DNA of 37,127 nt from an uncultured Alistipes sp. (GTDB taxonomy: Bacteria; Bacteroidota; Bacteroidia; Bacteroidales; Rikenellaceae): NCBI GenBank assembly GCA_944321765.1, contig CALUMQ010000021.1, positions 1-37,127 of the forward strand, written 5' to 3'. The notes under the pieces were generated by a model, which saw only the letters and a list, made by a program, of their open reading frames with translations, was not told where the DNA came from and ran no database searches. Below are positions 1 to 37,127 of this stretch, in pieces. The translations under genes and the position numbers were made by a program. Positions within the stretch are counted from its first letter, which is position 1. Every line of letters starts with the position of its first letter.

Positions 1-357
1 CAGTTCACCTACGAGGATGACCTGGGCATGCACTTCATGCACACGGAGACCTTCGAGGAGATCATCATCGACAAGAACCTGATCAACAACTACGACCTGA
101 TGGCCGACGGTCAGATTGTCGAGGTGATGTTCCACACGGAGAAGGAGATGGTTCTTTCGGCCGAGCTTCCCCCGATCGTGGATATGGAGGTGACCTACAC
201 GGAGCCGGGCGTGAAGGGCGATACGGCCTCGACGAACTCGCTGAAGCCCGCCACGGTGAATACGGGCGCCACGATCCGCGTGCCGCTGTTCATCAACACG
301 GGCGACAAGATCCGCGTCGACACCCGTACGCGCGAATACTACGAGCGCATCAAGTAG
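1..357 (+). CDS. efp: Elongation factor P, C-terminal part (5' end outside window)
   Basis: The open frame runs from the first base of the window to TAG at 355-357 and gives 118 residues. EF-P binds ribosomes stalled at polyproline stretches and promotes peptide-bond formation. The fragment covers the central and C-terminal OB-fold domains. The segment FTYEDDLGMHFMHTETFEEI is the family's central-domain pattern, and the end (TGATIRVPLFINTGDKIRVDTRTREYYERIK) is the typical EF-P tail with the G-D-K-I-x-V-D-T-R signature. The N-terminal KOW domain with the modified lysine lies upstream of the window, so the modification state cannot be judged. A strong hairpin follows the stop codon. The family assignment is very secure. 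Confidence 0.95.
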   Translation, partial: QFTYEDDLGMHFMHTETFEEIIIDKNLINNYDLMADGQIVEVMFHTEKEMVLSAELPPIVDMEVTYTEPGVKGDTASTNSLKPATVNTGATIRVPLFINTGDKIRVDTRTREYYERIK

Positions 358-377
358 AACTTTTTCCGCGAAGAGAA

Positions 378-414
378 ACAAGGGCTCCGACCATGTTTTG
401 GTCGGGGCCCTTGT
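378..414. terminator. Bidirectional intrinsic terminator between efp and the rhamnose operon
   Basis: A 16-bp stem (378-393 with 399-414, one G-T wobble) encloses a 5-nt loop. The left arm begins ACAAGGGCTCCGACC. It lies 20 nt after the efp stop and about 85 nt after the GH106 stop on the opposite strand. On the minus strand the hairpin is followed by TTTCTCTT, so it probably ends both converging transcripts. Confidence 0.8.
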
Positions 415-499
415 GTCATTATTCAACCTTGTCGTCCTGTCCGCGGATCATCGCAGTCTTTAGTGAGGCATGCCGGTGGATGGCCTCCTCGAGATCCTA

Positions 500-3400
500 T
501 CACGGCTCGATTTGTTCGAGCGTGACAGGATTGAATAGCCCCGAAGGTTGCAGGGGGGAGTCTGGACGCCAGGGATTGTTGTAGGTCCAGGTGCCGCGTT
601 CCGCCTCGGGCAGGCGGCTGTCCCCGATCAGCCGGTTCACCCACGTATTGACTACCACGATGGAAAGGTCGTTTTCTCCCGTGTGTACGAAATCCGAGAT
701 ATCGAGGCGGTAGGGCGCCGTCCAGATGCCTCCGGCGTAGGCTCCGTTGACGTATACTTTGGCCATTACACCTACTTCCCCCGTATGGAGATACAGCCTT
801 CGGGAGAGCTCCTTCCGGTTGAGGTGGAAGGATGTTTCGTAGGTGATCTCTCCCGAGAAGTAGCGGATGGAGTCGTTCCCGGAGAGACTCAGGTCGTTCA
901 GATGCTCCGTCACGAGGGGAGCTGCCGGACCCCTTCGCCCCTTCTGGAAGGTTATGCTCCACGGTCCGTCGAGAGCCCGGATCGGGACGTATTGCGGAAA
1001 GTTCGCCGATTCGGCTCTTCGTGCTGTGCGGCTCTTCGCGGCGCTGAAGACGACAAAAAGGCTTTGCGAAGGCTCCAGAACCATCGGCACGGAGGTCCGT
1101 GTTCCGTCGTCCGAGAACTCCGGCAGCACACGGATCTCTCCCGTCACGGCATCCCAAGCCTCGGGTACGGCTCCCGAGACGCGGAATGTTCCGGTGAAGG
1201 CAATGCGTTCGGGGGACTGGTTGGTCAGGAAATAGATCTGCCGGTCGGCGGCATCGCGGTGTCCGAAGAGCACCGGGACATCGTCGCCCACCTCGCAGTC
1301 GGGCAGACAGCGGACATATGCGAGAGCCTCCTCCATGGTCATGCCGCAGAGCACGGCGCCCTTTCCGTAGCGGGCGGCCTTTACCGTGTGTCCGTCGATT
1401 CCTTTCCAGAGAGCCGCGGACATCTCGCGGACCCGACGGTCGGCTGCAGGGTAGTTCTCGAGGCTCGGCGAACGCTGCGGAGCGGGTCCCAGAAGTGTGC
1501 CGCCCTCACGGACGAGTTGCTGTAGTTTGGCCAGCAGCTCGGGACGCATGGTCGCAAGGCGGGGCAGTACAAGAATCCGGTATCGGGTTCCGTGGGGCAG
1601 CGTCCACAATCCATCCTTTACGGTTGCGTCGTTCAGCAGCACCTCGGCGTTGATGTAGTCGAACTGATAGCCTTTCGGCAGCGCGGGATCGGTGATGCCG
1701 GTCATTTTCGGAGTGTCCTCGCCGATGAAATAGGCAACGTCGGCGACGTTGAGTCCCTGCTGAAGCATGAAGTTGACCCGTTTGAGGTAGGTCGTAAAGA
1801 GGTCGATGTGTGAGAACCAGGTGTTGTTCCGGTTGAATTCGGTTCCGAACCAGGCGTTCATACCCGGGGTCTCGTCTCCGGGTTGCGAAATGTAGACGTG
1901 CAGCAACGTGTTGTTGATTCCTTCGGAGAAAAACCGGTCACCACGGGCCTTCATCGTTGCCGGACAACGACCGAAGTCGTTTCCCGCGGAGGTAAAGGAT
2001 TCTGCCGAGACCCGGTTTTTGCCGTAGATATGGGCGCACGAGGAGGCCGCGCGGTTTTCGATGTCCCCCAGTGATCCTTCGCCCCAGAACTCTCCGCTCA
2101 CCTCGTCCGATTGCCCTCCGTATTGGAGAAACTCCCCGGGGAATCCCCAGTGCCCGTAGTTTTCGAGCCACAGCCGCAGTCCGTACTTGTGGGCGATCTC
2201 CCGCAGTCCGCCGATGTGCGCATGGGCCAATTTGTCGGCGACCATGCGGCGCATATCCCACAGGAAACGGTCGGAAAGCTCCTGACTTCCCACCACCGTG
2301 CCGTCGTAGACGGGCAGGAACGGCAGGGGATCGTATCCGTACCGGGCGGTGAAATCCTCGAAGAAGGAGTCCGTGAAGTTCTGCCCGCCCTTTTCGTAGC
2401 TGTCTGCCACGATGACGCGGAAGGTTCTTCGATCCTCGGGGGGAATGCGTCGGAGCACCTCCCCGATGAAGGCGTCGAAGTGTTGCTGGAGGTATGCCGA
2501 AGTCATCTTGTCAACCTCCAGTCCGGTGCCTTCGGGATCGGCCGGGGAGTTCTGGATGCCCGTCGGACGCATGCCGAGCCGCTGGACGATCCATTGTCCG
2601 GCGGGAGCGTTCCACACGAATCGGTCACCATGGAGGTATTGCGTGATGTCGATTACCGACGCGGGGTCGACGGCCAGAGCGGCGTTGTCCAGCGTCGGTT
2701 GCCGACGCCATTGGTATTCGTTCCAGTAGGGCAGGGGTGTCTGAAACATCTTGGCGAGGGCCTTTTCGGCAAAACGCTCCACGCGGGGAGCCGACGAGAG
2801 AACTACTTCGCTGAATCCCGTGCCTGCTCCGGCGCCACGGACCGCCAGACGGAAATGGCGTCCCGTTACTTTTTCCACACTGATCGAGACCGGGGCGTAG
2901 GGATCGAATCCCACCTCGATGCTGGGGTTCGAACGGTCGATGTCGAACGAGGCTGCCGTCCGGTACCCTCCGTCAGCCTGTTCCACCTGCACCTCGACGG
3001 AGGCGCGCAGCGGTCGGGGTGCGGGCCATACGGTGATGTTGCGCAGGTTGAGTTCGGCCTCGGAGACGAAGTCGAGGATAACCTCGGCCGATCCGTCAAA
3101 CAGCGTCGAGGTCGAGAGATCCCCGTCAATGAGATTCTGCGGATGATCTGCGCCTTGGGAGGCGCTCACCCGGGTATCGGAGTCCGTCAGGCTTCTTGTC
3201 GCAGGCTTCGGCAGCGGGTAGGCGATGACCCGTACGTCCTGGAAGTCGTCGGCGGGCTTCGGAAGCGACACCTCGACCTCTCCGCCTCCCGCGATCCGGG
3301 TCTTGACGGAGGTGAGGTAACGCATGGCCTGTCCGGGCTCGATCCACGGACCTCCGGCCTGGCTCCAGCCTGGACAGTTGAACATTCCGATTTCAATGTC

Positions 3401-3760
3401 CAGTTCGGAGGCCCGTTTCAGCGCGGCATGGGTCACCTCCCACCATTCGTCCGTGAAGAGTTTTACGGGCCGGTAGGGGGTTTCCATGGGGCCGAGACCG
3501 ATGTTGCCGATAAATGCCCGGTTGATTCCGGCGCGTTTCATCGCTTCGAGATCCTTGACCACCCCTTCCCGGGAGACGTTTCCCGAAAGCCAGTACCAGT
3601 AGATCGAGGTTTGGATCGTGTCGGGCGGGGAGACGAAACCCTCGGCCATGGATGCCTGGGGTGTGTTTTCCGGTTTCCCGGGTGAGGAGATGCCGCAGAG
3701 CGGCGCCAGTGCCAGCGGCAGGGTCAGCATGACTCCGGAGAGACGAAAAAGAGGCTTCAT
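500..3760 (-). CDS. Exported GH106-family alpha-L-rhamnosidase
   Basis: This 1086-residue protein is predicted to release alpha-L-rhamnose from plant or pectic glycans outside the cytoplasm. Residues 1-26 form a signal peptide (charged start, hydrophobic L/A-rich core); a cysteine follows LAPL but does not fit a good lipobox. The mature N-terminus carries the GH106 opening pattern TSIYWYWLSGNVSREGVVKD near residues 51-70, followed by AGINRAFIGNIG. The middle holds the large TIM-barrel region, with conserved patches such as VSAESFTSAG and LLHVYISQPG. The C-terminus (about residues 960-1086) looks like a jelly-roll carbohydrate-binding domain with VNTWVNRLIGD and a final SGLFNPVTLEQIEP. It is the last gene of the rhamnose operon, 98 bp after the GH78 gene. 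Substrate linkage cannot be read from sequence; the GH106 assignment rests on overall pattern recognition. Confidence 0.85.
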   Translation of the reverse strand: MKPLFRLSGVMLTLPLALAPLCGISSPGKPENTPQASMAEGFVSPPDTIQTSIYWYWLSGNVSREGVVKDLEAMKRAGINRAFIGNIGLGPMETPYRPVKLFTDEWWEVTHAALKRASELDIEIGMFNCPGWSQAGGPWIEPGQAMRYLTSVKTRIAGGGEVEVSLPKPADDFQDVRVIAYPLPKPATRSLTDSDTRVSASQGADHPQNLIDGDLSTSTLFDGSAEVILDFVSEAELNLRNITVWPAPRPLRASVEVQVEQADGGYRTAASFDIDRSNPSIEVGFDPYAPVSISVEKVTGRHFRLAVRGAGAGTGFSEVVLSSAPRVERFAEKALAKMFQTPLPYWNEYQWRRQPTLDNAALAVDPASVIDITQYLHGDRFVWNAPAGQWIVQRLGMRPTGIQNSPADPEGTGLEVDKMTSAYLQQHFDAFIGEVLRRIPPEDRRTFRVIVADSYEKGGQNFTDSFFEDFTARYGYDPLPFLPVYDGTVVGSQELSDRFLWDMRRMVADKLAHAHIGGLREIAHKYGLRLWLENYGHWGFPGEFLQYGGQSDEVSGEFWGEGSLGDIENRAASSCAHIYGKNRVSAESFTSAGNDFGRCPATMKARGDRFFSEGINNTLLHVYISQPGDETPGMNAWFGTEFNRNNTWFSHIDLFTTYLKRVNFMLQQGLNVADVAYFIGEDTPKMTGITDPALPKGYQFDYINAEVLLNDATVKDGLWTLPHGTRYRILVLPRLATMRPELLAKLQQLVREGGTLLGPAPQRSPSLENYPAADRRVREMSAALWKGIDGHTVKAARYGKGAVLCGMTMEEALAYVRCLPDCEVGDDVPVLFGHRDAADRQIYFLTNQSPERIAFTGTFRVSGAVPEAWDAVTGEIRVLPEFSDDGTRTSVPMVLEPSQSLFVVFSAAKSRTARRAESANFPQYVPIRALDGPWSITFQKGRRGPAAPLVTEHLNDLSLSGNDSIRYFSGEITYETSFHLNRKELSRRLYLHTGEVGVMAKVYVNGAYAGGIWTAPYRLDISDFVHTGENDLSIVVVNTWVNRLIGDSRLPEAERGTWTYNNPWRPDSPLQPSGLFNPVTLEQIEP

Positions 3761-3858
3761 TTCGGAAAAAGGGTTTTGGTTCGGGGGTTCAGTTTCGGTG
3801 CATCCTTCCTGATGCAGGCGTTTCCGGCGTATCCTTCAGGAAGAGCTGCCCGGAGCGC

Positions 3859-6492
3859 TCATTTCGCGCTCCGAAGCCGGAGCGTGTGGATCCCGGCGTC
3901 GAGCCGGATGATCCGTTCGCCTTCGATCCCTTCGGGCAGGCGGAGTGTGGCGGAGGTGTTCGCGGGAATCTCGACGTGGTAGACGATGTTGCGTCCCTTG
4001 CGCTCCCACCGCGAGACGATGCGTCCGTAGGGCGATTCGTGCACGGCCTCGAACGACTCGGGTCCCACGAAGTTGGGCTCCAGGCGTATGTGCTTGAATC
4101 CCGGCGCTTCGGGGTCGGGCAGGATGCCCCCCAGCCCCTTGAAGAACCATCCGCCGATCTCGCCGAACATCATGTGGTTGTCCGAGATGTCGCGCGTGGC
4201 TTCGAGGTTCCAGTTTTCGAGAAGCGTCGTCGCGCCGTTGACGATCCACCATCCCCACGACGGGTAGGTGTCCTGCACGGCCACGCGGTAGGCGGTCCTG
4301 GCGTGTCCGTTGCGGCTCAGGGCGTTGAGGATCGCCTTGGCGCCGAGGACCCCGACGTCGAGGTGGTAGTCCGCTTCGGCGACCCGGCGTGCAAGGTTGT
4401 CGGCCACCTTGGCCGTCATGTCGTCGGGCACGACGCCCCAGAAGAGCGGGACGCTCAGCTCGGTCTGCGTGCCGCTGGCGTAGAGGCCCGTCTCGCGGTC
4501 GAGGTACTTGTCGTTGATCGCCGTGCGGATCTTCCGGGCCAGGGCCTCATAGTGCCGCTGATCGGCGGTGTGGCCGAAGAGCGCCGCGGCGCGTGCGAGG
4601 ATCGTGGCGTCGACGAAGAAGTAGACCGACGAGGTGAGTTCGAGCGACGACTGCGACCGCACGGGCACCCAGTCTCCGCGGCCCCAGGAGGTCAGCCCCG
4701 AAGGGCTCCGGCGATCCACGTAGTCGACATAGCGCTTGATGTTTTCGTAGCAATCCTCCAGCGGTTTCGTGTCTCCGTAGAAGAGGTAGAGGTTCCAGGG
4801 AATGAGGGCGATGGTGCTCGTCCAGTCGAGCCCGTTGGCCGTTCCGTAGCCCCAGCCGCCCGTAGGGATGATGTCGGGCAGCACGCCGTTGGGCTGCTGC
4901 TCGTCGCGGTGGTCGGCCATCCACTTCTCGTAGACGGTGATGGCGTCGAAGTTGTAGAGGGCGGTCTCGATGGCCAGGTGTCCGTCGCCGGTCCAGCCGT
5001 TCTTCTCCCGCTGCGGGCAGTCGGTGGGATAGCCCATCAGGTTGGAGAGGTACGACATGTTGGAGGCCCTCCAGAGGCGTTCGATCAGAGGCTCCGACGA
5101 ACGCAGACTCCCCACGGGGCGCACGTCGCTGTGCTGGAAGAGGGCCACGAGGTTCTCCTCGGTCAGCTCCACGGGACGGTCGGCCACGACTTCGACGTAG
5201 CGGAATCCCTTGTAATTGAAGCGCGCCATGAATTCCAGCGAGTCCTTGCCGAGGGTCACGACGTCGGTCTGGAAGAGATCCTCCGGGTCGAAGGGCCGGA
5301 AATAGACGTCGATGTTCGACAGATCGGCGTGTCCGTCCTTGCCGAGCCGCTCGGAGTGGATCAGCCGCAGCTGCATCCCTTCGGGCCCTGCGATGCGCAG
5401 GCGGGTGACGCCGGCCATGTTCTGCCCGAAGTCGTAGAGATACGTGCGTTCGTCGAGCCTCCGCAGCGCCACGGCGCGGTACTCGGCGGTCTGGCGGATC
5501 GGCACGGCCTGCTGTGCGCTCACGCACGGCGACGGGGCGCTGCGGTACCCCACGCCGCCCCAGGCCGAGTCGTCGAAGCCGGGCATGTCCCACCCCTTCT
5601 GCTCGAGCCGTGCGTCGTAGTGCTCCGAGGTGTAGATGCTGTTGAAGCGCAGGGGCCCCTCCGCGCACTTCCAGTCCAGATCCGTGCAGACAACCTCCTG
5701 TGTCCCGTCCTCGTAGGTGATGTGCAGGTCGAGGCAGAAGGTCGGACGGTTGCGCCAGGGGGCGTTGTGGAAGTTCCACACGGCCCCCGACTGATGGTTG
5801 TACCATCCGTTGCCGAGCAGCACGCCCACGGCGTTCGCTCCCCGGCGGAGCTGCCGCGTGACGTCGTACGTGACGTAGAGGTTGCGACGGTCGAAGCGCG
5901 TGTAGAGCGGATCGAGCCGGTGGTCGCCGATGCGATGTCCGTTGATGGAGAGTTCGTAGAGCCCTCCGACGGCGATGTAGGCGCGGGCCGCGGCGACGGG
6001 TTTCTTCACCTCGAACTCCTTGCGGAAGTAGGGCGCGGGTTTGTGGTTGCGGTCGTTGTAGTCGCTGATCCAGCACCCCTGCCAGTTGCCGGTCTCCATC
6101 ATGCCGGTTTCGAACGCCGCGACGGGCGAATCGAACGCCGCACTGTCGAAGTCCCAGAGCGTGACGCGCCAGAAGTAGCGGGTGAAGGGTTCGAGCGCCG
6201 GGCCGCCGTAGCGGACCAGCATGGCGTCGGAACCGATGCGTCCCGAATCCCACAGGGCGCCTTCGCCGTGCGCCACGGCCGCGGAGTCGGTGCCGACAAT
6301 CACGCGGAAAGCCGTCTGCCGGGCCCCTTCGCGCGAATCCTCCATGCGCCAGCTCAGGCGCGGCGCCGGGGCGTCGATCCCCAGCGGATCGGTCAGATGC
6401 TCGCACTGCAGGCCTGCCGGTGCCGCGGCCTCCCGGGCCCGGAGGCCGGAGACCGCAAGCAGGCAGACGAGCGAGAGAAAGAGTCGTGTCAT
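3859..6492 (-). CDS. Exported GH78-family alpha-L-rhamnosidase (first of two)
   Basis: The protein has 877 residues and a signal peptide at residues 1-20 (hydrophobic stretch LFLSLVCLLAVSGL). The N-terminus shows the GH78 entry pattern L-x-C-E-x-L-x-x-P-L-G-I with APRLSW (about 28-48). Beta-sandwich modules with SINGHRIGDH and GNGWYNHQSG follow (about 180-235). The (alpha/alpha)6 catalytic barrel contains the family motif DCPQREKNGWTGD at 491-503, WGRGDWVP near 603-610, and DNHMMFGEIGGWFF toward the end. The last 70 residues form the C-terminal beta domain. GH78 enzymes hydrolyse terminal alpha-L-rhamnose with inversion. The gene ends 98 bp before the GH106 gene and begins 25 bp after the second GH78 gene, so all three belong to one transcription unit. 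Bond specificity is unknown. Confidence 0.9.
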   Translation of the reverse strand: MTRLFLSLVCLLAVSGLRAREAAAPAGLQCEHLTDPLGIDAPAPRLSWRMEDSREGARQTAFRVIVGTDSAAVAHGEGALWDSGRIGSDAMLVRYGGPALEPFTRYFWRVTLWDFDSAAFDSPVAAFETGMMETGNWQGCWISDYNDRNHKPAPYFRKEFEVKKPVAAARAYIAVGGLYELSINGHRIGDHRLDPLYTRFDRRNLYVTYDVTRQLRRGANAVGVLLGNGWYNHQSGAVWNFHNAPWRNRPTFCLDLHITYEDGTQEVVCTDLDWKCAEGPLRFNSIYTSEHYDARLEQKGWDMPGFDDSAWGGVGYRSAPSPCVSAQQAVPIRQTAEYRAVALRRLDERTYLYDFGQNMAGVTRLRIAGPEGMQLRLIHSERLGKDGHADLSNIDVYFRPFDPEDLFQTDVVTLGKDSLEFMARFNYKGFRYVEVVADRPVELTEENLVALFQHSDVRPVGSLRSSEPLIERLWRASNMSYLSNLMGYPTDCPQREKNGWTGDGHLAIETALYNFDAITVYEKWMADHRDEQQPNGVLPDIIPTGGWGYGTANGLDWTSTIALIPWNLYLFYGDTKPLEDCYENIKRYVDYVDRRSPSGLTSWGRGDWVPVRSQSSLELTSSVYFFVDATILARAAALFGHTADQRHYEALARKIRTAINDKYLDRETGLYASGTQTELSVPLFWGVVPDDMTAKVADNLARRVAEADYHLDVGVLGAKAILNALSRNGHARTAYRVAVQDTYPSWGWWIVNGATTLLENWNLEATRDISDNHMMFGEIGGWFFKGLGGILPDPEAPGFKHIRLEPNFVGPESFEAVHESPYGRIVSRWERKGRNIVYHVEIPANTSATLRLPEGIEGERIIRLDAGIHTLRLRSAK

Positions 6493-6517
6493 GGTCAGAA
6501 AAGTCGTTTATGCGTGG

Positions 6518-9280
6518 TTAGCGGAGGTTGCCCGATACGGTGAGCCGGGCACTGAAGTCATACGTTCCCGAGCCCACCTCGTAACGGGTCCAGCCGCCCT
6601 CGGTGCCGAGACAGCGGATCTCCCGGCTGCGGTCGACGGCACGCCCGCCCTCGCGGACCGATGCAGGGTCGTCGGTGGGCAGCCAGATCACGGCACGGGT
6701 GTTGGCCGGAAGGGTGACTCTCCAGCTGAACTGTCCGTCGTGCGTGTTCCAGGCGCTGCGGATCTCGCCGCGCGGCGAGTGGAACGAGGCGTCGACACGC
6801 TCCAGCCCCTCGACGGGCCGGGGTCGCATCTCCAGCTGCCGGAAGGCCAGGGAGCCCGGGGCGTTGGCGATTCCCGCAAGGTCTTCGTAGTACCACAGCA
6901 GCAGGTCGCCGAGCAGCATGACGTGGTTGCCCGAGTTCATGGCCGGATCCGCCGTGTCGCCGTTCCACAGCTCCCAGATCGTCGTGGCGCCCTTCTTGAC
7001 CATGTATCCCCAGCCGGGGTATTCGGGGGTCGTCGCCAGGCGGAAGGCGATGTCGCCGCGTCCGCGGTGTGTCAGCTCTTGCATCAGGTAGCGGATGCCG
7101 ACCAGTCCGGTGTTGACGTGGTATCCGTCGGCGGCGATGCGTGCCACGATGTGGTCGAAGACCTTCGCTTCGCACTCCGCGGGCACGAGTCCGCAGACGA
7201 GCGACAGCAGGTTGGCCGTCACGGTGTTGTTGGCATAGTACCCCTCTGCGGCGTTGTAGAACTTCCGGTTGTAGGCCGTGCGGATCTCATCGGCCAGCGT
7301 GCGGTATTCCTCGACATCCTCCGGGTGTCCTGCGAGCTGCGCGAAGCGCGCCATGACCCGCAGCAGGTCGTAGTAGGTGGCCGAGGAGAGCAGCGATCCG
7401 TCGGTGCGGCGTGCGGGATCCTGCGAGTGGATCAGTTCGGGCGACTCGGGCGGCATGCACCAGTCCCCGTAGGTGTCCTGCACCACCAGTCCGTCGACCA
7501 TTCCCTGGCGCACCTGCTCCATCCATCGCTTCATCGAGGGGTAGTGGCGGAGGATCGGCTCGACGTCTCCGAAGCGGTCGTAGAGCATCTCGGCGATGAG
7601 GAAGTAGGCGCTGGGCCACGTCACGTCACCGTTGTAGAGCGGCCAGTAGTTGGGTGCGACGTCGGAGATCCGTCCGTCGGGCAACTGCGTCTCCTCGATA
7701 TCCTGCAGCCACTTGGCGTAGAGCAGGTGGTTGTCGAAGAGGAAGCTTTCGCCCGCGGCTCCCGTCGCGCGGTCGCCGAGCCATCCCATGCGCTCGTCGC
7801 GCTGCGGACAGTCGGTCGGCATGCCGCGGTAGTTGCCGCGGATGCCCCAGTAGGCGTTGCGGTGGATGCGGCAGAGCATCGAGTCCGAACACTCGAAGCG
7901 GCCGGTCGTTGCCATGCGGTCGTAGATGACCTCGCCGAGGAAGTCGTCGAGGGTCGGTTCGCCGGGATATCCCGTGACCTCGACGTAGCGGAATCCGTGG
8001 TAGGTGAAGGTCGGGCTCCACCACCGCTTCTTTCCGCCGTCGGGGATGTAGCGATCGGTGACCTGCGCCAGGCGCAGGTTGTCGAGGTAGAGCGAGCCGT
8101 CGGGCCTCAGGGTCTCGGCAAAGCGCAGCTTCACCGTGTCGCCGGCCTCCCCCTTGATGCGCATGGCGAGCCATCCGACCATGTTCTGACCCATGTCGAG
8201 GATGTAGCTCCCCGCGGCGGTGCGGGTGATGCCTTTCGGACGGATGCGCTCCATGATCCGGATGTTGGGGTTGCGCTGCACCTCAAGGCGTCCGGCCGGG
8301 GCTGCCACCTCTTCGACGGCCGTCCAGGCGGTGTCGGCATATCCCGGGCTGCTCCACCCCGGCATCTCCTTGCGGGCGTCGTACTCCTCGCCGTCGTATT
8401 CGTTGTTGGCGCGGATCGGGCCGTCGGCCGTCACGCGCCACGAGGTGTCGCTGACGATCCGCTGATGCGTTCCGTCGGCGTATTCGATATCCAGCTGCAG
8501 CAGCAGCTTCGGAAATCCGAAGTAGCGGCAGCCGGGGTTGCGCATGCTGAAGTAGCGGCCGTTGCCGAGGATCACGCCGAGGGCGTTGTCGCCGGCCGCG
8601 AGCTGGCCGGTCACGTCGAAGACGTTGTAACGCACCGACTTGTCGTAATCGGTGGGCGTCGGAGCCAGCACCTGGTCACCGATGCGCTGTCCGTTGATGT
8701 AGGCCTCGTAGAGTCCCAGTCCGCAGATGTGAAGCATCGCCCGGCGCACCTCTCCGCGCAGCGGAAACTCCTTGCGCAGGTAGCGGGCCGCCAGGCGCGT
8801 ATCGCCCTCGGTGCGCTCGCCCTCGAACGCACGGTCGAGGCCGATCCACCGGGCGCTCCACTCCTTCTCGGAGGTGAAACCCATCGTCCAGCGGGCCGTC
8901 GGCGACCATTTGCTGCGTCCCTTGTTGGTCTGTACCTGCACCTTCCAGAAGCACTCCTCGTGGGTGCCCAGCGCCGCACCCGCATAGGGAATGGCGAGCG
9001 TCTCGTCGGACGGAACCCACCCGGAGTCCCACAGATCGCCCTTCCCGGCGTCGAGCAGCCGCTCCGACGAGGCGACCAGAATGCGGTAGGCCGTCTGCTC
9101 GACGCCCCGACGTTCGGAGGCGATCTCCCAGCTCAGACGCGGTGCCGCGGAGGTGATTCCCACGGGATTTTCGAGCATTTCACACTTCAGCGCCTGCACC
9201 GTTGTCGGGGATTTCCCGACGGCAGGCGCAGCCAGCAGCACGGCGGCCGCCAGCCAGATGATAAACAGCGGTTTTTTCAT
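6518..9280 (-). CDS. Exported GH78-family alpha-L-rhamnosidase (second of two)
   Basis: This 920-residue GH78 enzyme has a signal peptide at 1-22 (FIIWLAAAVLLAAPAVG). It follows the family plan: N-terminal fibronectin-like part with LKCEMLENPVGI and APRLSWEI (31-53), lectin-like modules with AYINGQRIGDQ and GNGRYFSMRN, then the barrel with DCPQRDERMGWLGD at 490-503, and a C-terminal beta domain after NHVMLLGDLLLWYYEDLAGI. The active-site motifs differ from the neighbouring GH78 protein (QRDERMGW versus QREKNGW, NHVMLLGD versus NHMMFGEIG). The two are therefore divergent subgroups rather than a recent duplication and probably cleave different linkages. It lies 96 bp downstream of rhaD in the same orientation; no terminator is seen in that gap. 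The assignment to GH78 is secure and the substrate is not. Confidence 0.9.
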   Translation of the reverse strand: MKKPLFIIWLAAAVLLAAPAVGKSPTTVQALKCEMLENPVGITSAAPRLSWEIASERRGVEQTAYRILVASSERLLDAGKGDLWDSGWVPSDETLAIPYAGAALGTHEECFWKVQVQTNKGRSKWSPTARWTMGFTSEKEWSARWIGLDRAFEGERTEGDTRLAARYLRKEFPLRGEVRRAMLHICGLGLYEAYINGQRIGDQVLAPTPTDYDKSVRYNVFDVTGQLAAGDNALGVILGNGRYFSMRNPGCRYFGFPKLLLQLDIEYADGTHQRIVSDTSWRVTADGPIRANNEYDGEEYDARKEMPGWSSPGYADTAWTAVEEVAAPAGRLEVQRNPNIRIMERIRPKGITRTAAGSYILDMGQNMVGWLAMRIKGEAGDTVKLRFAETLRPDGSLYLDNLRLAQVTDRYIPDGGKKRWWSPTFTYHGFRYVEVTGYPGEPTLDDFLGEVIYDRMATTGRFECSDSMLCRIHRNAYWGIRGNYRGMPTDCPQRDERMGWLGDRATGAAGESFLFDNHLLYAKWLQDIEETQLPDGRISDVAPNYWPLYNGDVTWPSAYFLIAEMLYDRFGDVEPILRHYPSMKRWMEQVRQGMVDGLVVQDTYGDWCMPPESPELIHSQDPARRTDGSLLSSATYYDLLRVMARFAQLAGHPEDVEEYRTLADEIRTAYNRKFYNAAEGYYANNTVTANLLSLVCGLVPAECEAKVFDHIVARIAADGYHVNTGLVGIRYLMQELTHRGRGDIAFRLATTPEYPGWGYMVKKGATTIWELWNGDTADPAMNSGNHVMLLGDLLLWYYEDLAGIANAPGSLAFRQLEMRPRPVEGLERVDASFHSPRGEIRSAWNTHDGQFSWRVTLPANTRAVIWLPTDDPASVREGGRAVDRSREIRCLGTEGGWTRYEVGSGTYDFSARLTVSGNLR

Positions 9281-9376
9281 ATTGTCAAGTTCGTTAGGTT
9301 ACGTATGTTTGCAGACGTCGGCGGAGCGCCCGGCTCGCCCGTCCCGGAGGATTCGCTGCGGCCGGCTCCTCTCAGA

Positions 9377-10180
9377 TCAGAGTCCGAAGGCCTCCTTGAG
9401 TTCGTCCATCTGGGCGTCGGTCATCCCCTCGGGCGCGAAGCCCATGGCGCATGCCGAGCGGTAGATCTGCGCCGACTTCGAGAGGACGTCGATCTGGTCG
9501 AAGGCCTCCATGACGTCGGGCCCCACGGCACAGACGCCGTGCTTCTCCCACAGCACCACGTCGTATTCGGCAAGCTGACGGACCGTGGCCCGGGCCAGCT
9601 CCACGGACGAAGGCATGGCGTAGGGAACGATCCCCAGCCCCTTGGGACAGAAGGCCCGCGTCTCGGGAATCATCGCCCAGAGGAGCTTCGTCAGCACGTC
9701 CTTTTCGAGAAACGCCCGGTGGTGGCTCATGGCCACCAGGTCGATCGGGTGGGTATGGATGGCCGCCGTGTAGCCGTTTCCGGCGGCGAGCATCTGCTCG
9801 TGCATGGCCAGATGCGAGGCCAGTTCGGAGGTCGGACGCACGGGGGCGTCGGCCACAATCTCGTACGAGGCTCCGTCGTCGAGGATGCGGATCACCGAGC
9901 CGTTCTCCATCGGGCGGCGAGCCAGGTCGCGCATCCGGCGGTTCGTCCCCTTGCAGAAGAAGTAGCACCCCTTCAGCCGGGGCAGCGTCATGCCGAAGGG
10001 AATCGGATCGCCGAGGGGCGGCAGGCGGCGGACCGCTTCGTCGATGCAGGCCGTGACGTTGACCGTGATGTTGCCGCCGTTGCGCTCGGCCCACCCCTTT
10101 TGCCAGAGGTATCCGGCCACTTCGGCAACCTCTTCGACCCGGCGGGCCAGTTCCGGACGGTTTTCGAGTATGGATTTCAT
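9377..10180 (-). CDS. rhaD: Rhamnulose-1-phosphate aldolase
   Basis: This 267-residue cytoplasmic class II aldolase splits L-rhamnulose 1-phosphate into dihydroxyacetone phosphate and L-lactaldehyde. Residues expected from the E. coli RhaD structure are present: Glu119 in the TSELASHLAMH segment, zinc ligands His142 and His144 in IHTHP, and His214 in WEKHG. The substrate-binding start WAERNGGNITVN is also conserved. The length is close to that of the family. It lies 24 bp downstream of rhaT and 96 bp upstream of the GH78 gene. No lactaldehyde reductase or dehydrogenase gene is visible in the window, so the fate of lactaldehyde is decided elsewhere. Confidence 0.95.
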   Translation of the reverse strand: MKSILENRPELARRVEEVAEVAGYLWQKGWAERNGGNITVNVTACIDEAVRRLPPLGDPIPFGMTLPRLKGCYFFCKGTNRRMRDLARRPMENGSVIRILDDGASYEIVADAPVRPTSELASHLAMHEQMLAAGNGYTAAIHTHPIDLVAMSHHRAFLEKDVLTKLLWAMIPETRAFCPKGLGIVPYAMPSSVELARATVRQLAEYDVVLWEKHGVCAVGPDVMEAFDQIDVLSKSAQIYRSACAMGFAPEGMTDAQMDELKEAFGL

Positions 10181-10204
10181 GAATGGCAGTTTATTGGATA
10201 GGAT

Positions 10205-11233
10205 TTATTGGAACAAAGATGGGAAAAATATCGAGAAAAGCAGCAGCGCGAGGCCTGCAGCGAGGGTCATCAGCGTGCGGGCGCTGCATCCGCGCCACTC
10301 CTTGAGCAGAATGCCCCAGAGGTTCGAGAAGATGACGTTCAGCGACATGAGGATGCTCCACGAGAAGGCCGTGAGCACGGGTGATCCGGTGAGGAAGCTC
10401 TTGCCCATCTCCAGCCCGAAGAACTGCGAGTACCACAGTCCTCCGGCCAGGGCGCAGAAGAGCAGGTTGTTGATCCACGTGCGGCCCGGCGTCCAGAGAT
10501 ACTCCCCGGCGGAGCGGTTGCGCACGTTCTGGTAGATGCAGTAGACGGCGTTGGTGACCCATCCTCCGAGGGTCACAAGGAGGATAACCGGGAGTCCCGC
10601 GACGAGCGGTGCGGCGCCCCGGGCTGCCGCGGCCTCCTTGATCGGCGTGCCGGCGTCGAGCCCCAGGGCGAAGCAGGCGCTCATCACGCCGGCCAGCAGC
10701 GCGACAGAGAGACCCTTTGTCAGGGCGAAGTCGCGGATGGCGGCATGCTTCTGCGCGTCGTTCATCGAGGCGGAGCGCAGTGATCCGGCGTATCCGATCA
10801 CGGCGATGCCGGCCAGCGTGATGCACACGCCCAGCAGCAGGATGAGCCCCGTGCCGTGAAGCAGGTCCGTTCCGGCGAAGAGCGCCGGGAGCAGCGTGCC
10901 GAATGCCGAGCAGGTTCCGAGCGAGATCGACTGCCCGAGCGCCACGCCGAGGTAGCGCATCGAGAGTCCGAAGGTGAGGCCTCCGACGCCCCACAGTGCG
11001 CCGTAGAGGATGGCTTTGGCGGCGCCTCCCGCCGTCAGCAGCTCCCGAAGCGTGGAGCCTTCGGGCACGGCGGCCAGGGCCCCGAGCAGCGGGAAGATGA
11101 GCCAGGCGAAGATGCCCTGCATGAGCCAGAAGTTCTCCCAGCTCCACCCCTTCACGCGGTTGATGGGCACGTAGGAGCTCGACTGTCCGAACGATCCGAC
11201 GGCGATAATGAGCAAACCGATGAGCGTCTCCAT
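10205..11233 (-). CDS. rhaT: L-rhamnose:proton symporter
   Basis: The protein has 342 residues and is almost entirely hydrophobic, with about ten predicted membrane helices, as expected for the RhaT family of the drug/metabolite transporter superfamily. The N-terminal part (GSFGQSSSYVPINRVKGWSWENFW) and the stretch ALWGVGGLTFGLSMRYLGV with LGQSISLGTCSAFGTL are characteristic RhaT patterns. It sits in the inner membrane and imports free L-rhamnose with protons. It starts only 4 nt downstream of the rhaA stop codon, which suggests translational coupling. Position between the isomerase and aldolase genes supports rhamnose as substrate. Confidence 0.93.
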   Translation of the reverse strand: METLIGLLIIAVGSFGQSSSYVPINRVKGWSWENFWLMQGIFAWLIFPLLGALAAVPEGSTLRELLTAGGAAKAILYGALWGVGGLTFGLSMRYLGVALGQSISLGTCSAFGTLLPALFAGTDLLHGTGLILLLGVCITLAGIAVIGYAGSLRSASMNDAQKHAAIRDFALTKGLSVALLAGVMSACFALGLDAGTPIKEAAAARGAAPLVAGLPVILLVTLGGWVTNAVYCIYQNVRNRSAGEYLWTPGRTWINNLLFCALAGGLWYSQFFGLEMGKSFLTGSPVLTAFSWSILMSLNVIFSNLWGILLKEWRGCSARTLMTLAAGLALLLFSIFFPSLFQ

Positions 11234-11237
11234 GGCA

Positions 11238-12494
11238 CTATCGGCGTTTCGAGGTCACGTCGCGTTCGTACTGCTGGACCTCGGCGATGAACGCCTCGCC
11301 GACCGGCACGTCGTTGCGCAGGCAGAACTCGTCCCAGACGGCGTTCCACGGCAGCGCCTTCGACTCTTCGAGCAGCGCGAGGCGTTCGAATCCCCGCCCG
11401 GCGGCTTCGTGGGAGCGCAGCGTGGCGAGCGGTTCGAGCAGCGCCTGCATCAGACACTTCTGCGTGGCCCGCGATCCGACGACGTAGGCGCCGATGCGGT
11501 TGATCGAGGCGTCGAAGTAGTCGAGGCCGATGTGCACGCGGTCGAGGGCGTTGCAGCGCACGATCTCCTTGCAGAGTTCGAGCGTGTCGTCGTTGAGGAT
11601 CGTCACGTGGTCCGAGTCCCAGCGCACGGGGCGCGAGACGTGGAGCATCACCTCCGGGAGGAAGAGCAGCAGCGACGAGATCTTGTCGGCCACCGACTCC
11701 GTGGGGTGGAAGTGCCCCGTGTCGAGGGTGACGATCTTCTGCCGCGAGACGCCGTAGCCGATGTAGAAGTCGTTCGACCCCACGGTGTAGCTCTCCAGCC
11801 CGATGCCGAAGACCTTCGACTCGATGCAGTCCTTCATGTGGGTGTACTCCGTTTCGAAGATCCGGTCCAGCGAGTCGCGCAGCAGCTCGCGGTACATCAT
11901 GCGGTTGACCGTGAGATCCTTCGATCCGTCGTGTATCCAGATATTCATGATCGAGGGGTCGCCCTGCGCCCGGCCCATCTCCTCGGCGATGGCGCGGCAG
12001 CGGCGCGTGTGCTCGATCCAGAAGTCGCGGATCGCCGGGTCGGGATTCGCCAGCGAGAGGTCGCCCGACTTCGGGTGCGAGAACGACGTGGAGTTGAAGT
12101 CCAGCTTCATGTCGTTCTCCTTCGCCCAGTCGATCCATCCGCGGAAGTGGCGCGGTTCGATCCGGTCGCGGTCGACCGCCTCGCCGCCGAATTCGCCGTA
12201 GATGGCGTGGAGGTTCAGGCGGTGTTTTCCGGGAATGAGCGATGCGGCCTTGACGATGTCCTGGCGCAGCTCCCCGACGTTGCGCGCCTTGCCGGGGTAG
12301 TTGCCCGTGGCCTGGATGCCTCCCGTGAGTTCGCCGCCGCGGTTTTCGAAGCCCGTGACGTCGTCGGCCTGCCAGCAGTGGAGCGACAGCGAAATGCGTT
12401 GCAGCGCTTCGAGCGCCCGCTCCGTATCCACGCCGATCTCCGCGTAGCGCTCCTGCGCGATGGCGTATGCCTTTTCGATAAGTTCCGTTTTCAT
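11238..12494 (-). CDS. rhaA: L-rhamnose isomerase
   Basis: This 418-residue cytoplasmic isomerase converts L-rhamnose to L-rhamnulose. The TIM-barrel metal site can be followed residue by residue: Glu234 (GLESYT), Asp258 (LDTGH), His285 (LHVSRPV), Asp293 and Asp295 (RWDSDH), and Asp325 (GLDYFD). The last five match the E. coli enzyme's metal ligands with a constant shift of nine residues. The N-terminal LSLHCWQADDVTGFE and the NIWIHDGSKD patch are also diagnostic. It lies 10 bp after rhaB and 4 nt before rhaT. The start ATG at 12494 gives the usual family N-terminus. Confidence 0.96.
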   Translation of the reverse strand: MKTELIEKAYAIAQERYAEIGVDTERALEALQRISLSLHCWQADDVTGFENRGGELTGGIQATGNYPGKARNVGELRQDIVKAASLIPGKHRLNLHAIYGEFGGEAVDRDRIEPRHFRGWIDWAKENDMKLDFNSTSFSHPKSGDLSLANPDPAIRDFWIEHTRRCRAIAEEMGRAQGDPSIMNIWIHDGSKDLTVNRMMYRELLRDSLDRIFETEYTHMKDCIESKVFGIGLESYTVGSNDFYIGYGVSRQKIVTLDTGHFHPTESVADKISSLLLFLPEVMLHVSRPVRWDSDHVTILNDDTLELCKEIVRCNALDRVHIGLDYFDASINRIGAYVVGSRATQKCLMQALLEPLATLRSHEAAGRGFERLALLEESKALPWNAVWDEFCLRNDVPVGEAFIAEVQQYERDVTSKRR

Positions 12495-12504
12495 AAGGGT
12501 CGGT

Positions 12505-13935
12505 TTATAGATTTGGTAAGTATGTCGTCGTTTCGATCGAGCGGCGGATGTAGCGCCGCATCTCCTCCAGCGAGGCGACCAGACCGGCGGCCCGCGCCTG
12601 CATCATGATGTTGCCCAGCGCCGTGGCCTCGTCGGGACCCGCCACGACGGGCACACCGACGGCATCGGCCGTCATCTGGTTCAGCAGCCCGTTGCGAGCT
12701 CCGCCGCCGATGACGTGGAGCCGTTCGATCGGGAAGGGCGCCAGCCCCCGCAGCGTGTCGAGCACCGAGGCGTATTTCGCCGCCAGGGAGTCGAAGATCA
12801 GACGCATCATCGCGGCGTCGTCTGCCGGGACGGGCACGGCGTGCGCGGCGCACCACGTGCGGATGGCCTGCGGCATGTCGGTCGGCGCCGCGAACTCCGC
12901 GGCATCGGGGTCGACAACCGCCCCCGAAGGAGCCGTCTCCCGGGTCATGCGCACGATCTCCTCGTAGGAGTAGTCCCGGTTCTCCCGCCTCCAGGCCTCG
13001 CGGCACTGTTCGAGCAGCCACATGCCGGTGATGTTCTTCAGCAGCCGCACGGTGCCGTCCACGCCGCCCTCGTTGGTGAAGTTGCAGGCGGCGGTCTGCG
13101 GGGTGATCATCGGCTCGCGGATCTCGACGCCCATGAGCGACCAGGTTCCCGACGAGAGGTAGGCGAAGCGTTCGTTCTCGGCCGGGACGGCGGCAACGGC
13201 CGAGGCGGTGTCGTGCCCCGCGACGGCGACAACCTCCACCTGCGGCAGTCCGCACGCTGCGGCCACCTCGCGGCGCAGCGTGCCGATCCGGTGCCCGGGC
13301 ATGACGATGGGCGGGAAGAGTTCGGGCGAGAGCCCCATGCCTTCGAGCAGACGGGCTTCGATTCGTTTCGTGCGGGGATTCAGCAGCTGGGAGGTCGAGG
13401 CGATGGTATATTCGGTGACCATCTCCCCGGTGAGCAGGTACGACAGCGCGTCGGGCATGAAGAGCAGCCGGCGGGCGGCCCGGAGTGCCGAGCATCCTTC
13501 GCGTTGGAGGGCGTAGAGCTGGTAGAGCGAGTTGAAATCCATGACCTGGATTCCCGTGGCGGCATAGACCTCGTCACGGGGAAGCACCCCGGCGAAGTAG
13601 GCCTCGGGAACGCCGCGCGTGAAGGGATCGCGGTAGGCGCGGGGCAGACCGAGGATTTCGCCGTCGGATCCCACGCAGGCGAAATCCACGCCCCAGGTGT
13701 CGATGCCCAGTGACGTGATCGGCAGGTGCCGGCGTCCGGCGAGCTCCAGTCCGTGGAGAATCTCTTCGTAGAGCGTGTAGATATTCCAGTAGTATCGTTC
13801 GCCGATGCGGAGCAGCCGGTTCGGGAAGCGGTGCAGCACTTCGAGGGTGATGCCGTGGTCGGAGAGCGCAGCCAGAATGACGCGGCCGCTCGTTGCTCCC
13901 AGGTCGACGCCGATGAAATAGCGTTCCATGGTCAT
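12505..13935 (-). CDS. rhaB: L-rhamnulokinase (FGGY family)
   Basis: The 476-residue kinase phosphorylates L-rhamnulose with ATP to L-rhamnulose 1-phosphate. The N-terminal ATPase-fold phosphate loop is IGVDLGATSGRV (residues 8-19), the predicted catalytic base is Asp242 in VAGHDTASAV, and the C-terminal FGGY signature region is HVIGGGARNGLLNQ followed by GPDEATALGN. It is the first gene of the operon, divergent from the AraC-type regulator. Two ATG codons are possible: 13935 (MTMERYF) and 13929 (MERYF). The second gives the more usual family start; the sequence does not decide. Confidence 0.95.
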   Translation of the reverse strand: MTMERYFIGVDLGATSGRVILAALSDHGITLEVLHRFPNRLLRIGERYYWNIYTLYEEILHGLELAGRRHLPITSLGIDTWGVDFACVGSDGEILGLPRAYRDPFTRGVPEAYFAGVLPRDEVYAATGIQVMDFNSLYQLYALQREGCSALRAARRLLFMPDALSYLLTGEMVTEYTIASTSQLLNPRTKRIEARLLEGMGLSPELFPPIVMPGHRIGTLRREVAAACGLPQVEVVAVAGHDTASAVAAVPAENERFAYLSSGTWSLMGVEIREPMITPQTAACNFTNEGGVDGTVRLLKNITGMWLLEQCREAWRRENRDYSYEEIVRMTRETAPSGAVVDPDAAEFAAPTDMPQAIRTWCAAHAVPVPADDAAMMRLIFDSLAAKYASVLDTLRGLAPFPIERLHVIGGGARNGLLNQMTADAVGVPVVAGPDEATALGNIMMQARAAGLVASLEEMRRYIRRSIETTTYLPNL

Positions 13936-13954
13936 GAAGTTTTGGGTTGGTATA

Positions 13955-13962
13955 CAAAGCTA
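13955..13962 (-). promoter_or_regulatory. Candidate -7 box of the rhamnose operon promoter
   Basis: Read on the minus strand this is TAGCTTTG, matching the Bacteroidales -7 consensus TAnnTTTG. It would start transcription near 13950, about 15 nt before the rhaB start. No TTTG-type -33 box is found 19-21 nt upstream, as expected for an activator-dependent promoter. Confidence 0.55.
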
Positions 13963-13976
13963 CGGAATCTTTTACG

Positions 13977-13984
13977 TATCTTTG
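13977..13984 (+). promoter_or_regulatory. Candidate -7 box of the AraC-family regulator gene
   Basis: TATCTTTG matches the Bacteroidales -7 consensus TAnnTTTG and would give a start near 13991, about 30 nt before the regulator's ATG at 14022. The -33 region is poor. The operator repeats then fall on the start site and leader, suggesting autoregulation. Confidence 0.5.
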
Positions 13985-13990
13985 TTGATG

Positions 13991-14019
13991 GATTTGACAA
14001 ACTCCATATAGATTTGACA
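13991..14019. promoter_or_regulatory. Direct-repeat operator, probably for the adjacent AraC-type regulator
   Basis: GATTTGACA occurs at 13991-13999 and again at 14011-14019, exactly 20 bp apart, so both copies face the same side of the helix. Tandem half-sites with about two-turn spacing are typical of AraC/XylS proteins. Relative to the rhaB promoter the repeats lie at roughly -41 to -69, the usual position for an activator touching RNA polymerase. Confidence 0.6.
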
Positions 14020-14021
14020 CT

Positions 14022-14921
14022 ATGGAAGACCGTCCGAAGAGCATCCTGCACTACCTGCCCGTATCGTCGCGCGACGAACAGTGGGGCGTCGTCTGCACCA
14101 CGGCCGGGCACCAGCACGTTCCGCCCGGAACGCCCTATCCCGTGTCGCAACATCCTGAATCATATCTGTTTTACAAGGGAAGCGGACGCACGCTGAACGA
14201 GTACCAGCTGGTCTACATCACCGCCGGACGGGGGCGCTTCGAGTCGGCCTCGTGCCCGTTGCAGGAGGTCGGGGCCGGGACCATGCTGCTGCTCTTTCCC
14301 AACGAATGGCACTCCTATTCGCCCGACCCCGAGGTGGGGTGGACCGAGTGGTGGGTCGGATTCCGCGGCGCCTATGTCGGCCACCTGGAGCAGCAGGGAT
14401 TCCTCACGCGGCAGCACCCGCTCTTCCGCATCGGATGCAGCGGCGGCATCGAACGGTGTTACCGCGAGATCATCACCACGGTCGAGGAGGAGCGTGTGGG
14501 ATTCCAGCCCCTGATCTCGAGCATCGTGCTCCATATCCTCGGCTCCACGCTCTTCAAGCACAGCAACCTGCTCTATTCGGACAACCCGGTCGTGGAGAAG
14601 ATCAACCGCGCGAAGACGATCATGCGGACCCATGTCGGCCGGGAGCTCTCCCCCGAGCAAATCGCCCGCGACGTGGAGATGGGCTATACGTGGTTCCGCC
14701 GCGCTTTCCGCCGCTACGTGGGAATGGCTCCGGCGCAGTACCAGCAGGCCCTGCGTCAGAACAAGGCCCGGGAGCTGCTCACCACGACGACGCTCAGCAT
14801 CTCGGAGATCGCCTATGAGCTGGGATTCGAGAGCGCGAGCGCCTTTTCGCTCTTCTTCCGCCTGCGCGAGCGGCTCAGCCCCACGCAGTACCGGGCGCGT
14901 TTCCGCGGCGAGAGGGAGTGA
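14022..14921 (+). CDS. AraC-family transcriptional regulator of the rhamnose operon
   Basis: The 299-residue protein has an N-terminal cupin-like sensing domain (about 25-120, with YQLVYITAGRGRFES and LLLFPNEWHSYSPD) and a C-terminal AraC-type double helix-turn-helix domain (about 192-296). The first recognition region is SPEQIARDVEMGYTWFRRAF and the second is SISEIAYELGFESASAFSLF, followed by the family end RLRERLSPTQYRARF. It is divergent from rhaB with an 86-bp gap that holds two overlapping promoters and a direct-repeat operator. It probably activates the operon in response to rhamnose, by analogy with RhaR/RhaS and the B. thetaiotaomicron rhamnose regulator. The ligand is inferred from position only. 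A strong hairpin follows the gene. Confidence 0.9.
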   Translation: MEDRPKSILHYLPVSSRDEQWGVVCTTAGHQHVPPGTPYPVSQHPESYLFYKGSGRTLNEYQLVYITAGRGRFESASCPLQEVGAGTMLLLFPNEWHSYSPDPEVGWTEWWVGFRGAYVGHLEQQGFLTRQHPLFRIGCSGGIERCYREIITTVEEERVGFQPLISSIVLHILGSTLFKHSNLLYSDNPVVEKINRAKTIMRTHVGRELSPEQIARDVEMGYTWFRRAFRRYVGMAPAQYQQALRQNKARELLTTTTLSISEIAYELGFESASAFSLFFRLRERLSPTQYRARFRGERE

Positions 14922-14944
14922 CCGCCCGACTCTCCGGCATACAT

Positions 14945-14980
14945 GCGAAAGGGGACCGAATCCGTTCGGTCCCCTTTCGC
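14945..14980. terminator. Bidirectional terminator between the AraC gene and argH
   Basis: A perfect 16-bp inverted repeat (14945-14960 and 14965-14980, arms GCGAAAGGGGACCGAA and its complement) encloses the 4-nt loop TCCG. It starts 24 bp after the regulator's stop and lies 63 bp beyond the argH stop, between two converging genes. The A and T runs inside the arms make it usable from both sides. Confidence 0.85.
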
Positions 14981-15043
14981 TCGTGCGGGATGGCGTCATC
15001 CGCCCGTTGCGGCGCTCTGTTATCTTGCGCTGTTACTGGCGGC

Positions 15044-16357
15044 TTACATCCCCGGAGTCTCGAACTCCTGCATGACGGCCTCCATCTTGCGGCGGATCTC
15101 CGCCGTGCAGAGGTTCCCGATGCTCCCTTCGTGGGTGTGGTGCACCTCGCGCGTGGGACGGTACTCGCCCCGCTGTACGGCCATGCCGACCTGCCGGTAG
15201 GCCTCGCGGAACGGCACGCCCTGCAGCACCAGCCGGTTGACATCCTCGACGGTGAAGAGGTAGTCGTATTTGCGGTCGTCGAGGATGTGTTCGTTCACCC
15301 GCACGTGCGCGAGCATGAAGTCGCACATCCCGAGCGTGCGCTTGATCTCCTCGATGGCCGGGAAGAGGATGTCCTTCATCAGCTGCAGGTCGCGGTGGTA
15401 ACCCACCGGGAGGTTTGTCGTCAGCAGGGCGATCTCGTTCGGCACGGCCTGCAGGCGGTTGCAGCGTCCGCGCATGATCTCGAAGACATCGGGATTCTTC
15501 TTGTGGGGCATGATGCTCGATCCGGTCGTGAGCTCGTCGGGCAGGGAGATGAATCCGAAGTTCTGGCTCATGAACAGGCAGGCGTCCATGGCCAGGCGTC
15601 CGATCGTTGCGGCAATGGCGGCAATGGCGGCGGCCGCCGCGCGTTCGCTCTTGCCGCGGCTCATCTGTGCGGCCACGACGTTGTAGTGCAGCGTCTCGAA
15701 GTGGAGCAGCCGCGTGGTCATCGTGCGGTCCAGCGGAAACGACGATCCGTAACCGGCGGCCGATCCCAGGGGATTCTGGTTGGCGATGTGCCACGCCGCG
15801 GCCACCAGGCGCATGTCGTCGACCAATGTCTCGGCGTAGGCGCCGAACCAGAGCCCGAACGACGAGGGCATGGCGATCTGCAGGTGCGTGTATCCGGGCA
15901 TGAGAACCTCCTTGTAGCGTTCGCTGAGCTCCTGCAGCCGGTCGAACACGGCTTTGGTCCTTTCGGCGATCTGCCGCAGCTCGTCGCGCAGGAAGAGCTT
16001 CAGGTCCACGAGCACCTGGTCGTTGCGCGAGCGTCCCGAGTGGATTTTCTTTCCGGCGTCGCCCAGCCGTCGGGTGAGCATCAGCTCGACCTGCGAATGG
16101 ACATCCTCCGTGTCGGGTTCGATCTCGAAGCGTCCGGCCTCGATCTCCGCGGCAATCTCCTTCAGTCCGGCGGTGAGGCTCTTCAGCTCTTCGGCCGAGA
16201 GCAGCCCGATCTTTTCAAGCATGGCGATGTGGGCCAGCGACCCTTCGACGTCGTAGCGGGCCAGGCGCAGGTCCAGTTCGCGGTCCTGGCCGACGGTATA
16301 TTCTTCGATCATTTTGTCGGGTTCGAAACCCTTGTCCCAAAGTTTGGTCGTGCTCAT
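15044..16357 (-). CDS. argH: Argininosuccinate lyase
   Basis: This 437-residue enzyme of the fumarase/aspartase superfamily splits argininosuccinate into arginine and fumarate, the last step of the pathway. The superfamily signature GSSIMPHKKNPD is present, as are SGRSRNDQV near the N-terminal third and the TSAAGY-like patch GSAAGYGSSFPLDR. The frame stays open for 117 codons upstream, but the start at 16357 (MSTTKLWDKGFEPDK) is the family start. It overlaps the preceding argE-like gene by 4 nt (ATGA), which implies translational coupling. It is the last gene of the arg operon. Confidence 0.96.
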   Translation of the reverse strand: MSTTKLWDKGFEPDKMIEEYTVGQDRELDLRLARYDVEGSLAHIAMLEKIGLLSAEELKSLTAGLKEIAAEIEAGRFEIEPDTEDVHSQVELMLTRRLGDAGKKIHSGRSRNDQVLVDLKLFLRDELRQIAERTKAVFDRLQELSERYKEVLMPGYTHLQIAMPSSFGLWFGAYAETLVDDMRLVAAAWHIANQNPLGSAAGYGSSFPLDRTMTTRLLHFETLHYNVVAAQMSRGKSERAAAAAIAAIAATIGRLAMDACLFMSQNFGFISLPDELTTGSSIMPHKKNPDVFEIMRGRCNRLQAVPNEIALLTTNLPVGYHRDLQLMKDILFPAIEEIKRTLGMCDFMLAHVRVNEHILDDRKYDYLFTVEDVNRLVLQGVPFREAYRQVGMAVQRGEYRPTREVHHTHEGSIGNLCTAEIRRKMEAVMQEFETPGM

Positions 16358-17418
16358 GCGTAGAGTTTGGCTAATTGTTCGATGTATTGTTCGTAAATTC
16401 CGAGGGCCTGGTCGATCTCGTCGACAAGGACATACTCGTCGGCCGAGTGGGAGCGCGACGACTCCCCGGGGCCCATCTTCAGCGACGGGAAGGGCATCAG
16501 CGTGCGGTCGGAGGTTGTCGGGGAGACGAACGTCCGACGTCCGACGGCGCGTGCGGCCTGCACGAGCGGATGCTCCTCGCCGACCGCCGCGGCGCGGATG
16601 CGCGTCGAGCGGGGTATGGCTTCCGATTGGAGGGCGGCGCGCAGGATGTCGACCGTCTGCTCGTTCGTATAGGCGTCGGTCGTGCGCACGTCGACGACGA
16701 AGCGGCACACATCGGGCACGACGTTGTGCTGCGTGCCGGCCTCGATCTGCGTCACGGCGATGCCGATGGGTCCCAACAGCGGGGATTCGCGCTCGAAGCG
16801 GAATCCGCGCAGCCGGGCAATGTCGTCCAGCGCAATGTAGAGGGCGTTGATCCCCTCTCCGCGGGCGGCGTGTCCGCTGCGGCCGCGGGCCGTGCAGTCC
16901 AGCACGACCAGTCCGCGTTCGCCCGTGGCGGCCTGCATCCCCGTGGGTTCGCCCACGAGGGCCATGTCAATCTTTCCGAGGGCAGGCACCAGCGCCCGCA
17001 TGCCGTGCTCGCCCATGCACTCCTCCTCGGCCGAGATGGCCACGACGAGGTTGAAGGGCAGCTTCCGGCGGCGGAACGTGAGGAAGGTCTCCGTGAGCGC
17101 GACGACCGAGGCTCCGGCGTCGTTGCTGCCGAGCCCGTAGAGACGTCCCTCCTCCAGCGTCGGGGCAAACGGGTCCCGGGTGTACGATGCGGCGGGCCGC
17201 ACGGTGTCGTGGTGCGAATTGAGCAGCAGCGTCGGACGTGCCGGATCGAAGCCTTCGGAGCGCGCCCAGACGTTGTTGTAGAGCCGCTTGGGGACGGCGC
17301 CGTGTGCGGCGAGAAAGCGCTCGACGAGATCGGCCGTGCGCGCTTCGTCGCGCGAAAGGGAGGGCGTGCGGATCAGCGCCTGCAGCAGTTCGACGGCTTC
17401 CTGGGTTCGTGGGTCCAT
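16354..17418 (-). CDS. argE: M20-family N-acylornithine deacylase (ArgE role)
   Basis: The 354-residue metallohydrolase of the M20 family should remove the N-acyl group within the arginine pathway. The two-zinc site is visible: His69 and Asp71 (SHHDTV), bridging Asp100 (GSNDAG), catalytic Glu131 with Glu132 (AEEE), and Glu157 (GEPTG). The dimerisation domain with GRSGHAARGEGINAL lies in the middle and a final histidine in the SHSADEYV segment near the C-terminus. M20 members also include DapE and carboxypeptidases, so sequence alone does not fix the substrate. Position between argB and argH, with ATGA overlap to argH, and the argF' gene in the same operon point to N-acetyl- or more likely N-succinyl-citrulline/ornithine. 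The gap to argB is 33 bp. Confidence 0.88.
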   Translation of the reverse strand: MDPRTQEAVELLQALIRTPSLSRDEARTADLVERFLAAHGAVPKRLYNNVWARSEGFDPARPTLLLNSHHDTVRPAASYTRDPFAPTLEEGRLYGLGSNDAGASVVALTETFLTFRRRKLPFNLVVAISAEEECMGEHGMRALVPALGKIDMALVGEPTGMQAATGERGLVVLDCTARGRSGHAARGEGINALYIALDDIARLRGFRFERESPLLGPIGIAVTQIEAGTQHNVVPDVCRFVVDVRTTDAYTNEQTVDILRAALQSEAIPRSTRIRAAAVGEEHPLVQAARAVGRRTFVSPTTSDRTLMPFPSLKMGPGESSRSHSADEYVLVDEIDQALGIYEQYIEQLAKLYA

Positions 17419-17451
17419 ATCTGCGTTTCGGGATTTCGGATCGTGGGTGCC

Positions 17452-18222
17452 TTATTGCCGGATGACGGTGCCGATGCCGTTTGCCAGCCCCTTCGAGCTG
17501 CGGATCGTGACGCTCCGCACGCCCTCGCCGACGGCCTTCAGGGCATTCTCGACCTTCGGGATCATTCCCTTGCTGACCGTGCCGTCGGCCTTCAGCCGGG
17601 CGTAGCTCTCGGCCGTGATCTCCGGGATCACCGACCCCTCGTCCTCCGGATCGCGCAGCACCCCGGCCTTCTCGAAGCAGAAGACCAGATCGGTCGGGGC
17701 GATGGCGGCGGCTCCGAGGGCTACGGCCGAGGCGACGCTGTCGGCGTTGCAGTTGAGCAGCGTGCCGTGTCCGTCGTGCATGATGGCCGAGAAGACAGGC
17801 ACCAGCCCGCCTTCGAGCAGGCGGCGCAGCAGCTCCGAGTCGACGCGCTCGATGTCGCCGACAAATCCGTAGTCGATCGGCTGCGGAGCGCGGCGGCGGG
17901 CGGTGACGGCATTTCCGTCGGCTCCCGACAGTCCGATGGCATTGCAGCCGGCGGCCTGCAGTCCGGCGACGATCTGCTTGTTGATGAGTCCGGCGTAGAC
18001 CATCGTCACCACGTCGAGCGTCCCCTTGTCGGTGATCCGCCGTCCGTCGACCATCTGCACCTTGAGCTCCAGCCGTTCGGCCATGCGCGTGGCGAGCTTC
18101 CCGCCGCCGTGGACGAGGATCCTCGGACCCTCGATGGCGGCAAATTCCGTGAGGAATGCCTTCAGCGCTTCGGGATTGTCGATGACGTTCCCGCCGATCT
18201 TGACGACCTTGATTGCGTTCAT
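17452..18222 (-). CDS. argB: N-acylglutamate kinase (acetyl/succinylglutamate kinase)
   Basis: This 256-residue amino-acid kinase phosphorylates the gamma-carboxylate of N-acylglutamate, the second step of arginine synthesis. The N-terminal VVKIGGNVIDN holds the phosphate-binding lysine and glycines, and LVHGGGKLATRM is the second glycine-rich loop. The stretch IGLSGADGNAVTARRR and the TVSKGMIPKVENAL segment near 215-230 bind substrate and nucleotide. No N-terminal extension typical of arginine-inhibited hexameric kinases is present. It overlaps argF' by 4 nt (ATGA). In Bacteroides the pathway runs on succinylated intermediates, so the natural substrate here may be N-succinylglutamate. Confidence 0.94.
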   Translation of the reverse strand: MNAIKVVKIGGNVIDNPEALKAFLTEFAAIEGPRILVHGGGKLATRMAERLELKVQMVDGRRITDKGTLDVVTMVYAGLINKQIVAGLQAAGCNAIGLSGADGNAVTARRRAPQPIDYGFVGDIERVDSELLRRLLEGGLVPVFSAIMHDGHGTLLNCNADSVASAVALGAAAIAPTDLVFCFEKAGVLRDPEDEGSVIPEITAESYARLKADGTVSKGMIPKVENALKAVGEGVRSVTIRSSKGLANGIGTVIRQ

Positions 18223-19175
18223 TGCAGCCCCTCCAGCAGACGTTTGAGAACCACCTGGGCCGAGATCTCACGGTTTGCGGCCTCGGGAATCACCAGCGAC
18301 TGCGGCGACTCGATCACCTCGTCGGTGACGATCATGTTGCGGCGCACGGGGAGGCAGTGCATGAAGAAGGCGTTGTTCGTCAGGGCCATCTTCTCCGTGT
18401 CGACCGTCCACGCGCGGTCGCGCGAAAGGACCTTTCCGTAGTTCGGGTCGGCGTAGGCGGCCCAGTTCTTGGCGTAGACGAAGTCGGCGCCTTCGAGCGC
18501 CTTGCGCTGGTCGTACTCCACGCGGGCGTGGCCGACGAACTTCGGGTCGAGCTCATACCCTTCGGGATGGGTGATGACGAAGTCGTAGCCGGCGGCGTTC
18601 ATCCACTCGGCAAAGGAGTTCGGAACGGCCTGCGGCAGGGCGTTGGGGTGCGGGGCCCAGGTCATGACGACCTTCGGACGCTCCGTGCGCTTGTGCTCCT
18701 CGATGGTGATCAGGTCGGCGAAGCTCTGCAGCGGGTGGCGCGTGGCGGCCTCCATCGAGAAGACCGGACGTCCCGAGTAGCGGATGAACTGCTCCAGTAC
18801 GCGCTCCTCGTAATCCTCGGCCTTGTCGCGGAAGCGGGCGAACGACCGCACGCCGATCACGTCGCAGTACGATCCCATGACGGGGATGGCTTCGAGCAGG
18901 TGCTCGGCCTTGTCGCCGTCCATCACCACGCCGCGTTCGGTTTCGAGTTTCCAGGCCCCCTGGTTGACGTCGAGGACCATGACGTTCATGCCGAGGTTCA
19001 TGGCGGCCTTCTGGGTCGAGAGACGCGTGCGGAGGCTCGAGTTGAAGAAGAGCATCAGCAGCGTGCGGTTGCGGCCCAGTCCGGTGAACTGGAAGCGGTC
19101 GCGCTTGATCTCCAGCGCCTCGGCAACGGCGGCCTTCAGGTCGCCGATATCCTGTACACAGGTGAATTTTTTCAT
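18219..19175 (-). CDS. argF': N-succinylornithine carbamoyltransferase
   Basis: This 318-residue transcarbamylase is the same length as the B. fragilis N-succinylornithine enzyme as I recall it and closely resembles it throughout. The start at 19175 (MKKFTCVQDIGDLK) is chosen because it reproduces that N-terminus; a longer frame upstream is not conserved. The carbamoyl-phosphate site FFNSSLRTRLSTQ (43-55), HPLQ (147-150) and FMHCLPVRRNM (271-281) are intact. The specificity position 90 is Ala (MDGDKAEHLLEA), where B. fragilis has Pro and N-acetylornithine enzymes have Glu; Ala still predicts the succinyl substrate. It starts 8 nt after the argD stop and overlaps argB by 4 nt. Confidence 0.94.
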   Translation of the reverse strand: MKKFTCVQDIGDLKAAVAEALEIKRDRFQFTGLGRNRTLLMLFFNSSLRTRLSTQKAAMNLGMNVMVLDVNQGAWKLETERGVVMDGDKAEHLLEAIPVMGSYCDVIGVRSFARFRDKAEDYEERVLEQFIRYSGRPVFSMEAATRHPLQSFADLITIEEHKRTERPKVVMTWAPHPNALPQAVPNSFAEWMNAAGYDFVITHPEGYELDPKFVGHARVEYDQRKALEGADFVYAKNWAAYADPNYGKVLSRDRAWTVDTEKMALTNNAFFMHCLPVRRNMIVTDEVIESPQSLVIPEAANREISAQVVLKRLLEGLQ

Positions 19176-19183
19176 CTTGGGGG

Positions 19184-20314
19184 TTATTTTTCGTGCAACG
19201 TTTGGTGGAACGCCTCCAGGAACCGGTCGGCCAGCTCGTGCGTGAGGCACAGCGCCGGCAGCAGCCGTACGACCGTGGCGCCGGCGCCTCCCGTGAAGAT
19301 GTGCTTCCCGAAGAGCAGTTTTTTGCGCAGCTCCGGGCCCGAGCCGTCGACCTCGAGGCCGATCATCAGTCCGCGGCCGCGGACCTCCTTCAGCCGATCG
19401 AAGCGGCGCAGTTCGTCGAGCAGGTAGCCGCCCACCTCGGCGGCATTCTCCACGAGATGGTCGCGTTCGAGGACCTTGAGTACGGCGATGGCTGCGGCGC
19501 AGGCCAGGTGGTTTCCCCCGAAGGTGGTGCCGAGCATGCCGGGCCGCGCCTCGAAGTGCGGGGCGATCAGCACGCCGCCGATCGGGAATCCGTTGGCCAT
19601 TCCCTTGGCCGTGGTGATCAGGTCGGGGCGGATGCCCGACTGCTGGTGGGCGAAGAAGCGCCCCGTGCGGCCGTATCCCGACTGTATCTCGTCGAGAATG
19701 AGCTGTGTGCCGCTCTCCGTGGCCGCCTCGCGCAGTCCGCGGAGGAAGTCGTCCGTCGGGCAGTGGATGCCCGAGACGCCCTGGATGCCCTCGATGATGA
19801 CGGCCGCGAATTCCCGCGTGGCGAGCTTCTCGCGGGCCGCCGCGAGGTCGTTCAGCGGCGTGAACTCCACGTTGGGCGTGCGGTTGAAGGGCGACGTGAT
19901 GGCCGGATTGTCCGTCACGGCCACGGCGCCCGACGTGCGTCCGTGGAAGGCCTTGGCGATGGCCAGGACCTTGCTGCGCCCGGTGTGGAACGACGCCAGC
20001 TTCAGGGCGTTCTCGTTGGCCTCGGCCCCCGAGTTGCAGAGGAAGAGCCGGTAGTCGTCATACCCCGAGATGCGCCCGAGGCGTGCGGCGAGCTCCCGCT
20101 GCAGGGAGTTCTCGACCGAATTGGAGTAGAATCCGAGTTTTGCGACCTGCTCCGAGATGGCCCGTACGTAGTCGGGCTGTGCGTGTCCGATCGAGATCAC
20201 GGCGTGTCCGCCGTAGAGATCGATGTATTCGGTGCCGGCGGCGTCGTAGACGAAGCACCCCTTGCCCCGTACCGGTTCGATCGGATAGAGTGAATATACG
20301 TTGAAGAGTTCCAT
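19184..20314 (-). CDS. argD: N-acylornithine aminotransferase
   Basis: This 376-residue class III aminotransferase transfers an amino group from glutamate to N-acylglutamate semialdehyde. Lys237 (LITTAKGMANG) is the predicted pyridoxal-phosphate lysine; the cofactor-holding aspartate is in LILDEIQSGYGRTG (206-219), and CNSGAEANENALKLA (93-107) contacts the phosphate. The start at 20314 (MELFNVYSLYPI) matches the family; an in-frame extension of 49 codons upstream crosses the repeat-containing gap and looks noncoding. It follows argC by 172 bp, the widest gap inside the operon. In this succinyl-type pathway the substrate is probably N-succinylornithine. Confidence 0.95.
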   Translation of the reverse strand: MELFNVYSLYPIEPVRGKGCFVYDAAGTEYIDLYGGHAVISIGHAQPDYVRAISEQVAKLGFYSNSVENSLQRELAARLGRISGYDDYRLFLCNSGAEANENALKLASFHTGRSKVLAIAKAFHGRTSGAVAVTDNPAITSPFNRTPNVEFTPLNDLAAAREKLATREFAAVIIEGIQGVSGIHCPTDDFLRGLREAATESGTQLILDEIQSGYGRTGRFFAHQQSGIRPDLITTAKGMANGFPIGGVLIAPHFEARPGMLGTTFGGNHLACAAAIAVLKVLERDHLVENAAEVGGYLLDELRRFDRLKEVRGRGLMIGLEVDGSGPELRKKLLFGKHIFTGGAGATVVRLLPALCLTHELADRFLEAFHQTLHEK

Positions 20315-20417
20315 GGTATGCTTGTGTTTTATGGCCGCGACGGGGCATTCCTGTGGGACGGGCTCCCCGGTGCCGACGGGACACCCGCACGCGGCCGGTC
20401 TTCGCCCTGCGGCGGAA

Positions 20418-20465
20418 TCGGACGATGTCGCGAAGCAGCGTCGGACGATGTCGCGAGACATCGTC
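20418..20465. repeat. Short direct repeats and hairpin in the argC-argD gap
   Basis: TCGGACGATGTCGCGA occurs at 20418-20433 and 20441-20456 with a 23-bp period. The second copy runs into a perfect 9-bp hairpin, GACGATGTC (20444-20452) with GACATCGTC (20457-20465), with a 4-nt loop. There is no T run after it, so termination is unlikely; an mRNA processing or stability role is possible. A third partial copy of the nearby sequence (CATCAGAAGG) reaches the argC stop. Confidence 0.5.
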
Positions 20466-20486
20466 AGAAGGTGCCTCGCGACGCCA

Positions 20487-21449
20487 TCAGAAGGCGCTGG
20501 CCTTGAGCCGCAGCCCTTCGCGTTCGTCGAGGCCGAACATCAGGTTCATGTTCTGCACGGCCTGTCCCGAGGCGCCCTTCAGCAGGTTGTCGATCACCGA
20601 GACGATGTGCAGCTTCGACCCGTGCCGGGCCACCTGTACCAGCGCCTTGTTGGTGTTGACCACCTGCTTGAGGTCCACGGCACGCTCCGTGACGTGCGTG
20701 AAGGCGGCTCCGGCGTAGTAGTCGGCATAGAGCTTCCGCGCAGCCTCCTCCTCCAGCGGGCACGTCGTGTAGACGCTCGCCAGGATGCCCCGCGTGAAGT
20801 CGCCGCGCATCGGCACGAAGTTGATCTCCTCGTCGAAGCCGGGCTCCAGCAGCCGCAGGTTGCGGCCGATTTCGAGCAGGTGCTGGTGCGTGAAGGCCTT
20901 GTAGACCGAGAGGTTCGAGGCCCGCCAGCTGAAGTGGGTCGTGGCCGAGGGCTTCACCCCGGCGCCGGTCGATCCCGTGACGGCCGTCACGTGCACCTCG
21001 TCCTCCAACAGCCCGGCGGCGGCCAGCGGCAGCAGCGCCAGCTGGATCGCCGTGGCGAAGCACCCGGGGTTGGCGACCCGCCGGGCCTGGCGGATGCGCT
21101 CGCGGTTCATCTCCGGCAGCCCGTAGACAAAGCCTTCCGACTCGTCGCGGAAATCCTGCGCGAGGTCGATGATCCGCAACCCTTCGGGCAGCGTCTGTTC
21201 AGCCAGCCACGTGCGGCTCTGCCCGTGGGCCGAGCAGAGGAACACGACGTCGGCCTGTGCGAGGTCGTACTCCGCGCAGAAGCGCATCGACGTCTCGCCC
21301 TCCAGCCCCGCGTGGACCTCCGTGAGGAGGTTCCCGGCGTTCGACGTGCTGTGGACAAACGCGATCTCCGTCTGCGGGTGGTTGACCAGCAGCCGGATCA
21401 GCTCTCCGGCCGTGTAGCCGGCGCCTCCGATGATTCCCGCGCGGATCAT
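20487..21449 (-). CDS. argC: N-acyl-gamma-glutamyl-phosphate reductase
   Basis: The 320-residue NADPH-dependent reductase makes N-acylglutamate semialdehyde. The N-terminal Rossmann fold starts GIIGGAGYTAGELIRLL, and the catalytic cysteine is Cys130 in VANPGCFATA. The SGVSGAG-type loop is replaced by VTGSTGAGVKPS. The start at 21449 (MIRAGIIGG) is the family start and overlaps the argG stop by 4 nt (ATGA), so the two are coupled. The C-terminus ends with NLLKGASGQAVQNMNL, a strongly conserved ArgC feature that completes the NADPH site. It works on the product of ArgB, here probably the succinylated form. Confidence 0.95.
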   Translation of the reverse strand: MIRAGIIGGAGYTAGELIRLLVNHPQTEIAFVHSTSNAGNLLTEVHAGLEGETSMRFCAEYDLAQADVVFLCSAHGQSRTWLAEQTLPEGLRIIDLAQDFRDESEGFVYGLPEMNRERIRQARRVANPGCFATAIQLALLPLAAAGLLEDEVHVTAVTGSTGAGVKPSATTHFSWRASNLSVYKAFTHQHLLEIGRNLRLLEPGFDEEINFVPMRGDFTRGILASVYTTCPLEEEAARKLYADYYAGAAFTHVTERAVDLKQVVNTNKALVQVARHGSKLHIVSVIDNLLKGASGQAVQNMNLMFGLDEREGLRLKASAF

Positions 21450-22660
21450 TTCTGCTTCTTTTCGTTGCGTTTCTGCACGTTGTAGTAGATCTTGATCTGG
21501 TTGCCGAGGATCTTCGTGAAGCCCTTCACGTCGTCGGCCGTCCAGGCCTTGTTGACCTCGCCGTACTCGCCGAAGTCGGTCTTCATCAGATCGTAGGTCG
21601 AATCGACGCCCACGAGCGTGTAGTTCCGCGGACGGAGGATCAGCTCGACGGTACCCGTGACGTTGCGCTGCGACGAGAGGAGCATCGCCTCGATGTCGCG
21701 CATCACCGGCTCGAGGTACTGCGCCTCGTGGAGGAACATGCCGTACCACGTGGCCACCTGGTCCTTCCAGTAGATCTGCCACTTGGTCAGCGTGTGTTTT
21801 TCGAGCATCTTGTGGGCGGCGATGATGAGCATCGGCGCGGCGGCCTCGAAGCCCACGCGTCCCTTGATGCCGATGATCGTGTCACCGATGTGCATGTCGC
21901 GGCCGATTCCGAACTTCGAGCCGATGGCCTCCACGGCGCGGATGGCCTCGACCTTGTCGGCGTAGGGCTTGCCGTTCACGGCCGAGAGTTCGCCCTTCTC
22001 GAACGAGAGTTTCAGGTGCTCCTCGCCCTCGGCGGTAATCTGGCTCGGATAGGCCTCCTCGGGCAGCGTCTGCTCCGAGTGGAGCGTCTCCTTGCCGCCG
22101 ATCGAGGTGCCCCAGAGCCCCTTGTTGATCGAGTACTCCATCTTCTTGTAGTCGGCCGTGATGCCGTGCTTGCGCAGGTAGTCGATCTCGTACTCGCGCG
22201 TGAGGGTCATGTCACGCGTCGGGGTGATGATCTCGATCCCCGGGGCGAGGATCTGGAACGTGAGGTCGAAACGCACCTGGTCGTTGCCGGCGCCCGTCGA
22301 GCCGTGAGCCACGGCATCGGCGCCGATCTGCTTGGCGTATTCGATGATGGCGATGGCCTGGAAGATACGCTCGGAGCTTACCGAAATGGGGTAGGTGCCG
22401 TTGCGCAGGATGTTGCCGAAGACCATGTAGCGGATGCTCTTCTCGTAGTACTCCTGCTCGATGTCGAGCGTTACGTGCTTCACGGCGCCGAGCTCCATGG
22501 CGCGCTTCTCGATGCGCTCGAGCTCCTCCTTCGAGAAGCCTCCCGTGTTGGCGATGGCCGTGTAGACATCGTACCCCTTCTCCTCGGAGAGGTACTTCAC
22601 GCAGAACGAGGTGTCCAGACCTCCGCTGAACGCCAGAACGACTTTTTTCTTGCTTTCCAT
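21446..22660 (-). CDS. argG: Argininosuccinate synthase
   Basis: This 404-residue enzyme joins citrulline and aspartate with ATP to argininosuccinate. The PP-loop ATP-pyrophosphatase motif is AFSGGLDTS (10-18), and the citrulline/aspartate-binding region includes VAHGSTGAGNDQVRF and SINKGLWG. The length is normal. It is the second gene of the operon, 18 bp after the GNAT gene, and overlaps argC by 4 nt. The family resemblance is to the type with an insertion-free N-terminal domain found in Bacteroidota. Function is secure. Confidence 0.96.
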   Translation of the reverse strand: MESKKKVVLAFSGGLDTSFCVKYLSEEKGYDVYTAIANTGGFSKEELERIEKRAMELGAVKHVTLDIEQEYYEKSIRYMVFGNILRNGTYPISVSSERIFQAIAIIEYAKQIGADAVAHGSTGAGNDQVRFDLTFQILAPGIEIITPTRDMTLTREYEIDYLRKHGITADYKKMEYSINKGLWGTSIGGKETLHSEQTLPEEAYPSQITAEGEEHLKLSFEKGELSAVNGKPYADKVEAIRAVEAIGSKFGIGRDMHIGDTIIGIKGRVGFEAAAPMLIIAAHKMLEKHTLTKWQIYWKDQVATWYGMFLHEAQYLEPVMRDIEAMLLSSQRNVTGTVELILRPRNYTLVGVDSTYDLMKTDFGEYGEVNKAWTADDVKGFTKILGNQIKIYYNVQKRNEKKQK

Positions 22661-22678
22661 GGTGCTATGTGATTTTTG

Positions 22679-23299
22679 TTATTTCAGGTGAAAGATCTTT
22701 TTGAACTTGTTTTTGATGAACATGACGTACGGGGCCAGGCGCGACTGCTTCTTGGGCGGCTCCTTGGCCGGATCGTACAGCATTCCCGTGCAGAGGCACA
22801 TGCGGCGGTTGTTGCGCTGGAGAATGTCGTAGTTGCAGCATCCCTCGCAGCCCTTCCAGAACTCCTCGTCCTCGGTGAGTTCGGAGAAGGTCACCGGGAC
22901 GTAACCCATGCGGGAGTTCAGCTTCATGACCGGCAGGGAGGTGGTGATACTGAATAGCTTCGCATACGGAAATCGTCGTCGGGCCAGCTCGAAGGTTCGT
23001 CGTTTGATCTGCTCGGCGAGTCCCATGTGGCGGTACTCGGGATCAACGATCAGTCCGGAGGTTGCGACGAAGTCGCCGTGCCCCCAACATTCGATGTAGC
23101 TGAATCCGACCAGTCTGTCTCCGTCCAGCGCCACGACGGCCTTGCCATCGGTCATTTTTGCGGCGATATATTCGGGCGTGCGCTTGGCGATGCCCGTTCC
23201 CCGCTGCAATGCGGACTCGTAGATCAGCTGGCAGATACGCGGAGCGTAGTGCGCGTGCGACGAGTCGGCAAATACGACGCTGATAGTCTTGCTATTCAT
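22679..23299 (-). CDS. GNAT acyltransferase, candidate N-succinylglutamate synthase
   Basis: This 206-residue protein has a GNAT fold with the acyl-CoA loop at 85-97 (VDPEYRHMGLAEQ, pattern R-x-x-G-x-A) and the LIVxP strand before it. Residues 151-170 contain five cysteines (CEGCC and CLC), possibly a metal site or structural cluster, and the C-terminus is lysine-rich. It is the first gene of the arginine operon, 18 bp before argG. The window has a deacylase (ArgE-like) but no ArgJ or ArgA, so an enzyme acylating glutamate is needed, and this gene is the natural candidate. I recall from memory that mutant-fitness work in B. thetaiotaomicron placed a GNAT of its arg cluster at this step; this should be checked. 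The gap to relA is 64 bp, AT-rich, with no convincing promoter or terminator. Confidence 0.75.
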   Translation of the reverse strand: MNSKTISVVFADSSHAHYAPRICQLIYESALQRGTGIAKRTPEYIAAKMTDGKAVVALDGDRLVGFSYIECWGHGDFVATSGLIVDPEYRHMGLAEQIKRRTFELARRRFPYAKLFSITTSLPVMKLNSRMGYVPVTFSELTEDEEFWKGCEGCCNYDILQRNNRRMCLCTGMLYDPAKEPPKKQSRLAPYVMFIKNKFKKIFHLK

Positions 23300-23363
23300 T
23301 GTATCGGAAAGATGTGGGTAAATGGAAAAATAAAAATGTTTGGATGTTTGATATGTTTGGGAA

Positions 23364-25571
23364 TCAGTTGATTCGGTAGGCTCGCTGCACGCCCTTGATC
23401 CGCAGGATCTGATGGATCAGCGTGTCGACGACGCCCGCGCCGGGCACCTCGACCGAGACCGTGCCGGCGATGCATCCGTTGCCGGCGGCGGCGAAGTTGA
23501 TCGTGCGGATGTTGAGCTTCAGGTCGCGGATGATCACCTCGGTGATGTGGTTGGCCATGCCCGTGGTGTCGGCCGCGATGATGCGGATCGTGACGCGGAA
23601 CGCCCCTTCGGCCGATTGGCGCCAGCGCGCCTCGATGACCCGGTAGGGGTAGTTTTCGCGCATGCGCCGGGCATTGGGGCAGTCGGTGCGGTGGATCGTG
23701 ATGCCCGAGTTGATGGTCACGAATCCGAAGACTTCGTCCCCCTTGATCGGGTTGCAGCACTTGGCCAGCTTGTACTGGATCTTCGAGATGTCGTCGTCGA
23801 TGATCAGGGTATCCTGCGACGTCGGGGTCTCGCGCGGCGTGTTGCTGTGCAGTGCGGCCTTCTGCCGCTCGATCTCCGCGGCTGCCGCACGGCGCTCCTC
23901 GGCGGCTTCGCCCGAGAGGTGGCGGGTCAGCAGCTCCTTGATGGTTCCGAAGTCGAGCTTCTGCGTGGCGATCAGTCCGTAGATCTCGCTGCCCAGGCGC
24001 AGCTTGAAGTGCCGGGCGAGGTAGGCCACGGCCTCGTCGATCGAGATGGCCATCTTCCAGTTCTTGAGCTTGCGCTCCAGCTCCTCGCGCCCCATGCGCG
24101 TATGTTTGGCCTGCTCCTCGCGCAGGAACGACTTGATCTTGTTGCGCGCCTTCGAGGTGACGACGAACGAGAGCCAGTCCGATTTCGGCGTCTGGTTCTT
24201 CTGCGTCTGGATCTCCACGATATCGCCGTTGTGCAGCGGCTCGCGGATCGACGCGGCGCGGTTGTTCACCTTGCCGCCCACGCACGTTGCGCCGAGCGAC
24301 GTATGGATGTCGAAGGCGAAGTCGAGCAGCGTGGCCCCTTCGGGCAGCTTGCGCAGGTCGCCGTTCGGGGTGAAGACGAAGATCTCCCCCGAGGCGGGCT
24401 TGGCGTCGAAGCGCTGCGCCAGCGAGTGGGTGGTGTCCTCCATCAGCTCGCGCAGGCGGCTCAGCCACATCTCGCTCGTCTGGGCCCCCTGTCCGACGCC
24501 CTTGTAGCGCCAGTGTGCGGCGATACCGCGCTCGGCGACCTCATCCATGCGCTCGGTGCGGATCTGCACCTCGACCCAGCGGCCCTCGGCCGAGACAGTC
24601 GTGTGCAGCGACTCGTATCCGTTCGACTTGGGGATCGAGATCCAGTCGCGCATGCGGTTGGGGTTGGGCGTATAGAAGTCCGTGACCACCGAATAGACGG
24701 TCCAGCAGAGGGGTTTCTCCTGCTCGGGCGCACAGTCGATGATGATGCGGATGGCGAAGATGTCGTAGACTCCTTCGAAGGGCACGTGCTGCTTCTGCAT
24801 CTTGTTCCAGATCGAGAAGATCGACTTCGTGCGGCTCTTGATATGGTACTTGATGCCGAGGCGGTTGAGGCGCTGCTCGATGGGCACGAGGAAGCGTGCG
24901 ATGAAGGCCTTTCGCTCCTCGGCGCTCTCCTCGAGTTTGGTGACGATGTGCTCGTAGTCCTTCGGTTCGAGGTACTTCAGGGCGATGTCCTCCAGCTCGC
25001 TCTTGATCGAGTAGAGGCCCAGCTTGTGGGCGATCTGTGCGTAGAGGTTCATCGACTCCCAGCTCTTCTTGCGCCACTTCTCGTGGGGAAACATCTCCAG
25101 CGAGCGCATCACTTCGAGCCGGTCGGCCAGCTTGATGAGGATCACGCGCGGATCCTCGGAGTAGCTGACGATCAGGTCGCGGAAGTTGTCGGCCTGCTCC
25201 TTGGCCACCTTGAGCTTGAGCTCCGAGATGTTCGACAGACCCATGGTGATGCCCACGACCTGTTCGCCGAAGCGGTTGCGGATATCGGCCGTGAGGGCAA
25301 GGAACTCCTCGGCGGGGAGCTGCTTGTGGGCGATTCGCACCACGTCGTGAAGGATCGACGAGAGGGTGGAGTTGCGTCCGAGCCCCACTTCGGAGATCAC
25401 GATCTCGGCGACGGCCACACCATGCCCGATAAGCGGCGAACCGTCGTAGCGCGTGAGCGATCCGAGTTTGGCTTCGGCATACTCCAGCGCTTCATCGACC
25501 AGACGTTGCGTCTGCTCCGAGAAGTTCGTACGCACGAGCGTACGGAGATTTTCGTAGCGTGAAAAGTCCAT
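23364..25571 (-). CDS. relA: RelA/SpoT-family (p)ppGpp synthetase with degenerate hydrolase site
   Basis: The 735-residue protein has the long RSH layout: HD domain (about 25-190), synthetase domain (about 230-370), TGS domain (from FVFTPNGDLRKLPEGATLLD), helical region, and C-terminal ACT domain (about 655-735). The synthetase motifs are intact: SRTKSIFSIWNKM, RMRDWIS (306-312, RxKD-like), PKSNGYESLHT and VEVQIRT with Glu334. In the HD domain His50 and His75-Asp76 remain, but the usual ED after HDVV is Arg79-Ile80, and the HN after LADRL is Glu153-Val154. Hydrolysis of ppGpp is therefore probably lost. The ATG at 25571 is chosen because a -7 promoter box lies at 25599-25606 and would overlap any longer start. 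It makes the stringent-response alarmone in the cytoplasm. Confidence 0.92.
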   Translation of the reverse strand: MDFSRYENLRTLVRTNFSEQTQRLVDEALEYAEAKLGSLTRYDGSPLIGHGVAVAEIVISEVGLGRNSTLSSILHDVVRIAHKQLPAEEFLALTADIRNRFGEQVVGITMGLSNISELKLKVAKEQADNFRDLIVSYSEDPRVILIKLADRLEVMRSLEMFPHEKWRKKSWESMNLYAQIAHKLGLYSIKSELEDIALKYLEPKDYEHIVTKLEESAEERKAFIARFLVPIEQRLNRLGIKYHIKSRTKSIFSIWNKMQKQHVPFEGVYDIFAIRIIIDCAPEQEKPLCWTVYSVVTDFYTPNPNRMRDWISIPKSNGYESLHTTVSAEGRWVEVQIRTERMDEVAERGIAAHWRYKGVGQGAQTSEMWLSRLRELMEDTTHSLAQRFDAKPASGEIFVFTPNGDLRKLPEGATLLDFAFDIHTSLGATCVGGKVNNRAASIREPLHNGDIVEIQTQKNQTPKSDWLSFVVTSKARNKIKSFLREEQAKHTRMGREELERKLKNWKMAISIDEAVAYLARHFKLRLGSEIYGLIATQKLDFGTIKELLTRHLSGEAAEERRAAAAEIERQKAALHSNTPRETPTSQDTLIIDDDISKIQYKLAKCCNPIKGDEVFGFVTINSGITIHRTDCPNARRMRENYPYRVIEARWRQSAEGAFRVTIRIIAADTTGMANHITEVIIRDLKLNIRTINFAAAGNGCIAGTVSVEVPGAGVVDTLIHQILRIKGVQRAYRIN

Positions 25572-25598
25572 TTTGCCTAACCAGATAACCGTTGAGGG

Positions 25599-25606
25599 CA
25601 AAGATA
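25599..25606 (-). promoter_or_regulatory. Candidate -7 box of relA
   Basis: Read on the minus strand this is TATCTTTG (consensus TAnnTTTG). Transcription would start near 25594, giving a leader of about 22 nt to the ATG at 25571. The upstream segment is A/T-rich but lacks a clear -33 TTTG. Confidence 0.55.
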
Positions 25607-25619
25607 TGAAAAAAAATTA

Positions 25620-25627
25620 TAAATTTG
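25620..25627 (+). promoter_or_regulatory. Candidate -7 box of the hemolysin-III family gene
   Basis: TAAATTTG fits TAnnTTTG and lies 24 bp before the ATG at 25652. It is back to back with the relA promoter within about 30 bp, so the A/T-rich tract is shared. No good -33 box is seen. Confidence 0.45.
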
Positions 25628-25651
25628 TCCTCGTAAACGCTCCGAAGTGCG

Positions 25652-26308
25652 ATGAAACGGAAAAAGAGTCCCTATTTGCCGACCCTGGGCGAAGAGATCG
25701 CCAATTCGGTCTCCCACGGTGTGATGGCGCTGCTGGCGCTGCTGGCCCTTCCGTTTGCGGCGGTGTGGGCCTACGTGCATGATCCCGACGGTGTTGTGGC
25801 GGCGGTTTCGGTCTCGATCTTCGTGGTCTCGATCTTTCTGATGTTCCTGGCTTCGACGCTCTACCACTCGATGAATCCGGCCTCGCGCCACAAGGAGGTG
25901 TTCCACATCCTGGACCACATCTTCATCTACGTGGCCATCGCCGGAAGCTATACGCCCATTGCGCTCTCGGTGATCGGCGGCTGGCAGGGAATCTTCATCA
26001 CCGTGCTGCAGTGGGCGATGGTGCTTTTCGGGGTCTTCTACAAGTCGCTGTCGCGGCGGTCGATCCCGGCGGTGAGTCTGACCATCTACCTCGTGATGGG
26101 GTGGACGATCGTCTTCTTCCTGCCTCTCTTCATCCGCCACGCCACGCCGGCGCTGCTGTGGCTGATCGCCGCGGGCGGCGTGCTCTATACCGCGGGGGCG
26201 TGGGTCTATGCCCGCAAGGGGTTCCGCTACCACCACCTGGTGTGGCACCTGCTGATCAACCTCGCCGTCGTCTGCCACTTCATCGGCATCGTCTTCTATC
26301 TCTACTGA
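25652..26308 (+). CDS. Hemolysin III / YqfA-family integral membrane protein
   Basis: The 218-residue protein has seven predicted membrane helices. Conserved residues of the HlyIII/PAQR (CREST) superfamily are present: Ser in NSVSHGVMAL, Ser and His in ASTLYHSMNP, Asp and His in HILDHIFIYVAIAGSYTP, and the two late histidines in HLVWHLLINLAVVCHF. In this superfamily the conserved Ser, Asp and His residues form a metal-binding hydrolase-like site; the activity of bacterial members is poorly known and true hemolysis is not implied. It stands alone between divergent relA and a converging methyltransferase gene. The family call is firm and the role is unknown. Confidence 0.9.
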   Translation: MKRKKSPYLPTLGEEIANSVSHGVMALLALLALPFAAVWAYVHDPDGVVAAVSVSIFVVSIFLMFLASTLYHSMNPASRHKEVFHILDHIFIYVAIAGSYTPIALSVIGGWQGIFITVLQWAMVLFGVFYKSLSRRSIPAVSLTIYLVMGWTIVFFLPLFIRHATPALLWLIAAGGVLYTAGAWVYARKGFRYHHLVWHLLINLAVVCHFIGIVFYLY

Positions 26309-26330
26309 ACTGACGTTTTACGGACTTTGC

Positions 26331-26350
26331 ATCCCGGAGCGATCCGGGAT
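26331..26350. terminator. Possible short terminator between converging genes
   Basis: An 8-bp perfect stem (ATCCCGGA with TCCGGGAT) encloses loop GCGA between the hemolysin-III gene stop and the methyltransferase stop. There is no clear T run on either side, so termination is only suggested by position. Confidence 0.35.
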
Positions 26351-26352
26351 CA

Positions 26353-27126
26353 TCAATGCTTGTATACCACGTAGATGTGATCCTCGGGAAGCGCATGGAG
26401 CCGCCGCTCCTCCTCGGTGAGCGAGGCGGCGTAGTCGATGTCGGCGGCCTCGAATCCCGCCTCGCGCAGCCGGTCGGCATAGTCCCGTCCGTAGATGCGC
26501 CGGTGGTCGTACTGCCCGAAGATTCGCGTGCGCTCCGCCGGATCGGTGATCGAGTCGTCCTCGTAGGTGTGCTCGTAGGTGCTGTCGACGGGCGAGAGGA
26601 CAATGCCCCAGCCGCCGGGCTTCAGAATGCGGTGCAGCTCGCGCAGTGCCCGCCGGTCGTCGGCTACATGTTCGAGAATGTGGTTGCAGAGCACCACCTC
26701 CACCGAGTTGTCGGGGAGCGGAATCTGCTGCACGTCGAAGTGCAGGTCGGCCAGCGGGCTTTCGAGATCGGCCGTCAGATACTGCCCCGGGTGCGCCTGG
26801 AAGTGGGGCTTCAGGTGGCGCATGATGCAGACCTCCGGGGCGATGTGCAGCGTGCGCGGGAAGGCCGTCAGCAGGTCGGTCTCGCGCGTCAGATAGAGCC
26901 ACAGCAGACGGTGACGCTCCAGCGAGAGACACTTGGGACACAGGGCGTTGGGCCGCGAATGCACGTAGCCGTAGGGGAGGAATTTCCGGTACCTGGCTCC
27001 GCACACCGGACACGCCACGCCGCGCCCCTTGTAGAGGAGCCCCGCGACGGGTACCATCCATCCGGCCAGGCGCTGCAGCACCGGCCGCGGAATGTGGTTC
27101 AGCGCCCAGCGTATCAGCCGTTTCAT
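26353..27126 (-). CDS. Class I SAM methyltransferase with N-terminal zinc ribbon
   Basis: This 257-residue protein has a Cys4 ribbon (Cys39, Cys42, Cys63, Cys66 in CPVCG and LCPKC) followed by a Methyltransf_11-like domain. The fold can be traced through LHIAPEVCI, DLESPLADLHFDVQQIPLPD, VVLCNHILEHVADDRRAL and LHRILKPGGWGIV. The first strand lacks the usual GxGxG loop and has a proline, as in several uncharacterised families. The start at 27126 (MKRLIRWALNHIPRP) overlaps the xseB stop by 4 nt; a longer frame reads through xseB out of phase and is rejected. The substrate is unknown; a polysaccharide or small-molecule acceptor is as likely as a nucleic acid. Confidence 0.8.
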   Translation of the reverse strand: MKRLIRWALNHIPRPVLQRLAGWMVPVAGLLYKGRGVACPVCGARYRKFLPYGYVHSRPNALCPKCLSLERHRLLWLYLTRETDLLTAFPRTLHIAPEVCIMRHLKPHFQAHPGQYLTADLESPLADLHFDVQQIPLPDNSVEVVLCNHILEHVADDRRALRELHRILKPGGWGIVLSPVDSTYEHTYEDDSITDPAERTRIFGQYDHRRIYGRDYADRLREAGFEAADIDYAASLTEEERRLHALPEDHIYVVYKH

Positions 27127-27326
27127 GCCTCGAGGATTTTGTTCACCTCCTCCTCGGCCCGGCGGAGCCGCTCCTTGCACGCCGCGATGAGCTCCGTGGC
27201 GCGCCGCACCTCGGCGGCGAGGCTGTCTACGTCCATCTCTTCGTTGCGGAAGCGTCCGATGATGCGTTCGATCTCGGCAATCGCTTCGGCGTAACCCGGT
27301 TCGTCGATCTTCTTTTTTGCTGCCAT
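27123..27326 (-). CDS. xseB: Exonuclease VII small subunit
   Basis: The 67-residue protein is the helical small subunit that binds the large subunit XseA to form the single-strand exonuclease VII. YAEAIAEIERIIGRFRNEEM followed by DVDSLAAEVRRATELI and CKERLRRAEEEVNKIL is the family's two-helix pattern. It starts 8 nt after the xseA stop and overlaps the methyltransferase start by 4 nt. Length and order are typical for the family. Confidence 0.93.
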   Translation of the reverse strand: MAAKKKIDEPGYAEAIAEIERIIGRFRNEEMDVDSLAAEVRRATELIAACKERLRRAEEEVNKILEA

Positions 27327-27334
27327 ATCTGCGG

Positions 27335-28570
27335 TTATTTTGCTTCTGCGGAGAATTGTCCGTCGGCGACCTCGATCGTCAGCGGCTGTCCCGGACGCAC
27401 GGCGCGTGCCGAGACCACGGCGCGTCCCTGGCTGCGCACGACGGCGAAGCCCATGCGGAGGATTTCGTGCGGCGAGCGGCTGGCGACCACCTCGCCGAGG
27501 GCTTCGAGCCGCTGCCGCTGCTGCTTGAGGAAGACCTCCGCGGCGCTGCGGAACGCTTCGTCGCGGGCCTTGAGCTCCACGCCGCGCTGCCGGAGCAGCG
27601 CCTGTGCGAGGTGCCGCACGCTGCCGGCGAACTCCTCAAGCCGCAACTGTTCGGTGCGTGCGAGGCGCAGCACACCGTCGTGAAGCTGCAGGGCCGCGGC
27701 GTCGAGCCATCCGTCGACCGTCTCCATGCGCTCGACGAGCCATCCGGCGACAGCCGTCGGGGTTTTCAGTGCCGTGTGCGCCACCATGTCGGCGACACTT
27801 GTATCCTTGTCGTGGCCGATGCCCGTCACCACGGGCAGCGGAAACTGTGCGATGTGGGCGCAGAGCCGGTAGGCGTTGAAGCAGTTCAGGTCGCTGCGCG
27901 ACCCTCCACCGCGGATCATCACCACGGCGTCGAACTCTTCGGCGTGCTCCGCAATGGTGCACAGGGCCTCGATGATCGACTCCTCGGCGGCGGCTCCCTG
28001 CATGTAGGCCTCGAACAACGTGAGGTCGAAGCGGTAGGGGCTGCGCGCGAGCTCCTTGAGGAAGTCCTGATACCCCGCGGCCTGGGCGCTCGAAACAATG
28101 GCAACGCGCTGCACGACGGCCGGCATCGGCACCTCGCGGTTCATCTCCCAGACGCCCTCCTGCTGCAGCTGCGCGATGGTCTGCTGCCGCTGCCGCTCCA
28201 TGTCGCCCAGCGTGTACGAAGGGTCGATGTCGGTGATCTGGAGTGAGAAGCCGTATATTTCGTGATAGGTGACCAGCACCTTGGCCAGGATGCGGATTCC
28301 GGCGTCGAGCCGCTGGCCCGTCTCGGCCTCGAAGTAGCCCGCTATGCGGGCGTAGTGCGAGCGCCAGATCACGGCCCGGGCCTGGGCCGTCGGCACGCCG
28401 TTGTCGCCGCCCTTCTCGACGAGCTCCAGGTAGCAGTGCCCCGAGCGGTTGAGCTTGATCTCTGCGATCTCGGCACTCACCCACAAGGGGAGTGCAAACT
28501 GCCCTTCGAGCACCTGTTTGATGCGCAGCTGCAGCTCGCGCAGCGTGATGTATCGTTCGTCGGGTGTCAT
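27335..28570 (-). CDS. xseA: Exonuclease VII large subunit
   Basis: The 411-residue large subunit degrades single-stranded DNA from both ends. An N-terminal OB-fold (about 8-105) includes LPLWVSAEIAEIKLNRSGHC, and the catalytic domain contains VAIVSSAQAAGYQDF, VVMIRGGGSRSDLNCFN and PVVTGIGHDKDTSVAD, all hallmarks of the family. A coiled-coil-rich C-terminal part follows. The start at 28570 (MTPDERYITLRELQLR) is selected because it gives the family N-terminus and overlaps the menA stop by 4 nt (ATGA). A reading frame continues upstream inside menA but is not conserved. Confidence 0.94.
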   Translation of the reverse strand: MTPDERYITLRELQLRIKQVLEGQFALPLWVSAEIAEIKLNRSGHCYLELVEKGGDNGVPTAQARAVIWRSHYARIAGYFEAETGQRLDAGIRILAKVLVTYHEIYGFSLQITDIDPSYTLGDMERQRQQTIAQLQQEGVWEMNREVPMPAVVQRVAIVSSAQAAGYQDFLKELARSPYRFDLTLFEAYMQGAAAEESIIEALCTIAEHAEEFDAVVMIRGGGSRSDLNCFNAYRLCAHIAQFPLPVVTGIGHDKDTSVADMVAHTALKTPTAVAGWLVERMETVDGWLDAAALQLHDGVLRLARTEQLRLEEFAGSVRHLAQALLRQRGVELKARDEAFRSAAEVFLKQQRQRLEALGEVVASRSPHEILRMGFAVVRSQGRAVVSARAVRPGQPLTIEVADGQFSAEAK

Positions 28571-29478
28571 CCGAGCAGCAGTCCGATGGTCAGCAGCGCT
28601 CCGAAGAGCATGATGTTGCGGGCCGTTTCGCCCAGACAGATGTTCAGGGCGTCGCCGTGGTCGATGCGCACCATCTTGCGCCATGTGGCGATGTGCGCCG
28701 CGAGGTATACGAGCGGCAGCAGCGCGGCCCACGCGCGTCCTGCGGCGAGCAGCGAGAGACACAGCGCGACGGCTGCGAGCCCCAGGGCGAGGTATCCCCA
28801 GCGGCCGAAGGCGGCTCCGAAGCAGACGACCACCGTGCGCTTGTGGCAGCGGGCATCCTCCTCGCGATCGCGGAAGTTGTTGACCATCAGCATGGTGTCG
28901 ATGACCAGTCCGCAGGCAGCCGCTGCGACGGTGACCTCCCAGTCCCACGAGCCCGTCTGGACGTAGTAGCTCAGACCCACGGGAATGAGTCCGAAGAAGA
29001 GGATGACGGCCACGTCGCCCAGCCCGTGATAGGCCAGGGGCCACGGTCCGGCGGTGTAGAAGTAGGCGAAGAGCAGGCAGGCCGCACCTACGGCGACGAG
29101 CTCCCAGCCGCCCCAGGCAAGCGTGTCGTGGCGCACGGCCCAGGCCAGAATGCCGAGTCCCGCGGCGCAGGAGGCGACGGTGAAGGCGGCGATGCCGGCT
29201 TTCATGGTCCCGAGGGTGATGTACCCCTTGGCAAAGGCGCGGTCGGGGCCCAGGCGGTCGGGCTGGTCGGCCCCCTTGAGATAGTCCCAGAGGTCGTTGA
29301 CCAGATTGGCCGTGCACTGCATCAGCACGGCGAAGAGCAGGCACAGCAGGGCCGGAAGAGCGTGGAAGGCTCCGTCGGTCCAGGCGAGGGCCGAGGCGAC
29401 GAGAATCAGGATGACCGAGTTGCCCAGGCTGTAGGGGCGTACGGCGACGATCCAGGCGGCAAGGGAGTTTGTTTTCAT
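28567..29478 (-). CDS. menA: 1,4-dihydroxy-2-naphthoate polyprenyltransferase
   Basis: The 303-residue integral membrane enzyme of the UbiA family attaches the prenyl chain to dihydroxynaphthoate to make demethylmenaquinone. Both aspartate motifs are present: NDLWDYLKGADQPDR (61-75) and NNFRDREEDARCHKRT in the second half. About eight or nine hydrophobic segments are visible. The start at 29478 (MKTNSLAAWIVAVRP) is preferred over an upstream codon because the N-terminus is then the usual short one. It is the first gene of a menA-xseA-xseB-methyltransferase unit with 4-nt or 8-nt junctions. Confidence 0.93.
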   Translation of the reverse strand: MKTNSLAAWIVAVRPYSLGNSVILILVASALAWTDGAFHALPALLCLLFAVLMQCTANLVNDLWDYLKGADQPDRLGPDRAFAKGYITLGTMKAGIAAFTVASCAAGLGILAWAVRHDTLAWGGWELVAVGAACLLFAYFYTAGPWPLAYHGLGDVAVILFFGLIPVGLSYYVQTGSWDWEVTVAAAACGLVIDTMLMVNNFRDREEDARCHKRTVVVCFGAAFGRWGYLALGLAAVALCLSLLAAGRAWAALLPLVYLAAHIATWRKMVRIDHGDALNICLGETARNIMLFGALLTIGLLLG

Positions 29479-29551
29479 GCTTCGAAGGATTTCGGGATTT
29501 GTCGATTCTTGCATGGCGCCACGCTGCGGCGCCTCCGGGGTGCTTTGGGGA

Positions 29552-30091
29552 TCAGTATACCAGCTCTACGCGACGGGGCATCGGCCGGCCTTCGGGCAGC
29601 TGGACGTGCAGGACGCCTTCGCTGGCCAGGGGCTTGCCGCCCTTTTGGGCCGGGGTCCACAGCGGGGCCTCCTCGACGGCCTTCAGCACGCGGCGTTTGA
29701 GTCGGTTGTCGGTTGCTTCGAGTGTTTCGTCGACGATCGTGCGGCCGTCGGGCGCCACCGTATAGCGCAGCACGACGCGGGCCACGGGCTCGTCGTCGTC
29801 CCACCGCACCTGGCGGGCGATGTAGCGGTCGAAGGTCGTGGTGTCGGAGAATCGGGCGGGCTGGTCGTAGCGCAGCGTGATGAGCATCACGCCGTTCGAG
29901 GCCTTCTCGCCGTAGCGGGCTATGGTCTCCTCGTCGGCCGGCAGCGTCTCGATGTGTTCGATCTCCTCGGGAGGGATCGAGTCGATGTCGCTCCGCTCGA
30001 CGCCGTTGACCAGATAGAGCGGCTTCTGACTCCGGGCCGGAAGGGCCGCCGCGAGCAGGACCGCCGCGAGCAGTGCAAACACTTTCTTCAT
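29552..30091 (-). CDS. Secreted protein with receptor-plug-like segment and TonB C-terminal-like domain
   Basis: This 179-residue protein has a signal peptide at about 1-22 (VFALLAAVLLAAALPARS). Residues 25-73 (PLYLVNGVERSDIDSIPPEE ... YGEKASNGVMLITL) resemble the plug signature of SusC-type receptors (VNG/VDGV, I-x-x-I-E-x-L, YG-x-x-x-NGV-x-x-I). Residues about 86-166 look like a TonB C-terminal domain with RYIARQVRWDDDEPVARVVL, VAPDGRTIVDETL and APLWTPAQKGGKPL. The start at 30091 (MKKVFALL) gives the signal peptide. It has no membrane anchor or proline-rich linker beyond the signal, unlike a true TonB. Similar segments occur on M56 peptidase-type proteins of Bacteroidota. It lies 63 bp after prfA and may share its transcript. 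Role unknown, probably periplasmic. Confidence 0.7.
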   Translation of the reverse strand: MKKVFALLAAVLLAAALPARSQKPLYLVNGVERSDIDSIPPEEIEHIETLPADEETIARYGEKASNGVMLITLRYDQPARFSDTTTFDRYIARQVRWDDDEPVARVVLRYTVAPDGRTIVDETLEATDNRLKRRVLKAVEEAPLWTPAQKGGKPLASEGVLHVQLPEGRPMPRRVELVY

Positions 30092-30154
30092 AGCCAAAAC
30101 CTCTGTTTCGTTTCCTTCCAAACGGACGTTACGGGCCCGATATTGCCCGGGATG

Positions 30155-31240
30155 CTACAATTCGCTCTCCTTCAGCCGCTCGGCATTCTCGGCAACGATC
30201 AGATGGTCGATGCAGTCCTGGATGTCGCCGTCCATGAAGGCCGCGAGGTTGTAGATCGTGTAGTTGATGCGGTGGTCGGTGATGCGTCCCTGCGGGTAGT
30301 TGTAGGTGCGGATCTTGGCCGAGCGGTCGCCCGTCGAGACCATCGTCTTGCGTTTCGAGGCTATTTCGTCGAGGTATTTCGAGTATTCGAGGTTGAAGAC
30401 GCGCGTGCGCAGCTCCTCGAAGGCCTTGTCGAAGTTCTTCAGCTGCGACTTCTGGTCCTGGCACTGCACGACGATGCCCGTGGGGATGTGCGTCAGGCGG
30501 ATGGCCGAGTAGGTCGTGTTGACCGACTGCCCGCCGGGTCCCGAGGCGCAGAAGATATCCTTGCGGATGTCGTTCATCGAGATCTCGACGTCGAACTCCT
30601 CGGCTTCGGGGAGCACGGCCACCGATGCTGCCGAGGTGTGGACGCGTCCCTGGGTCTCGGTCTGCGGCACGCGCTGCACGCGGTGCACGCCCGATTCGTA
30701 CTTGAGCGTTCCGTAGACGTTCTGCCCGGTGACCTTCATCACCACCTCCTTGTAGCCGCCGGCGGCACCCTCCGAGGCGGAGGTGATTTCGTATTTCCAC
30801 CCCTTCGACTCGATGTACTTGGTGTACATGCGCAGGAGGTCTCCGGCGAAGATCGCCGCCTCGTCGCCTCCCGTGCCGCCGCGGATCTCCACGATGGCAT
30901 TCTTCGAGTCCTGCGGATCCTTCGGGATGAGCAGCAGCTTGATCTCCTCCTCGAGTTGCGAGACCTGCGGTTCCAGTTCGGTGATCATCTCCCGGGCCAT
31001 TTCGCGCAGCTCCTCGTCCTTGTCGTTGGCGTAGGTGTCCTTCGCCTCGGCGAGATTCGCGAGGACCGTGCGGTAGCGCTCCGAGGTCTCGATGATCGGT
31101 TCGAGCTCCTTGTACTCCTTGTTGAGCTGCACGAACTGCTTCACGTCGGCGATCACTTCGGGGTCGGTGAGCTTCTGTCCGATCTCCTCGTACTTGAGCT
31201 TCAGCCCGTCGAGACGGGTGAGTATGGTGTTGTCTGCCAT
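30155..31240 (-). CDS. prfA: Peptide chain release factor 1
   Basis: The 361-residue factor ends translation at UAA and UAG. The codon-recognition tripeptide of the P-x-T type is PQT (192-194) in VPQTETQGRVHTSA, and the universal GGQ is at 236-238 (GPGGQSVNTT). The HMM-like N-terminal coiled region and RGGTGGDEA (120-128) are typical. The start at 31240 (MADNTILTRLDGLK) is used because a -7 box at 31271-31278 leaves no room for a longer form. The family's N5-methyltransferase gene is not adjacent. Confidence 0.96.
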   Translation of the reverse strand: MADNTILTRLDGLKLKYEEIGQKLTDPEVIADVKQFVQLNKEYKELEPIIETSERYRTVLANLAEAKDTYANDKDEELREMAREMITELEPQVSQLEEEIKLLLIPKDPQDSKNAIVEIRGGTGGDEAAIFAGDLLRMYTKYIESKGWKYEITSASEGAAGGYKEVVMKVTGQNVYGTLKYESGVHRVQRVPQTETQGRVHTSAASVAVLPEAEEFDVEISMNDIRKDIFCASGPGGQSVNTTYSAIRLTHIPTGIVVQCQDQKSQLKNFDKAFEELRTRVFNLEYSKYLDEIASKRKTMVSTGDRSAKIRTYNYPQGRITDHRINYTIYNLAAFMDGDIQDCIDHLIVAENAERLKESEL

Positions 31241-31245
31241 AAGAA

Positions 31246-31287
31246 AATGTATCGTATCCTGTTCAGCGTACAAAGATACGATACATT
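31246..31287 (-). promoter_or_regulatory. prfA promoter inside a 13-bp perfect inverted repeat
   Basis: The -7 box TATCTTTG lies at 31271-31278 (minus strand) and would start transcripts near 31266, about 26 nt before prfA. Arms AATGTATCGTATC (31246-31258) and GATACGATACATT (31275-31287) are perfectly complementary and separated by 16 bp. The right arm overlaps the -7 box and the left arm lies in the leader. This could be an operator or a leader structure. Confidence 0.6.
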
Positions 31288-31349
31288 CTCAAGATTTAAA
31301 AATTACGGCTGAAAAAACGGAAATCCCTCCGCTTGCCGGCCGGCGCGGA

Positions 31350-31991
31350 TCAGAAGAGCTGGTATTCGAGGGTCACCGTTTCGAGTGAACCTTCGGAGTC
31401 CAAAGTATAGTTCGTTGCATACATTCGGATATAGACCTCTTCTCCTGTTTCTGTCGTAAGCATGATGACGTATCCGCAGCCGGGCTGGAATGGTGCATAG
31501 GCCATGCTGTATCTGTTGATCCCGCCGCTTTTCCATGAGTGAACGGAGCTGTTCGTCAATATATTACTCTTATAGGAGTCGGTTATATCCTTTATTGATG
31601 ATATGTCGAGCAGTTGAATGATTCCGGCTTTTTCTGATATATAACCATTGAGAATATTGAATTGCCCATTTTTCCTTGGGTAATATTTTAGACGAAATTC
31701 TCCTGCTTCTGTTGCAAGACGATAACGTACATTGAAGTCTTCGTATATGATATTACCTTCTAGCTCCTGTCTGTAATAGCGATAAGCATCACTATACGTA
31801 AAATTGTTGTAAGAGGCCGTATTGGTAAATGATCGCTGCTTAAGGTTTTGTGTGGCTATGTAATCCGTATTGCTTCCACTGTTGCCTCCATTTTCGCTGT
31901 TGCCTCCGTTCTCTTCCCCGTCATCCGAGGAGCATGCGGCAAGGGCAAATGCTAAGGCGATACCGCAAAGGACGAAAAGAAATTTTTTCAT
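31350..31991 (-). CDS. AT-rich putative lipoprotein of unknown function
   Basis: The 213-residue protein has a lipoprotein signal peptide with lipobox LAAC, Cys20 being the predicted lipidation site, followed by an acidic and Gly/Asn/Ser-rich linker (SSDDGEENGGNSENGGNSGS) with short internal repeats. The body is tyrosine- and asparagine-rich, with no recognised domain; alternating patterns such as YVIMLTTETGEEVYIRMYA suggest beta strands. Codon use is far more A/T-rich than in all neighbours, which points to transfer from another genome. The start at 31991 (MKKFLFVLCG) is fixed by the signal peptide. It has its own promoter and a roughly 300-nt structured leader. It probably sits on the periplasmic or outer face of a membrane. 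Confidence 0.75.
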   Translation of the reverse strand: MKKFLFVLCGIALAFALAACSSDDGEENGGNSENGGNSGSNTDYIATQNLKQRSFTNTASYNNFTYSDAYRYYRQELEGNIIYEDFNVRYRLATEAGEFRLKYYPRKNGQFNILNGYISEKAGIIQLLDISSIKDITDSYKSNILTNSSVHSWKSGGINRYSMAYAPFQPGCGYVIMLTTETGEEVYIRMYATNYTLDSEGSLETVTLEYQLF

Positions 31992-32205
31992 GACTGGCGA
32001 TTTTAAGAGTGATACCGGGATCCCCGCGGGCGATTGGACTGCTGTAGAGGTTGACGGACATGAAAAAAGCGTGGGACCCAACCCCGAATCCTACTCTTGG
32101 GTATCGCCAAACACCCTGCCACTGGATATACGAGTAAAGCCCACGCAAAAAGCGTGAGCGCAAATTCCGTTCTCCGTGGTGATAAAATTTGGCGATTTTA
32201 AGAGT
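31992..32205 (-). ncRNA. Candidate structured leader RNA with alternative pairings
   Basis: The leader of the lipoprotein gene carries motif ACTCTTAAAATCGCCA (minus-strand reading) at 32205-32190 and at 32010-31995, and an inverted form TGGCGATACCCAAGAGT at 32109-32093. The middle copy can pair with either outer copy (6+6 bp around an internal loop); the 3' copy ends 3 nt before the ATG at 31991. In addition GCGTGGG (32146-32140) can pair with CACGC (32156-32152) over a U5 loop, or with CCCACGC (32075-32069), which is followed by six T. The arrangement fits an attenuator or translation switch. It matches no RNA family I can name. Confidence 0.55.
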
Positions 32206-32397
32206 AGAGAATGAAAGTTCCGCTTTTTATGTCTTGCGCACGTGGCGCCGTCTGATTGGGTATGGGCTTATCTCATAGGCAAGGACGGGTTGTTGGATAG
32301 ACAAATATACGCAATATTCACGAAATGTCAATAATCCTGTCGCGATTGGGACGTTGATCGCTCCAAAGCCTTCTCTGTCGTGTTTCCCGCACCGTTG
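32206..32397. other. Noncoding stretch between esterase stop and leader element
   Basis: Apart from the promoter at 32302-32331 and the first, unstructured part of the leader transcript, I see no gene, repeat or clear terminator for the upstream esterase gene. Confidence 0.5.
32302..32331 (-). promoter_or_regulatory. Promoter of the lipoprotein gene and its long leader
   Basis: On the minus strand TTG (32331-32329) is followed after 19 nt by TATATTTG (32309-32302). This is a good match to the Bacteroidales -33 (TTTG/TTG) and -7 (TAnnTTTG) boxes at canonical spacing. The start would be near 32296, about 305 nt before the lipoprotein ATG. Confidence 0.65.
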
Positions 32398-33276
32398 TCA
32401 CCGGAGACGTCCGAGCCAGTCGAGCACCGCCCGCTGCCAGGCGGCCTTGTAGCGGAAGCCCTCGCCGATGCCCCATCCGTGGCCCCCTTCGGGATAGATG
32501 TGCATCGACGCCTCGATGCCGTGCTCCTTCAGGGCGTTGTAGTAGCGCGTGCTGCTGACGGGGGGAACGGTCGTGTCGTCGTCCGAGAGCAACAGCAGCG
32601 CCGGCGGCGTCTGCTCCGTCACGCGGTTCTCCAGCGAGTAGCGGGCATCGGTCTCGGCCGAGCGGTTCGCCTTGCCCACGAGCAGGTCGAACGATCCCTG
32701 ATGTCCGGGATGGGCCGTGATGACCGGGTAGAAGAGCAGCGAGAAGTCGGGGCGCACGGCTCCCATCGTCGAGGCCATCGCCGCGAGGTGTCCGCCGGCC
32801 GAGAAGCCCGCAATGCCTACCTGGCGGCAGACGTAGGCCTCGGCGCCCGGGGCGTCGCCGCGCAGCAGGCGCAGCGCCTGTTCGGCATCCTCGAGCGGCA
32901 CCTCCGGGTGTCCGTTGGGCATGCGGTACTTGAGCACCGCCGCCGTGATGCCGTTTGCGGCGAGCCACTGCGCCACCTCGTATCCTTCATAGTCGAAGGC
33001 CAGCACCGCGTAACCGCCGCCCGGGCAGATGACCACCCCCTGTCCGGTGGCTTTCGCCGTGTCGGCCGGGTAGATGTAGAGCTCGGCAACCGAGATGTTG
33101 GCGGGGCGGCAGGGCGCCACCTCCTCTTCGGGCGTGGTGATGCCGTTGCTGTGGGGCGCCGAGGCGTTGTCCCAGAGGCGGATCGTGGCGGCCTGCCCGT
33201 AATCCTGGGCCGCCAGGGAGGATACTGTCATGCTCATAAGCAGGAAAATCGTTGAAAACAGCAGGCTTCGGTTCAT
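32398..33276 (-). CDS. Exported alpha/beta-hydrolase, acetylxylan-esterase-like
   Basis: This 292-residue protein has a signal peptide at about 1-24 (LLFSTIFLLMSMTVSSLAAQ). The alpha/beta-hydrolase triad is visible: Ser159 in GIAGFSAGGH, an Asp within 232-234 (SDDDTTVPP), and His266 (PEGGHGWGIG); the oxyanion loop is CPGGGYAVLA (84-93). This layout is common in Bacteroidota carbohydrate esterases that remove acetyl or feruloyl groups, often called endo-1,4-beta-xylanase B or esterase/lipase. The start at 33276 (MNRSLLFST) is set by the signal peptide. It is 142 bp downstream of leuS and behind a hairpin, so probably a separate unit or weak read-through. The substrate is not known. Confidence 0.85.
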   Translation of the reverse strand: MNRSLLFSTIFLLMSMTVSSLAAQDYGQAATIRLWDNASAPHSNGITTPEEEVAPCRPANISVAELYIYPADTAKATGQGVVICPGGGYAVLAFDYEGYEVAQWLAANGITAAVLKYRMPNGHPEVPLEDAEQALRLLRGDAPGAEAYVCRQVGIAGFSAGGHLAAMASTMGAVRPDFSLLFYPVITAHPGHQGSFDLLVGKANRSAETDARYSLENRVTEQTPPALLLLSDDDTTVPPVSSTRYYNALKEHGIEASMHIYPEGGHGWGIGEGFRYKAAWQRAVLDWLGRLR

Positions 33277-33299
33277 AAGGGTTCGTGGTTTTTGGAAAT

Positions 33300-33319
33300 G
33301 TCCCCGCCGAAGCGGGGAC
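33300..33319 (-). terminator. Hairpin after leuS
   Basis: An 8-bp G/C-rich stem (33300-33307 with 33312-33319) has the stable loop TTCG when read on the minus strand, and is followed by ATTTCC. It lies 100 nt past the leuS stop and before the esterase start. The weak T tract makes it a moderate terminator candidate. Confidence 0.5.
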
Positions 33320-33418
33320 CGGGTGTTTTCGATCGGGAGCGGGGTTGTGTGACGCGGCGGCGTGCGCCGGGTCCTGCCCGTCGGGAGTCGTCGGGGCACG
33401 GAGACCGCACGTCCGGAA

Positions 33419-36175
33419 TCAGATCACGATGTTGATGATCTTGCCCGGCACGACGATCACCTTCTTCGGCGTCTTGCCCTCGACCCACTTCTGTGCCTCG
33501 GGTGCCTTGACGATGTCGGCCTGGATCTCCGCGGGGGTCATCGACGTGGCGTACTCCTTCTTGAAGCGCAGCTTGCCGTTGACCGAGACGGGGTATTCGA
33601 ACGAACTCTGCACGAGGTGCTTCGCGTCGTAGACCGGGTATTGCGCGTCGCATACCGAACCGCTCTTGCCCAGGGCCTCCCACAGCTCCTCGGCGATGTG
33701 CGGAGCGAACGGTGCGAGGAGCACGGTCAGCGGTTCGAGAATGGCGCGCTTCGAGCAGTCGCCCAGCTCGTTGAGGCAGATCATGAAGGCTGCCACCGAG
33801 GTGTTGAACGAGAAGTTTTCGATATCCTCGGTGACCTTCTTGATCGTCTTGTGCAGCGTGCGCAGCTCCTTCTCGGTAGGCTCGTCGTCGGTGACGCAGA
33901 ACTTCCCGTCGCGGTCGAAGAAGAGCCGCCAGAAGCGGCGCAGGAACTTGTGCACGCCGTCGATGCCGTTCGTGTCCCAGGGCTTCGACTGTTCGAGCGG
34001 TCCGAGGAACATCTCGTACATGCGCAGCGTGTCGGCGCCGTAGGTCTCGACGATGTAGTCGGGGTTCACGACGTTGTACATCGACTTCGACATCTTCTCG
34101 ATGGCCCATCCGCAGATGTACTTGCCGTCTTCGAGAATGAACTCCGCGTCGTGGAACTCCGGGCGCCAGGCGCGGAAGGCCTCGAGGTCGAGCACGTCGT
34201 TGCGGACGATGTTCACGTCGACGTGGATCTCCTGCGTCTCGTACTGGTCGCGCAGCCCCAGCGATACGAACTTGTTGGTCCCCACGACGCGGTAGACGAA
34301 GTTCGAGCGGCCCTGGATCATGCCCTGGTTGACGAGCTTCTTGAAGGGCTCCTCCTCGCAGACGACACCCAGGTCGTAGAGGAACATGTTCCAGAAGCGC
34401 GAGTACATGAGGTGTCCCGTGGCGTGCTCGATGCCGCCGACGTAGAGATCGACGTTGCGCCAGTACTCGTCGGCCTCACGGCGCACGAGCGCCTTGTCGT
34501 TGTGCGGGTCCATGTAGCGCAGGTAGTAGGCCGACGATCCGGCGAATCCGGGCATGGTCGACAGCTCGTAGGGATACCCCTCGGGCGTGGTCCATCCCTT
34601 GACGCGGGCCAGGGGCGGTTCGCCCTGCTCGGTGGGTCCGAAATTCTCGATCGGAGGCAGCTCCAGCGGGAGTTTGTCCTCCGCGAGCGGGTAGGCCGTG
34701 TCGTCCTTGTAGTAGATCGGGAAGGGCTCGCCCCAGTAGCGCTGGCGCGAGAAGATGGCGTCGCGCAGACGGTAGTTGACTAGCTTCTTGCCCAATCCGC
34801 GTCGCTCAACCTCCTTGAACATCACCCCGATTGCCTCTTTTACATCCATGCCGTTGAGGAAATCCGAGTTGATCAGTTTGCCCGACTTGGCGTCGTACGA
34901 CTCCTTCTCGATGTCACCGCCCTCGACCACCGGGATGATCTCCAGCCCGAAGTGGCGGGCAAAGGCGTAGTCGCGCGAGTCGTGGGCCGGCACCGCCATG
35001 ATGGCACCGGTTCCGTAGCCGGCCAGCACATAGTCCGAGATGTAGATCGGAATGGCCCGTCCGGTGAAGGGGTTGACGGCATAGGATCCCGTCGCCACGC
35101 CGCTCACGCGCTTCGTGTCGGCGATGCGGTCGCGCTCCGAGCGCTTCTTCGTCTGCCGGAGGTACTCCTCGACGGCTGCGCGGTTCTCGGGCGTGGTCAG
35201 CTCGCCGACCCACTCGTGCTCGGGGGCGATGACCATGAAGGTCACGCCGAAGATCGTGTCGGGACGCGTGGTGAAGATCTCCAGCTTCTTGTCCGAGCCC
35301 TGGATGTCGAAGAAGACCTGTGCACCCTCCGAACGTCCGATCCAGTTGCGCTGGATCTCCTTGAGCGAGTCGCTCCACTGGAGCTTGTCCAGTCCGTCGA
35401 GCATGCGCTGGGCGTAGGCCGTCACGCGCAGCAGCCACTGCTTCATGCGCTTCTGCTCGACCGGATAGCCGCCGCGCACCGAAAGTCCGTCGTGTACCTC
35501 GTCGTTGGCCAGCACCGTTCCGAGTTTCGGACACCAGTTGACCATCGTGTCGGCGCGGAATGCCAGGCGGTAGTTCTGCAGCACCTGCTCGCGGCGCTTC
35601 TCGTCCCACGAGTTCCACTCGTCGGCCGTGAAGTGCAGCTCCTGCGTCGAGGCCGCGTCGAGTCCTTCGGTACCCGACCTGGCAAAGGCCGCCACGAGCT
35701 CCTCGATGGGGCGCGCCTGCTGGCGGCGGTTGTCGTAGTAGTGGGAGAACATCTTGAGGAAGGCCCACTGCGTCCACTTGTAATAGGAGGGGTCGCACGT
35801 GCGCACCTCGCGGTCCCAGTCGAACGAGAATCCGATCTTGTCCAGCTGCTCGCGGTAGCGGGCGATGTTCTGCTCGGTCGTCACGGCGGGGTGCTGGCCC
35901 GTCTGGATGGCATACTGCTCGGCGGGCAGTCCGAAGGCGTCATACCCCATCGGGTGCAGGACGTTGAAGCCCTTCAGACGCTTGTAGCGCGAATAGATGT
36001 CCGAGGCGATGTATCCGAGCGGGTGGCCGACGTGCAGGCCGGCGCCCGACGGATAGGGGAACATGTCCAGCACGTAGAATTTCGGACGCGAGGGGTCCGT
36101 TTCGACGTGATAGGTTTTGTTGTCGCGCCAGCGCTGCTGCCACTTGGGCTCGATCTCCTTGAAATTGTACTCCAT
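33419..36175 (-). CDS. leuS: Leucyl-tRNA synthetase
   Basis: The 918-residue class I synthetase charges tRNA-Leu. The HIGH motif is HVGH (48-51) in [17 protein letters not shown], and KMSKS is at 694-698 ([10 protein letters not shown]). Between them lies the large CP1 editing domain, with the [18 protein letters not shown] segment that binds mischarged product. The C-terminal anticodon-binding and tail domain ends in [13 protein letters not shown]. The length is normal for the bacterial form. It is transcribed away from the str operon, with a -7 box at 36208-36215. Confidence 0.97.
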
Positions 36176-36207
36176 ATCTCGTAAGGGTTTGTTTCCGGTT
36201 TTTCGGG

Positions 36208-36215
36208 CAAAAATA
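36208..36215 (-). promoter_or_regulatory. Candidate -7 box of leuS
   Basis: Minus-strand TATTTTTG fits TAnnTTTG and would start transcription near 36203, about 28 nt before the leuS ATG. No convincing -33 box is seen. Confidence 0.45.
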
Positions 36216-36503
36216 CGAAAAGTTTTTCAGATTGAGCCCTCTTTTTCGATTCTTTCGGGCCGGTCGGGCGGGCGGATTTCGAAGGGCGGCGCGCGATGAC
36301 CCAAAGAAGGGATGCGTGGGGCCTCCGGAGGTTCTTCGGGTTTTGCGGCAGGAGCGCCACGGGCCGGATTCAAAACGGTGAACAATAACCGGTTGCAGAA
36401 TTGGTTATAAGGTAAATGATATAGTTTCTGGAAAATCATAAGCAGAAAGAATAGGAAATCCCCGAAAACCCTGAAAAATGGCGAAAAAAGATGTGCTTAT
36501 ATA
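36216..36503. other. Noncoding region between leuS and the str operon promoter
   Basis: This is about 290 bp without a convincing gene. It changes from G/C-rich (left half) to A/T-rich (right half). A weak inverted repeat, ATAACC (36385-36390) and GGTTAT (36403-36408), and the palindrome CCTCCGGAGG are present. A 70-codon minus-strand frame here has no start context or recognisable protein pattern. Confidence 0.5.
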
Positions 36504-36532
36504 TTGAATTTCCAAAAAAATGCGTACCTTTG
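36504..36532 (+). promoter_or_regulatory. Promoter of the str operon (rpsL)
   Basis: TTG at 36504-36506 and TACCTTTG at 36525-36532 fit the Bacteroidales -33/-7 boxes with 18-nt spacing. Transcription would start near 36539, giving a leader of about 50 nt. AAAGGA about 12 nt before the ATG at 36589 could act as a ribosome binding site, rare in this window. Confidence 0.65.
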
Positions 36533-36588
36533 CAGTCCATTTTGGACAATGGAGATAGAATTTTTAACACTTTAAAGGACAGTTTAAC

Positions 36589-36969
<381 letters not shown>

Positions 36970-37006
36970 TCAACCAAGGAAATCTATTTAACTACATTCG
37001 ATAGCA

Positions 37007-37127
37007 ATGAGAAAAGCTAAGCCAAGAAAGCGAATTCTACTTCCGGATCCGAAGTTCGGAGACGTGGCCGTGACCCGTTTCGTGAACAACCTCATGCTGG
37101 ATGGTAAGAAGAGTATTGCCTACTCGA
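37007..37127 (+). CDS. rpsG: Ribosomal protein S7, N-terminal part (3' end outside window)
   Basis: Forty codons are visible, beginning [20 protein letters not shown] and continuing [19 protein letters not shown], the typical S7 N-terminus. S7 nucleates assembly of the 30S head by binding 16S rRNA. Order rpsL-rpsG is that of the str operon, and fusA would be expected next. Confidence 0.97.

What the first reader, a model, noticed from the sequence alone, without database searches (positions are those of the whole stretch)
31992..32205. Leader RNA with two sets of mutually exclusive stems in front of a lipoprotein gene
Seen: three copies of a 16-17-nt motif (two direct, ACTCTTAAAATCGCCA on the minus strand; one inverted in the middle) spaced about 95 nt apart. 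The inverted copy can pair with the 5' copy or with the 3' copy, which ends 3 nt before the start codon. Separately GCGTGGG can pair locally (CACGC-U5-GCGTG) or over about 60 nt with CCCACGC, which is followed by six U. Inference: pairing with the 3' copy would close the translation start, pairing with the 5' copy would free it, and the long stem plus U6 could stop transcription. I know no named riboswitch with this layout.
Basis: partly seen in the sequence, partly recalled or inferred. Interest (0 to 1): 0.8.

Follow-up and report, generated by a model that had tools for sequence, protein, structure and literature searches.

The report
Widespread switch-like RNA leader in Bacteroidota
The stretch in front of this lipoprotein gene belongs to a large, apparently unnamed family of folded RNA leaders that gut and environmental bacteria place before genes for exported proteins, with a conserved either-or base pairing and often a tiny reading frame of one to a few codons near its start.

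Summary
The segment is one copy of a structured 5' leader RNA (minus strand, about 32295-31992). A covariance model from 6 copies finds relatives in 134 of 151 genomes of the genus (Alistipes), 154 of 393 of the order and 39 of 345 of the phylum. No Rfam family reaches its cut-off. In 80 aligned copies 95.9% of cells pair and 30 of 34 pairs show compensatory change.

The either-or pairing holds: the right arm of the apical hairpin pairs locally or with CCCACGC just before U6; the long-range helix pairs in 99.1% of 560 cells. The other half of the reading fails: the third motif copy before the ATG recurs in 1 other of 167 copies and is not seen in the one homologous gene with this leader.

New: an upstream ATG motif, found in 107 of 148 copies, is followed by an in-frame stop after 0-4 codons in 101 (window: ATG AGA TAA). 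The gene behind usually looks exported: 111 of 128 against 256 of 679 control ORFs. Function is untested; I favour attenuation by the pseudoknot helix plus U-run.

The parts
32302..32309 (-). promoter-like -7 box TATATTTG (TAnnTTTG), 26 nt before the mini-ORF
   Evidence: sequence; TAnnTTTG lies within 160 nt upstream of the core in 115 of 148 copies, 11 after letter shuffling. Box consensus is also stated in PMC9723704 (passages)
32268..32276 (-). minimal upstream ORF ATG AGA TAA, preceded by GCCT
   Evidence: in-frame stop after 0-4 codons in 101 of 107 copies with the motif, other frames 22 and 33
32236..32248 (-). 5' hairpin GCGC-CACGT-GCGC (P0), weak in this copy
32211..32229 (-). small hairpin region around AAAAAGCGGAACTTTC (family consensus AAAGCGTTAGCTTT)
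   Evidence: alignments; not counted as a helix
32200..32206 (-). P1a, 5' strand TACTCTT (start of motif copy 1)
   Evidence: helix 1: 8 of 8 pairs with compensatory change, 98.3% of cells paired
32197..32199 (-). internal loop AAA, facing ACCC at 32102-32099
   Evidence: alignment consensus
32188..32196 (-). P1b, 5' strand ATCGCCAAA
   Evidence: helix 2: 9 of 9 pairs with compensatory change, 94.5%
32175..32179 (-). P2, 5' strand
   Evidence: helix 3: 5 of 5 pairs with compensatory change, 96.7%
32139..32159 (-). P3 apical hairpin GCTCACGC-TTTTT-GCGTGGGC
   Evidence: helix 5: 98.1% paired, 5 of 9 pairs with compensatory change
32119..32123 (-). P2, 3' strand
32103..32111 (-). P1b, 3' strand TTTGGCGAT (inverted motif copy)
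32092..32098 (-). P1a, 3' strand AAGAGTA
32069..32075 (-). strand S, CCCACGC, alternative partner (PK) of GCGTGGG 32146-32140
   Evidence: 99.1% of 560 cells paired, 24 cells changed on both sides against 8.8 in shuffles (0/500)
32063..32068 (-). U-run (six T)
   Evidence: T at 90% or more in the last columns of A6
32018..32024 (-). segment D, GGGATCC, can pair with GGGTCCC 32079-32073 (one G-U)
   Evidence: S:D complementarity in the family exceeds 100 of 100 permutations, but modestly (6.64 against 6.22)
31995..32010 (-). third motif copy, locus-specific duplication
   Evidence: downstream repeats of 16 nt or more in 2 of 167 copies
31353..31991 (-). downstream gene, orphan lipoprotein of 213 aa
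   Evidence: relatives at E<=1e-4 in 2 other genomes of 180 searched

Best explanation
SHOWN BY COMPARISON: this is the 5' leader of the lipoprotein mRNA and one copy of a family of structured RNAs spread over the phylum. Order: promoter box, often a mini-ORF, a 5' hairpin, a long interrupted stem (P1, P2) with a conserved AAA/ACCY internal loop, an apical hairpin P3, then strand S (UGUCCCACG) and a U-run, then the gene about 65 nt on. The right arm of P3 has two conserved, mutually exclusive partners: P3's left arm, and S. INFERRED: the RNA is a cis-acting switch. P3 forms first; when S emerges it can strip P3 and form the pseudoknot helix PK directly behind the polymerase and in front of the U-run, which would favour pausing or termination; whatever holds P3 or disturbs P1 would favour read-through. 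In copies with the mini-ORF, a ribosome starting and stopping there would sit on or next to the 5' hairpin and could bias the folding, so that the input would be the state of translation rather than a peptide sequence, since the peptides vary (MK, ME, MV, M and others). The locus-specific third copy is a leftover duplication, not part of the mechanism.
For: Structure: 80 copies, 95.9% of cells paired (shuffles 73.3), 30 of 34 pairs compensatory, 590 double-changed cells against 157.6. The alignment was fitted to P1-P3 but not to PK: PK 99.1% of 560 cells, 4 of 7 pairs compensatory (1/500 shuffles reach it), 24 double-changed cells against 8.8 (0/500), slid versions 34-70%. Sense-strand RNA: G-U against A-C cells 102:0 in PK, 121:1 in P3, 25:8 in P1 and P2 together, though a few columns carry most of the G-U. 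Balance: P3 -13.75 and PK duplex -12.6 kcal/mol (medians, 144 copies). Leader: ORF within 160 nt downstream on the same strand in 128 of 141 copies, 48 of 142 on the opposite side and strand. Exported: hydrophobic N-terminus 111 of 128 against 256 of 679; lipobox 58 of 128 against 45 of 679. Mini-ORF: stop after 0-4 codons in frame 101 of 107, other frames 22 and 33; promoter box a median 28 nt before it.
Against: No expression data. A nested terminator built on PK costs a median 15.7 kcal/mol, so termination needs a pseudoknot or a refolded P1, which is unusual. The consensus scan found only weak local terminator-like hairpins at the U-run, 2 against 0.6 in shuffles. The mini-ORF motif was not found in 41 of 148 copies and I do not see it in the homologous gene's leader L213. 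The window's own 5' hairpin and closing helix are short (4 and 5 pairs). Downstream genes share little but export: 115 clusters among the ORFs clustered, no common pathway, which does not suggest one metabolite. PK and P3 may coexist in turn without any signal.
Confidence: 0.45

Rival explanations
1. Riboswitch-like or protein-bound leader without termination: P1, P2 and the PK pseudoknot form an aptamer-like body, the U-run is structural, and output is on translation through strand S against segment D just before the gene.
For: P1 and P2 can stay formed while PK replaces P3; conserved internal loop AAA/ACCY and loop sequences; S:D complementarity above all 100 permutations, 6.64 against 6.22; nested terminator is costly.
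Against: S:D excess is small; segment D is not visible in all copies; 115 clusters of unrelated exported genes is an odd regulon for a metabolite.
Confidence: 0.27
2. Stabilising or general expression leader: the fold and a ribosome on the mini-ORF protect the 5' end of mRNAs of abundant exported proteins; there is no switching.
For: Attached to many unrelated exported genes; mini-ORF close to the inferred 5' end.
Against: It does not explain two conserved exclusive partners of one arm or the U-run placed directly after S.
Confidence: 0.15
3. DNA element: mobile or recombination-related hairpin (MITE, REP, attC-like, invertible segment) that happens to lie before genes.
For: Several copies per genome; the model also matches the antisense of many copies weakly; some copies lie near contig ends; P1 and P2 hold few G-U pairs.
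Against: Fixed strand and distance to the gene; G-U against A-C asymmetry; compensatory change; the apical pattern has 0 matches in viral contigs (exact pattern only). Target duplications were not tested.
Confidence: 0.05
4. One reading: copy 3 closes the translation start and copy 1 frees it.
For: Copies 1 and 3 are identical and both can pair with copy 2.
Against: A repeat of this kind in 2 of 167 copies; not seen in the homologue L213; the fold with copy 1 is the predicted one.
Confidence: 0.06

Closest known systems
Leader-peptide attenuators (trp, leu, erm leaders) and regulatory uORFs
   Same: Upstream ORF, then RNA with exclusive stems, one beside a U-run, before the regulated gene.
   Different: Here the ORF is mostly 1-3 codons and its peptide is not conserved, and the U-run helix is a pseudoknot partner of an apical hairpin. 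Leader types named from general knowledge.
Minigenes: two-codon ORFs such as that in the axe-txe toxin-antitoxin operon (PMC8708949, start of abstract seen; lambda bar minigenes recalled)
   Same: Translated unit of about two codons that influences expression of the gene behind it.
   Different: The axe-txe minigene lies inside an operon; here it belongs to a conserved structured leader in many genomes.
Flavo-1 RNA (RF01705)
   Same: Bacteroidota, many copies per genome, of unknown function (PMC2864571 and PMC9723704, passages).
   Different: 76-position model; no match in G000, G100 or G048; its hits in five relatives that carry R1 lie elsewhere among those listed.
Unnamed human-microbiome candidates of Fremin and Bhatt (PMC8040213; passages and section 8 read)
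   Same: Includes Bacteroidetes candidates readable on both strands and tagged as terminators, for instance HMP2_4205 (132 bp) and HMP2_1032 (106 bp).
   Different: Sequences are in supplements that I could not open, so identity is neither shown nor excluded.
Structured 5' regions of Flavobacterium psychrophilum (PMC9723704, section 19)
   Same: 64 structured 5' transcribed regions, some without Rfam match.
   Different: The named examples are biosynthesis, tRNA-synthetase and similar genes; the full list is in supplements not seen.

Membership tests
Any Rfam 15 family | covariance-model match at or above the gathering score | tested here: not met
   Window: 0 matches. 15 loci at E<=5 and 8 loci at E<=10: nothing over the cut-off on the element. 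Two sub-threshold overlaps: Acido-Lenti-1 on L003 (21.2 bits, cut-off 37, E 1.3) and Collinsella-1 on L012, opposite strand (16.8 bits, cut-off 35, E 3.4).
Flavo-1 (RF01705) | match to the Flavo-1 model at the R1 sites | tested here: not met
Leader-peptide attenuator | short ORF in the leader | tested here: met
   In-frame stop after 0-4 codons in 101 of 107 copies with the motif; motif absent in 41 of 148.
Leader-peptide attenuator | regulatory codons or conserved peptide | tested here: not met
   102 mini-peptides: MK 14, ME 10, MV 9, M 7, MI 6, then many single types.
Leader-peptide attenuator | exclusive stems, one ending at a U-run | tested here: met
   P3 98.1% and PK 99.1% of cells share the same arm; S is followed by the U-run.
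Leader-peptide attenuator | premature transcript ends at the U-run | not testable with these tools
   No transcript data on hand.
Intrinsic terminator | local G+C-rich hairpin directly before the U-run | tested here: inconclusive
   2 weak matches in the window region, 0.6 expected; the conserved partner is about 65-70 nt away.
Riboswitch | direct binding of a small molecule | not testable with these tools
   No ligand candidate; diverse downstream genes.
Mobile or repeat element (MITE, REP) | insertion without regard to gene strand and distance | tested here: not met
   128 of 141 against 48 of 142 in the control.
Mobile or repeat element (MITE, REP) | target-site duplication | not tested
   -

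The most novel reading that the evidence does not exclude
One RNA leader acts as a common, transferable operator for a large regulon of unrelated exported proteins and lipoproteins across Bacteroidota, reading the state of translation itself (initiation and termination on a start-stop mini-ORF whose peptide is irrelevant) and passing it on through a P3/PK pseudoknot switch at a U-run. That would be a new principle: attenuation without regulatory codons and without a ligand, used phylum-wide.
Probability: 0.2. Interest if true: 0.92.

Novelty: new variant of a known kind. Interest (0 to 1): 0.74.

Why it matters
If right, a leader RNA present in 134 of 151 Alistipes genomes and in 97 of 207 genera sampled in the order sits before genes for exported proteins of gut bacteria and has no Rfam entry. 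It offers a test of how these bacteria, which are known to use few Shine-Dalgarno signals (stated in PMC9723704, passage), couple translation to expression of surface proteins. The start-stop mini-ORF makes the question experimentally sharp: change one start or stop codon and read the reporter.

Tried and rejected
Rejected: (1) a private curiosity of this locus: only copy 3 is. (2) Flavo-1: other loci. (3) The idea that contig-end copies mean an insertion sequence: among 20 stretches, G297's two copies proved to be paralogues, 85% over 841 nt; other contig-end copies were not explained and no transposase search was made. (4) Fold energy as evidence: z -1.73. (5) A second group of relatives (L006-L021) first looked like reverse-complement matches; the model matches 12 of 14 on the strand with promoter and ORF at 30-47 bits (L011 and L020 missed), no higher than antisense self-matches of other copies, so their kinship is likely but not as firm. 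(6) Second weak homologue of the lipoprotein (L214): no R1 match. (7) Papers: searches listed none that describes this leader; two papers have supplements that may contain it, not seen.

Rows dropped before counts: 245 model matches became 195 after removing overlapping antisense duplicates, 179 after identical cores, 167 after setting aside 12 of the second group, 148 after near-duplicates. Pairing tests used 144 of 148 (no clear U-run or hairpin in 4). The downstream test used 141 with at least 200 nt. The 80 copies come from 77 sources that I chose to limit redundancy, E<=1e-7. Searches scored at most 18, 6 and 7 candidates a genome, so copy numbers are lower bounds; their thresholds differ (0.01, 1e-4, 1e-5).

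Full report
WHAT IS IN THE WINDOW. The finding is on the minus strand, between a hydrolase-like gene (32398-33297) and an orphan lipoprotein gene (31991-31353) that is followed by the release-factor gene prfA (31273-30155). All repeats and stems described are present at the stated places, and the 16-nt direct repeat is beyond chance (longest 13 in 2000 simulated sequences). The best fold joins copies 1 and 2 in a long interrupted stem capped by the 8-bp hairpin, but energy alone does not prove structure (10 of 200 shuffles as good).

RELATIVES. A nucleotide search of the genus found several short matches. Six copies of the same layout gave alignment A1 and model R1, 173 positions and 34 pairs, 14 with compensatory change. 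R1 finds 134 of 151 genomes of the genus, 61 of 61 of the well-completed ones; 154 of 393 of the order, 97 of 207 genera; 39 of 345 of the phylum. The window's own genome, 88.6% complete, has one copy. Named carriers include Alistipes muris, Dysgonomonas, Parabacteroides and Prevotella isolates and many MAGs.

STRUCTURE. In 80 selected copies, 95.9% of 2635 cells pair, 30 of 34 pairs change on both sides somewhere, and 590 cells are double changes against 157.6 in shuffles; slid controls pair 35-41%. This alignment was fitted to these stems. The long-range helix PK was not in the model: 99.1% of 560 cells pair, 24 double changes against 8.8 (0/500), 4 of 7 pairs compensatory against 1.9 (1/500). 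Over 144 non-redundant copies the arm and strand S form 6 or more pairs in 140, and true partners exceed permuted ones (7.69 against 7.45, 0/100). P3 and PK use the same arm, so they exclude each other. One pair of P3 is a U-G in 76 of 80 copies, where PK makes G-C; the two helices are nearly equal in energy, -13.75 and -12.6 kcal/mol. G-U far outnumbers A-C in P3 (121:1) and PK (102:0) and moderately in P1 and P2 (25:8), which points to RNA of the sense strand; a few conserved wobble columns carry much of this.

FURTHER ALTERNATIVES. Sequence right after the U-run is complementary to the 3' arm of the 5' hairpin: 72 of 144 copies reach 7 pairs, 36.7 expected (0/300); in the window the best run is 5. 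Strand S is complementary to a segment just before the gene, 6.64 against 6.22 (0/100). These are weaker than P1-P3 and PK.

MINI-ORF. A motif G[CT][CT][TAG]ATG lies upstream of the core in 107 of 148 copies; the ATG meets a stop in frame after 0-4 codons in 101 of them, against 22 and 33 in the other frames. For GCCTATG alone it is 81 of 84 against 17 and 26. Other ATGs in the region do so in 108 of 243. The peptides are short and varied. A promoter box TAnnTTTG precedes 81 of 102 mini-ORFs, median distance 28 nt. In the window: box 32309-32302, ATG AGA TAA 32276-32268. The motif is missing in 41 of 148 copies, so it is common but not universal.

DOWNSTREAM GENES. 128 of 141 copies have an ORF starting within 160 nt on the same strand, median 64.5 nt; 111 have a hydrophobic N-terminus and 58 a lipobox, against 256 and 45 of 679 other ORFs in the same loci. 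The opposite side and strand gives 48 of 142 and 10. These are rough rules, not a signal-peptide predictor. The ORFs fall in 115 clusters; of 57 scanned, the commonest Pfam families are DUF6567 and PEGA, 4 each. A few are not exported, for example a resolvase.

THE THIRD COPY. The longest exact repeat between the P1 region and the 170 nt downstream is 16 in the window and 32 in L105; the next is 11, as in the reversed control. The one clear homologue of the lipoprotein with a leader (G069, 41% identity, R1 47 bits) has changed P1 letters on both sides and no third copy in the stretch before its ATG by eye. So the proposed closing of the start codon by copy 3 is at most a local addition.

MECHANISM. 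The family is a leader RNA with an either-or helix beside a U-run; that much is shown by comparison. That PK promotes pausing or termination and P3 prevents it is inference from placement. A simple nested terminator is unlikely (15.7 kcal/mol cost), so a pseudoknot, or P1 disrupted by a ribosome or protein, is needed. The mini-ORF suggests that translation is an input; its varied peptide argues against classical codon sensing. Rivals are an aptamer-like leader acting on translation and a stabilising leader.

KNOWN OR NEW. No Rfam 15 family reaches its cut-off; Flavo-1 lies elsewhere. Eight text searches listed no paper describing it. Mass predictions in PMC8040213 and PMC9723704 may contain parts of it in supplements that I could not open, so priority is open. 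As a kind it is a cis-regulatory leader; the combination of start-stop mini-ORF, P3/PK exclusion and attachment to many unrelated exported genes I have not met.

Noticed in passing
L006, L007, L009-L011, L013-L021: A second, more uniform group of leaders in Alistipes with promoter, 5' hairpin, long stem, apical GTGTGGG arm and downstream CCTCACAC/CTCCACAC plus T-run; a later hairpin loop GGAGTYG seems to covary with CRACTCC. Probably a subfamily; no mini-ORF seen.
   Followed up: partly
L105 (element 2537-2709, repeat about 98 nt downstream): A 32-nt direct repeat of part of the leader downstream, the only other copy with such a duplication.
   Followed up: no
L128: A contig labelled uncultured Bacilli scores the same as an Alistipes copy (143.7 bits, L097), so it is probably mis-binned.
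   Followed up: no
P1 and P2 of A6: Few G-U pairs (25 of about 1675 cells) although compensatory changes abound; unusual for an RNA and unexplained.
   Followed up: partly
window 30155-31273 (minus): The leader-bearing lipoprotein gene is followed by prfA, release factor 1; probably coincidence.
   Followed up: no
L095, L088, L132; L079: Leader copies in front of resolvase-like genes and of an MBOAT acyltransferase gene rather than small exported proteins.
   Followed up: no
L181, L184 and other copies near contig ends: Copies in draft genomes often lie within 1 kb of a contig end; paralogous genes explain one case, the rest are open.
   Followed up: partly
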